Source: a virus. From it: a DNA stretch of 48,299 nucleotides. A program made the position numbers and the translations under genes. Within the stretch, counting starts at the first letter, position 1; each line of letters starts with the position of its first letter. This document shows positions 1 through 48,299 of the stretch, in pieces. The stretch spans positions 1 through 48,299 of IMG/VR virus record IMGVR_UViG_3300029990_000011. One strand, given 5' to 3'. The notes under the pieces were generated by a model. That model did not search any database. It worked only from the letters and a program-made list of their open reading frames with translations, and was not told the DNA's origin.

Positions 1-250
1 TCAGGTAAACAGCCGTCGCTCGCTGACTTCTTATTACTGATTCTACCATTACCCCCGCTTGAACGGACGGGTTGATAAACATCACTTGCAACTTGCCGGA
101 AATCGTTACTGCTACTAAATTAATTGGCTGAACTATCTGTCCTACAATGTAGGCGTTCGACTCAATTTTCTGATTGCCCCCGCTTTCGAAGGCATTTGCC
201 GCGACCGTGAACAGTAGCATGCAAAAGATAAAACCCAATAGTCTTTTCAT
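1..250 (-). CDS. Secreted or periplasmic small protein, 3' end outside the window
   Basis: An open frame starts at an ATG at 250 and stays open through the window edge, so only the first 83 codons are seen. The first 20 residues (MKRLLGFIFCMLLFTVAANA) form a clear signal peptide: two basic residues, a hydrophobic core and an AxA-type cleavage site. The rest reads like a small soluble beta-rich domain (IVGQIVQPINLVAVTISGK). Function not recognised. It sits downstream of the HU-like gene with a 65-bp A/T-rich gap. Length, stop and function cannot be judged from this window. Confidence 0.6.
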   Translation of the reverse strand, partial: MKRLLGFIFCMLLFTVAANAFESGGNQKIESNAYIVGQIVQPINLVAVTISGKLQVMFINPSVQAGVMVESVIRSQRATAVYL

Positions 251-315
251 AAATGCTTTGTTTTGTTAATACTAATTTTTAAAAACTCAATAGGACTTAC
301 TAATACTTGGAAATG

Positions 316-597
316 TTAAACCAGTTTCTTCATTGTTGAAGTAGGCTGGAACTTAATAGTTTTTGATTCCGGAATTTCCAGCGCTGCTCCTGTTAAAGGA
401 TTACGTCCTGTCCGTGCTGGATTTGTTTTTTGTTTAAAGATACCCAAACCAGGAAGGTTAACTGAATCACCACCGTCCCGAACTTCAGACGTAATAATTT
501 CTGGCATTGCGTCAACCATTTTTTCTACGTCACCTTTACTCAAACCAGTTTTAGCTGCGATAGCTACTACAAAATCATACTTTTTCATTCTTTTCAA
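316..597 (-). CDS. HU/IHF-family DNA-binding protein
   Basis: A 93-residue protein with the complete HU-family pattern: an N-terminal helical pair (DFVVAIAAKTGLSKGDVEKMVDAM), the GLGIF turn, then the DNA-clasping arm with NPARTGRNPLTG and a C-terminal SKTIKFQPTSTMKK. HU proteins dimerise and bend double-stranded DNA without strong sequence specificity; in phages they are thought to act in genome compaction, replication or transcription. Length matches the family (about 90 residues). The start may be the second Met (position 588), which gives the more typical MKKYDF beginning. It is the only clear nucleoid-like protein of the window. Family call is firm; the exact phage role is inference. Confidence 0.92.
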   Translation of the reverse strand: MKRMKKYDFVVAIAAKTGLSKGDVEKMVDAMPEIITSEVRDGGDSVNLPGLGIFKQKTNPARTGRNPLTGAALEIPESKTIKFQPTSTMKKLV

Positions 598-614
598 TTT
601 TTAAAATTTAACAA

Positions 615-1022
615 TTACATTTTAATTATATTGAACCCCGACTCTTCAAGTTTAGAAAGCAAGGATTCATACTTCATATCTCTTAACTCTGGGGTAGAAT
701 ACCAAACAGAAATATCAACTCTTTTCACAAACGACGAGGGCAAAACTCCCTTGTTTATTGTTATACCGTATTCCCAATGAGCTGACGGTTTCTCAACAAA
801 ACGAATATCAATGTCTATGGATTGTATGTCGAAAATATTGATAACAACTCCCGTTTCCAATGCTAACATTGATTTCTTGTAACGGTCTCCTTCCTCATCT
901 TCTTCCTCGTCTTCTTCATCCAAGAAAGTTTTGACTTTGTCGCCCTTAACTTCCTTCCAATTCTTGCTTTCGAATAACGGCTTTCCGCCTTCTTCGGGTA
1001 TATTGCTATTCTTTACATTCAT
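615..1022 (-). CDS. Hypothetical acidic protein
   Basis: A 135-residue protein, not recognised. It has an acidic low-complexity run around residues 34-46 (EEDEEEDEEGD) that separates a short polar N-terminus from a beta-rich C-terminal part (VVINIFDIQSIDIDIRFVE, VDISVWYS). It overlaps the stop of the upstream gene by 17 bases, so the two are probably translationally coupled. No catalytic motif or membrane segment is visible. Confidence 0.7.
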   Translation of the reverse strand: MNVKNSNIPEEGGKPLFESKNWKEVKGDKVKTFLDEEDEEEDEEGDRYKKSMLALETGVVINIFDIQSIDIDIRFVEKPSAHWEYGITINKGVLPSSFVKRVDISVWYSTPELRDMKYESLLSKLEESGFNIIKM

Positions 1023-1341
1023 ATTCTTTTCCTTCTAATCTAGCTTTTAAAATTTGCTCTATGCGTGCCCGTCCTCGGTCTTTTACGGCTTGAATGGTTA
1101 GTAGTTGCGACGGCGATTCATTGATCCGATACGCCCCGTATTTCCATGTTTCCAGATAACCAGCATTTGTTAAATACCCCCGATAAGTGTCAACGGTTGT
1201 CAACCCCTTGTCAGAGTCGTTGAACGCAATACCTCTATTCCGGACATTGTTCAAAAGATGCTGTCGGGTTATGATATTCCCTGCCCCGACGGAGCGTATG
1301 TGCTCTATAACTGTTAACCATAATGTTTCCCCGCCTTTCAT
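1006..1341 (-). CDS. Hypothetical protein, possibly winged-helix-like
   Basis: A 111-residue protein. Its ATG overlaps the TGA of the upstream gene in an ATGA arrangement. Residues 8-60 alternate helices and a short hairpin (VIEHIRSVGAGNIITRQHLL, TVDTYRGYLTNAGYLE, GAYRI), the order expected of a winged helix-turn-helix with a wing; this is a visual impression only. The C-terminus is a charged helix (RGRARIEQILKARLEGK). It could be a small regulator, but no family is recognised. Confidence 0.65.
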   Translation of the reverse strand: MKGGETLWLTVIEHIRSVGAGNIITRQHLLNNVRNRGIAFNDSDKGLTTVDTYRGYLTNAGYLETWKYGAYRINESPSQLLTIQAVKDRGRARIEQILKARLEGKEYECKE

Positions 1342-1982
1342 CTACCCAATTGTATTTTACGTTGTACTTTGATGAACGACATAGCAGCTCCCCAAGCTTG
1401 GTCCGATATTAGTTGCACGCTATTTCCCAAAGCCCATACGTGAGTTGTTATTTCTGAAGTGCAATCTTGAATTGCGTATCTAACTTGACGCTTTACAAGT
1501 TGCACTTCTATCGTAAAATTATAATCGTTAATTCGTATTACCAAATATTTTAGATTATCTTTATTGTAACCGCCGTTGATTGGGTGATCGTACACTTTCC
1601 CTGTGACAAAATGAACTCCCCAAACATCATCTATTGAACGAATATGCCTGCATAATTCATCATTAACATCTTTGGTAGGAACTAATGCCACGAAGTTAGG
1701 ATCCGGCAACCAGTCAGAAATACCTTTGAACATATAATTTGGAATTATAACCTTGCCGTGGGTAAAGAGCTGGTCTTTTAAACGGTTGCGTTCTTTGTCA
1801 ACTTGCAAAGCATGGTTAGCAGAAGCTGACATATCTACCCCCCTTTGTATTGCTATTGCTTCTGATTCTTCAAATTTTGAAACTAATAAATGTATCAACT
1901 TGCTTTGGTTAACAAGTATCTGGTCTGAGGCTTTTATTTCATGCCGGAGTATCCAGCTGGCCAATTGATTTACGATTTTCAT
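1338..1982 (-). CDS. Hypothetical protein
   Basis: A 214-residue protein, not recognised. The N-terminal third is helical and polar (residues 1-70), followed by a segment with DWLPDPNFVALVPTKDV and a beta-rich C-terminal half (YLVIRINDYNFTIEVQLVKRQVRY) of mixed alpha/beta character. The start overlaps the 3' end of the upstream gene by 44 bases, long for this phage, so a later start is possible, although no internal Met is better placed before residue 50. Confidence 0.65.
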   Translation of the reverse strand: MKIVNQLASWILRHEIKASDQILVNQSKLIHLLVSKFEESEAIAIQRGVDMSASANHALQVDKERNRLKDQLFTHGKVIIPNYMFKGISDWLPDPNFVALVPTKDVNDELCRHIRSIDDVWGVHFVTGKVYDHPINGGYNKDNLKYLVIRINDYNFTIEVQLVKRQVRYAIQDCTSEITTHVWALGNSVQLISDQAWGAAMSFIKVQRKIQLGR

Positions 1983-2364
1983 TTACGGTTTTATTTATGA
2001 TTTCTATTTGTACATTGCTAAGAGAACGACTTGCCGGATGAGGCACGAATATCATCGGTCGGTTTAAAGCGGTTATTGTATCAAGATACCTGTTAACAGT
2101 TTCCTTTGCTTGATTACCGCAAACTAATATCATATCAAACTTGCCTAGCTTCAAGATAACCTTTTCAAAATGTTCATAGTTCGGTTTTGGCTTGCCTTTT
2201 GCAGTGATTGTCATTTCGTTTGTGGTGTTGCAAAAGAAAGCTTGATTATCTTCGCCTATCATTTTCTGAATTGTCCTTGCGCTCTTGTTGTGAGGGTTTG
2301 GGATAAATACCGTTGGCAAGTCTCTATCTCCCCAAGCGTTCTGAAGTATGCAAATTATTTTCAT
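1939..2364 (-). CDS. Possible uracil-DNA-glycosylase-fold protein
   Basis: A 141-residue protein with a small alpha/beta layout. Three stretches recall the uracil-DNA glycosylase superfamily: a loop after the first strand (FIPNPHNKSART), a strand plus helix with glycine (FDMILVCGNQAKETV), and a C-terminal strand followed by HPASRSLSN, resembling the HPS-type loop that inserts into the DNA minor groove. A short ITAKGKPKPN stretch could be a binding loop. It is shorter than cellular enzymes (about 200 residues), and the catalytic Asp of family 1 is not evident. The call is inference; a catalytically inactive relative or unrelated phage protein remains possible. Confidence 0.45.
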   Translation of the reverse strand: MKIICILQNAWGDRDLPTVFIPNPHNKSARTIQKMIGEDNQAFFCNTTNEMTITAKGKPKPNYEHFEKVILKLGKFDMILVCGNQAKETVNRYLDTITALNRPMIFVPHPASRSLSNVQIEIINKTVNENRKSIGQLDTPA

Positions 2365-2388
2365 ATCTGGTTAGTTTTATTTTACAAG

Positions 2389-2509
2389 AAACATTCAGCA
2401 GAGTCGAGGGTTTTCTTTGTTCCTTAGCGCGCTCCCCATTTCGAACCTACGACGCAGTAAAAGTGCGACATTGGTTCTGTTATCTTGCAAACTCCTCTGC
2501 TGAATGTTT
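2389..2509 (-). other. 121-nt element with a perfect 15-bp terminal inverted repeat; probable structured RNA or small mobile repeat
   Basis: AAACATTCAGCAGAG and its exact reverse complement bound a 91-nt interior. Read on the minus strand, the interior holds a nested hairpin: GAACC pairs with GGTTC, then CGCA pairs with TGCG around a 7-nt loop CTTTTAC. The 3' arm of that hairpin, GGTTCGAA followed by GGGGAGC, imitates the T-arm and acceptor of a tRNA, but no acceptor or T-stem partner exists. It lies in the 248-bp space between the two flanking genes; a weak 67-codon frame crosses it (2395-2598) and is not called. Confidence 0.6.
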
Positions 2510-2612
2510 AATATCTTTCTGTCGGTATGAATAACGTTGGGGAGTCGGGGAAGGTATTTCATCAACGAAAGATACAAGTTTCCTCTGGACTCCTTCAAAA
2601 TCTTCCAATCTT

Positions 2613-3002
2613 CTATTCTTTGTTTCTCTCCTCTCGTATACGCAGGCTCGCTTCGCTCGCTTTAACCCCCTTTAAATCCCCCTTGCTCCAATGCCATCTA
2701 TCAAACAATTTTAAGCTGTTGTCAAAAGCATACGAACCTTGGTTTTGCATTAAGAATGATATCAATGTTTCATCCCTTGGATTGTTCGGCTTCAACGTTA
2801 AAGAAGTGCTTTCTCCAAAACAAACAACTTTCAGCGGCGAATTTTGTACTCTGAAAAATCCAGCTGATGTTGGCTTCAATTGAACTATTTTACCGCCCCT
2901 TTTAACAGGCATATCTTTGAATGCTATATCGCAATGGTTCACAATATCGGGGAATATGACAGGGAAGGTGAAACCAACGGTCTCAAAAACAATGTATTTC
3001 AT
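2613..3002 (-). CDS. Hypothetical protein with repeat-derived C-terminus
   Basis: A 129-residue protein, not recognised. Residues 1-95 read as a beta-rich domain (YIVFETVGFTFPVIFPD, VVCFGESTSLTLKP). The last 25 residues are encoded by an odd stretch: two G-rich blocks separated by ATTTAAA, then GCGAGCGAAGCGAGC. This resembles intergenic repeat DNA rather than the rest of the gene, so the present C-terminus may be an addition and the original stop may have been lost. The gene lies just upstream of the 121-nt inverted-repeat element. Confidence 0.6.
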   Translation of the reverse strand: MKYIVFETVGFTFPVIFPDIVNHCDIAFKDMPVKRGGKIVQLKPTSAGFFRVQNSPLKVVCFGESTSLTLKPNNPRDETLISFLMQNQGSYAFDNSLKLFDRWHWSKGDLKGVKASEASLRIREERNKE

Positions 3003-3060
3003 ATTGTATGCTTGCTAAATGATTATTAATACAGGTTGATACATTTTACCGCATTCGGGA

Positions 3061-3429
3061 TTAAAATTGCTTACCATCGTTAGGTTCGCCTTGGGATTGC
3101 GCTCTTAGAGCGGTTATAATATACATCTTCCCGTCAGATTCATTCTTTTCAACTTTTATATTATTAACCCTGAAAAGTGTATCTATGGATATGTCAAAGT
3201 TAGAATCCCAAAGCTTTTGATTATACATAATGTAAAACGTATGTTCATACCCGCGTGACTTACTCATAGAGCGGGTGAACGTAACATTTTTCATATGCGT
3301 CGGAAGTATGCTTTTAATCTTGTTCTTGATCTTTTCAAACTCTTCATAACTCAAAGTATTGAAGTCTGCATTCCGGAGAGCGTTAACCGCTTTAACAAAG
3401 CCAGTGGCATTAAATGTATTGCTTTTCAT
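3061..3429 (-). CDS. Hypothetical protein
   Basis: A 122-residue protein, not recognised. An N-terminal helical half (FVKAVNALRNADFNTLSYEEFEK split by short turns) is followed by a basic, beta-rich half (NVTFTRSMSKSRGYEHTFYI, DISIDTLFRVNNIKVEK). Its ATG overlaps the TAA of the upstream tiny membrane-protein gene (TAATG), supporting the start. A 58-bp gap without visible signals follows it. Confidence 0.7.
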   Translation of the reverse strand: MKSNTFNATGFVKAVNALRNADFNTLSYEEFEKIKNKIKSILPTHMKNVTFTRSMSKSRGYEHTFYIMYNQKLWDSNFDISIDTLFRVNNIKVEKNESDGKMYIITALRAQSQGEPNDGKQF

Positions 3430-3557
3430 TATCGTTTTAATATGTTTTTAATAAATTTGGCTAACTTGCTAGCTGGGTAGTTTAGTAGATACAATCCCAA
3501 CATTGAGCCGAACAATATAAAGCCGTATAATAATACGGTCAAAGTTTCTTTTTTCAT
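3429..3557 (-). CDS. Tiny single-pass membrane protein
   Basis: A 42-residue protein with one hydrophobic segment (LTVLLYGFILFGSMLGLYLL, residues 6-25) and a basic cytoplasmic-type tail (AKFIKNILKR). It starts in an ATGA overlap with the upstream gene and ends in a TAATG overlap with the next, so it fits a gap exactly between two genes; this is the main evidence that it is real. Function unknown; small phage membrane proteins of this kind may act in lysis, superinfection control or host takeover. Confidence 0.65.
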   Translation of the reverse strand: MKKETLTVLLYGFILFGSMLGLYLLNYPASKLAKFIKNILKR

Positions 3558-4039
3558 GCTTTATAATGTATTTTGTAAGTTCCATAATCTTTGGTGACCA
3601 ATAGACCGTATGTTTCTTCAGGAGTCCAAAAGTAAGCGGCGGTGGGAGTTACGTTAGACATTATCCAACCAGATCCCTTGTACTCGCTGTTTAGAGATGC
3701 ATTTCTCTTTTCCATACGATAAAAATTACTAATTCTGAACTCTTTCAAAATAGCAAATGCGACTCCTATTTCTTCTTCTTTGATTTGCGCAAAAACAGAT
3801 TCAAAATCTGACTTGAACTCTTTATATTCAAAGCGGCTGGTTTGCGGTTCGTTATTCGTGTTTCTTCTTTTTATCCCAATGTCAACTTTTTGGAATTGTT
3901 GATTTTGGGTAGTTCCTAAAATAGTATATCCCATTTCATTGCAAATAGTTCTGACTCCTTCCGCTTGTTTGTCTAATCCTATTACATCTACCGAAATAAA
4001 ACACCAAACGTATTTGGCTAAAAATTCTTCTTTTGTCAT
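3554..4039 (-). CDS. Hypothetical protein
   Basis: A 161-residue soluble protein, not recognised. It contains a strand-rich opening (YVWCFISVDVIGL), a polar middle (KVDIGIKRRNTNNEPQTSRF) and an acidic helix (SDFESVFAQIKEEEIGVAFAILKE). The last third has aromatic-rich short strands (GSGWIMSNVTPTAAYFW). It overlaps the upstream gene by four bases and the downstream tiny membrane protein by four bases. Confidence 0.7.
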   Translation of the reverse strand: MTKEEFLAKYVWCFISVDVIGLDKQAEGVRTICNEMGYTILGTTQNQQFQKVDIGIKRRNTNNEPQTSRFEYKEFKSDFESVFAQIKEEEIGVAFAILKEFRISNFYRMEKRNASLNSEYKGSGWIMSNVTPTAAYFWTPEETYGLLVTKDYGTYKIHYKA

Positions 4040-4350
4040 TTGTATAAGTCTATTACCATTGTTCTATGGTCGTTAATACCTTTGTTATCTGTGTTAGGGT
4101 GGTACGTTGGGTCTATTGATACTACTACAACCCTCTTGCATTTATACGGAAGTTTGATTTGCTTCCAATTCCCATTCAAAACATAATTAATATGTAAATC
4201 AAACACCTCGTGTTTGACAAGTTTGCCGCTGTGATAAACATATTCATTTTCACCTCGGCTGTGAAGCGGAACGACTATTCTTTTTACACGCTCAACTGAA
4301 AGTGAAAGATTCACTTCAAACTCCAATCCTGCAAATCTAATTGTTTTCAT
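4036..4350 (-). CDS. Hypothetical beta-rich protein
   Basis: A 104-residue protein, not recognised, predicted to be almost entirely beta strands by alternating hydrophobic residues (FEVNLSLSVERVKRIVVPL, KHEVFDLHINYVLN, KRVVVVSIDPTYHP). It shares a single base with the upstream stop (start at 4350, upstream gene ends at 4350) and overlaps the downstream start by four bases, so it belongs to a tightly packed accessory operon. Confidence 0.68.
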   Translation of the reverse strand: MKTIRFAGLEFEVNLSLSVERVKRIVVPLHSRGENEYVYHSGKLVKHEVFDLHINYVLNGNWKQIKLPYKCKRVVVVSIDPTYHPNTDNKGINDHRTMVIDLYK

Positions 4351-4565
4351 TATTTCTTGTAGTGAATTGATTCAATAAAAAATATGTCTAAATCTTCCAC
4401 CTTATAAAGCGGATGTCCTTCTATCCAAATTTTCTTTACTTCATCGTGCAACAACGTTGGTGTTGATAATTTATCAATGTCCCTTGGCAGCTCTATTTCA
4501 ATTTGTACGTTACCTTGAAAGAATATTTTTTGTTGCACTCTGAAATTCATTAATACTTTCTCCAT
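4350..4565 (-). CDS. Hypothetical small protein
   Basis: A 71-residue protein, not recognised. A beta-rich N-terminal half (VLMNFRVQQKIFFQGNVQIEIEL) precedes a mixed C-terminal half (WIEGHPLYKVEDLDIFFIES). One-base overlaps on both sides place it within the same packed operon. Confidence 0.65.
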   Translation of the reverse strand: MEKVLMNFRVQQKIFFQGNVQIEIELPRDIDKLSTPTLLHDEVKKIWIEGHPLYKVEDLDIFFIESIHYKK

Positions 4566-4849
4566 TACCGTTTCTTTTTACGCTCTTGTTTACGGCGATC
4601 TCGCCTTGATTCTTTACCACTTTTATAATTCAGACAATTAAAATTGCTTATAACCAATGATTCTCTTTCGATTAATCTTTCACATTTTTCTCGTATAGTT
4701 GCTTCCTCACGCGGTAACAATATTTGTTCTCCTTCGACAATGATTACATGATGAGTCTCATGAACTCTAGCTAACAACTCGGCTCTTGCCATTAAATCGG
4801 CGGAGCGACATCCAATAAGAACAATTCGTTTGCCATCAGTTATTTTCAT
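4565..4849 (-). CDS. Hypothetical basic protein
   Basis: A 94-residue protein if started at the ATG at 4849 (MKITDGKRIVLIG). The frame is open upstream to a TTG at 4891, but the ATG start sits within the last codons of the upstream 38-residue membrane-protein gene, the usual overlap in this block, and is preferred. The N-terminal half looks alpha/beta (RIVLIGCRSADLMARAELLARV). The C-terminus is strongly basic (SGKESRRDRRKQERKKKR), which suggests nucleic-acid binding. Family not recognised. Confidence 0.65.
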   Translation of the reverse strand: MKITDGKRIVLIGCRSADLMARAELLARVHETHHVIIVEGEQILLPREEATIREKCERLIERESLVISNFNCLNYKSGKESRRDRRKQERKKKR

Positions 4850-4952
4850 CGTTTTTGTTTTTGCTGTACTTAATGTTATGAATTGCTGCAAACGATAATA
4901 GAGCTACGTAAAACAATACCGCCACTGTAATAGGTATGTAATTTTCTTCCAT
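4836..4952 (-). CDS. Tiny single-pass membrane protein
   Basis: A 38-residue frame beginning MEENYIPITVAVLFYVALL, with one hydrophobic segment (residues 6-24) and a polar, basic tail (NIKYSKNKNDENN). The acidic start and basic end favour an N-out, C-in orientation. It overlaps the next gene by 14 bases and follows the previous one by two bases, filling an otherwise empty gap. Function unknown. Confidence 0.6.
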   Translation of the reverse strand: MEENYIPITVAVLFYVALLSFAAIHNIKYSKNKNDENN

Positions 4953-4954
4953 GA

Positions 4955-5068
4955 TTAATTTTGACAAACGTAAAAAGCCATGTACTTGTACACCCATTGT
5001 TCAGGACAATTATTTACCGCTAATGCGTAATAATAAAATGGAGCGTGTGGGTTGAATCCTTTCACCAT
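4955..5068 (-). CDS. Tiny hypothetical protein
   Basis: A 37-residue frame (MVKGFNPHAPFYYYALAVNN at the start), rich in aromatic residues, with two cysteines (NNCPEQWVYKYMAFYVCQN). It begins two bases after the TAA of the upstream gene and ends two bases before the next ATG, leaving no unexplained sequence. No family recognised; position is the main support. Confidence 0.55.
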   Translation of the reverse strand: MVKGFNPHAPFYYYALAVNNCPEQWVYKYMAFYVCQN

Positions 5069-5070
5069 GA

Positions 5071-5343
5071 TTACTCCATTGAAGAGGTTAATGACTCTTC
5101 AACTTCCTCCAAAGAGGACTCAACTGACTCAATAGCTTGAAATGCCACATCGAGATTTTCAACGGCTTGTTCTGAAGTTGAATAACGCTCCGAGCCTTGT
5201 AGGTTTTCCGGCACATTATCATAGTACTCTTGTTCTTCGTCTTTGATTCCTTCAACCATAGACTTAAACTCTTCAATTCTTTCCTTAATTCCAGTCAGCT
5301 CCTCAAGAGCTTTTTCGATTTGTTTTCTGCGAGTTTTATTCAT
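5071..5343 (-). CDS. Small acidic coiled-coil phage protein
   Basis: A 90-residue, mostly helical protein. Residues 5-33 form a coiled coil (RKQIEKALEELTGIKERIEE), then EQEYYDNVPENLQGSERY, then a second acidic helix to the C-terminus (LDVAFQAIESVESSLEEVEE). The pattern of helix, VPENLQGSERY-type turn, acidic helix is one I recall from small conserved phage and prophage proteins of unknown function. Soluble, probably oligomeric. Confidence 0.75.
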   Translation of the reverse strand: MNKTRRKQIEKALEELTGIKERIEEFKSMVEGIKDEEQEYYDNVPENLQGSERYSTSEQAVENLDVAFQAIESVESSLEEVEESLTSSME

Positions 5344-5350
5344 GACTTTG

Positions 5351-5587
5351 TTATTTAATTGATTCTTGTAAAATTGCTATTGTATCTTCTATTTTGTGAA
5401 CGGCAGAATAAAGTTTTTGGTTTACCGCTTTTTGCGCCATCGTAACTTCGTTATGTTTGTTACCGTTCAATGCTATCTTTACTTTTGTATCAACCTTTTC
5501 AACCGCCATAATGCGGTATATTATTATAGATGAATCTGACAACCTCTTAATTTCAGCTTCTATTGCCTTCTTGCTTCTTTCTAACAT
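5351..5587 (-). CDS. Hypothetical helical protein
   Basis: A 78-residue protein with helical ends (RSKKAIEAEIKRLSDSSI and AVHKIEDTIAILQESIK) and a short beta stretch between them (VEKVDTKVKIALNG). It overlaps the upstream stop by seven bases. Not recognised; charge and length suggest a soluble regulator or adaptor. Confidence 0.65.
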   Translation of the reverse strand: MLERSKKAIEAEIKRLSDSSIIIYRIMAVEKVDTKVKIALNGNKHNEVTMAQKAVNQKLYSAVHKIEDTIAILQESIK

Positions 5588-5868
5588 ATAATTTTGTATT
5601 TCCCGTATAACTTATCTTCCAAAATTTCTTGGCTTTCTTTGTTAAGTGACGGAATTGTAGTTACTCCATTATTAATAACTTTGGAGAAACAATAACAATG
5701 CGCTGATACAATTTTGTACACCGTATGCAGCATAGAGCCGTCCTCTTGCTTTATAACGCGCAACCCGCAAACCTCGAAGTTTCCCATCTTTAAATGGCCA
5801 CCGCTGGCAGTGTCTGTTAGTGTCAGCGGCTTGTTTAAACGGAGTAACCCGTATGTTGGTTTATTCAC
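5581..5868 (-). CDS. Hypothetical protein
   Basis: A 95-residue protein, not recognised. It appears beta-rich through its first 70 residues (GLLRLNKPLTLTDTASGGH, FEVCGLRVIKQEDG) and contains a histidine-cysteine pair (SAHCYCF). Four-base overlap with the upstream gene supports the start. No membrane or signal segment. Confidence 0.65.
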   Translation of the reverse strand: MNKPTYGLLRLNKPLTLTDTASGGHLKMGNFEVCGLRVIKQEDGSMLHTVYKIVSAHCYCFSKVINNGVTTIPSLNKESQEILEDKLYGKYKIIC

Positions 5869-6134
5869 CTTATTTGGTCTTGATTAATTATTAATACGTT
5901 ACCGACGATTATGTCGGCGAGTCCAGCCTTTTGAGCTATCATAGTCGCTTCTACGTTTTCGTCCAACCAGTTTACCTTACCTTCCTCGTTTAACACCATA
6001 ATCTTTTGCTCCGGCAGGTAAACCACTTCTATGTAACCTTCAACGAATTTCTGAAGTTCTTCCAATGTGAAGTAACTTACATTTTGTGGTTCAACTTCGA
6101 CGGAAGTACCGTCTACTCGTATATGCCTTGCCAT
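5865..6134 (-). CDS. Hypothetical protein
   Basis: An 89-residue protein, not recognised. Short N-terminal strands (HIRVDGTSVEVEPQ) lead into one acidic helix (TLEELQKFVEGYIEVVYLP) and a second strand/helix unit (ENVEATMIAQKAGLADIIVG). It starts one base after the upstream gene ends and overlaps the next by four bases. The LEELQKFVEGYIE core recalls small phage proteins seen in accessory blocks; no function can be assigned. Confidence 0.65.
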   Translation of the reverse strand: MARHIRVDGTSVEVEPQNVSYFTLEELQKFVEGYIEVVYLPEQKIMVLNEEGKVNWLDENVEATMIAQKAGLADIIVGNVLIINQDQIR

Positions 6135-6135
6135 A

Positions 6136-6369
6136 TTACTTGTAGATTTTATTGTGTTGGTCTTGATAATACTGACATTCCAATTTGTCTTTGGTCAAAT
6201 TAACAGCGAAAGGAGCGGAGTAGTTTGAACTGGCCAATACAAGATAGCGCATACCGTCTACGGTTACAACCTTTCCTTCAACCGATTGTATGTAATTGTA
6301 GGACTTCCCCTCTTTGGGAGTGAACGCCGTTATCGCTAACAACGCAACAAAGATAATTATCTTTTTCAT
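6136..6369 (-). CDS. Small exported protein
   Basis: A 77-residue protein with an N-terminal signal peptide (MKKIIIFVALLAITAFT, residues 1-17, cleavage probably shortly after). The mature part is polar and beta-rich (VEGKVVTVDGMRYLVLASSN). It shares one base with the stop of the sigma-factor gene. Export from the infected cell's cytoplasm suggests an envelope role, for example superinfection exclusion or assistance in lysis; that is inference only. Confidence 0.65.
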   Translation of the reverse strand: MKKIIIFVALLAITAFTPKEGKSYNYIQSVEGKVVTVDGMRYLVLASSNYSAPFAVNLTKDKLECQYYQDQHNKIYK

Positions 6370-7637
6370 TATTTCTTGAATTTAATAACGCCGCGTAACA
6401 AACACTCAACTAACTGTTCAGCGGTTTCGAACAATTGCGTGTTCCTGATATTCTTTTCAATTTGCCCGCCGCCTTTATTTATATGGTGCCAATACTCAAT
6501 ATGATCTTCGTCGTCTTCTTCTTTGTAAACCCCGCTTATTTCCACTTCTTGGATAGACCGTAATTGGGGGTTCAGCCAAAAGCACCTTTGGTCAATATCA
6601 AAGTGAGTCCGGCGGGTAACTTTTGGAGCGATTTCGGCTTTTAGTTTCTGTGGCCTGTTCATCTCTTTGGCCACTTCAGACACAACGGCTTTGTCTTTTA
6701 CAAATTTCTTTGGTTCTTCTTGTTGCCCGTATAAAGGCAAAACTTTAACCTTATTGTACTTTTCAGATATGAGACTTTTGAAAACAATTGCTTCTTGGGC
6801 CAATGTATCATAATCTGGAATAACATCCCCTGACGCACGATAACGAAGACCGCTTTTGTTCCCCTCGGTCATGAAAAGTTTATTGGTCTTCAATACCTGA
6901 TTTATGGGAGCGCCCCAATTATGGTCTAACCCGCATTTGATATACATTGGAGTGATAGGGTGATCCTTTACATCAATCCAACGATTATTACTTAATTCAA
7001 AAATCATGGCGAAGAACTTCTTCAAGCTTTCAGTTTTGTCAATTTTAGTTCCCATGTCAATTGTTGTTATTTGGTTATTGTTTGATTTGTTGTTATTAAT
7101 AACTTTGGGGCAATTAGTTTTGGGTTTCTTTACAAACTCTTTTATTTTCCCCAAACCGTTTATTTGGTCAATCAATATTTGGCGCGCTAAGAATATACGG
7201 CTTTTTATGGTTCCAATTGGCAGTTCTAGTTGCTCGGCAATCTCTTCGTATTTGAAGCCTGATACTGACATATCGAATGGGATACGCAACGTTTCTCTTA
7301 ACCCGTCTACGAACTTCCGTATATCTTTGTATTTTAGCTCTTCGTCCGCGTTATCGGTGTTGCTTACTACAGTATTTGTCGCAGTTTCGTAATCGCCTTC
7401 TTTTATTACCAACTTCTTTCGGTACTCGTTGACAAAGGTATTCTTCAAAATTATATGACCCCAAGCGTTCATATTTGTCCCAGCTTCAAATTTATCCCTA
7501 TTGCGTAACATAAGCAATATCGTATTGCTTACCAAATCTTCAGCGGCGAATATATCTCCAAAATAATATATCTTTGCTTTTGCTAAAAGCTTTACGCGTA
7601 AATCAACAACACCTTGCTCAAACTCGTCTACTGGCAT
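6369..7637 (-). CDS. ECF-type sigma factor fused to an unknown C-terminal domain
   Basis: A 422-residue protein. Residues 30-75 match sigma region 2 (AAEDLVSNTILLMLRN, NAWGHIILKNTFVNEYRK) and residues 112-160 match region 4 with its helix-turn-helix (FKYEEIAEQLELPIGTIKSR), so the N-terminal half should direct host RNA polymerase to phage promoters. An Asn-rich linker (residues 180-194) joins a further 228 residues that start at an internal Met (residue 195, base 7055) and resemble no domain I know. The linker DNA carries 22 bases identical to the leader of the gene at 11.0-11.25 kb, so the second half may be a separate gene translated from that Met. Sigma call firm; fusion versus two genes open. 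Confidence 0.85.
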   Translation of the reverse strand: MPVDEFEQGVVDLRVKLLAKAKIYYFGDIFAAEDLVSNTILLMLRNRDKFEAGTNMNAWGHIILKNTFVNEYRKKLVIKEGDYETATNTVVSNTDNADEELKYKDIRKFVDGLRETLRIPFDMSVSGFKYEEIAEQLELPIGTIKSRIFLARQILIDQINGLGKIKEFVKKPKTNCPKVINNNKSNNNQITTIDMGTKIDKTESLKKFFAMIFELSNNRWIDVKDHPITPMYIKCGLDHNWGAPINQVLKTNKLFMTEGNKSGLRYRASGDVIPDYDTLAQEAIVFKSLISEKYNKVKVLPLYGQQEEPKKFVKDKAVVSEVAKEMNRPQKLKAEIAPKVTRRTHFDIDQRCFWLNPQLRSIQEVEISGVYKEEDDEDHIEYWHHINKGGGQIEKNIRNTQLFETAEQLVECLLRGVIKFKK

Positions 7638-7638
7638 T

Positions 7639-8502
7639 TTAAATCTCTCCTAATTTGAACCCTTCTGGGAATAACAATACATCGCCAAACACTTCGACTC
7701 CCCAAATATGGTTTTCTTCGAGTATTGTCTTAGCTACTTGATTATCATCAAACCCGTTGTCTTCGTTATTTATTACCATAACTCGGTCGTCTTGTAATCT
7801 AAGCAACTTGAAAGGTGCCCCGACGTACTCGTTTAATGATTGGTCAACATTATCGGGATGTACTTCTACTTTTGATATTGCTCCTTTAATGTCTGTCGCC
7901 TTAATCAAAAGCACAGCCGTTTCAATTTGTTTAGGTTTTGGATTTAAATACTTAACGTATTCCTCCAATGTCCTAACTTTTGAGCTTTGTTGGCTTTCAA
8001 CCATAAACTTCCAACCTTCACCGCTGAAACGTAACCGCGCTATTTCGGCAAATAATTCAATAAGTTCTTGTTGTGACTCAAACCCGTTTACGTCAGCTCC
8101 CGCGTCATAATAATCCCAACGTTGGGGATCTGAATCGATCTCTTCTTGGGTAAGGATATGCAATAGCTCAAAACGGTATGAGCTTTGGCACAACGGGTAT
8201 TCTTTTTCGCTACAACTGGAACAAACGTCTTTTTCATCGTCAACAACACATTCAACTCCGTCCACTTCAACTTTACCGTACCAATGCATTGCGTTCATGC
8301 TTGTGCCTCTCCAAGTTGTTATTTTCAGCAAGACTTCGCGTTCAATGCCTTCAGCTTTACGTTTGTGAAGTCTAGTTGTGTGCATTTTACACCCTCGGTC
8401 TTCTACGTGCAATCCTATTCCGGAAGTAATGTCAAATACAGCGGGATATACGGCGCGGTCTCTACAATGCTTTAAAGCATCTTCTAATGTAAGTGGTTCC
8501 AT
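7639..8502 (-). CDS. Hypothetical protein with a cysteine cluster
   Basis: A 287-residue soluble protein, not recognised. Around residues 92-106 it has CSSCSEKEYPLC, a possible small metal-binding site. The C-terminal 100 residues read as an alpha/beta domain ending in strands (GAISKVEVHPDN, DRVMVINNEDNG, GVEVFGDVLLFPEGF). It ends one base before the sigma-factor gene starts, so the two are probably co-translated; whether it modulates that factor is unknown. Confidence 0.68.
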   Translation of the reverse strand: MEPLTLEDALKHCRDRAVYPAVFDITSGIGLHVEDRGCKMHTTRLHKRKAEGIEREVLLKITTWRGTSMNAMHWYGKVEVDGVECVVDDEKDVCSSCSEKEYPLCQSSYRFELLHILTQEEIDSDPQRWDYYDAGADVNGFESQQELIELFAEIARLRFSGEGWKFMVESQQSSKVRTLEEYVKYLNPKPKQIETAVLLIKATDIKGAISKVEVHPDNVDQSLNEYVGAPFKLLRLQDDRVMVINNEDNGFDDNQVAKTILEENHIWGVEVFGDVLLFPEGFKLGEI

Positions 8503-8503
8503 A

Positions 8504-8860
8504 TTAGTATTTTGGTATTTTAAAGAATTGACTTATTTGAGGAGCGCAATCTACTTTGCTCCTGTCGAAATTATTCAAGAACCTTTGAATTTCACGTATG
8601 TCTCTTTCGCCAAGGTCAACGAACTTTATGTAATCGGCTTTTTGACCTTGTATTGATATTACCGCCCAACTCGGTGAGTACTGATGAACATCTACACTGA
8701 CATCAATATTGCCTAATAAGTTCTTGATACGCTTTTCTTGACTTTCTTAGTTTTCCCTTTGGTCTTTAAAATCGCGGGTCTGTTTTGATAGCGCGGATAT
8801 TTCTTCGCTGAATATCCAAGAAAACAATTTCTTTAGTAATTTTCTAATGAGCTTTTTCAT
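8504..8860 (-). pseudogene. 118-codon gene interrupted by an in-frame TAA
   Basis: The frame starts in an ATGA overlap with the kinase gene upstream and ends one base before the next gene, exactly filling the gap, but codon 38 is TAA (8747-8749). Before it: a basic amphipathic N-terminus (MKKLIRKLLKKLFSWIFSEE) and a polar helix. After it the same frame continues for 80 codons with protein-like sequence (VDLGERDIREIQRFLNNFDR) and no in-frame ATG near the break. A single base change (lysine AAA or glutamine CAA to TAA) explains it. Read-through, pseudogene or sequencing error cannot be separated here. Confidence 0.7.
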
Positions 8861-9360
8861 TTTACATTGTTTTTATCAAATGTTAATCTCCCCGCGTAAT
8901 TCGCTTGCAAGTATTTGAACATATTTTGGAAGTTTTCTTCGTAATGCCCCAAATAATAAGTTTCCTTTATATCGGCGAGCTTATCTCTTTCCATCACTCG
9001 AGCACGCGCCGTTTCAACGTCAACCTCAAATATGCGAAAAGTGTAATGGAATTTACCTTCTACCAAAGACAACATATATTCCAAATCTTTTACTTTGATG
9101 TTTGTACTGTCTATAACTATGCTCTTCCCCTTTAGCCAACAACTTATCACCAAACTCGCTATCGTTTCAGATACCATGTGTTCCAAATCATCAATATCTT
9201 CGCGGTCCCAGTACCCCGAAGCTGAATTAGTGCACACCAAACATTTACGTATTGAATCCTTATTTATACGAACAAAGTTTTTGTGCGCCACAACAAATTT
9301 TTCAGCGAAGGTAGATTTACCCGACCCGCTATTGCCTACGAGAATGATTGCTTCTTGCAT
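8857..9360 (-). CDS. P-loop kinase, polynucleotide 5'-kinase-like
   Basis: A 167-residue protein with a Walker A loop at residues 9-17 (GNSGSGKST), then NKDSIRK (residues 33-39), which matches the N-x-D-x-x-R motif of the T4 Pnkp kinase domain where the Asp activates the 5'-hydroxyl. A Walker B-like strand (KSIVIDSTN) and a lid region (ARARVMERDK) follow. The 3'-phosphatase domain of T4 Pnkp is absent, so the protein is a kinase domain alone. Plausible role: repair of 5'-OH ends made by host anticodon nucleases or DNases; that use is inferred from T4. Related small nucleoside kinases are an alternative. Confidence 0.75.
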   Translation of the reverse strand: MQEAIILVGNSGSGKSTFAEKFVVAHKNFVRINKDSIRKCLVCTNSASGYWDREDIDDLEHMVSETIASLVISCWLKGKSIVIDSTNIKVKDLEYMLSLVEGKFHYTFRIFEVDVETARARVMERDKLADIKETYYLGHYEENFQNMFKYLQANYAGRLTFDKNNVK

Positions 9361-9362
9361 AG

Positions 9363-9689
9363 CTATTGCTTTTTGTTATTTGGCGAAGTATTGTTGAGTT
9401 GTTTGATTATTTCTTCAGAAACTTCATCTGAAACTGTCAACCATTCATTAGGCACGTTAACCTCAGACCAATGCGATATTTCAACGTTGCCTGTTATGCC
9501 TTGAATATTTACAATGTCATTCAACCGATTACGCCTACTTATAGAAGCAAAGCGAGGTTCAAATTTTTTGTCGCCTGTAAACTTAAACATGACCAATATG
9601 TCGTTAGACTCACGATCATTCTTCATACCTACCAAATCAACTATCTTTGAGAGGTCTGTGTCTTTATCAAATTTCTTCCAAATTATCAT
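9363..9689 (-). CDS. Hypothetical protein with an ISHWSE motif
   Basis: A 108-residue protein. An N-terminal helix/strand part leads to a beta-rich middle (ILVMFKFTGDKKFEPRFASI) and the sequence GITGNVEISHWSEVNVP at residues 70-86. A near-identical ISHWAE motif occurs in the 125-residue protein at 17.8-18.1 kb, so the two may share a small domain. That motif recalls short phage proteins of unknown function (DUF551-like). It ends two bases before the kinase gene. Confidence 0.65.
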   Translation of the reverse strand: MIIWKKFDKDTDLSKIVDLVGMKNDRESNDILVMFKFTGDKKFEPRFASISRRNRLNDIVNIQGITGNVEISHWSEVNVPNEWLTVSDEVSEEIIKQLNNTSPNNKKQ

Positions 9690-9690
9690 A

Positions 9691-10086
9691 TTAACAAATT
9701 ATTTCAAACATTAAATGAAGGACGTGACTTTCAACATATACTGTATTACCATCGCCCCATAAGGTAATACCCGATTCGTTTGACACCGCATGACAAGTCA
9801 GGTTTGCTTTATTAACGTTGACTCCTTTTAGAGCCTTTATTTTTGGTTCGCTTCTTTCATTCAATTTAGCAATAATGCCGTTTATAATCTCTTCCATAAT
9901 GTATTTCTCTTGGTCTGTTAATATTGGTTTGTCAATCTCATTTAATAGTTCTGGGTGCTCTCTGAAGAACTTCACTACTGCGCTCCATTCCTTTTTGTCA
10001 ATTACAACATAAGTATCAGGAACCCCCAACCTGCCTTGTATTGACAAGCGGGGATTTAGAAAGTTTATGCCTATTATCTTTTTCAT
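9691..10086 (-). CDS. Hypothetical protein
   Basis: A 131-residue protein, not recognised. It opens with short strands (IIGINFLNPRLSIQG), has a central helical part (EWSAVVKFFREHPELLNEI, EKYIMEEIINGIIAKLNE) and ends with strands (SGITLWGDGNTVYVESHVL). One base separates it from the next gene. Confidence 0.65.
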   Translation of the reverse strand: MKKIIGINFLNPRLSIQGRLGVPDTYVVIDKKEWSAVVKFFREHPELLNEIDKPILTDQEKYIMEEIINGIIAKLNERSEPKIKALKGVNVNKANLTCHAVSNESGITLWGDGNTVYVESHVLHLMFEIIC

Positions 10087-10097
10087 GATGTAGATTG

Positions 10098-10469
10098 TTA
10101 TTCAGCATCAACGTACTCCAACATTATTTGAAGAGCTTCATCGTACGACCCCGCGTTTAATACCCGTTGTTTGAACTCGTGAACTTTATCACCTTGTCCA
10201 ACTCCTTTGAGCCCTTGTATGCAAATAGCCATTAGGTTGTAAACATTGCTGTCTGCCCCAACTAATTTAACGTTGGGTTTGGTTATGGTCGGTTCAGGTG
10301 TTATGGTTTTGTTTTTCAAAGCCCGTATTAATGTTGACAGCCCGTCCAAATGCATTGCCTTCATTTTCTTCCAATCTAATGTGAGTCCCATAGATTCCTC
10401 TATTCCTTTCAGTTCGTCATACGCTTTTGCGTAATCTTGTTTCGTTGCGTAAATTGAATACTTTCCCAT
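10098..10469 (-). CDS. Hypothetical phage protein
   Basis: A 123-residue protein. The C-terminal half (residues 68-122: GADSNVYNLMAICIQGLKGV, HEFKQRVLNAGSYDEALQIM) has the layout of a small helical domain I recall from assorted phage proteins: an N-x-(Y/F)-N-L start, a long helix and SYDEALxxxxxYV near the end. Its function is unknown. The N-terminal half is helical and charged. Confidence 0.65.
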   Translation of the reverse strand: MGKYSIYATKQDYAKAYDELKGIEESMGLTLDWKKMKAMHLDGLSTLIRALKNKTITPEPTITKPNVKLVGADSNVYNLMAICIQGLKGVGQGDKVHEFKQRVLNAGSYDEALQIMLEYVDAE

Positions 10470-10471
10470 GG

Positions 10472-10675
10472 TTACAAGTTTTTTAAATCGTTGTTAAGTT
10501 TATTCTTCAATTCAGTTCTGGTGACTTTATTCATTGATGTCCGGAACCTGCGTTTTTGTTTTGTGCTACGCAAGCAACCGTGCTTTCCGCCTACGTTGCT
10601 GGTCTTAGTTGCGTTCATGCAGTTTGCTACTACATCGCCTTCATCTCTGTCTCTCAATCTGCCATATGTTTTCAT
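10472..10675 (-). CDS. Small basic protein
   Basis: A 67-residue, strongly basic protein (TKQKRRFRTSMNKVTRTELKN) with two cysteines (NCMNATKT, HGCLRST). Net charge suggests nucleic-acid binding. Not recognised. Two-base gaps on both sides place it in the operon. Confidence 0.55.
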   Translation of the reverse strand: MKTYGRLRDRDEGDVVANCMNATKTSNVGGKHGCLRSTKQKRRFRTSMNKVTRTELKNKLNNDLKNL

Positions 10676-10677
10676 GG

Positions 10678-10875
10678 TTATAAGTTTTTATGTAAATTTC
10701 TTGTTGAAAATACGTTTTTCTTGGTCTTAACTGTTTTGACGAATTGTACTCCCGTATGTTCTGGGTGTGCAGCTTGCCACTTTTCAGCGGCTTCCGTCGC
10801 TTGTATCTTACTGCCCTCAAAATTGAGTGTGCGAGCCGAAGCCCCGCTGCCTATTATAAATTGATGCTTGCTCAT
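10678..10875 (-). CDS. Small hypothetical protein
   Basis: A 65-residue soluble protein, not recognised: a glycine/serine-rich beginning (FIIGSGASARTLNFEGSK), one helix (TEAAEKWQAAHPE) and a basic tail (KTVKTKKNVFSTRNLHKN). No membrane segment. The frame is real by position: it follows the tiny membrane gene upstream by three bases and precedes the basic protein gene by two. Confidence 0.6.
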   Translation of the reverse strand: MSKHQFIIGSGASARTLNFEGSKIQATEAAEKWQAAHPEHTGVQFVKTVKTKKNVFSTRNLHKNL

Positions 10876-10878
10876 GCC

Positions 10879-10983
10879 TTATGACATTTTTAAGAATCCT
10901 GATACACATATGATAACTAAAACAACTATCACGATGAAAATCGAGATACGGTATAAATCTGAACTGCTGAATATTACTTTCAT
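10879..10983 (-). CDS. Tiny single-pass membrane protein
   Basis: A 34-residue frame (MKVIFSSSDLYRISIFIVIV then VLVIICVSGFLKMS) with a strongly hydrophobic core at residues 13-29. It fills the gap between its neighbours and has an A-rich leader (AACCAAATAGTC before the ATG). Function unknown. Confidence 0.55.
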   Translation of the reverse strand: MKVIFSSSDLYRISIFIVIVVLVIICVSGFLKMS

Positions 10984-11006
10984 GACTATTTGGTTTTGTT
11001 GTAAGT

Positions 11007-11249
11007 TTATGCTAATTCGTAACTATCACTGTAACGACGACATTCGTCGGCTGACATATTCAAAGCCTTTACCAAAGCAGCTCCTGTTTTAGGTTCGCGG
11101 GGAATTTTGTTATTCCAAGAATGTCCGCATTCCAAACTGTAGCCAAATATGCCATGTATCATTTCGTCCATAGTGCCTTCGAAAGTTGTATCGCGGCCAT
11201 TGTGATGTTTGATGACTTTATAAGTCTTGGGAGTTTTTTGTATTGCCAT
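11007..11249 (-). CDS. Hypothetical protein, first gene of a promoter unit
   Basis: An 80-residue protein. Residues 20-66 (TFEGTMDEMIHGIFGYSLE, CGHSWNNKIPREPKTGAAL) form a pattern I recall from several Bacteroidetes-phage proteins: a strand, a helix, then Y-T/S-L-E-C/V-G-x-S and P-K-T-x-x-x-L-V. Its role is unknown. The ATG lies about 35 bases downstream of a conserved promoter box and has an A-rich leader (AACAACAAATCAAACAAC), so it should be expressed strongly from the start of that transcript. Confidence 0.7.
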   Translation of the reverse strand: MAIQKTPKTYKVIKHHNGRDTTFEGTMDEMIHGIFGYSLECGHSWNNKIPREPKTGAALVKALNMSADECRRYSDSYELA

Positions 11250-11283
11250 AATGTTGTTTGATTTGTTGTTATTAAATAAGTAT

Positions 11284-11371
11284 GGGTAAAACTATATAAA
11301 AAAGAAATACCAACCTAATGTTTTCTTGATTATTTTTAGTTTTACCCAATTATTTAACGTTTGCCCAATGT
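11284..11371 (-). promoter_or_regulatory. Conserved phage promoter, copy 1
   Basis: Read on the minus strand it contains GTTAAAT, then 32 bases including TTGG and AAAAATAA, then ATTAGGTT, then exactly 17 bases, then TAGTTTTACCCATA. The last block resembles the Bacteroidetes -7 box TAnnTTTG, and ATTAGGTT sits where the -33 box would be. ACATTGGGCAAAC extends the match further upstream and is shared with copy 2. It begins eight bases after the preceding gene ends and drives the 80-residue gene at 11.0-11.25 kb. Confidence 0.8.
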
Positions 11372-11379
11372 TTCGTTGG

Positions 11380-11529
11380 TCACCAAAAGCCTTTCGTGCT
11401 GATACTGTCGTTCCAAATGCGATAATATAGTTTACCGTCTATTTCAAATGTGCCCTTGTAAACTACCTTTAAATCACCGCTCATGATTCCAACATATCCA
11501 GGACGGTCGTTTTCAAACCCGCTCTTCAA
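11380..11529 (-). CDS. Small hypothetical protein, TTG start
   Basis: A 49-residue frame (start LKSGFENDRPGYVGIMSGDL read with TTG as Met). The TTG follows AAAAAGGAAACA and overlaps the upstream gene's stop by 17 bases; an alternative ATG at 11484 gives 34 residues. The C-terminal part is protein-like beta sequence (LKVVYKGTFEIDGKLYYRIW). Its stop lies directly upstream of promoter copy 1, so it is the last gene of its transcript. Function unknown. Confidence 0.55.
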   Translation of the reverse strand: MKSGFENDRPGYVGIMSGDLKVVYKGTFEIDGKLYYRIWNDSISTKGFW

Positions 11530-11953
11530 TGTTTCCTTTTTGACGGTTTCCCACTTCATGGATTACGGTCAAGTCCTTTTTGTCTACACATTTTTGTTTG
11601 TAGTAATCCCATACTATCTGCCCGCTAACAGCTCCTGCTAGAGCAACCAGAACTACTCTACCGTGCATCTTTGGGTCAGCGCAGTCGGCTGCAGTACCGT
11701 CAGCCCAACCTTGTTCTTCTTCGCTGATAGGTAGTGGACGCCATTCTTTGCGTGCCCCTTTGCTGATGAGCTTGTTAAAATCTTGTTGGCTTTTGGTGTA
11801 TTTCAAATCGCCGTAATATTTGAGCGTCGTGCCATTTATTTCGATGTAGTAAAAGTACTCGCTTTTAGCCGTATCAAAATCTCCAGCTTTATTGATGCTT
11901 GTTGTGATTTCTGTGATAACCGTGTTATCTGTGTCATGCATTTGGAGTTTCAT
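11513..11953 (-). CDS. Hypothetical protein
   Basis: A 146-residue protein from the ATG at 11953 (MKLQMHDTDN). The frame is open further upstream, but that extension would overlap the preceding gene and reads like leader, so the later start is chosen. The N-terminal half is beta-rich (YFYYIEINGTTLKYYGDLKY) and the second half contains a hydrophobic glycine/alanine stretch (VVLVALAGAVSGQIVWDYY) that might be a membrane-interacting helix. Family not recognised. Confidence 0.65.
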   Translation of the reverse strand: MKLQMHDTDNTVITEITTSINKAGDFDTAKSEYFYYIEINGTTLKYYGDLKYTKSQQDFNKLISKGARKEWRPLPISEEEQGWADGTAADCADPKMHGRVVLVALAGAVSGQIVWDYYKQKCVDKKDLTVIHEVGNRQKGNIEERV

Positions 11954-11981
11954 AATGTTGTATTTATTTGGGTTTATATTA

Positions 11982-12191
11982 TTAAGCAGGAAATTCGTCG
12001 TAAGTTTGTTGCCATAATTCAAGGTACAATTCGTCCAAATCATAATCTTCAGAACGGTCTTGGGCCAGTTCGTTCATGATATCAGCCACTTTAGCTTCGT
12101 CTGACAGAAAGTCGTTTACTTCATCTTCCTTCATGGGCTTGAATTTCAGCAGCCCGTTTAATGCTATTGTTGAAAGTTTGATTTTACACAT
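11982..12191 (-). CDS. Small acidic protein
   Basis: A 69-residue, strongly acidic protein (EDEVNDFLSDEAKVADIMNE, RSEDYDLDELYLELWQQ). Mostly helical, no cysteine cluster, no membrane segment. Acidic small phage proteins often mimic DNA or bind host enzymes, but there is no specific evidence here. It precedes the previous gene's ATG by 28 bases. Confidence 0.65.
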   Translation of the reverse strand: MCKIKLSTIALNGLLKFKPMKEDEVNDFLSDEAKVADIMNELAQDRSEDYDLDELYLELWQQTYDEFPA

Positions 12192-12212
12192 GATGGTAAA
12201 TTTATGGGGTGA

Positions 12213-12485
12213 TTAAATACAGTTAGTTAGTGTCAAAAATGAATGCATTTCAGCGTCGTCCGTATTTACATTATTAACGCCTATTACTCCGCTTTCTGCG
12301 AAAATTGTAGCCACTTTGGTGATGTGGGTATTTTTAAACTCGGTAGTACCCGCGCCCGCTTTCCAAACCTTTACTAAATTTTCCGCTTTTATTACTGTTA
12401 CGCTAGTTCCGTTTAATGTATATTTGCAAGAATATTTGTCTGCGTAAGTGACTTTTACTTCTAATTTAATTCTGATAGTTGCCAT
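12213..12485 (-). CDS. Hypothetical beta-rich protein, first gene of a promoter unit
   Basis: A 90-residue protein, almost entirely strand-like (ATIRIKLEVKVTYADKYSCK, SVTVIKAENLVKVWKAGAG, VATIFAESGVIGVNN). Not recognised. Its ATG lies about 30 bases after promoter copy 2 and has the leader AATAAATAACACCTCAATATT, which supports the start and strong expression. Confidence 0.65.
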   Translation of the reverse strand: MATIRIKLEVKVTYADKYSCKYTLNGTSVTVIKAENLVKVWKAGAGTTEFKNTHITKVATIFAESGVIGVNNVNTDDAEMHSFLTLTNCI

Positions 12486-12512
12486 AATATTGAGGTGTTA
12501 TTTATTAGTTAT

Positions 12513-12600
12513 GGGTAAAACTACTAATAAAACAAACACGAACCTAATATTTCAGCATTTATTTTTGGGTTGAACCAAAGATTTAACGTTTGCCCAATGT
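12513..12600 (-). promoter_or_regulatory. Conserved phage promoter, copy 2
   Basis: Same architecture as the copy at 11.3 kb: ACATTGGGCAAACGTTAAAT, 32 bases containing CTTTGG and AAAAATAA, ATTAGGTT, exactly 17 bases, TAGTTTTACCCATAA. Sequence between the blocks differs from copy 1 while the spacing is identical, which argues for selection rather than recent duplication. A terminator lies 40 bases upstream, so this unit is insulated. It drives the 90-residue gene at 12.2-12.5 kb. Confidence 0.82.
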
Positions 12601-12639
12601 TTTATTGGTCATTTTAATACTTTTTAAATCTCTGGGCAC

Positions 12640-12680
12640 AAAAAAAGAGGCAAACCGTTTCGCAACGCCCTACCTCTTAT
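12640..12680 (-). terminator. Rho-independent terminator
   Basis: On the minus strand ATAAGAGG and CCTCTTTTTTT pair around a 22-nt loop that is partly self-complementary, followed by a run of seven T. It ends the transcript that includes the tRNA-like element and insulates promoter copy 2. Confidence 0.7.
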
Positions 12681-12754
12681 AAATTAATGCGAGCCGTAAT
12701 TCACCAACCCGCTTTTAAAACCAAATGAAATTAAACAATAACATATAGAGTTTG

Positions 12755-12877
12755 CTCCCCATACGGGCATCGAACCCGCTCAATCCTTACATTGGACTGC
12801 CGATATGCTTTACACGAGATGCACCCCGCAGCTTGTTTATCTGGTCCCAGATTATGCACCCATACACCAATGGGGAG
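12755..12877 (-). ncRNA. tRNA-like RNA with exact acceptor/T-arm geometry but extra arms
   Basis: On the minus strand CTCCCCAT and ATGGGGAG form a perfect acceptor-like stem. Directly inside the 3' strand is a T-arm (GCGGG, loop TTCGATG, CCCGT) with the invariant TTCGA, at exactly the spacing of a real tRNA. The 5' side reads TGGTGTATGGGTGCATA, like a D-arm. The middle is about 46 nt too long and folds as three hairpins: ATCTGG/CCAGAT, CTGC..GCAG with inner TGC..GCA, and AGTCC/GGATT with a 7-nt loop AATGTAA. No standard anticodon loop with U33 is present and no CCA is encoded. A 63-codon frame (12731-12922) crosses the same bases. Decayed tRNA, fused tRNAs or a novel tRNA-like RNA are possible. 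Confidence 0.5.
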
Positions 12878-13045
12878 TTTCATTGACGGATAATTTCGCT
12901 TTAATATACCGTCATCAAGCATTTCAAAAGCACATGTGTCAAATACCTAATACTTACACAAAGCATTATACTCACTAACAAAAACAAACCACCGTTCTCA
13001 TTATGCCTTTGCAGTTATCCAATTTGCTCCACATGCGCTGATATC
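12878..13045. other. Non-coding stretch upstream of the tRNA-like element
   Basis: No convincing gene. On the minus strand it contains ATTAGGTA followed by TTTGACACATG, a weak resemblance to the ATTAGGTT promoter block, but without the other blocks at the right spacing. A 19-codon frame beginning at the CAT of GCGCATGTGG is too short to support. It may hold the promoter and leader of the tRNA-like transcript; together with the element and the terminator it makes the 12.49-13.05 kb region a regulatory or RNA island. Confidence 0.4.
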
Positions 13046-13411
13046 TTAAATTTCTTTGTTTGACAACATCTTGTTAAACTCAGCAGCTTGTTCTGTTATG
13101 GAGGCAAGCTCTTCCGGAGTAGTATCTTGAGCTTTGATAAGTTCGAACGTTACGTCGTTTAATACGCGGCTCGTACAAAATACTACGTTGTATTGCTTTT
13201 TTAATTCTTCTGTCACTCGACTGCTCGCCATAGAAGCACATTGCGCCATAGACATTGTATCTGGTGTGTAGACTACCAATATATCTTTTGGCTTAGCTTC
13301 CAACGCGTCTTGCAGTTCGTTTACGCGATTCACTAACTTATTTATTTTATTCTCCATCAGCAGAATCAAACGTTCGCCTGAAGCTACTTCTAATTTTTCA
13401 ATCTTGTCCAT
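13046..13411 (-). CDS. Hypothetical coiled-coil protein, paralogue of its neighbour
   Basis: A 121-residue protein. The first 40 residues (MDKIEKLEVASGERLILL, then KINKLVNRVNELQDAL) form a coiled coil and match the N-terminus of the next protein upstream (MDKIEEMNIQEG then KVNEIVHKVND). The remaining residues are alpha/beta (ILVVYTPDTMSMAQCASMAS, YNVVFCTSRVLNDVTFELIK). The VVYTPDTMS stretch could be a nucleotide- or sugar-binding loop but is not a known motif. Function unknown. Confidence 0.65.
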   Translation of the reverse strand: MDKIEKLEVASGERLILLMENKINKLVNRVNELQDALEAKPKDILVVYTPDTMSMAQCASMASSRVTEELKKQYNVVFCTSRVLNDVTFELIKAQDTTPEELASITEQAAEFNKMLSNKEI

Positions 13412-13412
13412 T

Positions 13413-13745
13413 TTAGCACTTTTTTAGATTTTTAGCTTCTTGATACGTGTGACTTTTTTGATATAAAGTCTCCAACTCAAATTTACCGAGTATGTTTCTT
13501 GAATCAATATTTATGACTTTGTACGGTTCGTCGCGATATCGAATCGGGTTGCCTAATAAGTCCCATTGACAAGCGATCAATGCTTCATCTCCGACGGCTA
13601 TGTCTTCTTTATCCATTGACAACTTCAAATAGTTTATCACCGCAACTATGTCATTAACCTTATGGACGATCTCATTAACTTTGCCCTGAATATCATCAGG
13701 ACATAAACAACCTTCTTGAATGTTCATTTCTTCAATTTTGTCCAT
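13413..13745 (-). CDS. Hypothetical coiled-coil protein, paralogue of its neighbour
   Basis: A 110-residue protein from the ATG at 13745 (MDKIEEMN); the open frame extends nine codons upstream but that would overlap the preceding gene. Its N-terminus shares the MDKIE(E/K) start, a short G-turn and a coiled coil with the downstream neighbour, suggesting tandem duplication of an oligomerisation segment with exchange of the C-terminal domain. The C-terminal half (QWDLLGNPIRYRDEPYKVIN) is beta-rich. Function unknown. Confidence 0.65.
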   Translation of the reverse strand: MDKIEEMNIQEGCLCPDDIQGKVNEIVHKVNDIVAVINYLKLSMDKEDIAVGDEALIACQWDLLGNPIRYRDEPYKVINIDSRNILGKFELETLYQKSHTYQEAKNLKKC

Positions 13746-13746
13746 A

Positions 13747-13989
13747 TTACCGCTTATTAGCTTTCTCCACAAATTCGAAGCTCACCGTCTTACCGTTACT
13801 GAGTGTGTACGTACTTGTCAATAAACTGTAATCGAGCACGACTGCAGCTTCCCCGCGTACTACTACGCACGTACCAATTTGTTCTTTAGCTTTGCTGTTC
13901 ATCTCGGCTAATTTCCAAAGACCCAAATTAACCACTACGATTAATACAACTAGCCAAATACCTGTGATGATAACGATTTTTCTTTTCAT
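13747..13989 (-). CDS. Single-pass membrane protein
   Basis: An 80-residue protein from the ATG at 13989, preceded by AGATAGT, a start context shared with three neighbours. Residues 4-25 (KIVIITGIWLVVLIVVVNLG) are a signal anchor; the remaining 55 residues are a small soluble domain (TCVVVRGEAAVVLDYSLLTS). Orientation by the positive-inside rule is N-in, C-out. An earlier Met at 14022 is less likely because it would overlap the upstream mini-gene. Function unknown. Confidence 0.65.
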   Translation of the reverse strand: MKRKIVIITGIWLVVLIVVVNLGLWKLAEMNSKAKEQIGTCVVVRGEAAVVLDYSLLTSTYTLSNGKTVSFEFVEKANKR

Positions 13990-13994
13990 ACTAT

Positions 13995-14045
13995 CTATTT
14001 TGTTAATACTGTTTTCTGCCAATCTGGATTATAATCTAAACTCAT
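13995..14045 (-). CDS. Possible 16-residue micro-gene
   Basis: ATG to TAG frame (MSLDYNPDWQKTVLTK) between two genes, with the AATAGTATG start context seen at four nearby genes and its TAG placed just before the next AGATAGT. Too short to judge by composition; position and start context are the only support. Confidence 0.3.
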   Translation of the reverse strand: MSLDYNPDWQKTVLTK

Positions 14046-14046
14046 A

Positions 14047-14118
14047 CTATTTCTTTTTAAATTGGAATATGCGCTTTTCAAAGTTGTAAGTTGCCCCGAG
14101 GAGTTGTTTCTTTTTCAT
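14047..14118 (-). CDS. Possible 23-residue basic micro-gene
   Basis: Frame MKKKQLLGATYNFEKRIFQF plus KKK, ending in TAG two bases upstream of the next ATG. It occupies most of the gap after the preceding gene. Basic and mostly polar. Support is positional only. Confidence 0.35.
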   Translation of the reverse strand: MKKKQLLGATYNFEKRIFQFKKK

Positions 14119-14128
14119 GTCAAGTTAT

Positions 14129-14347
14129 TTATAGTTCCAAAACCCAGCACAAAGAGCCGTCCATTTTACGACCTTTGACAAATGTAACCGTAACATTTTG
14201 CTCTACCAGCTGTTCCAAAGTAAGTTCCGGATCGCCAATTCTTGGTTGCTCTGCAGTTCCTAACATTACCATAACCCAAGGAATGTCTTTTGAATTGGGG
14301 TCGGGCAAGCGACTATACGCGCCCTTTATTTTATCTAATAGATTCAT
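14129..14347 (-). CDS. Hypothetical small protein
   Basis: A 72-residue protein, not recognised. A short helix (NLLDKIKGAYSRL) is followed by strands (DIPWVMVMLGTAEQ, NVTVTFVKGRKMDGSLCWVL). Start in an ATGA overlap with the upstream gene, in the ATAGTATG context. Confidence 0.62.
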   Translation of the reverse strand: MNLLDKIKGAYSRLPDPNSKDIPWVMVMLGTAEQPRIGDPELTLEQLVEQNVTVTFVKGRKMDGSLCWVLEL

Positions 14348-14655
14348 ACTATCTGTCGTTTAAAGTAAACTTCTATGTAAAATTTCCCATGATAAGCGTG
14401 AATAAGCTCCCAACCCTCATCGCTTAATTTTTTCAATTCATCCAAATCCATCATATCCCAACGATGTTTTTGAAATTCAAACTTGGGAAGTTCGGTTGTC
14501 AAATTTTGACATTCTTGCTCCAATGACCATAATACAAGATCAGCTGCATCTCTAGTAGCTCTACTCCCGCTTTCGGCGTGGAATATTTCAAACGGGCTTT
14601 CGCATTCAACTGTCCAGCCGTTATCTATTAACAATCTTTCGTCTTTGTCTGTCAT
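14344..14655 (-). CDS. Hypothetical protein
   Basis: A 103-residue protein from the ATG at 14655 (MTDKDERLLIDNGWTVEC), which has the AAATAGTATG start context of the neighbouring genes; an earlier in-frame Met at 14736 is possible but would cover the upstream mini-gene in another frame. It carries two copies of a short D-x-G-W motif (LLIDNGWTVE at the N-terminus and KLSDEGWELIH near the C-terminus), each at a helix-to-strand junction. Family not recognised. Confidence 0.62.
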   Translation of the reverse strand: MTDKDERLLIDNGWTVECESPFEIFHAESGSRATRDAADLVLWSLEQECQNLTTELPKFEFQKHRWDMMDLDELKKLSDEGWELIHAYHGKFYIEVYFKRQIV

Positions 14656-14668
14656 ACTATTTGTTGTT

Positions 14669-14749
14669 TTATTTTGTTGCAAAATTATCGTCTTTCCGAT
14701 ACGCCAACCATACTGCGTAATTCTGAGGTCTTTCACTCATGGGTCGCAT
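14669..14749 (-). CDS. Possible 26-residue micro-gene
   Basis: Frame MRPMSERPQNYAVWLAYRKD ending DNFATK and TAA, 13 bases before the next start. It overlaps, in another frame, the alternative upstream extension of the next gene. Support is positional only. Confidence 0.3.
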   Translation of the reverse strand: MRPMSERPQNYAVWLAYRKDDNFATK

Positions 14750-14763
14750 TTCCGGATTTCTTT

Positions 14764-14871
14764 TTAGTTTAAGCAAAACATAAAATTCCAATCCCCGTAC
14801 TTAATTCCTTGGTAAATTGTCAATCTTTCTATCTTGAAAGGATATATGGAATCGTTGCGGATAAATTGCAT
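14764..14871 (-). CDS. Tiny hypothetical protein
   Basis: A 35-residue frame (start MQFIRNDSIYPFKIERLTIY, end GDWNFMFCLN) beginning one base after the stop of the large upstream gene. It ends in TAA. Protein-like composition and position support it; function unknown. Confidence 0.45.
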   Translation of the reverse strand: MQFIRNDSIYPFKIERLTIYQGIKYGDWNFMFCLN

Positions 14872-14872
14872 A

Positions 14873-16120
14873 TTATTTATTCTTTTTGAGCACCGCTCCT
14901 GTGAAATAATCCTTTTTGGTTTTCTGAGTTGTAATAACTTTGGTCTGCGATTTTAGTAGTTCGTCGTGCTGTCTACCCTGCCCTCTAGCAATTGGAGTTT
15001 CGTCAGCGGTAGTTTCCCTCCTCTTTAATTGTTCCTCTGCAGCAAAGGCAGCAGCGCGCTTTTCCAACTCAACCTTTTGGGCTTGTATCTTGGCTAGGAA
15101 TATGTTTCTTATGCTTTCGCCCTTTTCTTTTTCAACGTCGGTTACGTCTTCCGCCTCAATATCCTCAATGTCGTCTTTAGCATTCTTTTGTATTACATTG
15201 AAGTCATAATTCTCTTGGCTTGGGTAACTCATTTCCGCTTCTGGGTCAAAGTCCCCACTCACATTTACAAACTTAGCATAATAGCTATTGTGCAACCCCG
15301 CTACTAATTTCTTCAAGTCCCAATTCATACGAGCTGCAACGCGCCCCAATATGATTTCTTTCAAGTTGATTGTTTTGAGGATTTCCTTTTGGATATGGTT
15401 TTGTATTTCAACTTCTATATTAATGTCCAAAACCCCATTGATGTTTAATATGTCCCCCTCTGACTCTTTCCTGATTTGCTCCAATACCCGTAACATTGCA
15501 TTGAAAGCATCCATTGTATTGAGGCTTGTGTATCTCGTTCTCATTTGGGAATACATCCAAGCCAATTCGTCCAGCCTTGGGCGCTTATTGTACAACCTGA
15601 CATCTACCACTTTGTTCCGGAACTCTTCCCGTTGCCGCTCAATATTGACTATATTCTTTTTCAGCACCCGCCTTACATCTCCCTCGTCCATAGCAATCCC
15701 ATTATCCTCCCCCATAATACGAACTACTTCCGGAACCGTAAACATCTTACCCAATAGCTCTGTTACATCATCCTCAAACGGGATACTAGCTATACGGTTT
15801 TTCTTATCCATTCCAGCGTACCGTCCTTTCCGATTATAGGCCATAGCCTTTGCGGTATTTGCTTTGGCATTCAAACTATTCCACTTACTCTTTATCTCCA
15901 AAAGGTATTCCTGTTCTTTGGGGCTCAAGTGTTCAATACATTTCTTGAGCCTATGGGGAAGCATAGCTATATTAATATCCTCCCCTGTAGAGACGGGGAT
16001 ATGCGTCTGTGTTAGAACTTTATTTTGTTTATACGCTACCCACTTCAAATACTCCTTGGGATTTGTTACGTCCTCAGGGATATTAATTATTTTTCTTTCA
16101 TCAAAATCTTCTTCGCTCAT
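14873..16120 (-). CDS. Large hypothetical phage protein, possibly DNA-binding
   Basis: A 415-residue, mostly helical, highly charged protein. Residues 118-150 (DDVTELLGKMFTVPEVVRIM, GDVRRVLKKN) read as a helix-turn-helix. Residues 170-215 are helical and the last 110 are low-complexity and charged (VELEKRAAAFAAEEQLKRRE, then a basic tail). Size, HTH and disordered tail would suit a small terminase subunit or a phage regulator, but no family is recognised and no large terminase lies nearby. It is by far the biggest gene of the left-hand accessory block. Confidence 0.72.
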   Translation of the reverse strand: MSEEDFDERKIINIPEDVTNPKEYLKWVAYKQNKVLTQTHIPVSTGEDINIAMLPHRLKKCIEHLSPKEQEYLLEIKSKWNSLNAKANTAKAMAYNRKGRYAGMDKKNRIASIPFEDDVTELLGKMFTVPEVVRIMGEDNGIAMDEGDVRRVLKKNIVNIERQREEFRNKVVDVRLYNKRPRLDELAWMYSQMRTRYTSLNTMDAFNAMLRVLEQIRKESEGDILNINGVLDINIEVEIQNHIQKEILKTINLKEIILGRVAARMNWDLKKLVAGLHNSYYAKFVNVSGDFDPEAEMSYPSQENYDFNVIQKNAKDDIEDIEAEDVTDVEKEKGESIRNIFLAKIQAQKVELEKRAAAFAAEEQLKRRETTADETPIARGQGRQHDELLKSQTKVITTQKTKKDYFTGAVLKKNK

Positions 16121-16131
16121 TACGTTGCTTT

Positions 16132-16440
16132 TTATTTCTTTTGACTTTTTATAATTGCTTCACTTTTATTCTTTGCGTTTCTTTTGCGTTTCTTATCATC
16201 CTGAAAGCACAAACGGTCTACATATAAAATGCAAACCGTCTCGTCAATCTTTATGTCAGGTTCTACTACTTTAACAACCTTATACCTTCCTGACGACTCC
16301 AATGCTTTCTCCACTATCCTTCGCTTTAATAAGCGGGTCAATAGTACCCTACATTTATTCGGTTCGTACCTTACTACTTTTGTCGGATACTTTTCAACCG
16401 CTTTTATTATTTCCCTGAGTTCTTTCTCTAATAAGTCCAT
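16132..16440 (-). CDS. Hypothetical basic protein
   Basis: A 102-residue protein with alternating helices and strands (LREIIKAVEKYPTKVVRYE, RRIVEKALESSGRYKVVKVV) and a very basic C-terminus (DDKKRKRNAKNKSEAIIKSQ). Nucleic-acid binding is likely from charge alone. Not recognised. Overlaps the upstream membrane-protein gene by 13 bases. Confidence 0.65.
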   Translation of the reverse strand: MDLLEKELREIIKAVEKYPTKVVRYEPNKCRVLLTRLLKRRIVEKALESSGRYKVVKVVEPDIKIDETVCILYVDRLCFQDDKKRKRNAKNKSEAIIKSQKK

Positions 16441-16601
16441 AACAATATATATACGGCTACCGCCAAAGCCGCTGAAAATACAGACAAAAATACGTTCGTT
16501 CTGAATTTACCCCACTTTACTTTTTTCATCAACTGAAATGTCAAAGTGTACACGACCAAATACGCTATAAAGTCCAAAGCCATAAATGCTAATATTTTCA
16601 T
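16428..16601 (-). CDS. Small two-pass membrane protein
   Basis: A 57-residue protein with two hydrophobic segments (ILAFMALDFIAYLVVYTLTF, residues 3-22; VFLSVFSAALAVAVYILLW, residues 37-55) joined by a basic loop (MKKVKWGKFRTN). Basic loop inside predicts both ends outside. Its ATG overlaps the upstream stop (ATGA). Two-segment small proteins with a basic hairpin can be holins, but no endolysin is recognised nearby, so that remains a guess. Confidence 0.62.
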   Translation of the reverse strand: MKILAFMALDFIAYLVVYTLTFQLMKKVKWGKFRTNVFLSVFSAALAVAVYILLWTY

Positions 16602-16891
16602 ACTGTTTTATTTTTGTCGGCAATAATCATTTTTACTCCCCCACTGACATTCTTCAAATCTCCCAATATAAACGATAGCCCGCGGTCTAAATATTGCTTG
16701 CGTTGCTTTAAATCTTTTAATGTCTTTTGGCAATTTTTTATACCTGATTTATAAACTAATCCCGTTTTATCTTGCATTGCTTCATACCATGCTAAACTAG
16801 ATTTGTAAGTTTCAATGCTTTGACTATTACCCGTTATCAACGCTATTTGAGCTTGTAGTTGAACTGCGCGCTTCTTTGTTAAGATTTTCAT
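16598..16891 (-). CDS. Hypothetical helical protein
   Basis: A 97-residue, mostly helical basic protein (KRAVQLQAQIALITGNSQSI, NCQKTLKDLKQRKQYLDRGL). Four-base overlaps with both neighbours. Not recognised; could be a small structural or regulatory coiled-coil protein. Confidence 0.62.
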   Translation of the reverse strand: MKILTKKRAVQLQAQIALITGNSQSIETYKSSLAWYEAMQDKTGLVYKSGIKNCQKTLKDLKQRKQYLDRGLSFILGDLKNVSGGVKMIIADKNKTV

Positions 16892-17430
16892 ACGGGTATC
16901 AAATTTATTCCCGCTCTTAATGCACTTAATACTCCAGCTATGTCTAGCACAACCTGCGGCAAAACAAAGAACAATTTCAAAGCGGCTTGCAATAAATCAA
17001 TCAACACTTTAGACACTGAATCCAACATTGTAAGCAATGTATTCTTCTTTATCTTACTTTCTAATAGAATAGACGCTGGGTTTGGAGCAGCCGTCCCTAT
17101 AACGGTTGGAACTAATATAGAAGCGACGGTTGTTTGTAACCCCTCTTGAATTTGTTTAACCCCGCTAACCACATTCTTGTACGCTACTTTTATTTCTATT
17201 ATTTTATCATCCACAAACGAACGCCCTGCGTTATGAAAATAATCTACCAATTCTTTTGTTAACGTATCACGTTGTTCTTTTGTTTTGCACTGTTCGAACA
17301 TCGGTTTATAATCGGGAATCAGCCCAACCATATTGTTAACGATAGAATCAAAATCTAATCCTGGTAATGTTATCGAACTGTCGGAACTCAAAGCGGTTAC
17401 TGCCGCTTGCATATCTGCTATTGTTGCCAT
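16888..17430 (-). CDS. Hypothetical protein with hydrophobic C-terminal half
   Basis: A 180-residue protein. Residues 1-85 are soluble and helical (MATIADMQAAVTALSSDSSI, DYKPMFEQCKTKEQRDTLTK). From residue 100 on it contains amphipathic to hydrophobic helices (ASILVPTVIGTAAPNPASIL, LLQAALKLFFVLPQVVLDIA) that could line a pore or pack in a virion. It resembles phage structural or membrane-active proteins in composition only. Overlaps the downstream gene by four bases. Confidence 0.62.
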   Translation of the reverse strand: MATIADMQAAVTALSSDSSITLPGLDFDSIVNNMVGLIPDYKPMFEQCKTKEQRDTLTKELVDYFHNAGRSFVDDKIIEIKVAYKNVVSGVKQIQEGLQTTVASILVPTVIGTAAPNPASILLESKIKKNTLLTMLDSVSKVLIDLLQAALKLFFVLPQVVLDIAGVLSALRAGINLIPV

Positions 17431-17431
17431 A

Positions 17432-17767
17432 TTACTTTTGTGTCGCTGATATTATTACTAATTTTTCTACGGGAACATTCATACGCAAAGCAATTTCTTC
17501 CAAAGTGAATGTTGATATGCCCGATTCTGTTTGAAAATCTTTTCCCGATTCGTCCAAATAAATATCAAACGTATTATACATTGGTGCTCTTTGTATAAGA
17601 GCCGTATATCTACCTTGGTTATCTTCTTTTAGCTCTACATCAAAAACTTCATTGTCTTTATCCCCAAAAGCCAAACTTCCAATAGTTTCGAATATTTTGT
17701 AATGTTTCAATACCTTACCCATTGATACGAGAACTAATTTGTCCCCCGCTTTTAATTGCTTAGTCAT
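17432..17767 (-). CDS. Hypothetical beta-rich protein
   Basis: A 111-residue protein, not recognised. The first half is a beta barrel-like sequence (GDKLVLVSMGKVLKHYKIFE, EVFDVELKEDNQGRYTALIQ), the C-terminus a short helix with TFTLEEIALRMNVPVEKLVI that resembles a small HTH. A DNA- or RNA-binding regulator is a possibility. It overlaps the upstream gene by eight bases. Confidence 0.62.
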   Translation of the reverse strand: MTKQLKAGDKLVLVSMGKVLKHYKIFETIGSLAFGDKDNEVFDVELKEDNQGRYTALIQRAPMYNTFDIYLDESGKDFQTESGISTFTLEEIALRMNVPVEKLVIISATQK

Positions 17768-18137
17768 TGTATTGTGCCTCCAAATTTCTTTTATAAAGTT
17801 CTAATTCTTGAGAAATTTTTTCATCTATTGGAGTCGGTGTGTAAACATCAACCCAATTTGCCTTTTCTTTAGGTTCGTTGCAAGCGTACTGCTCCAGTGG
17901 CATCTCATATTCGACAACTTCCCAAGGATATTTGTTCATAAAGTTATCAAACACTTCAATCAATACCCGTAATTTTAAAGTGTCTATCAAATTCAAAGAA
18001 CGATAGCATATTTCAGCCCAATGAGAAATACTCAAAGAATCACGCACTATACCGTTATTCCAATTCTGAGCATAAATGTCCTTGCCGTTTTCATCTACGG
18101 ATTTCAATAAATAAAAATTTCCCTTTGGAGTTTCCAT
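17760..18137 (-). CDS. Hypothetical protein with an ISHWAE motif
   Basis: A 125-residue protein. The N-terminal third (NFYLLKSVDENGKDIYAQNW, then SLSISHWAEICYRS) shares the ISHW(A/S)E motif with the 108-residue protein at 9.4-9.7 kb. The rest is helical and ends in charged residues (ISQELELYKRNLEAQY). The shared motif suggests a small domain used twice in the accessory block. Function unknown. Confidence 0.65.
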   Translation of the reverse strand: METPKGNFYLLKSVDENGKDIYAQNWNNGIVRDSLSISHWAEICYRSLNLIDTLKLRVLIEVFDNFMNKYPWEVVEYEMPLEQYACNEPKEKANWVDVYTPTPIDEKISQELELYKRNLEAQYND

Positions 18138-18138
18138 A

Positions 18139-18696
18139 TTATATTTTTGGTTTTATTATTAGTTTACCTTTTGGATAAGCAGTTGTGCGTTCTAGTCTAT
18201 TTTTCTCTGATACTAGGAAGGCATACGGTTTATCGTTCATATTTGGTAACGTTGTTTCAATATTCCCTTCTTTTAATACCAATCTCCAACCCTCAACTTT
18301 CGGTTTAACGTACTTGGTTTTTGATTCTGTTATGCCATATTTCATATGTAACCCAAACGCCCTCTTTTCTTCATACGTCGGTTCGATTACTGTTCGCTGC
18401 CATTCTTCAAGAGCTTCTTCATTTTTTTCGAAAAACCCTTTTGGCATTAAATCTGATTCACACACAACTTTTTCAGGGCAGATAAATTTCTCAAGTGCTT
18501 GCTGAACAGTCTCGTCAATTTCCGGAGTACAAATTTCCCCGTCTGAATTAGCCGATCCGAATATTTGGTCATGCCAACGTTCAAGGGCATCTTCATAAGA
18601 TTCTTCTCCTCCCTCTATTTTCCACCCACTTTCTTCACCTGCATCAAATTTACTCATATAGTCAAACCCGTAATCTTCAGGTCTTGGTTTATTCAT
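18139..18696 (-). CDS. Hypothetical acidic protein
   Basis: A 185-residue protein, not recognised. The N-terminus is acidic (SKFDAGEESGWKIEGGEESY), the middle holds EICTPEIDETVQQALEKF and CPEKVVCESDLMPKGFFEKN with two cysteines, and the last 60 residues are beta-rich (EGWRLVLKEGNIETTLPNMN). It follows the UvrD-like helicase by six bases and may belong to that transcription unit. Confidence 0.66.
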   Translation of the reverse strand: MNKPRPEDYGFDYMSKFDAGEESGWKIEGGEESYEDALERWHDQIFGSANSDGEICTPEIDETVQQALEKFICPEKVVCESDLMPKGFFEKNEEALEEWQRTVIEPTYEEKRAFGLHMKYGITESKTKYVKPKVEGWRLVLKEGNIETTLPNMNDKPYAFLVSEKNRLERTTAYPKGKLIIKPKI

Positions 18697-18702
18697 AACG
18701 TT

Positions 18703-20190
18703 CTATTTTTGTATAATAACGTTGGATGTAATGTCGTCTAAAAACATACTTCCATTAACATAAATCAAATTCTCACGCGCTCTAGTAATCCCCACATATT
18801 TAAGATTTTGCTCTTGTTCAAGTTGCCAAGGTAACGTTGCAAACTTCGACGGGATAAGCTCAGGGCAAAGAAAGAATATTGTATCATTCTCCAAACCTTT
18901 TGCTTTATGGATAGTGCTTAGCAATATGCCTTTTACCTCATCTGAAAATATGTCCTCAATCAGCGCTGTCAATTGTTTCACGTTATCAACTTCTCCGCAC
19001 AAATACCCAATAACTTCTATGCGTTGCATTAACGCTTCCATCTTTGGATGCATTAAAGGGTTTCGGAACCCCCGAGATTCAAGTTTTCTATACAACTTAT
19101 CTTGTTCAATATCCATCATCCTAAGCAATGCCCCGATGCTCTTAGCACCAGTTTTAGATATAAGAAGCAATATACCTTCACCGATATCTTTACCCCTCAC
19201 CTTGCTCTTTATTTTGTTCTTCATCAACCAAAGATAAGTTTGTATCAACGGCTTCAAATTACGACAGAGTATCCAATCGCCATATTCTAATTCAGTAAGG
19301 CTTCCGTCACGAACCGAACCTTCTTTTGCATTCGGAGCCCAACTTATCTCTGGAACTATTTTTTGAGCTTCTTTAACCACATTTATAGCACAGCGGTATG
19401 AAACGGAAAGGGGGAGTTTGATAGCGGCACCGTTTAAAGCCGATAGTTTACTGTAGCTTCCTGCGTCTGCCCCCGCGAAGCCGTAAATTGCTTGACGTTC
19501 ATCTCCCACCGTTATCAATCTCCCCCTTCTATTTAAACAATTTTTTATAATAGCATGTTGAGCCAATGAGAAGTCTTGGCTTTCATCGCAAAATACATAA
19601 TCAAATTTACGGAACCTCAATGTTGCGTCAACGGCTGGTTGATATATCATATCCATAAAATCGAATTGGTTCTTATCCTTATTCATTAATTCAAATACTT
19701 CTATCGCTACGTTAACTTCAGTTTCGCCAACGTTCAGGTCATACTGTTCACATAATGCAGTTACAACTTCAATGTTACTTTCTACCAAGTTGCAACGCAT
19801 CAAATCAACAATCTTTGGTATTATATAAAAGTAATACCCCTTCTTGTTTTCACGTATTTCCTCAAATTTTTTAATTACCTTCTCAATCTTAGATATTGCT
19901 TTATTTGGGTTCATTTTCACTTTCCCCCCATATCTGGATAATATCATACGCCAACCGTAACTATGCAAGGTCATAATGTCAACATCTTTCCTTTCAGAAC
20001 GCTCTTTTAATTCGTTTATGATTGAATTATTGAACGCTAAAAATATCGCAGACTTATGTTCAGGAACAAACTTTAACAATTCCAGCAGCACAGTGGTTTT
20101 ACCCGAACCTGCAACTGCTGAAATGTTTATGTTAGCATCAGTGTCTTGGAATGCCTTATAAATTGTTATTTGATTTTTGCTCGGTGTCAT
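18703..20190 (-). CDS. Superfamily 1A (UvrD/PcrA-like) DNA helicase
   Basis: A 495-residue 3'-5' type SF1 helicase. Walker A is at residues 26-33 (VAGSGKTT), Walker B DESQD at 202-206, motif III GDERQAIYGF at 229-238, motif IV SVSYRC at 262-267, motif V TIHKAKGLEND near 430 and motif VI VGITRARENL near 470, so all ATPase motifs are intact. It is shorter than cellular UvrD (about 720 residues) because the 1B and 2B insertions are reduced. Such helicases unwind D-loops or displace proteins in recombination and replication restart. It closes the replication/recombination block in transcription order. Confidence 0.93.
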   Translation of the reverse strand: MTPSKNQITIYKAFQDTDANINISAVAGSGKTTVLLELLKFVPEHKSAIFLAFNNSIINELKERSERKDVDIMTLHSYGWRMILSRYGGKVKMNPNKAISKIEKVIKKFEEIRENKKGYYFYIIPKIVDLMRCNLVESNIEVVTALCEQYDLNVGETEVNVAIEVFELMNKDKNQFDFMDMIYQPAVDATLRFRKFDYVFCDESQDFSLAQHAIIKNCLNRRGRLITVGDERQAIYGFAGADAGSYSKLSALNGAAIKLPLSVSYRCAINVVKEAQKIVPEISWAPNAKEGSVRDGSLTELEYGDWILCRNLKPLIQTYLWLMKNKIKSKVRGKDIGEGILLLISKTGAKSIGALLRMMDIEQDKLYRKLESRGFRNPLMHPKMEALMQRIEVIGYLCGEVDNVKQLTALIEDIFSDEVKGILLSTIHKAKGLENDTIFFLCPELIPSKFATLPWQLEQEQNLKYVGITRARENLIYVNGSMFLDDITSNVIIQK

Positions 20191-20191
20191 A

Positions 20192-20512
20192 TTAAATTTT
20201 CGACGCGGACGACCATTTTACCCATTTAGTATTTTTAGAGAACTGCAACCTCATAACCGCGCTATCCGTAACTATTTGGTTTAAATTTGATAAGAAGTTA
20301 GTTAGATTTGGATTAATCGAATTTCTAACCAAAAATGAAGTAATGTCTATACCGTCAGCAACGCAATATTCAACCGATTCTACATTGTTTTGTGTTGATT
20401 CTGTAAACTTATGGCATAACAAATAAATGTATTCGTTATTGTTAAGTACTTGCGCTTGCAATACTACATAACCTTCATTTGTTAATCGATTTATCGCTTC
20501 AATATTTTTCAT
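20192..20512 (-). CDS. Hypothetical protein
   Basis: A 106-residue protein, not recognised. N-terminus I-N-R-L-x-N-E-G-Y-V-V-L (NRLTNEGYVVLQAQ), then beta strands (YIYLLCHKFTESTQNN, VEYCVADGIDITSFLV) and a helical second half. The first part resembles the D-x-G-W/E-G-Y motif of the 103-residue protein at 14.3 kb. Four-base overlap with the sigma-like gene upstream. Confidence 0.62.
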   Translation of the reverse strand: MKNIEAINRLTNEGYVVLQAQVLNNNEYIYLLCHKFTESTQNNVESVEYCVADGIDITSFLVRNSINPNLTNFLSNLNQIVTDSAVMRLQFSKNTKWVKWSSASKI

Positions 20513-21129
20513 AATTCCCCCGTTTCTTTATAATAATTTAATGTCTCTTTTATTTTTTGTAAGCTTCTCGAATATTGATTGCAAGTAACGTCTGCATTTT
20601 CTTTAAGAAATTCAGATATCTTTTTATCTTGTAACCTTGAGCGAGTAATTCGCTTATCTATTTCGGTAAAATGGAAGTGATGCATAAGAGCCTCAATTAA
20701 GTCAGGTTCTGAGTTGCAGTGTAATTTTGGGTGTGTTGTAGAAATAGCATCTGTCAACTCAACCGATAGGCTTTGACATTCTCGTTGGTAGTATTTGAAG
20801 AAGTGTCGAGATATTGATTTATTGTAATAAAAATAAAAGTTATTACCTTTTTAAATATTGTATTTTGATAAGCACTTGTCGAAGATTATGTAACATTCCG
20901 ATATCAACTCATCACGTTCCGGCATATCTTGCTTACCTGCCCCGTTTAACAGATTTAAGCAATTGCTGATATTCTTCTTAACAATGTCCTTCATCATTTT
21001 GAAGACTACGATTTTGAAAGCCTCTTCCCGCTTTTGGCATTCGGTTGTTTTAATAATTCGTATCCAATCATTTACTAACTTAACACGATAATCAAATGTT
21101 GCTTTAAAAATAGTATTTTCTAAATTCAT
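20509..21129 (-). pseudogene. Sigma-70-like factor interrupted by an in-frame TAA
   Basis: A single 206-codon frame broken once, by TAA at 20851-20853. The first 92 residues end in a region-2-like helix (ERDELISECYIIFDKCLSKY). In the same frame, the codons after TAA read KGNNFYFYYNKSISRHFFKY, the continuation expected of sigma region 2.3-2.4. The last 82 residues hold a region-4-like helix-turn-helix (DKKISEFLKENADVTCNQYS). The full length fits phage sigma proteins such as T4 gp55 (185 residues). The second half has no in-frame ATG before 20757 (TTG), so no good independent start. One base change from AAA (Lys) or CAA (Gln) would create the stop. Pseudogene, read-through or sequence error are open. 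Confidence 0.72.
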
Positions 21130-21452
21130 TATTTAACCCCCCTTTTCATTTCTTTGATAGCTTGCCCCATTAATCCTTCCTTTCGGTCACGTATCTCTTT
21201 GTTGAAATGGTTATGGGTTCGCTTTCTTAAGACTTTTACCTTATCTTCTTTAGACATTGATGCGATAGCCCCAAACTGAATATTTTTGTCTGAGAGAGGC
21301 AGGATTTCAGTTATATTTGTCATCCTTTTGCCGCACTTATAACAAAATAATTTCGGCAATGATTCGATACCAACGTACACGAAAACCACTTTCACTTCTT
21401 CTACCACATTGCCTAATCTTTCACAATCAGGGTTTGAACATTCAAATTTCAT
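21129..21452 (-). CDS. Zinc-ribbon-like small protein
   Basis: A 107-residue protein. Two cysteine pairs, CSNPDC at residues 4-9 and CYKCGKR near 38, spaced about 30 residues apart, form a zinc-ribbon-like module; a strand pair lies between them (VVEEVKVVFVYVGIES). The C-terminal half is basic and helical (KVKVLRKRTHNHFNKEIRDR). It may bind nucleic acid or RNA polymerase; it lies between the resolvase and the sigma-like gene, but a link to either is inference. Confidence 0.68.
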   Translation of the reverse strand: MKFECSNPDCERLGNVVEEVKVVFVYVGIESLPKLFCYKCGKRMTNITEILPLSDKNIQFGAIASMSKEDKVKVLRKRTHNHFNKEIRDRKEGLMGQAIKEMKRGVK

Positions 21453-21454
21453 AT

Positions 21455-21946
21455 CTATTTATTTTGAAGGATTGTCACTCTCGCATATTCCATTATTAGG
21501 ACTGCGTCTGAAGTGTCTAGGGTTATTTTTTGAGATGGGAATAATTGTTGCGCTCTGGACTTTAATTTATTCTTCCACTGGCTTGTAGATGAATGTCCTT
21601 TGACGCCGAATTGGTAGTGTTTTTGCCATTTTTGTGGGGTAACTTCCACGGTAGGAATTTTGCGTGACATAAGAGCCATTTCAATATGTCCGAAGTTTTG
21701 ACCGAAGTTGAACATCTGCATTCCACCCATTCCTGGCATCCCGCCAACTCGTTCCAAAAAACAAACTGAATTTTGACAATAAAGTTTAAAAAATAGGTAT
21801 AAATCTTGCATCGTTTCAGGCATCTTAGCAACCTCAATAATGCTGTTTCGGGTCAATGAAAATATAGCAATTCCACCTGATTTGCCAGGATCTATTGCTA
21901 TGATTTTATCATCATTAAAGTACTTAGCTCGGTCTTTGTTTTCCAT
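21455..21946 (-). CDS. RuvC-like Holliday-junction resolvase
   Basis: A 163-residue protein with an RNase H-fold layout. The first strand carries the catalytic Asp in AIDPGKSGGIAIFSL (D19), a Glu follows at the end of strand four (CFLERVGGM), then the VTPQKWQKHY and GVKGHSSTSQWKNKLKSRA segments typical of phage RuvC-like proteins, and a C-terminal Asp in TSDAVLIMEYA. All acidic ligands for two metal ions are present. It should cut four-way junctions produced by UvsX- and UvsW-driven recombination, the job of T4 endonuclease VII, so that DNA can be packaged. Encoded between the gp46-like and zinc-ribbon genes. Confidence 0.85.
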   Translation of the reverse strand: MENKDRAKYFNDDKIIAIDPGKSGGIAIFSLTRNSIIEVAKMPETMQDLYLFFKLYCQNSVCFLERVGGMPGMGGMQMFNFGQNFGHIEMALMSRKIPTVEVTPQKWQKHYQFGVKGHSSTSQWKNKLKSRAQQLFPSQKITLDTSDAVLIMEYARVTILQNK

Positions 21947-21964
21947 TTTATTAGTTTTACTTAC

Positions 21965-23803
21965 TTAAACTAATAACTTTGGTAACTCCGTGTAGTAACT
22001 GTTTCCGTCAACTTTTTTTACATACAGAGCGTTCTCATTATTGAAACCTTCAGAGACCGTCTGGGTTATCATCAAAATAGTAATTCCCATTTTTTCTAAG
22101 ATTTTTATAATGTTCTCTTGACCCATAGAATCCACCCCAGGAAATACTTCATCGAGCAATAAAAGATTTAACCCAAGACCATTGGTCGAAAGGTTAATCA
22201 AATGTTGTATTCCTAAAATACCCGCTACTTGAACACGCCCGCGTTCACCGCCCGACTTGCCCTTAAATACTTGGGGAGTGATTCCGTCGTTTTGAACAAA
22301 CACGTCTATCTTCTCCCGCACCGAGCCGTCCTTCAATATCTTGAACCCATTGATTAGAACCGACGTGTCAACCCCGAACTTCTTTAGGAAGCTATTTGTC
22401 ATCCCCTCGATTATCTTTATGCTCTTGTTTGCTAAATAAGTAAGGAACCCTGATTTGCCCATATTGTACTGCCAAAAGCTTATCATCTCCAACTCATCGC
22501 TATATCCTGCGGCTTCCTTGGACTTTAATTTCAATTCAGCATTTATTTCGGACAGCTTTTCGTTTAGCAACTTCAACGCTTTATTGTCTTTCTTTGAAGC
22601 TTTGAGCGCGTTAATCTTTTGTTGAATCTTATAAACTTCTTTCGCTTCGTAATCAATTTCCTCAGTATTTCGCTTGTTTTTTCGCTGGATGACACGTATT
22701 TCTTCAGTTATGTCGTCGGCTGTTTCTTGACGTTCTTGAATAGCTTTTTCTTTTTTAGTTATGGCAAGAAAGTCAGCCTCAATAGCAAGCTTCAATTTTT
22801 CTGTTAGCGCAAGAAGCTCTTTAGCTTCCGGAATTGTTAACTGGTATTCCGAATTGAGTATGAAATCTTTTTTGCAATGAGGGCAAGTTATTATTTCCTC
22901 AAGCTCGTTTTTGAGTGTACGAATTATTTTTACCGTATCGCTCAATTCTTTTACTTTGTCACTGCTTTCTTTTTTGAGCTTAGTTTTTTCTTCTATGCTT
23001 ACCTTTTTAGTTTCAAAATCTTTTTGCTTCGACTTAACATCTTCATCAAGACGCCCGTTTTCTTCCATGCGTAAACGCATTGATTCTTGCTTAGTTTTTT
23101 TATCGGTTTCAAGTTCCTTTATATCTTCAGCAGTAGTGTCCTCTAATTCCAGCTCCGCTTTTTGCTCATCAATTAAATCCACCTTAGCAATAAGTTTATC
23201 CGTCTCTAAATTTACACCGTCTAGCAATGCTTTATATTCCTTGTTCCGTTTAACAAGTTCTTCAATTGCTGGGTTAATCATATCAGCTGATGTAATACGG
23301 TTCATGATTTCTTTTTTGTCTAAATCATTAGCCGTAAAAAATGAGAACTTTGAGTCTTGGTCTATTATGAAGTACCTCAACAAATCTTCTTTGGTTATCC
23401 CTAAAAGCTCAAATATTCGCTTGTTGGCTTCGTTGGTTGAAACCACCTTCTTGTTTATTTCGCCGTTTTCCCATAACGTCAACAATGTGGTTTTACCGCG
23501 TATAAATTTGCGATATATCCTCAATGTGGAGTTCAGGAATTTATTTTCCAATTCCAAGTCAACCTCACAGGTTTCAGATTCATAGTTTATGAACGCGTCT
23601 TTACCCAAGTTTCTCAAATCGTCCCCAGTCAAAGCAATGCCAATACCCTCGAACAATGTCGATTTTCCGGAGCCGTTATTTTCCATGGCTCGGTCCGTTT
23701 CATTGTGACCGAATATAACAGTGCAAACCCCATTACGAAATACATATGTACTGTCTCTGTGCGAAAATAAATTTCTTATTTCAATTTTGATAGGACTCCA
23801 CAT
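21965..23803 (-). CDS. sbcC: Rad50/SbcC-like recombination ATPase subunit (T4 gp46-like)
   Basis: A 612-residue SMC-type ATPase. Walker A NGSGKST is at residues 43-49, long coiled-coil arms run from about 180 to 450 with a zinc-hook CPHC near residue 310 (ITCPHCKKDF), and the ABC signature SGGERGRVQV and Walker B LLLLDEVF close the head. It is shorter than bacterial SbcC (about 1050) and close to T4 gp46 (560). With the gp47-like nuclease encoded just upstream it should resect double-strand ends to 3' single strands for UvsX loading. A two-base gap supports co-translation. Confidence 0.93.
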   Translation of the reverse strand: MWSPIKIEIRNLFSHRDSTYVFRNGVCTVIFGHNETDRAMENNGSGKSTLFEGIGIALTGDDLRNLGKDAFINYESETCEVDLELENKFLNSTLRIYRKFIRGKTTLLTLWENGEINKKVVSTNEANKRIFELLGITKEDLLRYFIIDQDSKFSFFTANDLDKKEIMNRITSADMINPAIEELVKRNKEYKALLDGVNLETDKLIAKVDLIDEQKAELELEDTTAEDIKELETDKKTKQESMRLRMEENGRLDEDVKSKQKDFETKKVSIEEKTKLKKESSDKVKELSDTVKIIRTLKNELEEIITCPHCKKDFILNSEYQLTIPEAKELLALTEKLKLAIEADFLAITKKEKAIQERQETADDITEEIRVIQRKNKRNTEEIDYEAKEVYKIQQKINALKASKKDNKALKLLNEKLSEINAELKLKSKEAAGYSDELEMISFWQYNMGKSGFLTYLANKSIKIIEGMTNSFLKKFGVDTSVLINGFKILKDGSVREKIDVFVQNDGITPQVFKGKSGGERGRVQVAGILGIQHLINLSTNGLGLNLLLLDEVFPGVDSMGQENIIKILEKMGITILMITQTVSEGFNNENALYVKKVDGNSYYTELPKLLV

Positions 23804-23805
23804 GA

Positions 23806-24834
23806 TTATAAAGTTTTGATTAATTTCATGCCGTAAACTAATTGCTTACCGCTTATTGATTGTTGTTTGGAGAACGCTATGAAATCCTTCATAACGCTTT
23901 GTTTGTCATACAATAATACGCTTTCTGACTCAGACATTTCAATCGCTTCTGTTTCTTCTGTTGACTCAAATTTTATATCAATTCCAAGCTTGTGTATTTC
24001 GCTTGTATTAATATTAGCAAAATCAACCTTACTACCTTTAAACAAAAACCTGACGTGGTCATAATTTTCTCCGTCATATTTCTCCATAAGGTTTCGGGTT
24101 GACTCTTTGTCCTTGACTTCGATTACTTCTTTGATATACTTAGGGAACTTAGAAGGAACGAACTTAATTGAACCATCGCTATACAAGACGGTGAACCCCT
24201 TGTCAGTTATGTTTTCTCCGAAGTTATTTTGATATGCCGAACCCGTATAAATGACATTTTCAGAGAGCTTTGAAGCGTCATGGTAGTGGCCAATTAAAAC
24301 CTTGTCAAACATTTTGAACATTGATGGTTTAATCGATGACTCTACTAGTGAACCGTCGTTGTTACGAACGCCGTCAAACCCTATATGAGTTATCAAAAAG
24401 TTTGTTTCTTCAACATCTATATTTAACGTTTCAAATTCTTCAAGCCATTTCTCTTCTCCGAAATACGGCACAAAATAAACGCATACCCCGCCTACCAATA
24501 TGCCGTCGGCTCGGTCGTAAACTTTTGTTCCGCTGCGTCGGTATAAATCTAAATAGCTTTTTCGAGAATTTGGGTCTGTTTTATCGTGGTTTCCTGGTAT
24601 AATGTGCATAGTTAACCCGTCTTCTTCTACCATGTCTATAATGTCTTGAAAATCGGTAAGAGTCGATAACGGTTGACCTGAACGGTTGGTAAAGTTATCT
24701 CCCCCATCGAAGATGTGCTTTACCCCGTATTGATGACAAACGTTAATAAGTTGCCCGATTATGTCTTTAACTAATTCACCATTATCCTTTGTCAAATGCA
24801 GGTCGGTTGCAAAAACTCCTATCGCTTTTTTCAT
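23806..24834 (-). CDS. sbcD: Mre11/SbcD-like nuclease subunit (T4 gp47-like)
   Basis: A 342-residue metallophosphoesterase. Metal-binding motifs in order: DLHL at residues 11-14, GGDNF near 45, the GNHD signature near 80, LITHIGFDG near 150, and IGHYHDAS near 185. All ligands of the two-metal nuclease core are present. Length matches T4 gp47 (339). It forms a complex with the gp46-like ATPase to process DNA ends. The C-terminus (about residues 250-342) would be the ATPase-binding part. Confidence 0.93.
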   Translation of the reverse strand: MKKAIGVFATDLHLTKDNGELVKDIIGQLINVCHQYGVKHIFDGGDNFTNRSGQPLSTLTDFQDIIDMVEEDGLTMHIIPGNHDKTDPNSRKSYLDLYRRSGTKVYDRADGILVGGVCVYFVPYFGEEKWLEEFETLNIDVEETNFLITHIGFDGVRNNDGSLVESSIKPSMFKMFDKVLIGHYHDASKLSENVIYTGSAYQNNFGENITDKGFTVLYSDGSIKFVPSKFPKYIKEVIEVKDKESTRNLMEKYDGENYDHVRFLFKGSKVDFANINTSEIHKLGIDIKFESTEETEAIEMSESESVLLYDKQSVMKDFIAFSKQQSISGKQLVYGMKLIKTL

Positions 24835-24839
24835 ATCAA

Positions 24840-25958
24840 TTATTTTTTCTCAAAATCTTCTTCTATTTTAGCTTTCAACGCCAAAAGTTCTTTGTTCCTT
24901 GCTTTCCTTATTTGAGCGTGCAGTACTGGAATCATTTTGTTGTTTGTGTCGTAAAGAGCAAACAATTCGCGAACCGAAGTCCACTTCATTTTATCTCCTA
25001 AATAAGTAATTTTTTTAGCGCCTTCTTTTTTCAATATACCGTTGTCCAATGCGAACTCAATGTCTTCTTCTGAAAGAATTATACCATAACCGAGCAATAT
25101 TCTTATGGCAGTTTCTTGCCTGCTGCCAAAATCATTTTTGACTACTTTCACATAAGTAACTTGAGCTACTTCTGTATCGTCAATTTTCTCGTGCTTCCCT
25201 ATTGTAGTGCTTAAACGTAATGTTGATAAAAGTTCAACCCATTCGCCGCCCGTACTTTTTTTCTTAGAATGTTGTCCAAACCCAGCGATAGTGTCGTATT
25301 GATGGTTTAACATAACAAAATGAATTGTCCTAGTGTACATTTCACCCATCAAAAATTTAGCAAACATTTTCGCTGGTTTAGCAAACGCCCCTATCTTTTC
25401 GTGCTTCATTTCAGTTATATCGTCGCCCTTAATAAATTTCTTTGATAAAGTGTCGGTATTTTCTTCCATAGTGTCTAACTCAGATTTACTCAATGTAGCT
25501 CCTAAACTGTCCCACAGAAAGTAAAACTTTGGTTCTCCCATTTTATATTCTTTGAATAACGCATCAACATCATCCAATAATTTCTTAACCATCATAAACA
25601 TTTTTTCAACATACCGTATCTTCATAACGATAATCTTGCTCGGGTTAATTCCAAGCTGAACTGCGTATTCTTTACTATCTCGGTTTTCACTTGATAATAT
25701 AACAGCAACCCCAAGCTCAGGATTTTCTTTTAAAAAATGTTTCATACCTGTCAAACCAAGTGTGGTCTTTCCAGAACGACTCGGTCCGGCAATTTCGATT
25801 ATACCTGTGGGGAATCCCATTATCCTTAGATTATAGTCCAGCTCTGAACTACCAGTGTGAGCCCAACTCTTCATCTCCTTGAAGCCATCTTTATCAGATA
25901 GCTTAATAACGTCTTCGTTATTAAATCTTTTGATTATATCGTCTGTTATGTTAGCCAT
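24840..25958 (-). CDS. uvsX: RecA/UvsX-like recombinase
   Basis: A 372-residue strand-exchange protein. Walker A is GPSRSGKTT at residues 58-66, followed by the RecA core with VAVILSSENRDSKEYAVQ, a Walker B-like FYFLWDSLGAT and a loop with HFVMLNHQYDTIAGFGQH, KKKSTGGEWVELLSTL and a basic C-terminus. UvsX coats single-stranded DNA made by the gp46/gp47 pair and invades a duplex to prime replication. Its length fits T4 UvsX (391). A terminator-like hairpin lies 10 bases upstream of its ATG, which may lower its expression relative to the single-strand binding protein. Confidence 0.92.
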   Translation of the reverse strand: MANITDDIIKRFNNEDVIKLSDKDGFKEMKSWAHTGSSELDYNLRIMGFPTGIIEIAGPSRSGKTTLGLTGMKHFLKENPELGVAVILSSENRDSKEYAVQLGINPSKIIVMKIRYVEKMFMMVKKLLDDVDALFKEYKMGEPKFYFLWDSLGATLSKSELDTMEENTDTLSKKFIKGDDITEMKHEKIGAFAKPAKMFAKFLMGEMYTRTIHFVMLNHQYDTIAGFGQHSKKKSTGGEWVELLSTLRLSTTIGKHEKIDDTEVAQVTYVKVVKNDFGSRQETAIRILLGYGIILSEEDIEFALDNGILKKEGAKKITYLGDKMKWTSVRELFALYDTNNKMIPVLHAQIRKARNKELLALKAKIEEDFEKK

Positions 25959-25968
25959 ATATTTTTTT

Positions 25969-26000
25969 ATAAAAAAGGGTTGCTATTTCTAACAACCCTC
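25969..26000 (-). terminator. Terminator or attenuator hairpin between ssb and uvsX
   Basis: On the minus strand GAGGGTTG and CAACCCTTTTTTAT pair around an 8-10 nt loop (TTAGAAATAG), followed by T runs. It lies between the single-strand-binding-protein stop and the uvsX start. No other promoter is visible in the gap, so partial read-through must feed uvsX; the hairpin probably sets the ratio of the two products. Confidence 0.72.
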
Positions 26001-26020
26001 AATTTTTAGAATGTTACAAA

Positions 26021-27400
26021 TTATTTGCTTTTTGCCAATTTGTCTTGAATATCCTTCAAAGACATTTTTGCTTTTGGCTTAACTTCTTCTGGTTCTTCAA
26101 CATCAGGTTCCGGAGCGTCGCCCTCACCGCCAATTGCTTCACGGATAGCTTCACGAATTTCTTCGTCCACCATAGATTTCTTAACCCGAACATCTAAATC
26201 GTTTTCGGCGATATATTCTTTCAGAGTTTCTCTGTCCATGTCATCAAACTCATCGTTAGTTGTTTCAGGTGCGTTATCAGAGGCAGTGGCAATAATAGCT
26301 TCGCGGATGAGCTCGCGAATTTCATCGTCCTCAAAGGATTTTTTTACCCGAACATCAAGTTCGTTTTCGGCAATATATTCCTTCAATTCTTCCCTATCCA
26401 TGTCATCAAATTCGTCACCCGCTTTTTTCTTAACAGATTTTTTCACAGGAGCTTCTTCTTCTTCGTCATCAACAACTTTCTTTTTAGCGGCAGGTTTTGC
26501 AGTTTCCTTTTCAACCGTTTTCTTTACCAATTTTTTTGCAGGAGCTTTGTCTTCTTCGGCTTCTTCAACTGCGTCGTATTGAGAACGAATTTCTTCAAGT
26601 TTTTCAATCCAAGCTTCATTTTCAAATAAGCCAATTTCGTTTGTTTCATCGAAATTTTGAAGACCTTCTACAGCACGGTCAAAATCACGCATATTGTATT
26701 TTCCGATAATTTCATCCAATGGTTTTAAAGCCATAAATGCTTCCAACACTTCGTCGGTCAACGGATACGCAATATTCTTTTTAGGGAACGAAGTTTCGTA
26801 ATAGTTTTCCCCCTTTTTTCGGTTTGGACTTTTCAAATACTTAACCAAAATTGGTAGACCTTCGTCTGGGTCTGTGAATGGGTCGATTTCAATAGCATCA
26901 TCGTCTTCTTCAGAAAACGCCAATTTGTTCATTGCATCACGTACCATTTTCTTAAATTCCCATAGCATAGGATGTAATTCTTCGTCGGACGATACTTTTG
27001 AAGCATAAGCCATCCAACTGTAAGTAGGCTTCAAAGAATCTTTATCTCCAGAGATTGCGTCAAGCTTATCGCTATCTTTAGCGCAAAATTTAGTTGCCAT
27101 TTTTGAATATTCTTCAACAACATCCATTTTTGTTCCGCCGTGCAATCTTGAATCGTTAATAGCGCCGCGCCCCATATCGCCATCTCTCTTAGCGAAGCTC
27201 AGCCAGTAACATTTTTTAGCTACGTAAAAATTTTCCTTGCCAGGATGTGGTGGAAATATACGTATTTTTACAGACTTGCCATCTTCAAGATTCAAATACT
27301 CGTTATTGCTTGCGCCAATAAGAGTGTTGTCATCTTCGACATGCTTCTTCAATTTTTTAATAGGAGTAGCTTTGAATTGGCTACGAAAATCTTTTTCCAT
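26021..27400 (-). CDS. gp32-like single-stranded-DNA-binding protein with two C-terminal repeats
   Basis: A 459-residue protein. Residues 1-290 match the layout of gp32-type phage SSBs: a basic start (KATPIKKLKKH), an OB-like core (GKSVKIRIFPPHPGKENFYV, KKCYWLSFAKRDGDMGRGAI) and several acidic segments. A Lys/Ala/acidic linker (residues 290-328) leads to two 41-residue copies (329-369 and 383-423) of DEFDDMDRE(E/T)LKEYIAEN, a LEM/HeH- or Rho-N-like helical fold. The tail is acidic, then KMSLKDIQDKLAKSK. gp32 (301 residues) lacks the repeats; they could bind DNA or partner proteins. Confidence 0.88.
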   Translation of the reverse strand: MEKDFRSQFKATPIKKLKKHVEDDNTLIGASNNEYLNLEDGKSVKIRIFPPHPGKENFYVAKKCYWLSFAKRDGDMGRGAINDSRLHGGTKMDVVEEYSKMATKFCAKDSDKLDAISGDKDSLKPTYSWMAYASKVSSDEELHPMLWEFKKMVRDAMNKLAFSEEDDDAIEIDPFTDPDEGLPILVKYLKSPNRKKGENYYETSFPKKNIAYPLTDEVLEAFMALKPLDEIIGKYNMRDFDRAVEGLQNFDETNEIGLFENEAWIEKLEEIRSQYDAVEEAEEDKAPAKKLVKKTVEKETAKPAAKKKVVDDEEEEAPVKKSVKKKAGDEFDDMDREELKEYIAENELDVRVKKSFEDDEIRELIREAIIATASDNAPETTNDEFDDMDRETLKEYIAENDLDVRVKKSMVDEEIREAIREAIGGEGDAPEPDVEEPEEVKPKAKMSLKDIQDKLAKSK

Positions 27401-27416
27401 CTTTTGTTTGTTTTAA

Positions 27417-27935
27417 TTAACCGATTAATTTCTTAGTTTTCTTAATAGTAATGTTATTAACTTTGCCCTGAATCATATCATCAGTAATGTCCCCCGTTTG
27501 CATACTCATAGACAATTTATCAAGCTTGCCCGATTTGTCTTTAGAGCTCCAAAATACGCTTTGGATATAGTCGCGATTCTTTTGAGTTTCGATAAAAGAT
27601 TTCTTCATTGCTTGAAAACCTTTATCTAACATTATGGCTGAATTTAATTCGTCCACCGTCGCCGCCTTACCTCCTTTTTGATTGGTTATCTCAACCCTAA
27701 GACGTTCTTTCACTTTAGCTTCAAATATGTCCACGTTCAGTTTCTTTTCTGAAACTTGTGCTTCCATGTCAGCCAACAATTTACCAAACCGATTAACAAT
27801 GACTGGGAACGTGATTATTTCGCCAATCAAATTTGAATAATCAATTTTCAACAAAGAATCAATATCGACTTCTTCATTAAACTCGTCGAATACCAATTTA
27901 TAATCAGTACCTCCAACAGTTATTAATTTAATCAT
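27417..27935 (-). CDS. Possible UvsY-like recombination mediator
   Basis: A 172-residue protein, alpha-rich: an acidic N-terminus, a coiled-coil centre (LADMEAQVSEKKLNVDIFEA, VKERLRVE) and a basic C-terminus (NNITIKKTKKLIG). Between are AATVDELNSAIMLDKGF and QKNRDYIQSVFWSSKDKSGK. Length, charge and location between the gp32-like and uvsX genes fit UvsY, which loads UvsX on gp32-coated DNA. There is no sequence motif to prove it; call by context. Confidence 0.5.
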   Translation of the reverse strand: MIKLITVGGTDYKLVFDEFNEEVDIDSLLKIDYSNLIGEIITFPVIVNRFGKLLADMEAQVSEKKLNVDIFEAKVKERLRVEITNQKGGKAATVDELNSAIMLDKGFQAMKKSFIETQKNRDYIQSVFWSSKDKSGKLDKLSMSMQTGDITDDMIQGKVNNITIKKTKKLIG

Positions 27936-28254
27936 CGTTGCTTGTTTTTAATATCGGTTTATCTTCCACAATATCAGATTTAAGGATATGCAACCCGATA
28001 ACCGCGTATCCCATTATATCTTTAAGAGTGTCTTCCAGACTTTCAAAATTAGCGGGGATTCCCCTCATTTGTTTTTCCACCAAACTCCTGTACCTTCGAG
28101 CCTTGTCCCAAATATGTACCATATTCCCATTAACTCCTAAATCAAACGAAGCCCCACCGTAATCTAAATTCTTTTTTACGAGAATAACCGTAACCGCCGC
28201 GAATATTTCTTCGATAGTTTCCTTTGTCATTCTTTCTTTTTCTTCCTTGCCCAT
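27928..28254 (-). CDS. Nmad1-like (DUF1599) nucleotide-modification-associated protein
   Basis: A 108-residue helical protein with the pattern KKNLDYGGASFDLGVNG, WDKARRYRSLVEKQ and ESLEDTLKDIMGYAVIGLHI, which matches the nucleotide-modification-associated domain 1 family as I remember it. Members occur in phages near thymidylate synthase-like and kinase genes, and a helical dUTPase-like fold has been suggested. It overlaps the UvsY-like gene by eight bases and lies next to an HD nucleotidase. Precise substrate unknown. Confidence 0.75.
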   Translation of the reverse strand: MGKEEKERMTKETIEEIFAAVTVILVKKNLDYGGASFDLGVNGNMVHIWDKARRYRSLVEKQMRGIPANFESLEDTLKDIMGYAVIGLHILKSDIVEDKPILKTSNDD

Positions 28255-28274
28255 TCTTTATAAATTTTTTATGT

Positions 28275-28913
28275 TTAAAATTCCATTATTTTTTCAAAGT
28301 TCAACATTTCAGCGGGAAATTTACTCGCCAATACTTCAATCAATTCAGCTTTAGCTTCAAATTGACTGTTGTGAACATATTCAATCCTATTTAAGAAGTC
28401 ATCATTCCCCAATGCTATTTCACGAACTACGTAAAATTCGACTGCAAGCCAGTCGCACCACTTTACAAACTTTTTTACACCACACACTGGATTTTGTATA
28501 TAATCTTTCAACATTTTCGAAGCTGAAGTTATTTCCGGAAATTCAGATACATCCCCAATATGTTTTTTCTCGGTGAAATGTTTGTTTGCTAAATGCCCCG
28601 ACAGCCTATCGAGTTCAGACCTTAATGCGTTGCCGTTAAAATCGTTGTACTTTGTTTCGTGCGATATATCCCTACGTAATAAACACTCATCCCAATCGTG
28701 TAAAGCTGACTGTCGAATAACATCTAATTTGTACTTCAATACTTCAACATTATCGGAATTACCAAATATATCTTCCAGCGCGATAGTGGCAAAAACTAAA
28801 ACTTTGTAAGAATGTTGAGAAACGCTTTCGTGCTTGATTACGTCAACTTCTTGCCATTGGATTATATTATCCAACCTCTTTAAATAATCCCCTTCGAAAA
28901 TTCTTTTTAGCAT
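28275..28913 (-). CDS. HD-domain 5'-deoxynucleotidase-like protein (YfbR-like)
   Basis: A 212-residue protein with the metal-binding pattern of HD phosphohydrolases: H34 in SVSQHSYKV, the HD pair at residues 72-73 in ALHDWDECLLRRDI, and later a helical region with DWLAVEFYVVREI. The HDxxECLLRRD arrangement resembles YfbR-type 5'-deoxynucleotidases, which dephosphorylate dNMPs. In this phage it would adjust the nucleotide pool, with the thymidylate-synthase homologue and the Nmad1-like gene on either side. Three-base gap to the polymerase gene. Confidence 0.8.
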   Translation of the reverse strand: MLKRIFEGDYLKRLDNIIQWQEVDVIKHESVSQHSYKVLVFATIALEDIFGNSDNVEVLKYKLDVIRQSALHDWDECLLRRDISHETKYNDFNGNALRSELDRLSGHLANKHFTEKKHIGDVSEFPEITSASKMLKDYIQNPVCGVKKFVKWCDWLAVEFYVVREIALGNDDFLNRIEYVHNSQFEAKAELIEVLASKFPAEMLNFEKIMEF

Positions 28914-28916
28914 GAT

Positions 28917-31900
28917 TTATGATATTATATATATTTTTGTTTTGTCCCAAGAAAATACCCCTTTTTGACCTCGGTATGTATCCATCTTAACTCTACCGTT
29001 GATTACTATAACCTTGCCGTTCAGATCAGATACTTCTTCCGACATATCAGCCCATGTATCTGGCCATACCGTAACCCCTATCATAAAGTTGTTACTTTCT
29101 AAATTTATTGAAAGCATATTCCCGTTTTTAGTTTTACGCTCGTTAACCGCTATAACCTTGCCTGCTACAGCAACTTCGCTGCCCTCCTTCGCTTTATTGA
29201 ACTCATCGCCCGCAATGTACAACCCCGCTATTCTTTTGCTTGGTATGGCGTCTTTAATCATTGTTTCATAATCTACATCTCCAAACCCTGTCAAACGCTT
29301 TTGCTCGAATACCCAAAATGTATTTTTATCGGCTTCTGGAGAATTATAGATATCAGGTAGTGGAACTCTTTTTAGATTAAAATACCAAACTAACAATATT
29401 TTCCTTTGCAACGGCATAGTAAAATCTTCAATTAAATCAAAAGCCCCCGCCAATATTAAATTAGTTATGACTCCTTTATTCACCTTACTCGGAACTCTAC
29501 TGACAAATTCTTCCAAATCAAAGAATTTTCCCCCCTTGTTTCGTGTCTCCATTATGTTAGTAACAGCAACTTCCCCCACGCCTTTTATTTTTGTCAAACT
29601 AAAAAATATTCGTCTGTTTTTATGGTCACAAGTAAAGTTTTGATCCGAGAAGTTCACATCTGGCGGTCGTATTTCAATTTCTTCGCCAATCTTTTTTATT
29701 TCCGCTAATCTGAAAGGTATATCGACCTCACTTGCGTGTTGCAAAGAAGTTGTCCAAAATTCCAGCGGATAGTTTACTTTGAACCATTGACTCCAATATG
29801 ACATTATTGAATAAGCGGCAGCGTGACTTCTATTGAAACCGTATCCAGAGAACTTGTCTAACTTTTCCCAAATTTCCCCTGCCTCAACTTCAGGGCACCC
29901 GCGAGATATAGCTCCGGCAATAAACTTTTCAGACATAGCAGCCATGGCTTTCTTGTCTTTCTTTTTCATTATGGTTCTCAATATATCGGCTTCGACTAAT
30001 GACAATCCGCCTAAAACGTGAACCGCCTTCATAATTTGTTCTTGATAAATATATAACCCAGAAGTCCCTTCTGTTACCTCTTTTAATCCAAAATCGTAAT
30101 GAGGTTTCTTTTTACCGTTTTTTATATCGGAATAATCTTGATGAGCGTTACTTTCCATTGGACCAGGACGAAATACAGCTGTCATTGCTATTAAATGCTC
30201 CAAGTTATCTGGTTTTACGCTCCGGCAATAACTCATCAGTCCTGTGGTACCGAATTGAAATACGTCCTCGTTCCATCCTCGCTTAAACATCTTAAAAACA
30301 TTTTCATCGTCAAAAGGTATTTCGTTGGTATCAACCGTAATATTATAATTCGCTTTTATGAGCTTAATTATTTTTTGAAATTTGTCTAGTTGCGTTAACC
30401 CCAATATATCTTCTTTCAAAAATCCGGACTTGTCCATGTACTTACCTTCCCATTCAGATACTAATAATCCGTCAATCATCTTAACGGGAAGCCACTCAAA
30501 TAAGTCTATATCTCTTCCATCCGAAGCTTGCTTCGGTACAATTACAACAGCCGACGGGTGAACGGACGAAGCTCGGCACTGAAATACGGCGAACTTAATC
30601 ATGTGGACCAGTTCTGGATATGTCTGGACGAACTTAAACAATCGCTTTGATTTAGAAGCATATTCTATTAGGTCTCCCCAAGATTCTTGTTGCCAATCAT
30701 CAATATCTTTAGTAAGCATATTCATGTCGTCGAAATTTAGACCCTTTATTTTGCCAAAATCTTTTATGCAAGTCTTTAGTTTCATCCTTGTGTACGTTCC
30801 AATAACACAAGTATATGAATGACCATATTTTTCTTTTATGTAATTTTTTACGCTATCTCTATATTCTGTAGGAAAATCCACATCAATATCGGGCATACTG
30901 TCAGCGCTTTTAGCGCGCTCGCCCGACACACGAGTTTCATTCAAGAAACGTTCAAACAATAAATCATATTTAATAGGGTCTACGTCGGTAATTCTCAGTA
31001 AAAAAGCAACCAAAGAACCGCACACTGAACCACGTCCCGAGCCAACCATTATGTCGTTTTCACGGCACCAATGACAAATGTCCCAGTGAATCATAAAATA
31101 GTCGCAAAGACCGTTTGGTACTATTACATTACATTCTGTCGCTAAGCGCTCCATATACAATTTCATTTCATCTTTGCTTAAATGCGATAGCCGAGTTTCG
31201 ATGCCAACTTGCAACTGCTCAAAGAAAGAAGATTTAACATCAGATACTTCAAATAACGGCAATTTTCGTTCGCTTGTATTAATCTTCATTTCCACTGACT
31301 CGGACAATGAAACAGAGTTTTCTACGCCAGATACTATTACTTCTACTAAATCGTCAACATCTTCCAACCATTCCGAGTAAGACTCAACCGTATCTTGAAA
31401 ACTTTTGTAAAATTGAGATTCGCTTTCTGCGTCGGCTCTGCCGTCTATTTTGTTCAGAGCTGACTTTAAACCGCCATTTTCTTTATCTAAATAGTAACTA
31501 TCGTTTATCAATATGGGGTCTAAATATTTTCTGTATTTACAAATATACGTGTCTATATTGGACAAATGTTTTTTAAATAATGTAGAAGACGAATATTCAA
31601 CCGTATCTATTTGGTAAAATAAAGAATCAAAAGACTTCTTATAAATGTTTATTAGATTGAAACAATGTTTCTTATCGTCTTTAAAGTAGTTGAATTCACT
31701 TTCTTTAGGTATTACCAAACATAACCCGTCCCCGTATGTATAAAGTAACGTATCAGGAATAAAACCGTTGTAGTCGACGTTTATAGCCTTATTAATCAAA
31801 AGTAAATTTTTCCAGCCAGCGTAATTTAACACAAACAATTTTAATTCAAAAGTTTCTTGTATGTCCGCTTCAATATCGTATCCTCTAGACACTGTGACGG

Positions 31901-32435
31901 TTTCTCCAAGAATACATTTTATTTTGTTCTTTTCACACGCAGTTTGAAATGACAACGCTCCCGCTAATGTATTTTTATCGCATATGCCTAAAAATTTATG
32001 TCCTAAGAATTTTGCTTTATCAGCCCAAAGTTGACACCCCCCGCTCCCGTTTAATATTTCATATTCCGAATGAACCCCCAAATGTGAGAACTCCATGACT
32101 GTCGGTTCAGAAGTTAACCCACGAAACTTAAAATCATTAAAGCTCGGTTTGAAAATTAATTCATTGTATTTGTTTTTACCTCTTGCTAAATTAGAATAAT
32201 AAAACCTTCCTCCGAACTCAAAAAGTATGTTGTCTACTTCTTTATCATCTAATAAGTCATACTCTTCATCCGACAGAATAAAGCTGAAATCATCATCTAT
32301 TATTTTCCCATCAAAAGATTTAAGGTAAAGATATTTACTCTCCCCCTCAATAGTAATAATGTCGGAACCATTATTATCTGATTCCGACACTACTAGTTTG
32401 TTTTCTTTAACCCAATTTAATAAACTTTCAGTCAT
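28917..32435 (-). CDS. dnaE: Replicative DNA polymerase III alpha subunit, DnaE type
   Basis: A 1172-residue C-family polymerase. After about 110 phage-specific residues comes a PHP domain: HLGVHSEYE (118-126) is intact but the next metal motif reads CDKNTL where TDHxxL is usual, so the PHP site is probably inactive. The palm has GRGSVCGSLVAF (467-478) and PDIDVDF (515-521) with two catalytic Asp; GFLKEDILGL supplies the third. A C-terminal OB domain (VAVAGKVIAVNERKTKNGNM) follows. It is about the size of E. coli DnaE (1160). No DnaQ, clamp or loader gene is visible in the window. T4-like phages usually use family B, so this is a swap. Confidence 0.94.
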   Translation of the reverse strand: MTESLLNWVKENKLVVSESDNNGSDIITIEGESKYLYLKSFDGKIIDDDFSFILSDEEYDLLDDKEVDNILFEFGGRFYYSNLARGKNKYNELIFKPSFNDFKFRGLTSEPTVMEFSHLGVHSEYEILNGSGGCQLWADKAKFLGHKFLGICDKNTLAGALSFQTACEKNKIKCILGETVTVSRGYDIEADIQETFELKLFVLNYAGWKNLLLINKAINVDYNGFIPDTLLYTYGDGLCLVIPKESEFNYFKDDKKHCFNLINIYKKSFDSLFYQIDTVEYSSSTLFKKHLSNIDTYICKYRKYLDPILINDSYYLDKENGGLKSALNKIDGRADAESESQFYKSFQDTVESYSEWLEDVDDLVEVIVSGVENSVSLSESVEMKINTSERKLPLFEVSDVKSSFFEQLQVGIETRLSHLSKDEMKLYMERLATECNVIVPNGLCDYFMIHWDICHWCRENDIMVGSGRGSVCGSLVAFLLRITDVDPIKYDLLFERFLNETRVSGERAKSADSMPDIDVDFPTEYRDSVKNYIKEKYGHSYTCVIGTYTRMKLKTCIKDFGKIKGLNFDDMNMLTKDIDDWQQESWGDLIEYASKSKRLFKFVQTYPELVHMIKFAVFQCRASSVHPSAVVIVPKQASDGRDIDLFEWLPVKMIDGLLVSEWEGKYMDKSGFLKEDILGLTQLDKFQKIIKLIKANYNITVDTNEIPFDDENVFKMFKRGWNEDVFQFGTTGLMSYCRSVKPDNLEHLIAMTAVFRPGPMESNAHQDYSDIKNGKKKPHYDFGLKEVTEGTSGLYIYQEQIMKAVHVLGGLSLVEADILRTIMKKKDKKAMAAMSEKFIAGAISRGCPEVEAGEIWEKLDKFSGYGFNRSHAAAYSIMSYWSQWFKVNYPLEFWTTSLQHASEVDIPFRLAEIKKIGEEIEIRPPDVNFSDQNFTCDHKNRRIFFSLTKIKGVGEVAVTNIMETRNKGGKFFDLEEFVSRVPSKVNKGVITNLILAGAFDLIEDFTMPLQRKILLVWYFNLKRVPLPDIYNSPEADKNTFWVFEQKRLTGFGDVDYETMIKDAIPSKRIAGLYIAGDEFNKAKEGSEVAVAGKVIAVNERKTKNGNMLSINLESNNFMIGVTVWPDTWADMSEEVSDLNGKVIVINGRVKMDTYRGQKGVFSWDKTKIYIIS

Positions 32436-33664
32436 TATAATTTACCTAAGTATTCGTGTGTGTAATTAGTTAACCTTGATGCAAAAAAGTTCTTAGCAAG
32501 CACTACAATGTCTAGAGTATCTGAATTTCCCCCCGCTATGTAACTGAAAGACTCGATTTGTTTTATCGCCCTTATCCTTAATGAATCTTTGTCAACCATA
32601 CCGTCAGACATATTACTTTTGTATTGCAAATAAATTGCGCAAAGATTATACGCTAAATACAAATACTTAGAAAATTTCAATACTGATTGTAGCTCGGTTA
32701 ATGAAGCAGTTTCGCCCGCTGCTAATTTAGTTAGATTATCTATAATCAAATTCAAATGTATGTCCACTTCCCTGAGTCGATTTCCAGGAACTTCGTGCTC
32801 AAAGTTGAAATCCATTTTTTGCGAATGAGACACTTCGTACAATTCAGGATGGGTAGATTCCTTAGCATGGTCTTCTTCAAATAACCTATCTTCAAAAGCA
32901 TCTTTCATTTTTTCAGCCGTATCGTTCCATTCATAGATATGCAAACTTTGCGAATTATGAGTTTGAGTACCTAATTCAACGCCTATGCAATTTGCGAATA
33001 ACTCGGTCAAAAAGCTGAATTGAAAAATGTTCGTTGGCAACCCCCAATGCAAATCATTGCTTCGATTTTGTATCGTTGTTATCAACTTGCCTTTTCTTAC
33101 TTTCAACATCACCGTATCATTACAAGGAGTATCTTTTGTTTTTGCCCCTAAATCAAAATCTGGGTTCCAAATCTGTAATACAACTTGTCGACTATCTGAA
33201 TTTTCATTCAATATCTTTACCGCATCGGCAATTTGGTCATGCCCTTGGGCCACATTCATATTTTCTTCCAAAAATGTATCTTCGGCTCTTACTCCCCAAT
33301 GTCTTAATCTAAAACCGTATGGCGCATGAAATGTTTTGCCGTCGTCTGAAAAATCCGACATCTTTTTATTGAATAACGCTAAGAAGTGTACATCCTTCTT
33401 ACCATTAAATATCCACATTGCTTCGGCAAGTAAAAAGAAAATGTTTATATCTCTACCGAATCCACCCACGCAGCGATTATACGGGTTTGTAAGCATCGTT
33501 TTGAAATCAAGAAGCTCTTTTGTTTTGCCAACTCGACTGTCTTGAATATCCAAATTATCTAACATCCATTTATTCAGTATCGGGTACACCGCTGAAAATT
33601 TAGTAGTTTTTGCTACCCCTAACTCGGGACTTAATACATTATCAATGTCTTTCATATTACACAA
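32435..33664 (-). CDS. Thymidylate synthase or hydroxymethylase homologue
   Basis: A 409-residue protein of the thymidylate-synthase superfamily: DSRVGKT (phosphate loop, R44), EAMWIFNG (E81), HAPYGFRLRHWG, SDSRQVVLQIWNP, catalytic Cys181 in TPCNDTVML, and RSNDLHWGLPTNIFQF with Asn212. The Cys is followed by Asn, where TS has His (PCH), QRSxD reads NRSND, DxHxY is SLHIY, and the usual C-terminal folate motif is absent, replaced by a long extension. Asn212 favours a uracil substrate. It may therefore make dTMP or a modified pyrimidine such as hydroxymethyl-dUMP. One-base overlap with the polymerase gene. Confidence 0.82.
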   Translation of the reverse strand: MCNMKDIDNVLSPELGVAKTTKFSAVYPILNKWMLDNLDIQDSRVGKTKELLDFKTMLTNPYNRCVGGFGRDINIFFLLAEAMWIFNGKKDVHFLALFNKKMSDFSDDGKTFHAPYGFRLRHWGVRAEDTFLEENMNVAQGHDQIADAVKILNENSDSRQVVLQIWNPDFDLGAKTKDTPCNDTVMLKVRKGKLITTIQNRSNDLHWGLPTNIFQFSFLTELFANCIGVELGTQTHNSQSLHIYEWNDTAEKMKDAFEDRLFEEDHAKESTHPELYEVSHSQKMDFNFEHEVPGNRLREVDIHLNLIIDNLTKLAAGETASLTELQSVLKFSKYLYLAYNLCAIYLQYKSNMSDGMVDKDSLRIRAIKQIESFSYIAGGNSDTLDIVVLAKNFFASRLTNYTHEYLGKL

Positions 33665-33706
33665 TTTTATAATTTATACTTTATACTATTAGTAACGTTG
33701 GGGCAT

Positions 33707-33735
33707 AAAAAAAGAGCGCTGTAAAGCGCTCTTCT
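33707..33735 (-). terminator. Rho-independent terminator
   Basis: On the minus strand AAGAGCGCT and AGCGCTCTT pair around TTAC, followed by seven T. It lies 24 bases after the stop of the alanine/lysine-rich protein gene. The thymidylate-synthase gene starts 43 bases further on, so a promoter should lie there; TTATAAAATTGTG is a weak candidate. Confidence 0.85.
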
Positions 33736-33758
33736 CATTATATAAAGTCCAATTTACT

Positions 33759-34787
33759 TTATTCTTCTTCCTCAACTACAACCTTTTTTGTTTTTGATTT
33801 TGCTTCTGCTATTTTTGCTTTAGCGGCTGCAACCTTATCTACCACGGGAGCAGCTGTCTTGGCTACGGCAGGTTTTACGGTTTCTTTGGCAGATGCTTTT
33901 GCAGCAGGCGCTTCTGACTTCGCAGACTTTTTCAAATTTTCTTCCATTTTAGTTCTGTTTTCACCTAACTTTTTGTCAAGTTTATTTACAGATGTTTCGA
34001 TGCTTGGAAGCAAAGCTGTCAATATTTCCGTAAGTTCGTCAATATCCAATGCTTTGATAAAAGGAACTCCAGACCAGCAAATTTCGTGGTCGATTCCGTT
34101 CTCGGTTAACCCGTCAACATGACCGTTGAATGTTGGTAAGTACAATGTTGCTACAAAAGTGTCATCTGCTTTTACTGAGCCATTTTCCAAAGACAATACG
34201 GCACGGTTTGAGTTTTTGCCTTTATATTTAACAGTAACTCCAGCGTTGCTAATCCAAGCGTACAAGTAATCTTCATCAGGGAATAACGCTTTCAAGAACT
34301 CAAAATGTACGCGGTCTTCTTCTACATCTTTAGGATTCAGTTTGGTTGCTTTGGCAGTTTTTACTACTTCTTCCTTTTTTGGGATAGATTTTGCAACTTC
34401 TTTAACCGCTGCTTTTGCGACTGGTTTTGTGGCTGCTTTCGCTACTGCCTTTTTTGCCGGAATTTCTTCTTCTTCTTCTTCAACAACTACTGTTTTTTTA
34501 GCAGGTGTTTTAGAAACAGGTTTCTTCGCTGGAATTTCTTCTTCAGCAGCAAGTTCTTCTAATTCTTCTTCTGTTTCTGTTTTAGGTTCTTCTGCGGCTG
34601 GATTCTCATCCAAGTCAACAAATGATTCAGCTAAGTCAATAAGAGTTTCAAGCTCTTCATCTTCCATACCTTCGATGCCATTTTTGATAAGAAAGGCGTT
34701 CACAACTGTTTTTGCTTCTTCTTCGCTTTTTTCTTTGAATCCCAATGCAGTCAATTTCTTGCTAGTGGGTGCGGTTAATTTTGTCAT
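33759..34787 (-). CDS. Abundant-type phage protein with Lys/Ala-rich tails around a conserved core
   Basis: A 342-residue protein. The N-terminus is helical (residues 1-60), followed by an acidic and then PAKK-type repetitive segment (60-145, EEEIPAKKPVSKTPAKK). A globular domain covers about 150-260 (HFEFLKALFPDEDYLYAWIS, DHEICWSGVPFIKALDID), and the C-terminus is again Ala/Lys-rich (AKASAKETVKPAVAKTAAPV). The tails resemble histone H1 or bacterial nucleoid proteins, suggesting DNA binding; the same linker style occurs in the single-strand-binding protein. Core fold not recognised. Followed by a strong terminator. Confidence 0.75.
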   Translation of the reverse strand: MTKLTAPTSKKLTALGFKEKSEEEAKTVVNAFLIKNGIEGMEDEELETLIDLAESFVDLDENPAAEEPKTETEEELEELAAEEEIPAKKPVSKTPAKKTVVVEEEEEEIPAKKAVAKAATKPVAKAAVKEVAKSIPKKEEVVKTAKATKLNPKDVEEDRVHFEFLKALFPDEDYLYAWISNAGVTVKYKGKNSNRAVLSLENGSVKADDTFVATLYLPTFNGHVDGLTENGIDHEICWSGVPFIKALDIDELTEILTALLPSIETSVNKLDKKLGENRTKMEENLKKSAKSEAPAAKASAKETVKPAVAKTAAPVVDKVAAAKAKIAEAKSKTKKVVVEEEE

Positions 34788-34833
34788 TTTGTTCGATTTT
34801 TTATTTGTTAAAACTATTTTGTTAAATACATTT

Positions 34834-35463
34834 TCAATCTTCGTGGCTATATGTTCTATATATTTCTCTTTCTCGGTGCAATTCAGAGCCGTACTTAGTA
34901 AGTAAAAACTCTTTGTGCATTTCTATTATTTCGTCTGGGGTGAATGGGTCGTCGTCGTTATACATTACTCCCTTTATTGGTTCACTATTATTATAAACTT
35001 TGGAGATAATTTTGTTGGTGCAACCTTTCAGATATAATGAGAATACAACTCTGTTCATTCCAGTCAATCCTTCCAATAAATTTATACCGTTTAAAATAAA
35101 TTTGTTTTCTTCCGGAACTATGCAAGTATCAATGTCTGAACCAAAATCGTATTCTATATCGTCCATGCGAACTTTATAATTTTCACGGGCGATGTACTTC
35201 ATAAAATCTTTGGATTTATTTGAACACGCGGCTTCTAAATAATACTTTAATGGTACTGGTTTTGCATAACCCTCAAGTTTGTATTTTCTCCAACGCTTCC
35301 CGTAAGATTTAATCGAGGTGAAAATTTTAATTTTAAATTCTTGTAATAAATCTTCGTATTGATACGACAGTTCAGAGTAGGAGTAAATTTTGTTGGCATA
35401 TTTTTTAGCCAAATGTTCATATCTGTCGTAGAGCACTTCAGACATTTGTTTTTTGATTTCCAT
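34834..35463 (-). CDS. Sigma-70-like phage transcription factor
   Basis: A 209-residue protein. Residues 36-90 resemble sigma region 2 (YEDLLQEFKIKIFTSIKSYG, PLKYYLEAACSNKSKDFMKY) and the last 75 residues a region-4-like segment (GMNRVVFSLYLKGCTNKIIS then DEIIEMHKEFLLTKYG). Such proteins, T4 gp55 for example, direct host RNA polymerase to phage late promoters. It is the first gene behind promoter copy 3, with a 35-base leader, so it belongs to the same regulon as the two small genes near 11-12.5 kb. Confidence 0.72.
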   Translation of the reverse strand: MEIKKQMSEVLYDRYEHLAKKYANKIYSYSELSYQYEDLLQEFKIKIFTSIKSYGKRWRKYKLEGYAKPVPLKYYLEAACSNKSKDFMKYIARENYKVRMDDIEYDFGSDIDTCIVPEENKFILNGINLLEGLTGMNRVVFSLYLKGCTNKIISKVYNNSEPIKGVMYNDDDPFTPDEIIEMHKEFLLTKYGSELHREREIYRTYSHED

Positions 35464-35497
35464 TTTAAATTTACGATTTAGTATTACAATTATGGTA

Positions 35498-35582
35498 CAA
35501 AGATAATATATTTTAGGACTAGAACCTAATGTTTTTGTATTTATTTTTAAATTTAGCCAAAGATTTAACTAATTTTAAAAAT
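35498..35582 (-). promoter_or_regulatory. Conserved phage promoter, copy 3
   Basis: On the minus strand: GTTAAATCTTTGG, AAAAATAA, ATTAGGTT (32 bases after GTTAAAT), exactly 17 bases, then TATCTTTGTACC, a perfect Bacteroidetes TAnnTTTG box. Blocks and spacing match copies 1 and 2, while the rest differs. The far upstream ACATTGGGCAAAC extension of copies 1 and 2 is missing, so it may be dispensable. It drives the sigma-like gene. Confidence 0.82.
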
Positions 35583-35606
35583 ATAACGCGAATCGTCAAC
35601 TAAACA

Positions 35607-36044
35607 TTATAATATTCGGCATATTTTGTCGCTGTCTAAAACGACTGAAGAACCCGTTTTCTTGCAGGTTAATTCGAAAGTATGATAATCGATTTGACTA
35701 TGTAAAATCCAAACTGAACCTGAATAGGAAAATTCACTGCCTAACGAATAATAATTGACAAAGTCAAGCTCCGACATTCTAAATGTAGGATTCCCCATGT
35801 CATCAAATAATTCTTTATGGAATTTATCTCTCGTGAGTTTATCGTTAATAACGCTATTCAAGTTATTTCTTTCGGCAATATTATTAATCTTATCTGCTTT
35901 GAAAGCCATCACCTTTTGGTAATATTGCTTATCTTTTACATTATAATATATCTTCCTTTTAAAATCAGCAATCAAATATTCTTTTTGAACCACTTCAAAA
36001 TATCCCGCTACTGATAAATTCCTCGATTTAACTTCGTCCATCAC
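35607..36044 (-). CDS. Hypothetical protein
   Basis: A 145-residue protein, not recognised. Charged helical first half (EYLIADFKRKIYYNVKDKQY, AERNNLNSVINDKLTRDKFH), beta-rich second half (FSYSGSVWILHSQIDYHTFE). It overlaps the primase gene by four bases and is the last gene before promoter copy 3. A replisome accessory role is possible from position only. Confidence 0.62.
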   Translation of the reverse strand: MMDEVKSRNLSVAGYFEVVQKEYLIADFKRKIYYNVKDKQYYQKVMAFKADKINNIAERNNLNSVINDKLTRDKFHKELFDDMGNPTFRMSELDFVNYYSLGSEFSYSGSVWILHSQIDYHTFELTCKKTGSSVVLDSDKICRIL

Positions 36045-36988
36045 ATTTTTACTTTTGAAATAATATTTTCACTAAACTCTCTTGGTCTGCGCAATCTTGT
36101 GAAAACTTCTAACGCTTCCTCGTCGCTGCATTCATCTATATCTTTCTTCAACGTAAATGTTATATTTGTAAAAAAGTTTTTTTCTAGTTCAAACCCATAT
36201 TTTTTTATTTCTTTTAGCGCGTCAAAGTCATAAAGCAATATTACATTAATGATTCCTTTGCTTTTTAGTTTTTCAATTTGCCAAGGACTTATTTTTTTGC
36301 CAAATGTGCAACAACATTTAACAGTTGGACAATTATCAAGTTCTAAAACTCTGTCTACTGCCACCTTATCAAATCTTCCTTCGACTAATATAGCCGTTGC
36401 CGTAATGTCTTTTATTATTTCATCAAAGCCGTCTAATAATTTAGAAAAATCAGTTCCAGCGCTATTATTATATCTTAATCTGTCTTTTGGCACTTTTTTG
36501 TTTGCGTATCTACCGACGAACCCTCTTATTTTTAAATTGTCGTAAATGGGGAATAAAACATACCCCTTATATTTAGAAATAATATTTGCTTCTCCAAACT
36601 GGTATCTTATAAAATGTTTTTTGTTTAACCCTCGGCTAGACAAATAATCGCTTTTGTCAAAAACTTTCCATCCCGCTGGCATCTTAACAATAGGCAAATC
36701 TTCAAGAGTTATTTTTTCATCTTCTTCCACAAAACCAACTCCATTGATTGAATCTCTAAATTCTATTGTCGCTCCTTCTAATAAGTATGACTTGTTCAGG
36801 AAACGTAACAATTTATATATAGAACCTGATTCTCCGCACTTTTTACAGTCCCAGCGCTGTGTTACCTTCGATATATAAAAATGTTGGCTTTTACCGCAAA
36901 AAGGACAGTCACAAATGTACTGTCCTCTGGTGTTTAACTTACTATTTACAAGTAACACATTTAAATCTGAATCGTCTATTTTATTCAT
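36041..36988 (-). CDS. DNA primase, zinc-ribbon plus Toprim
   Basis: A 315-residue primase. A zinc ribbon is formed by CDCPFC (cysteines 28 and 31) and CKKC (48 and 51), followed by the Toprim core: the E of ILVEGRFDKVA near residue 200, then YDFDA near 250 as the second acidic motif. It lacks the long helicase-binding domain of DnaG (about 580 residues) and is nearer T4 gp61 or the primase half of T7 gp4. It makes RNA primers and should act with the DnaB-type helicase encoded upstream, with which it overlaps by eight bases. Confidence 0.88.
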   Translation of the reverse strand: MNKIDDSDLNVLLVNSKLNTRGQYICDCPFCGKSQHFYISKVTQRWDCKKCGESGSIYKLLRFLNKSYLLEGATIEFRDSINGVGFVEEDEKITLEDLPIVKMPAGWKVFDKSDYLSSRGLNKKHFIRYQFGEANIISKYKGYVLFPIYDNLKIRGFVGRYANKKVPKDRLRYNNSAGTDFSKLLDGFDEIIKDITATAILVEGRFDKVAVDRVLELDNCPTVKCCCTFGKKISPWQIEKLKSKGIINVILLYDFDALKEIKKYGFELEKNFFTNITFTLKKDIDECSDEEALEVFTRLRRPREFSENIISKVKM

Positions 36989-38330
36989 CCCAAGTGGCGT
37001 TCATGGTTTTCTTTCTGTCATAAAATCTCGAGAAAGCAAAATTGTTGTATATAAATATCGGGTCTCCATTTTGATAATCCCTCAACTTGTCGGTGTGGAG
37101 TCGCATTATTTCTTCTTTCATTTCGTCACGCGTTTGATTTATTGTAACGAAAATATCAAATGGGCGAATCTTGCCCTTGTCTTCTGATAAATTAGCGCGG
37201 GTGATTACAAATGCTGGGTCGTTTCGTTGTTCTTCAGGTATGGAATTACTTTGAGTTGCCGTGTGTACAACAGCATTAAATTCCATCGCTAATTGCTTCA
37301 TGCCTTTTGCTAATTTAGCTTGACGGAAACGTTCTTCGCTCGGTGAGTAATTATGCCCGTCTCCAACTTCTACCAATTCTAAATAGTCAATAACTATTAC
37401 ATCAATCTTGCCGTGAGCCTTCTCCATTTCCTTCAACTCACGATGAATATCAACGAGCGTCTTTCCTCCCCAATTTTCTTCTGACGAAACAAATATATCA
37501 GACTTGCGTAATTTCTTAATTATCCTTTTGGAAATTTCCATGCGCTTGTCTGTAATATTCCCCATCTTTACGTCAGAATATAATGTACCAGTCCAAGCAG
37601 CATCGTACCTATTTAAGCATTGCTCCCTCGTGCCTTCAAGTTGAAAATGTGCTACTCTGTGACCATTACGCGCAGCGGCAACTCCAACGTGTACCAGACA
37701 TTGAGATTTACCAGAGCCTGAATCTCCCAACCAAAGCACACATTCACCCGTTTCCGGACCTCCAAATTGTCCGCCTAACCTATAATCAAGTTCATCAATA
37801 TTAGTCGGAACTTTAAAACGGAAATTATAATCTTCGGATTTACGCTTAGTTTGTCGTTCTTCAAAATCATTAAAAACGCTTTCAAACTTCGCATTTTGAA
37901 TACTGAACTTAGATATATCGTCAGCGTACTTTATCAATAAATCATATGAGGCATCCTTTTCTCCTCTATTATAGGCTTCAACTATCTTATCATTAGCCTC
38001 AAGGAATTTCATTTGCTTGATGTAACGCTCAAAAGTTTCGACTATTAATTCAGCTTCATTTTCGTTGGTTGGCTCAAAATCTTTTATTTCTTTTATTTTG
38101 TCAAGAATGTCCTCGTCATCAATAAATTCTTGTTGCATTTGTCCGATAGTCGGAACCACCCCCGTTTTATCATAACGCTTGGTTATCCATTGCCACATTC
38201 TTTTTTCTGATTCTTCTTGCAGGTAGGAAAATTTCAGATACTGCTTAGCAATATCCATTATAGTACGTTTCTGAAGTGCAACAGCCAATAACTCCACAAT
38301 AAAATTCTCAGCCAGTTTGTTATTCGCCAT
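36981..38330 (-). CDS. Replicative DnaB-type helicase
   Basis: A 449-residue helicase. The N-terminal 150 residues are helical (primase-interacting type), then the RecA core: Walker A GDSGSGKSQ at residues 202-210, HRVAHFQLEGTREQCLNRYD, Walker B IDVIVIDYLELV near 325, and an RxxxAxQSNS-type segment (AVVHTATQSNSIPEEQR). The length fits T4 gp41 (475) and DnaB (470). It should unwind the lagging strand as a hexamer. It overlaps the primase gene downstream by eight bases and the zinc-cysteine protein upstream by eleven. Confidence 0.9.
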   Translation of the reverse strand: MANNKLAENFIVELLAVALQKRTIMDIAKQYLKFSYLQEESEKRMWQWITKRYDKTGVVPTIGQMQQEFIDDEDILDKIKEIKDFEPTNENEAELIVETFERYIKQMKFLEANDKIVEAYNRGEKDASYDLLIKYADDISKFSIQNAKFESVFNDFEERQTKRKSEDYNFRFKVPTNIDELDYRLGGQFGGPETGECVLWLGDSGSGKSQCLVHVGVAAARNGHRVAHFQLEGTREQCLNRYDAAWTGTLYSDVKMGNITDKRMEISKRIIKKLRKSDIFVSSEENWGGKTLVDIHRELKEMEKAHGKIDVIVIDYLELVEVGDGHNYSPSEERFRQAKLAKGMKQLAMEFNAVVHTATQSNSIPEEQRNDPAFVITRANLSEDKGKIRPFDIFVTINQTRDEMKEEIMRLHTDKLRDYQNGDPIFIYNNFAFSRFYDRKKTMNATWDE

Positions 38331-38907
38331 ATCCTCTTTTTAAATATATTTTATTGTATTCTTGTTTCAATAATAATTTGCATTCATTTTTGTTAGAACA
38401 CATCACACAAAAGGAACTTTTATGGAAGTACAACGTTGTAGTTGCTATGCACCATAAAAATCCTCGGTCGGTGTTTAAATGTAAAGCTTTTTGTTTTTCT
38501 TCCCTTTGAATTAGGGTAACGACTATTTCATTAATCTTAGAATTACGTTTAATAACGTTGATGTTATGTCGGATTTTTAGTCCAGCCCGCGTCATAAAAA
38601 CATTCATTTCCATAGAGCACATATTCCAACGCTTTATCGCTGCTGCACCGAATATCCAACTAATTCGTACACGACGGGAGTAATCAATGTCAGAACCTTC
38701 ATTAAACCAACTCTGCATGCCGTATTCTAAGAACTTCCTTATAAAGTCTTCGCCTATCGCGTCACCGAAATAATCCATGAAAGCATCAAAACTTTTTACG
38801 TCAGTGTCGTTGCACTTCAATGGGTGTTTTTTCTTAGTAATTTGCTCAAGCAACTCAATTAAAGTGTCTACCGCGTATCTGAATAATCTTTGTCTTTTCT
38901 TGTTCAT
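38320..38907 (-). CDS. Hypothetical protein, possible helicase loader or zinc protein
   Basis: A 195-residue protein. It is helical, with a basic central stretch (IRHNINVIKRNSKINEIVVT) and a C-terminal cysteine cluster (SSFCVMCSNKNECKLLLKQ). It is encoded directly between the UvsW-like helicase and the DnaB-type helicase, where T4 phages keep accessory replisome proteins such as gp59. No sequence motif supports a loader role; inference from position only. Overlaps the helicase by 11 bases. Confidence 0.55.
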   Translation of the reverse strand: MNKKRQRLFRYAVDTLIELLEQITKKKHPLKCNDTDVKSFDAFMDYFGDAIGEDFIRKFLEYGMQSWFNEGSDIDYSRRVRISWIFGAAAIKRWNMCSMEMNVFMTRAGLKIRHNINVIKRNSKINEIVVTLIQREEKQKALHLNTDRGFLWCIATTTLYFHKSSFCVMCSNKNECKLLLKQEYNKIYLKRGYGE

Positions 38908-40407
38908 TTATTTTCGAAACCATTTAGATATCCAGCGTTCAAGAGTGGGAAAACAATCGTCAACTGAAGTGTCTAAAATTCCGACTTCATCTTCCCCGAT
39001 TGCATTTATATAAGCGTTTAACCTTGCTTCGGAATGTTCGCTAAAATACAAAGAATACACATCAAAAAAATCAATAATCAAACTTCTATCCTTTGAAGCG
39101 GTTGTTCCTAAAACACGCCCCTTCTTCTGAATAGTGTTGGCATCTTCAAGACCACCATCGACATTTATCAATACTTCAACCTCGCTTACCGTAACCCCCT
39201 TCTTGAATATCCCCGACGCCAATAAAAATCCTCCGCTTTCTTTCAAGAAGTTATTCTTTGCTTCTTCACGTTCTTCGCTTTTAGTGCCACCGTGTATGAA
39301 CTTAATGCCGCTCGCTTTAGAAATATTTTTGCCATGGTCTATATTCTGAAATAAAATCAATGTTTTCAGGTTTAACCTTTTCAAAATGTCAATAACGTGA
39401 AACAACGTGTTATTGCGTATCACATTCTCAAATATTATCTTTTTGCGGTATTCATTATAATCTGTATTATCTTCCATCTCCGACCCGTAATCCACTTGAT
39501 TGTGGTCCAATAAAAGCATAAACACCTTATAATCGCTCAATACCTTTCGGTCTCTTAAAGTGGATTCTTTAATGGTATACACAACTCCGCCAGACCAAGC
39601 TTGAAGTTTTAAATTTTGAATAAATGAATTGGTTCTGTACGGAGTAGCTGAAAGACAAAGTAAATAATCAATCTTATGGCATTTCTTATAAATAGATAAT
39701 CTTGTGTCTGAGCAGTTGTCATGTATCTCGTCCACGCAAAGAAATTTCAAATACTTTAAATACTCCAACATCTTTTTCTTTTTTGCCTTATCTCGGCATC
39801 TAGGCGATACGGCTTGTTGGATAGTTTGTATCATGGCCACTGTAACCAAATAGTTTGTGTCGACCTTTCCTGAACGTATCTCTCCAATTTCTATGCCCCC
39901 ATACGGTTCAAAAAATTCCTTTATATCTCCAACCGCTTGACTGAACAAAACATCGGTGTCAACCACAAATAAAAACTTGTCTGTTGGGTTATTTGCGTTG
40001 AATATACGTATTATTTCGGAAGCAATGAATGTTTTACCACCTCTTGTTGGAACTACAATTATACCGAAATGTTTTTCAAAGAATGCCTTAACAGCTTCGG
40101 ATTGATGGTCATATTTCCCAAACATACGAGAATCAATAATTGTATCCGCTGGAAGTTCAAATTCATAATTGTATAAAACATACGTTATATCATTTTCGTT
40201 CAAATAAGCTTCCAATACGCTTAGCATACCAATCTTGAATGTATAAATACGCTTATCAAACATTTCGCTGTACTTCTTAGCGGCGTATGGGTCTGGGTTC
40301 TTAAACGATAGTGCTTTCCCCACATGCTTCAACCCAATCTTAGTAGATTTAGCAAAACTGAACTCAAAATTATTTATTCTCTCAATAGATACAACAGGTT
40401 GTTTCAT
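38908..40407 (-). CDS. uvsW: UvsW-like SF2 DNA helicase
   Basis: A 499-residue SF2 helicase. After a helical/beta N-terminal domain (1-95) come a Q-like region (HQSEAVKAFF), Walker A PTRGGKT at 120-126, Walker B DEIH near 226, motif III SATP near 253, and in domain 2 motif IV (LKTLILFQNIDH), motif V (LLASGIFKKGVTVSEVEVLI) and motif VI (QKKGRVLG). The size equals T4 UvsW (503). It unwinds D-loops and R-loops and drives branch migration, completing the recombination set. First gene of the replication block. Confidence 0.88.
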   Translation of the reverse strand: MKQPVVSIERINNFEFSFAKSTKIGLKHVGKALSFKNPDPYAAKKYSEMFDKRIYTFKIGMLSVLEAYLNENDITYVLYNYEFELPADTIIDSRMFGKYDHQSEAVKAFFEKHFGIIVVPTRGGKTFIASEIIRIFNANNPTDKFLFVVDTDVLFSQAVGDIKEFFEPYGGIEIGEIRSGKVDTNYLVTVAMIQTIQQAVSPRCRDKAKKKKMLEYLKYLKFLCVDEIHDNCSDTRLSIYKKCHKIDYLLCLSATPYRTNSFIQNLKLQAWSGGVVYTIKESTLRDRKVLSDYKVFMLLLDHNQVDYGSEMEDNTDYNEYRKKIIFENVIRNNTLFHVIDILKRLNLKTLILFQNIDHGKNISKASGIKFIHGGTKSEEREEAKNNFLKESGGFLLASGIFKKGVTVSEVEVLINVDGGLEDANTIQKKGRVLGTTASKDRSLIIDFFDVYSLYFSEHSEARLNAYINAIGEDEVGILDTSVDDCFPTLERWISKWFRK

Positions 40408-40695
40408 TTCTTAATATTTTACAGGAGAAAGGATAAAGAAGAAGACCACCCCCTCTCCCCTCTTTGGGTTACTTTACAGTATGAAAGTCGTGAGTTGTTA
40501 ATAGACCACCCCTTGTTCAGACCGAAACAGAGCTCACACGTTAGTCTTAAACTTTGAACGGAAAATGCCGATTTAAAAGCATTCTAAGCAATCTTGAAAG
40601 CTCTTTCATATAAGTAATTGAACCCATATAGAAAGTTTATTAACAAAAAGAGCGGGCATAAATAGCTCGCTCTTTAGATGCATTAAGTAATCAAG
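40408..40695. promoter_or_regulatory. Intergenic region between virion and replication blocks
   Basis: No gene is supported. It contains the terminator of the virion block (40644-40676), a palindrome GAAAGCTCTTTC at 40596-40607, and two copies of AGACCACCCC exactly 60 bases apart (40443 and 40503). A promoter for the uvsW-led operon must lie here, but no block matching the three conserved promoters is seen. The TTTCTCCTGTAAAATATTAAG leader of uvsW includes a weak Shine-Dalgarno-like purine run only on the other strand. Confidence 0.6.
40644..40676 (-). terminator. Rho-independent terminator of the virion block
   Basis: On the minus strand AAAGAGCGAGC and GCCCGCTCTTTTTGTT pair (AAAGAGCG/CGCTCTTT) around AGCTATTTATGCC, followed by a T-rich run. 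It lies 20 bases after the stop of the last structural gene. Confidence 0.82.
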
Positions 40696-41511
40696 TTATA
40701 CGAGGTTGGTGCCGTCCCAAATGTAACTTGCATTATTATAAATATAAATTGTTCCTTCAGATGGAGTTACACCTGAATCAAAAACATAATCTCCATCAGG
40801 TTGTATTATTGTGTGAATCTTACTGTCTGTCGTTGAAAAATATTTATCACCTAGAACCAACAAGCGAGGATCGGGCAAATCTCCATTTATTGATAAAAGT
40901 CTAACCGAAGGATTTGAATAACCTAAAAATGGCTGTGTTTCCCAACCTTGAAAAATTCTTGAATAAAATCCGTTATTTGAAAAGTTTGGATCTCCTTTTA
41001 CCGAAACTATTTCTCCTAATGAAATGGATAACCCGTCAATTCCAATAGGTGCGGCAGAATCGGCATTCATTACAGATTTTAAGTTATAGGTCTTTCGTAC
41101 ATTCAAAACTCTTGTGTAATTGTTAGTTTGATTAACAACCGTAACGCTTGTCGCGAATACCTTTGATTCCCAATATTTAGTATTCCACATTAATATTACA
41201 ATCGCTCCAGAAGTATCTGTAGTTGTTACAGTTATCTTTGATCCGTTGGCGTCATAAAAATTAGCAAATTCAACTGAACTTCCTTTGTCGACTCCGGATA
41301 TATAACTAACACGTGAATTATCGGGTTGTATTGGAACCGTACTAGCTGTAGCGAAACCAGTCAAAGCTGATTGTGTGGCTAACTCTAATCCCCTTACATA
41401 ATCCAGCAAACTCAATGCATAAGCTTGTTCACTTGCCGGAGTTATTTCAGTTCCAACCGCTCTTCCTAAAAGAGCAGATATTATCAAATCTTTAGTATCG
41501 TTATATCCCAT
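40696..41511 (-). CDS. Virion protein, probable tail/baseplate
   Basis: A 271-residue protein from the ATG at 41511 (MGYNDTKDLI); a longer frame to 41574 would overlap the upstream gene. The N-terminus is helical (LIISALLGRAVGTEIT, EQAYALSLLDYVRG); the rest is beta-rich with Thr/Ser/Val strands (SGAIVILMWNTKYWESKVFA, FLGYSNPSVRLLSINGDLPD) and ends GTIYIYNNASYIWDGTNLV, like trimeric fibre or baseplate tips. Function inferred from composition and place in the virion block. Confidence 0.65.
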   Translation of the reverse strand: MGYNDTKDLIISALLGRAVGTEITPASEQAYALSLLDYVRGLELATQSALTGFATASTVPIQPDNSRVSYISGVDKGSSVEFANFYDANGSKITVTTTDTSGAIVILMWNTKYWESKVFATSVTVVNQTNNYTRVLNVRKTYNLKSVMNADSAAPIGIDGLSISLGEIVSVKGDPNFSNNGFYSRIFQGWETQPFLGYSNPSVRLLSINGDLPDPRLLVLGDKYFSTTDSKIHTIIQPDGDYVFDSGVTPSEGTIYIYNNASYIWDGTNLV

Positions 41512-41524
41512 GATTATTTTTTGT

Positions 41525-42424
41525 TTAAGAATAAGATTCTTGTTGGTAATCTTTATTAAAATTTTCAGTTTCAATCAAATCGTATTCTAAAACGAATTCA
41601 ACTTCTTCGGAAGTGTTATTTATCGTTTTAGCCTTATATTCAGCAAACAAAGTTTCATCGGTTTTGTTGCTGCTTTTTTTAATTATACGTTGTATCCAAA
41701 GACCAATAGCGCTTCCTGACAAAAATGGCTCATCTTCGTTAGTTAAAGCAACAGTATTATCGGCTTTGTTTTGATACGTACCGTCAAACTGCAGTACTAA
41801 CTCACCGTCTGTTATAAAAGAGCACACCTCGGGCACTGATACTACCGCTTCGTCAGTTCTTTCTATCCTAAGAGTATCATCGGTTAGACGCTTAACCGTA
41901 TATTCGGTATCTTCAAGAGCCGAATCAATTGCGCTATATGTTCCGTATAATCCTTCAAAAGATACTTCGCACATTATATCAAATGGGTATAATACAAATG
42001 TTTCTCCAACAGCTGCTGGTTTTTCTATCTTTATATTTACCCCCGCTCTAAAAAATGAAGCTGAACAAAACTCGGCTTGGATAGGCTCTTGATATCTATT
42101 TGCTATTTTCTCCATGAATAAATCAGGTCCAACCGAAACGGCTGCCACTCTAAACTCGGCCAAGTTTGTATCGTCTCCAATAATTTTTAAAGTAACATTT
42201 TTTACAGGAAATTCAAACTTATTTATCAAACAAATTCCAACGACTTCTTTTTGTCTTTTCTCTAAAGTCAAAGAAGATATCAAATCAAATATCCCATTAA
42301 CCGCGGCATTTGGAACTGGCGAAGAAGAAACAAATCCGCCCAAGCTTCTCATAGGATCATTTTGAAGAAAATCACCTCCTGATTTTACGAGTGAAGAGGA
42401 TGAACCTGTTAAGTATATCATCAT
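41525..42424 (-). CDS. Virion structural protein
   Basis: A 299-residue, beta-rich protein, starting MMIYLTGSSSSLVKSGGDFL (the second Met is an equal start). Segments LGGFVSSSPVPNAAVNG and KRQKEVVGICLINKFEFPV are of the kind I associate with virion proteins of Bacteroidetes phages. Middle and C-terminus are strands and short helices (AVSVGPDLFMEKIANRYQEP). It follows the next structural gene by four bases and probably forms part of the baseplate or neck. Exact role unknown. Confidence 0.62.
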   Translation of the reverse strand: MMIYLTGSSSSLVKSGGDFLQNDPMRSLGGFVSSSPVPNAAVNGIFDLISSLTLEKRQKEVVGICLINKFEFPVKNVTLKIIGDDTNLAEFRVAAVSVGPDLFMEKIANRYQEPIQAEFCSASFFRAGVNIKIEKPAAVGETFVLYPFDIMCEVSFEGLYGTYSAIDSALEDTEYTVKRLTDDTLRIERTDEAVVSVPEVCSFITDGELVLQFDGTYQNKADNTVALTNEDEPFLSGSAIGLWIQRIIKKSSNKTDETLFAEYKAKTINNTSEEVEFVLEYDLIETENFNKDYQQESYS

Positions 42425-42428
42425 AATA

Positions 42429-43781
42429 TTAAGAGTATTGACGAGTTGTTATTATCTTGTTTACAGATATATTAAAAGAAGAGTTGGATAATAATTCATT
42501 ATCACTCAATAAGTTTTTAAAGTTAGCAACGCAAAATTTTTGCAGTATTGTTCTTACATCGCCAATTAATCTATACCGTAATGATATTTCGCTTTGTCCG
42601 TAATTTACTGGTATTAGAATACGATTGTAAATGTTATCAATATTCATTTTGAAATACATTGGACATATTTGATCTGAAACTAAGACCTCAACTTCAATCT
42701 CATTGAAATTTGGTATAATAACGAAATCGTTTTCCAAATCAGATATAAACGAATTATCCATATCCGGAACCGACAGATCTTTATTAGAATTTGAAGTTAT
42801 TGCCGCTCTTTCCATATTGGATCGGTTTAACAAAGTCCAACCTGAAAACAAATTATCGGGGATGTCTCCTGTTCCTAAAAAGTTACAACTGCCTGTTATT
42901 CTGAAAGTATTGTTTGTTGAAAGCGGAAAGAAAGAAAAGGAAGAAATCTTATACCCATGTTCAATTGATATAGATAATTGTTGATCATGATATAAAGAAG
43001 TTGAAAGCAAACTTACTATCGGGTTAATGGTTGAATTTGAAGAAACAACTTTGTCAAATACGGATAACCATCTCAAATCATTTATTTCCAAAACTCCATT
43101 TTGGTATTCTGTTTTTGTTAGAAAGTATTGGTTTTCAGCTAATATAGGTTCAACTTCAGAAATTAATTCTATTATGTCGCATGAGTCATATTCGTATATC
43201 AAATCATCGTCATTCACTGGTTGTGCTCCTGGAGTAAAAGTGCCGACAACGCCGTAATTCAGATTATTTTCAGGAGCAAAAGATCCACTCAATATCGCTG
43301 AAGTGTCTGATATTACCTTCAAAACTTCATAATCGCTTACATTTAAGTTGGACGATAAACGCACTTTGTTGGGGAAATTATTTCCACCGCGAAGCACTTC
43401 AGTGAATTTTGTTCCAACGCCTGTCAAAGAGCCATTTGTTGTAACGCCGACCGAACCGACCTCAAAGTTTGTTGTTTTATATTGTGCAACGAACCAATGT
43501 TTGAACCCGTCTTCAGGTATGGTTACATCTAATGGATTTGATAACGTTATTACATTCAATTTGGAATCTATAGCTATACCAGGATTAAATGTTATGGAGT
43601 TCAGGCTTCCAGTTTTTTTAGAAGCTTTTAGATAAGTGTTTTTAGCGTCTTTTACTACGCCGAAAGATTTTACTATTGCTCCTATAATTTTCAAGTACCC
43701 TTCTTCTTTCATAAAACTTTGAAGCTTGTTTAATTCACAAACTTCAAGGAACAAATCAGGGCTTATTTTTATTCTTGACAT
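42429..43781 (-). CDS. Virion structural protein, probable baseplate or fibre adaptor
   Basis: A 450-residue, beta-rich protein. The N-terminal 60 residues are helical (FLEVCELNKLQSFMKEEGYL), followed by a region with GSVGVTTNGSLTGVGTKFTE and VLRGGNNFPNKVRLSSNLNV, a motif of the type vtxxGtvxGxGTxF that is common in phage tail and fibre proteins. The C-terminal half reads as a jelly-roll-like lectin or assembly domain. Not a known T4 gene product by motif; call from motif style and neighbours. Confidence 0.65.
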   Translation of the reverse strand: MSRIKISPDLFLEVCELNKLQSFMKEEGYLKIIGAIVKSFGVVKDAKNTYLKASKKTGSLNSITFNPGIAIDSKLNVITLSNPLDVTIPEDGFKHWFVAQYKTTNFEVGSVGVTTNGSLTGVGTKFTEVLRGGNNFPNKVRLSSNLNVSDYEVLKVISDTSAILSGSFAPENNLNYGVVGTFTPGAQPVNDDDLIYEYDSCDIIELISEVEPILAENQYFLTKTEYQNGVLEINDLRWLSVFDKVVSSNSTINPIVSLLSTSLYHDQQLSISIEHGYKISSFSFFPLSTNNTFRITGSCNFLGTGDIPDNLFSGWTLLNRSNMERAAITSNSNKDLSVPDMDNSFISDLENDFVIIPNFNEIEVEVLVSDQICPMYFKMNIDNIYNRILIPVNYGQSEISLRYRLIGDVRTILQKFCVANFKNLLSDNELLSNSSFNISVNKIITTRQYS

Positions 43782-43809
43782 ATCTTCAAATCTTTCTTAT
43801 TAATACTTG

Positions 43810-45156
43810 TTAAATGTATATTGTTATGTTGTTCAAATTATATGGCAACAGATATTTGTTTGCTAAATACGTTATTTGCTCATTGGTTTTGCCTTTATTG
43901 TTATTCTTAGCATATATGTAGAACAAATTATAAGATTGCACGAACCCATCGCTTTTAGCATTGGTGTCGCCGCCTTTAAGCGGAAGTATATTAGTACCTA
44001 AAACTAGCGGTCTAACTTTGTAATTCCATATAGAGACAGCACCTCCGTCATTACTTCGCATTTGTATAATAGGGTAAATAAATTTAACAAATTTGTTATT
44101 GAAATATAAATTATTACCAATATTAAGATTGTTAACGTAATTATCTTTGTTTTCACTCGAGTAACAATGAATGATACCCCTTACATTATACCAAACGTCA
44201 TTTCTGAAATTAGTTAAAGGAGTTTCAAAAAACAAATCTGTTATAGCGTCACCGTTAGGAGTTATAAACGCATCCACTAATTTGTTTTTCAAATTATCAA
44301 ATCCCTCAACTCCAAAAATTAATTTACTATCAGCGGAAGCATTTATCAATTTGAAGCTGAATGTGATCTCATAATCTATGGAGCTACTTGCTTTCATTAA
44401 ATGATCTGAAGCATCGTCTGAATCTAAAGATCTTCCTATGCCGCAGCTTCCTGGGTTTGATGATAATAATAATACTTTTCTATCATCAACTGTTATTATG
44501 TTAGAATAACTAACTTCTGAAATAAAATAATTATTAAAATCTACAAAATCTTTTGTATTTTCTTTTGTTTTGTTTAAAGAATTAATTCCATTGACTCCTC
44601 GGTACATTGGAGAACTATTACCCACGCACCACCCCATTTTAGTTTTTGGAATTTTTGAATTCAACAGTTCATCATTTGGTTTTGAATTCAACAACCTTCT
44701 AAACTCTCCGTCAACTGGCATAACCTTTGAAACTCCATACGGTTCCCCGACGCCCTTAAAGATCAAAGAAGTTCCCCGTTTTCGTATTTCGTCGTATAAA
44801 TGAGAAGACAAATATTGAAGATTTTCCAAATTAGCGTTAGACTCATCAATAAACAAATTATTTTGCCTAACATTTTCTTTCATCAATTCAAAATCAGTAT
44901 TGAAATTTTCGAACCTTTTAGAAAATCGTATAATCAATGCAAAAAATTTAGCGACTGAATAAAACAAGGCGAGATAATCAGAGTCTTCCTCTTCGTCTCG
45001 ATTATCTCCCCTTGTAATGTAGTTAGGTATTATTCCTCTAAAATATAACTTCTTCAAAAGATTAGAACTTATAACTTCTGTCAATGGATCATTGAGTATA
45101 TCTTTAAATATACTGTAATTTGTTACATTAAACTCATCAACTTTAGGTACAGCCAT
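43810..45156 (-). CDS. Virion structural protein, probable baseplate
   Basis: A 448-residue protein. The first 130 residues are helical (ILNDPLTEVISSNLLKKLYF, FKFFALIIRF-like segment, DESNANLENLQYLSSHLYDE) and would anchor it; the rest is a beta-sandwich with a laminin-G/carbohydrate-like pattern (DYEITFSFKLINASADSKLI, NDVWYNVRGIIHCYSSENKD). The design of helical anchor plus sandwich suggests a baseplate-associated or receptor-binding-adaptor protein. Function inferred. Confidence 0.65.
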   Translation of the reverse strand: MAVPKVDEFNVTNYSIFKDILNDPLTEVISSNLLKKLYFRGIIPNYITRGDNRDEEEDSDYLALFYSVAKFFALIIRFSKRFENFNTDFELMKENVRQNNLFIDESNANLENLQYLSSHLYDEIRKRGTSLIFKGVGEPYGVSKVMPVDGEFRRLLNSKPNDELLNSKIPKTKMGWCVGNSSPMYRGVNGINSLNKTKENTKDFVDFNNYFISEVSYSNIITVDDRKVLLLSSNPGSCGIGRSLDSDDASDHLMKASSSIDYEITFSFKLINASADSKLIFGVEGFDNLKNKLVDAFITPNGDAITDLFFETPLTNFRNDVWYNVRGIIHCYSSENKDNYVNNLNIGNNLYFNNKFVKFIYPIIQMRSNDGGAVSIWNYKVRPLVLGTNILPLKGGDTNAKSDGFVQSYNLFYIYAKNNNKGKTNEQITYLANKYLLPYNLNNITIYI

Positions 45157-45161
45157 GATTT

Positions 45162-45674
45162 TTATTTTTTTCTCTTCGGTTTATCTATTTTTGATTCAGT
45201 CTTGTTGGGTTCTTTTTTGGCCCAATTTTTTGCGTTAAAAAAGAATGATAATACCGCTGATTCATCAACACCAAATTCAATTGGGATAATGTGTTGTTTG
45301 TCACCAACTGTAATGGCTTGAACTAACTGCGTTTTGTCAATTACTTCAAGAACAATGTCACGATTTTCATGCATTGATTCATCATACACTAATCGCAATT
45401 TTTCATGCGCTTCTTTTTCCTCTTTTGAAAGCAAAGATAAAGCAAGTTTCAAATCGTAGTTTTCTTTCCCTTCGGCTAATTTAAAAGCTTTTTCTTCTAA
45501 TTCAACTAGTTCGGGGTCTGTACATTTATCTATCAGTGATACCTCTCGAGATAATATCTCGAAATTTGATAAAAGACCCAGATTAAGATGAACATTCTTA
45601 ATTTTGTTCGTCTTGCAATAATTGAGAAGGCTTTGTACATTTTGTTGTACGATTTTAATTTCTATTAGTTCCAT
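45162..45674 (-). CDS. Hypothetical protein in the virion block
   Basis: A 170-residue protein with an acidic helical centre (TDPELVELEEKAFKLAEGKE, LLSKEEKEAHEKLRLVYDES) and a strand-rich remainder (NIKNVHLNLGLLSNFEILSR, AITVGDKQHIIPIEFGVDES), ending in a basic tail (KKEPNKTESKIDKPKRKK). It is encoded between fibre and baseplate genes, as are tail-fibre assembly chaperones, but no motif confirms this. Confidence 0.62.
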   Translation of the reverse strand: MELIEIKIVQQNVQSLLNYCKTNKIKNVHLNLGLLSNFEILSREVSLIDKCTDPELVELEEKAFKLAEGKENYDLKLALSLLSKEEKEAHEKLRLVYDESMHENRDIVLEVIDKTQLVQAITVGDKQHIIPIEFGVDESAVLSFFFNAKNWAKKEPNKTESKIDKPKRKK

Positions 45675-45679
45675 TTTTC

Positions 45680-46021
45680 TTATTCAGCGATGATTGTACA
45701 ATCGCTATACTCCGGTAATGTTAATAAATATGTTTCGCAATTTGTTTTTAAATCCCCAGAAGCAAAGTAAGTTTCAAACGGATTAATCTGTTCAGGGGTT
45801 GGCATAGGTGGGATAGTATAATTCATTCCTTGACCTACTGAATAGTATTTGTCTGGGAGAATCGTTCCTAATCCCGCATCTTTAACTTCCTTATTTAAGT
45901 AAGTTTTTACATTGAAATTTACCGTCTTATTCGTGAAGTCGATATTAGCGTTACTTACTTCAATGTAAGCTGCATCGGTGATGACTCCGTTCTTGAAGTC
46001 AATTGCTTTTTTGAGTGACAT
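45680..46021 (-). CDS. Hypothetical small protein of the virion block
   Basis: A 113-residue protein from the ATG at 46021 (MSLKKAIDFKNGVITDAAYI), preferred over an earlier Met that would overlap the upstream fibre gene. Beta-rich (VSNANIDFTNKTVNFNVKTY) with a proline-rich end (MNYTIPPMPTPEQINPFETY). Possibly a fibre-associated or baseplate spacer protein. Not recognised. Confidence 0.6.
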   Translation of the reverse strand: MSLKKAIDFKNGVITDAAYIEVSNANIDFTNKTVNFNVKTYLNKEVKDAGLGTILPDKYYSVGQGMNYTIPPMPTPEQINPFETYFASGDLKTNCETYLLTLPEYSDCTIIAE

Positions 46022-46040
46022 AATTTTTTTATTTATTAAA

Positions 46041-47099
46041 TTAGTATTGCATTGTATAAACAAATCTGTAAAAGTCACCCCCTGTTAGCGATGGTAAGGA
46101 CGGTGAGTTGTATGTAGTATTGAATGAAATGTTTTCATTAATTAAGTTTCCTGCTTCCAAGTATGAAGGCTCACTATTTATGTCTGTTGCATAGGTATTT
46201 GTAAAGGCAATCGAATTATCGCTATTTTTATAAACTGTTAATTTAATATTAACTAAGTTATAAGAATAAGTTAATACACCTGTTAGTTTTGCAGCCTGAT
46301 AAACTTGCCCAGCATTTAAAACGGCTGTTCCAGTTTTACTTATTTTTTTAGAATCAACAGACTGTAAACCACTAAATGCAAATGAGTAAGTATTTACACC
46401 TGCTGCTGCAATTACTACATATTTCGTTGCAACATTTTCATCACAATTTAAAGAATACATCATTTGAGTAACTGAACTATTCCAAGCATTTATAATTGTA
46501 CCTGTTATAAATGCTGTAATAACTACTGACCCCGAAGAAGTAACTAAATCACAGTCGCCAATTCCTACCACATTGCCACCTGCTACGATTGTAGTTGTTG
46601 CTGTTTTGAATTGCATTTGTGTACCTAAGTCTGTGGTTTTTTGAATACAGACACCTAAATATTTTACACCAAATAAATCAGTTAAAGATACATTATCACT
46701 TGCCACATTTGAATCAATAATCTTAACCTGTAGTCCGCCTTGCCCTGTTGTTATTGATACTGGTATTTGTAAAGAATAAGGCTGTATTGCCTGATGATTA
46801 TATCCTCTAAAATCCCCCAGTCGGTAAGGGCTTGTAGCACCGCCAAAAGGCTTATTATAAATAAATGTTGAGAGTAATAAGCCATCTGAATTGCTATCTG
46901 TTGATGGTATTGTTAACCCATAATTCACAGATTGAATTTGAGCTAATGTAATACCTGTGATTGTAGGGTATGAAACAGGCTTATATTTAGCCCATTTGTT
47001 TACATTTTCACTGATACACAATAGCCCTATATTGTGACTTCCTAACCCAATTGCCTGACCTACTACAGTAGTACTAATATTTGTTGTTCCTATACTCAT
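46041..47099 (-). CDS. Fibre-like tail protein
   Basis: A 352-residue protein. The N-terminus (GQAIGLGSHNIGLLCISENV, NKWAKYKPVSYPTI) carries the pattern G-x-x-S/N-x-N-I/V-G-x-L-C and I/V-N-x-W-x-K-Y-K-P-V that I recall from tail-fibre-like proteins of Bacteroidetes phages and prophages. The remainder is repetitive Thr/Ser/Gly beta sequence (TTTIVAGGNVVGIGDCDLVT, VNTYSFAFSGLQSVDSKKIS), as in receptor-contacting fibres. It starts one base after the S74 fibre gene ends. Confidence 0.75.
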   Translation of the reverse strand: MSIGTTNISTTVVGQAIGLGSHNIGLLCISENVNKWAKYKPVSYPTITGITLAQIQSVNYGLTIPSTDSNSDGLLLSTFIYNKPFGGATSPYRLGDFRGYNHQAIQPYSLQIPVSITTGQGGLQVKIIDSNVASDNVSLTDLFGVKYLGVCIQKTTDLGTQMQFKTATTTIVAGGNVVGIGDCDLVTSSGSVVITAFITGTIINAWNSSVTQMMYSLNCDENVATKYVVIAAAGVNTYSFAFSGLQSVDSKKISKTGTAVLNAGQVYQAAKLTGVLTYSYNLVNIKLTVYKNSDNSIAFTNTYATDINSEPSYLEAGNLINENISFNTTYNSPSLPSLTGGDFYRFVYTMQY

Positions 47100-47100
47100 T

Positions 47101-48299
47101 TTATTTACTTTCTAATTTTTTTATTTTTTCTGTTAGTTCTTGAATTGATGCAATTAAATAAGGTATTAATTTAATATAATCAACACTTAAATATTCATCA
47201 TTATAAATTGTATGAACCAGTTCAGGAAGTACTTCTTTTAATTCCTGTGCTATTAAACCAACATCTTTTTTATCTGTTTTATTTGAATTTAATTCTTTTG
47301 CTTTATCATTCCAATTATAACTAACTGGATTTAATAGATTGATAATATCTAATGAATTACCTATTGATTTAATATTAGTTTTTAATCTTTTATCTGATGC
47401 AGAATGAGCATTAATTTCACCTGTTGCTGTAATATTTCCAGTTACTTGTAATCTTGCACCGTTGTCACTTGTTGAACCAATCATTAAATTACCACTTTTC
47501 AACAACATTCTTGATGAATTATTTTCAGCAAAATACATTGCATCTCCCGAATTACAATTAAATTCAACAATACCAAACCCACCCAAAAAAGACATATTTG
47601 ATAATGAGGGTGTTGGTTGATTAAACCATATACCGCCATAAATATCCATTGTACCTATTTTTGCACTTGTTGCACCTACTGAACCTACACCATTTATTTT
47701 TATTAAATTAGTATCTACCAAACTATTAAATGCAACACTACCATTTACAGTTAAATTATTAGCATTCCAATCAACTGATGATAGATTTGAATTTCCATCA
47801 TGCCAAATTCTTTTAACTGTACCAAATGAGGCTGTACCCTCTCTTAAATACCATTCACCCTGTGCTCCTGTTGTACTTCCACCTATTAATTGCCAACTGT
47901 TATAAGAACCAGCATCCCATCCAGCAACATTAATACCTGAACGCCAATCAGCACTAAGACCAGCAATGGAATTATTAAAAAATGTTGATATTGCATGACC
48001 TGCATAATATGTTGGTTGTCTATCTTCTCCCCTTGTATCAGTTACTGTCAATATATTTGCACTATTAGAACCAGTTGCATAATTTACATTTAATCCACTT
48101 GCTGTACCTGTTAATCCTGCACCACTTCCATTAAATGACGTTGCTGTTACTCCACCATTAAACAACCCACTTCCATTCACCGCCAACTTATTATTAGTTA
48201 TTTCAGCTCCTGTGGAATATCCTATACCGACGTTGCCATCGTCTCTAAATAATATACTATTTGCTGCTGTATTTCCTGATTGAAAAGTCAAACCAAGAT
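47101..48299 (-). CDS. Tail fibre with C-terminal S74 intramolecular chaperone, 5' end outside the window
   Basis: An open frame runs off the window edge, so the N-terminus is missing; 399 codons are seen. The visible part is repetitive fibre sequence (SILFRDDGNVGIGYST, LAVNGSGLFNGGVTATSFNG, RLQVTGNITATGEI) followed by a C-terminal peptidase-S74 module: SDKRLKTNIKSIG with the Ser/Lys of the self-cleavage site, LLNPVSYNWNDK, VGLIAQELKEVLPELV, LSVDYIKLIPYLIASIQELT and a final coiled coil. S74 domains trimerise the fibre and cut themselves off. It is the likely receptor-binding fibre of the virion. Confidence 0.9.
   Translation of the reverse strand, partial: LGLTFQSGNTAANSILFRDDGNVGIGYSTGAEITNNKLAVNGSGLFNGGVTATSFNGSGAGLTGTASGLNVNYATGSNSANILTVTDTRGEDRQPTYYAGHAISTFFNNSIAGLSADWRSGINVAGWDAGSYNSWQLIGGSTTGAQGEWYLREGTASFGTVKRIWHDGNSNLSSVDWNANNLTVNGSVAFNSLVDTNLIKINGVGSVGATSAKIGTMDIYGGIWFNQPTPSLSNMSFLGGFGIVEFNCNSGDAMYFAENNSSRMLLKSGNLMIGSTSDNGARLQVTGNITATGEINAHSASDKRLKTNIKSIGNSLDIINLLNPVSYNWNDKAKELNSNKTDKKDVGLIAQELKEVLPELVHTIYNDEYLSVDYIKLIPYLIASIQELTEKIKKLESK

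Follow-up and report, generated by a model that had tools for sequence, protein, structure and literature searches.

A putative promoter family with a conserved upstream element and a variant -33 box in an uncultured phage of a likely Bacteroidota host

Three copies of a promoter-like element, identical in spacing and each placed just before a gene, were found in the window, that is, the whole stretch of DNA analysed here, a virus record of 48,299 bases (IMG/VR IMGVR_UViG_3300029990_000011). We put at about even chances the reading that they are sigma-A-type phage promoters with an A-rich, UP-like region and an upstream dyad for an activator that is probably phage-encoded. At the sequence level, the family, its fixed geometry, its position before genes, its conservation in relatives and a swap at the -33 box are evident. 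Essentially all window genes lie on the minus strand, and their products include a DNA polymerase, UvsX-like and SbcCD-like proteins, a primase, DnaB-like and other helicases, a thymidylate synthase and a tail fibre. The best-covering matches of the polymerase (30-36% identity) come from phages of Chryseobacterium, Cellulophaga, Tenacibaculum and Bacteroides, which suggests a host most likely among the Bacteroidota.

Three copies with identical geometry

The preliminary description of this DNA reported blocks spaced by exactly 32 and 17 bases at 11.3, 12.5 and 35.5 kb, and both spacings are exact in all three copies (GTTAAAT-N32-ATTAGGTT and ATTAGGTT-N17-TAKYTTT). The window holds three matches to the full pattern, GTTAAAT-N14-AAAAATAA-N10-ATTAGGTT-N17-TAKYTTT, and no others; they lie on the minus strand, have block 1 starting at 11358, 12587 and 35569, and are identical in all spacings. 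The reversed pattern gave none. The genome scan proposed in that description, run on the window plus 13.4 kb of extra sequence from an overlapping contig, returned the same three sites and no further ones. Block 1 is longer than first described, extending to GTTAAATnnTTGG. Predicted transcription starts follow the F. johnsoniae numbering, in which the -7 box has its T at -12.

11287..11358, minus strand: promoter copy 1, predicted start near 11282; blocks GTTAAATAATTGG (11358-11346), AAAAATAA (11337-11330), ATTAGGTT (11319-11312, -33 region) and TAGTTTTA (11294-11287, -7 box)
11007..11249, minus strand: 80-aa gene behind copy 1
12516..12587, minus strand: promoter copy 2, predicted start near 12511; blocks GTTAAATCTTTGG (12587-12575), AAAAATAA (12566-12559), ATTAGGTT (12548-12541) and TAGTTTTA (12523-12516)
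12568-12564, minus strand: CCAAA half of the dyad in copy 2
12213..12485, minus strand: 90-aa gene behind copy 2, function not recognised
35498..35569, minus strand: promoter copy 3, predicted start near 35493; blocks GTTAAATCTTTGG (35569-35557), AAAAATAA (35548-35541), ATTAGGTT (35530-35523) and TATCTTTG (35505-35498)
34834..35463, minus strand: 209-aa sigma-like gene behind copy 3

A start codon follows 30-37 bases after the end of each site, giving predicted leaders of 26-33 nt. The -7 box reads TAGTTTTA in copies 1 and 2 and the canonical TATCTTTG in copy 3. Between the window copies the blocks are identical at 28/28 positions, compared with 17-23 of the other 43, in line with the earlier remark that the bases between the blocks differ; the corresponding p-values (4e-6 to 2e-8) are inflated, because the blocks were picked for matching. 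A fairer test is the orthologous promoter in another phage (G006), where 26/28 positions are identical inside the blocks versus 30/43 outside (p = 0.018). A PWM built from the three window sites and one orthologue scored the copies at 57.9, 54.9 and 54.6, with the next best window site at 14.7 and a shuffled-sequence peak near 13; this gap is partly built in, since the matrix derives from those very sites and one orthologue, and the exact pattern searches agree with the PWM result for the three sites. The copies at 11.3 and 12.5 kb have common flanks well beyond the blocks, suggesting that they are probably one duplicated cassette and not two independent cases, and copy 3 has only the blocks in common with them.

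Other features were noticed in the window. A hairpin (AAGAGG...CCTCTTTTTTT) with a T-run, seen by eye at 12640-12690 on the minus strand just upstream of copy 2, is likely to be the terminator of the preceding transcript; it is absent from the list given by the terminator scan. At 12755-12877 on the same strand lies a tRNA-like sequence of about 123 nt, with an acceptor-like stem (CTCCCCAT/ATGGGGAG) and a T-arm-like GCGGGTTCGATGCCCGT, which was reported by neither ARAGORN nor Rfam. In the predicted RNA fold, both the outer stem and the T arm are closed (z-score -1.66). The sequence exceeds the length of an ordinary tRNA, and it may be a decoy or contain an insertion. A stretch of 288 bases at 40408-40695, between the replication genes and the following block, has no minus-strand ORF of at least 40 aa and shows repeats such as GGGGTGGTCT.

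Conservation in related phages and the -33 box

Related phages carry the pattern, whose absence from relatives the preliminary description had named as telling against its proposal. In G006, a phage about 82% identical over the region, the orthologous promoter of the 209-aa sigma-like gene keeps GTTAAATCTTTGG, AAAAATAA, TAGGTT and TATCTTTG. In front of orthologues of this gene that are 54-77% identical, the promoter recurs and consistently differs in one respect, its -33 box being TTTTG.

L177 promoter: GTTAAACTTTTGG...GTTTTG...TATACCTTTG, upstream block one change from GTTAAATCTTTGG
L179 promoter: GTTAAATCTTTGG...ATTTTG...TTAATTTCG
G024 promoter: GTTAAATCTTTGG...GTTTTG...TTACCTTTG
G019 promoter: GTTAAATCTTTGG...ATTTTG...TACCTTTG

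The distance from GTTAAAT to the -33 region (N32) is equal in L177, with its one change in GTTAAATCTTTGG, and in L179, G019, G024 and G020. Because the promoters of the relatives have canonical TTTTG at exactly the position of ATTAGGTT, the alignment indicates that ATTAGGTT is a variant of the -33 box occupying its place, as had been proposed. Exact geometry, placement just before genes and conservation in relatives likewise uphold the earlier view of a selected promoter family.

The upstream element is not tied to the core. G014, a near-complete 101-kb contig with a sigma-like gene 63% identical, keeps the core promoter at that gene (TTTTG and TACCTTTA) and lacks GTTAAATCTTTGG, suggesting that element and core are separable modules and that the putative activator is not universal. 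The family PWM found no members in G014 or in the isolated phages DAC16 and MA9V-3. A core-promoter scan (T[TA][TG]G-N18-20-TAnnTTT[GA], outside genes and before a gene) of the window with its extension, of G006 and of G019 plus G016 recovered only promoters that carry the upstream element.

Some looser resemblances were also recorded. Canonical phage promoters in L214, L222 (a 178,667-base contig), L208 and L220 have a partial, divergent GTTAAA..TTGG at the same distance and are possibly distant family members. An intergenic region of G019 (3147-3352, reverse complement) holds a promoter-like site with -7 box TACCTTCG and without the upstream element, where GTTAGATA at the -33 place is possibly another form of that box. 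A loose 14-base pattern matched more than 100 stretches of viral contigs and was set aside as mostly chance.

Two forms of the -33 box were seen overall, TTTTG/TTTGG and TTAGG, with TTAGG in all three window copies; when sites are lined up by their -7 boxes, TTTGG and TTAGG fall at the same position and differ in a single base. The search AAAACATTAGGT-N17-19-TAnnTTTG matched 45 viral stretches and, since the reversed control also yielded 26, only matches in promoter position were counted, amounting to 12 of 23 distinct forward sequences versus 1 of 17 distinct control sequences. Eight ATTAGGT-N17-19-TAnnTTTG sites, all on one strand, occur together with 22 TTTG sites in a 368-kb phage, for which the reversed control gave no match. 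A somewhat relaxed TTAGG pattern matched 26 times in 295 Bacteroidia genomes versus 18 in the reversed control, suggesting that the TTAGG promoter is at most a rare form in hosts; three host matches before frr proved on inspection to be coding sequence of the upstream gene.

Genes behind the promoters

The 209-aa sigma-like gene heads a replication run (thymidylate synthase, DNA polymerase, UvsX-like). All seven orthologues of its product matched the PHROG sigma family (best E 2.6e-6; window copy 0.0011), consistent with the earlier statement that the regulon includes a sigma-like gene, and five of seven matched Pfam sigma region 2 (best 3.1e-4), with the window copy below the cut-off (0.013). 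Its AlphaFold model was too poor for use (mean pLDDT 47.8), and no PDB sequence match was found. A second protein with sigma domains is encoded elsewhere.

6369..7637, minus strand: 422-aa protein, sigma regions 2 and 4 (ECF-like)

Here the ECF-like domains occupy the first 160 residues and are followed by about 260 residues without a family match; this protein is a possible reader of phage promoters. Three sigma-like proteins had been counted originally, of which these two were recovered, and a third was not found among the proteins scanned, a set that took in some of the small proteins.

G019 and G016, contigs from one sample, were taken as one genome on the inference from complementary gene content and a promoter repeat shared at the contig ends. 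In this genome, an operon led by a promoter copy has a second gene, on G016, with a domain homologous to the 80-aa gene behind copy 1 (55% identity), then DUF2786-like and flap-nuclease-like genes, both names coming from sequence inspection and not from a family search. In G020 (also L217), a more distant phage, and in its relative L267, proteins like this pair are preceded by the same upstream element combined with ATTAGGT, and a TTTTG copy in G020 leads a helicase gene. Linkage of promoter and operon is thus conserved between window and G016 and between G016 and G020. Because the operons of G019 plus G016 and of G020/L267 match under different boxes, the comparison indicates that the promoter keeps its genes while the -33 box changes. 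The contigs L267, L269, L277, L290 and L297 represent the G020 relative (85-90%) with a TTAGG promoter. L267-type contigs occur in a metagenome series overlapping with that of the window phage, including sample 3300028772, and may belong to a different phage or be a missing part of the window phage's genome.

The upstream element and its putative activator

When the T of the -7 box is numbered -12, the -33 box lies at about -35 to -31, A-rich sequence at about -55 to -38, and the conserved upstream element, outside the host consensus, at about -76 to -53. The element holds a dyad, TTTGG-N6-CCAAA, centred at -60.5. Its register peaks sharply at N6 with a mean of 4.0/5 bases paired, and it is perfect in 5 of 11 sites, copy 2 among them, and weaker and imperfect in copies 1 and 3.

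A host regulon hijacked by the phage was considered and rejected, because among 295 Bacteroidia genomes the composite element was matched in one, that match being the seed; a set of genome contigs gave eight scattered matches. This absence from host genomes favours an activator encoded by the phage. Comparing gene presence and absence across the window, G014 and element-bearing relatives yielded no candidate for its gene. A 141-aa gene (1939-2364) and the 80-aa gene (11007-11249) are both present in element-bearing phages and not in G014, but neither resembles a DNA-binding regulator. We also dismissed the idea that block 1 is the -33 box of a second, upstream promoter, most copies having, by eye, no TAnnTTTG at the right distance.

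Discussion

Published Bacteroidota promoters combine a -7 box with a short leader, and they benefit from the -33 TTTG without depending on it (PMC2483708, PMC6847099). The phage family resembles these sigma-A promoters (-33 TTTG, -7 TAnnTTTG) in the -33 spacing, in the short predicted leader and, for some of its copies, in the -7 box; the -33/-7 consensus and the predicted leader length agree with published data, and sister phages carry TTTG itself at the same promoter. Transcription from sigma-A promoters is expected to begin 4-5 bases past the -7 box. For the -7 box, copy 3 and most orthologues fit TAnnTTTG with no G at -10/-9 (TATCTTTG, TACCTTTG), whereas TAGTTTTA of copies 1 and 2 has G at -10 and A at -5. 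Some 19-20 bases from the -7 box, where TTTG is expected, L177, L179, G019 and G024 have TTTTG. The window differs from the host promoters in having TTAGG at that place and in the conserved element.

Two further systems invite comparison. The window family can be compared, in manner of working only, with T4 middle promoters, which also serve phage replication genes and keep a -10-type box with other sequence in the -35 region. However, T4 has its MotA box at about -30, separated by 12 bp from the -10 element (PMC2988021), whereas the proposed activator site of the window lies near -60, with the -33 variant at host spacing. No MotA or AsiA homologue was recognised among the window proteins scanned; the product of 27928-28254 was rejected as MotA, its Pfam MotCF match being insignificant (E 0.09) and DUF1599 fitting better. 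Class I activated promoters with UP elements include the CRP at lac type. The analogy would lie in a dyad near -60.5 that is followed by an A-rich region and then by an intact core promoter. A class I promoter should have a conserved operator near -61 on the same DNA face, and the dyad has its centre at -60.5, although it is weak in copies 1 and 3. The window family differs in having no known activator, and TTTGG-N6-CCAAA matches no known regulator.

In the reading to which we give even chances, host-type RNA polymerase would bind the -7 box TAnnTTT(G/A) and the -33 box 19 bases upstream, and transcription would start at the predicted positions. The A-rich stretch just upstream (AAAAATAA...AAAA) would act like a UP element, and GTTAAATCTTTGG-N6-CCAAA, with its dyad near -60.5, would be the site of an activator, most likely phage-encoded, that contacts polymerase from a class I position. 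Such promoters would drive the sigma-like gene with the replication genes behind it, as well as operons of small genes.

Most of the same data could be accounted for by host components alone, with strong early promoters read by unmodified host polymerase. The upstream blocks would then be UP elements contacted by the alpha subunits (or by a host factor), the phage would have no activator devoted to them, and TTAGG would be just a tolerated variant of the -33 box. We regard this as possible, though on the doubtful side. Copy 3 and the relatives do have the canonical -7 box and spacing, the -33 box is not essential in the published work (PMC2483708), and GTTAAATCTTTGG is missing from many phages with TTAGG promoters, so that such promoters without the upstream element are common. 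Moreover, no other host-type promoters could be recognised in the sequences examined, and some promoters must work with host factors alone. Yet a UP element would not require a block of 13 bases that lies beyond the A-rich region and is unchanged across lineages, the composite element is missing from host genomes, and the G at -10 of copies 1 and 2 is almost never seen in F. johnsoniae promoters. That -10 base, as part of the atypical box TAGTTTTA, would suit better a phage sigma factor or phage-modified polymerase that reads TTAGG through T4-like sigma appropriation and defines an early-middle class, which was the explanation of ATTAGGTT first put forward. The phage has genes for an ECF-like sigma factor and for a sigma-like protein, and many phages preserve TTAGG in a form of its own (AAAACATTAGGT) that is near background in hosts. 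This explanation lost ground, however, because sister phages use TTTTG at the same gene's promoter, both -33 forms stand behind the same upstream element in one phage (G020), TTAGG promoters stand beside TTTG promoters in many phages, and the ECF-like sigma also occurs in G014 and DAC16, both without the promoter family. We consider it unlikely, and rank it a little below the combination of an ordinary sigma-A core and a phage activator.

The shape of the dyad and its presence at every copy would also suit an operator at which a repressor silences the operons before, or after, a certain stage, but a centre near -60.5 would not by itself block polymerase binding, and no repressor or lysogeny gene was recognised among the window proteins scanned, making this very improbable. 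Hardly any weight is given to a dispersed repeat, such as a mobile cassette or replication element, lying between genes by chance. Copies 1 and 2 with their extended common flanks do look duplicated and a near-identical copy recurs at a contig end in G019, but copy 3 and the orthologues have only the blocks in common, and the sites contain a canonical-type -7 box and are oriented toward a gene that lies some tens of bases downstream.

A broader proposal, that a phage-encoded activator at GTTAAATCTTTGG-N6-CCAAA together with a phage-altered preference for TTAGG defines a regulated transcription class in several uncultured Bacteroidota phage lineages, is put forward tentatively, the odds being against it. 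If true, this class would work like T4 middle transcription, built on the divergent Bacteroidota sigma factor and of separate origin. Bacteroidota hosts use a divergent promoter code, yet a regulated phage promoter class is apparently undescribed there; the open-licence literature yielded no earlier description and nothing relevant on Bacteroidota phage promoters and the motif. The present analysis defines the motif, lists homologous promoters in which the -33 box takes either of two forms, and identifies sister phages that carry or lack the upstream element, so direct tests of the roles of an activator and of the -33 box are possible. The motif is also a pattern for locating operon heads in the genomes of uncultured phages.
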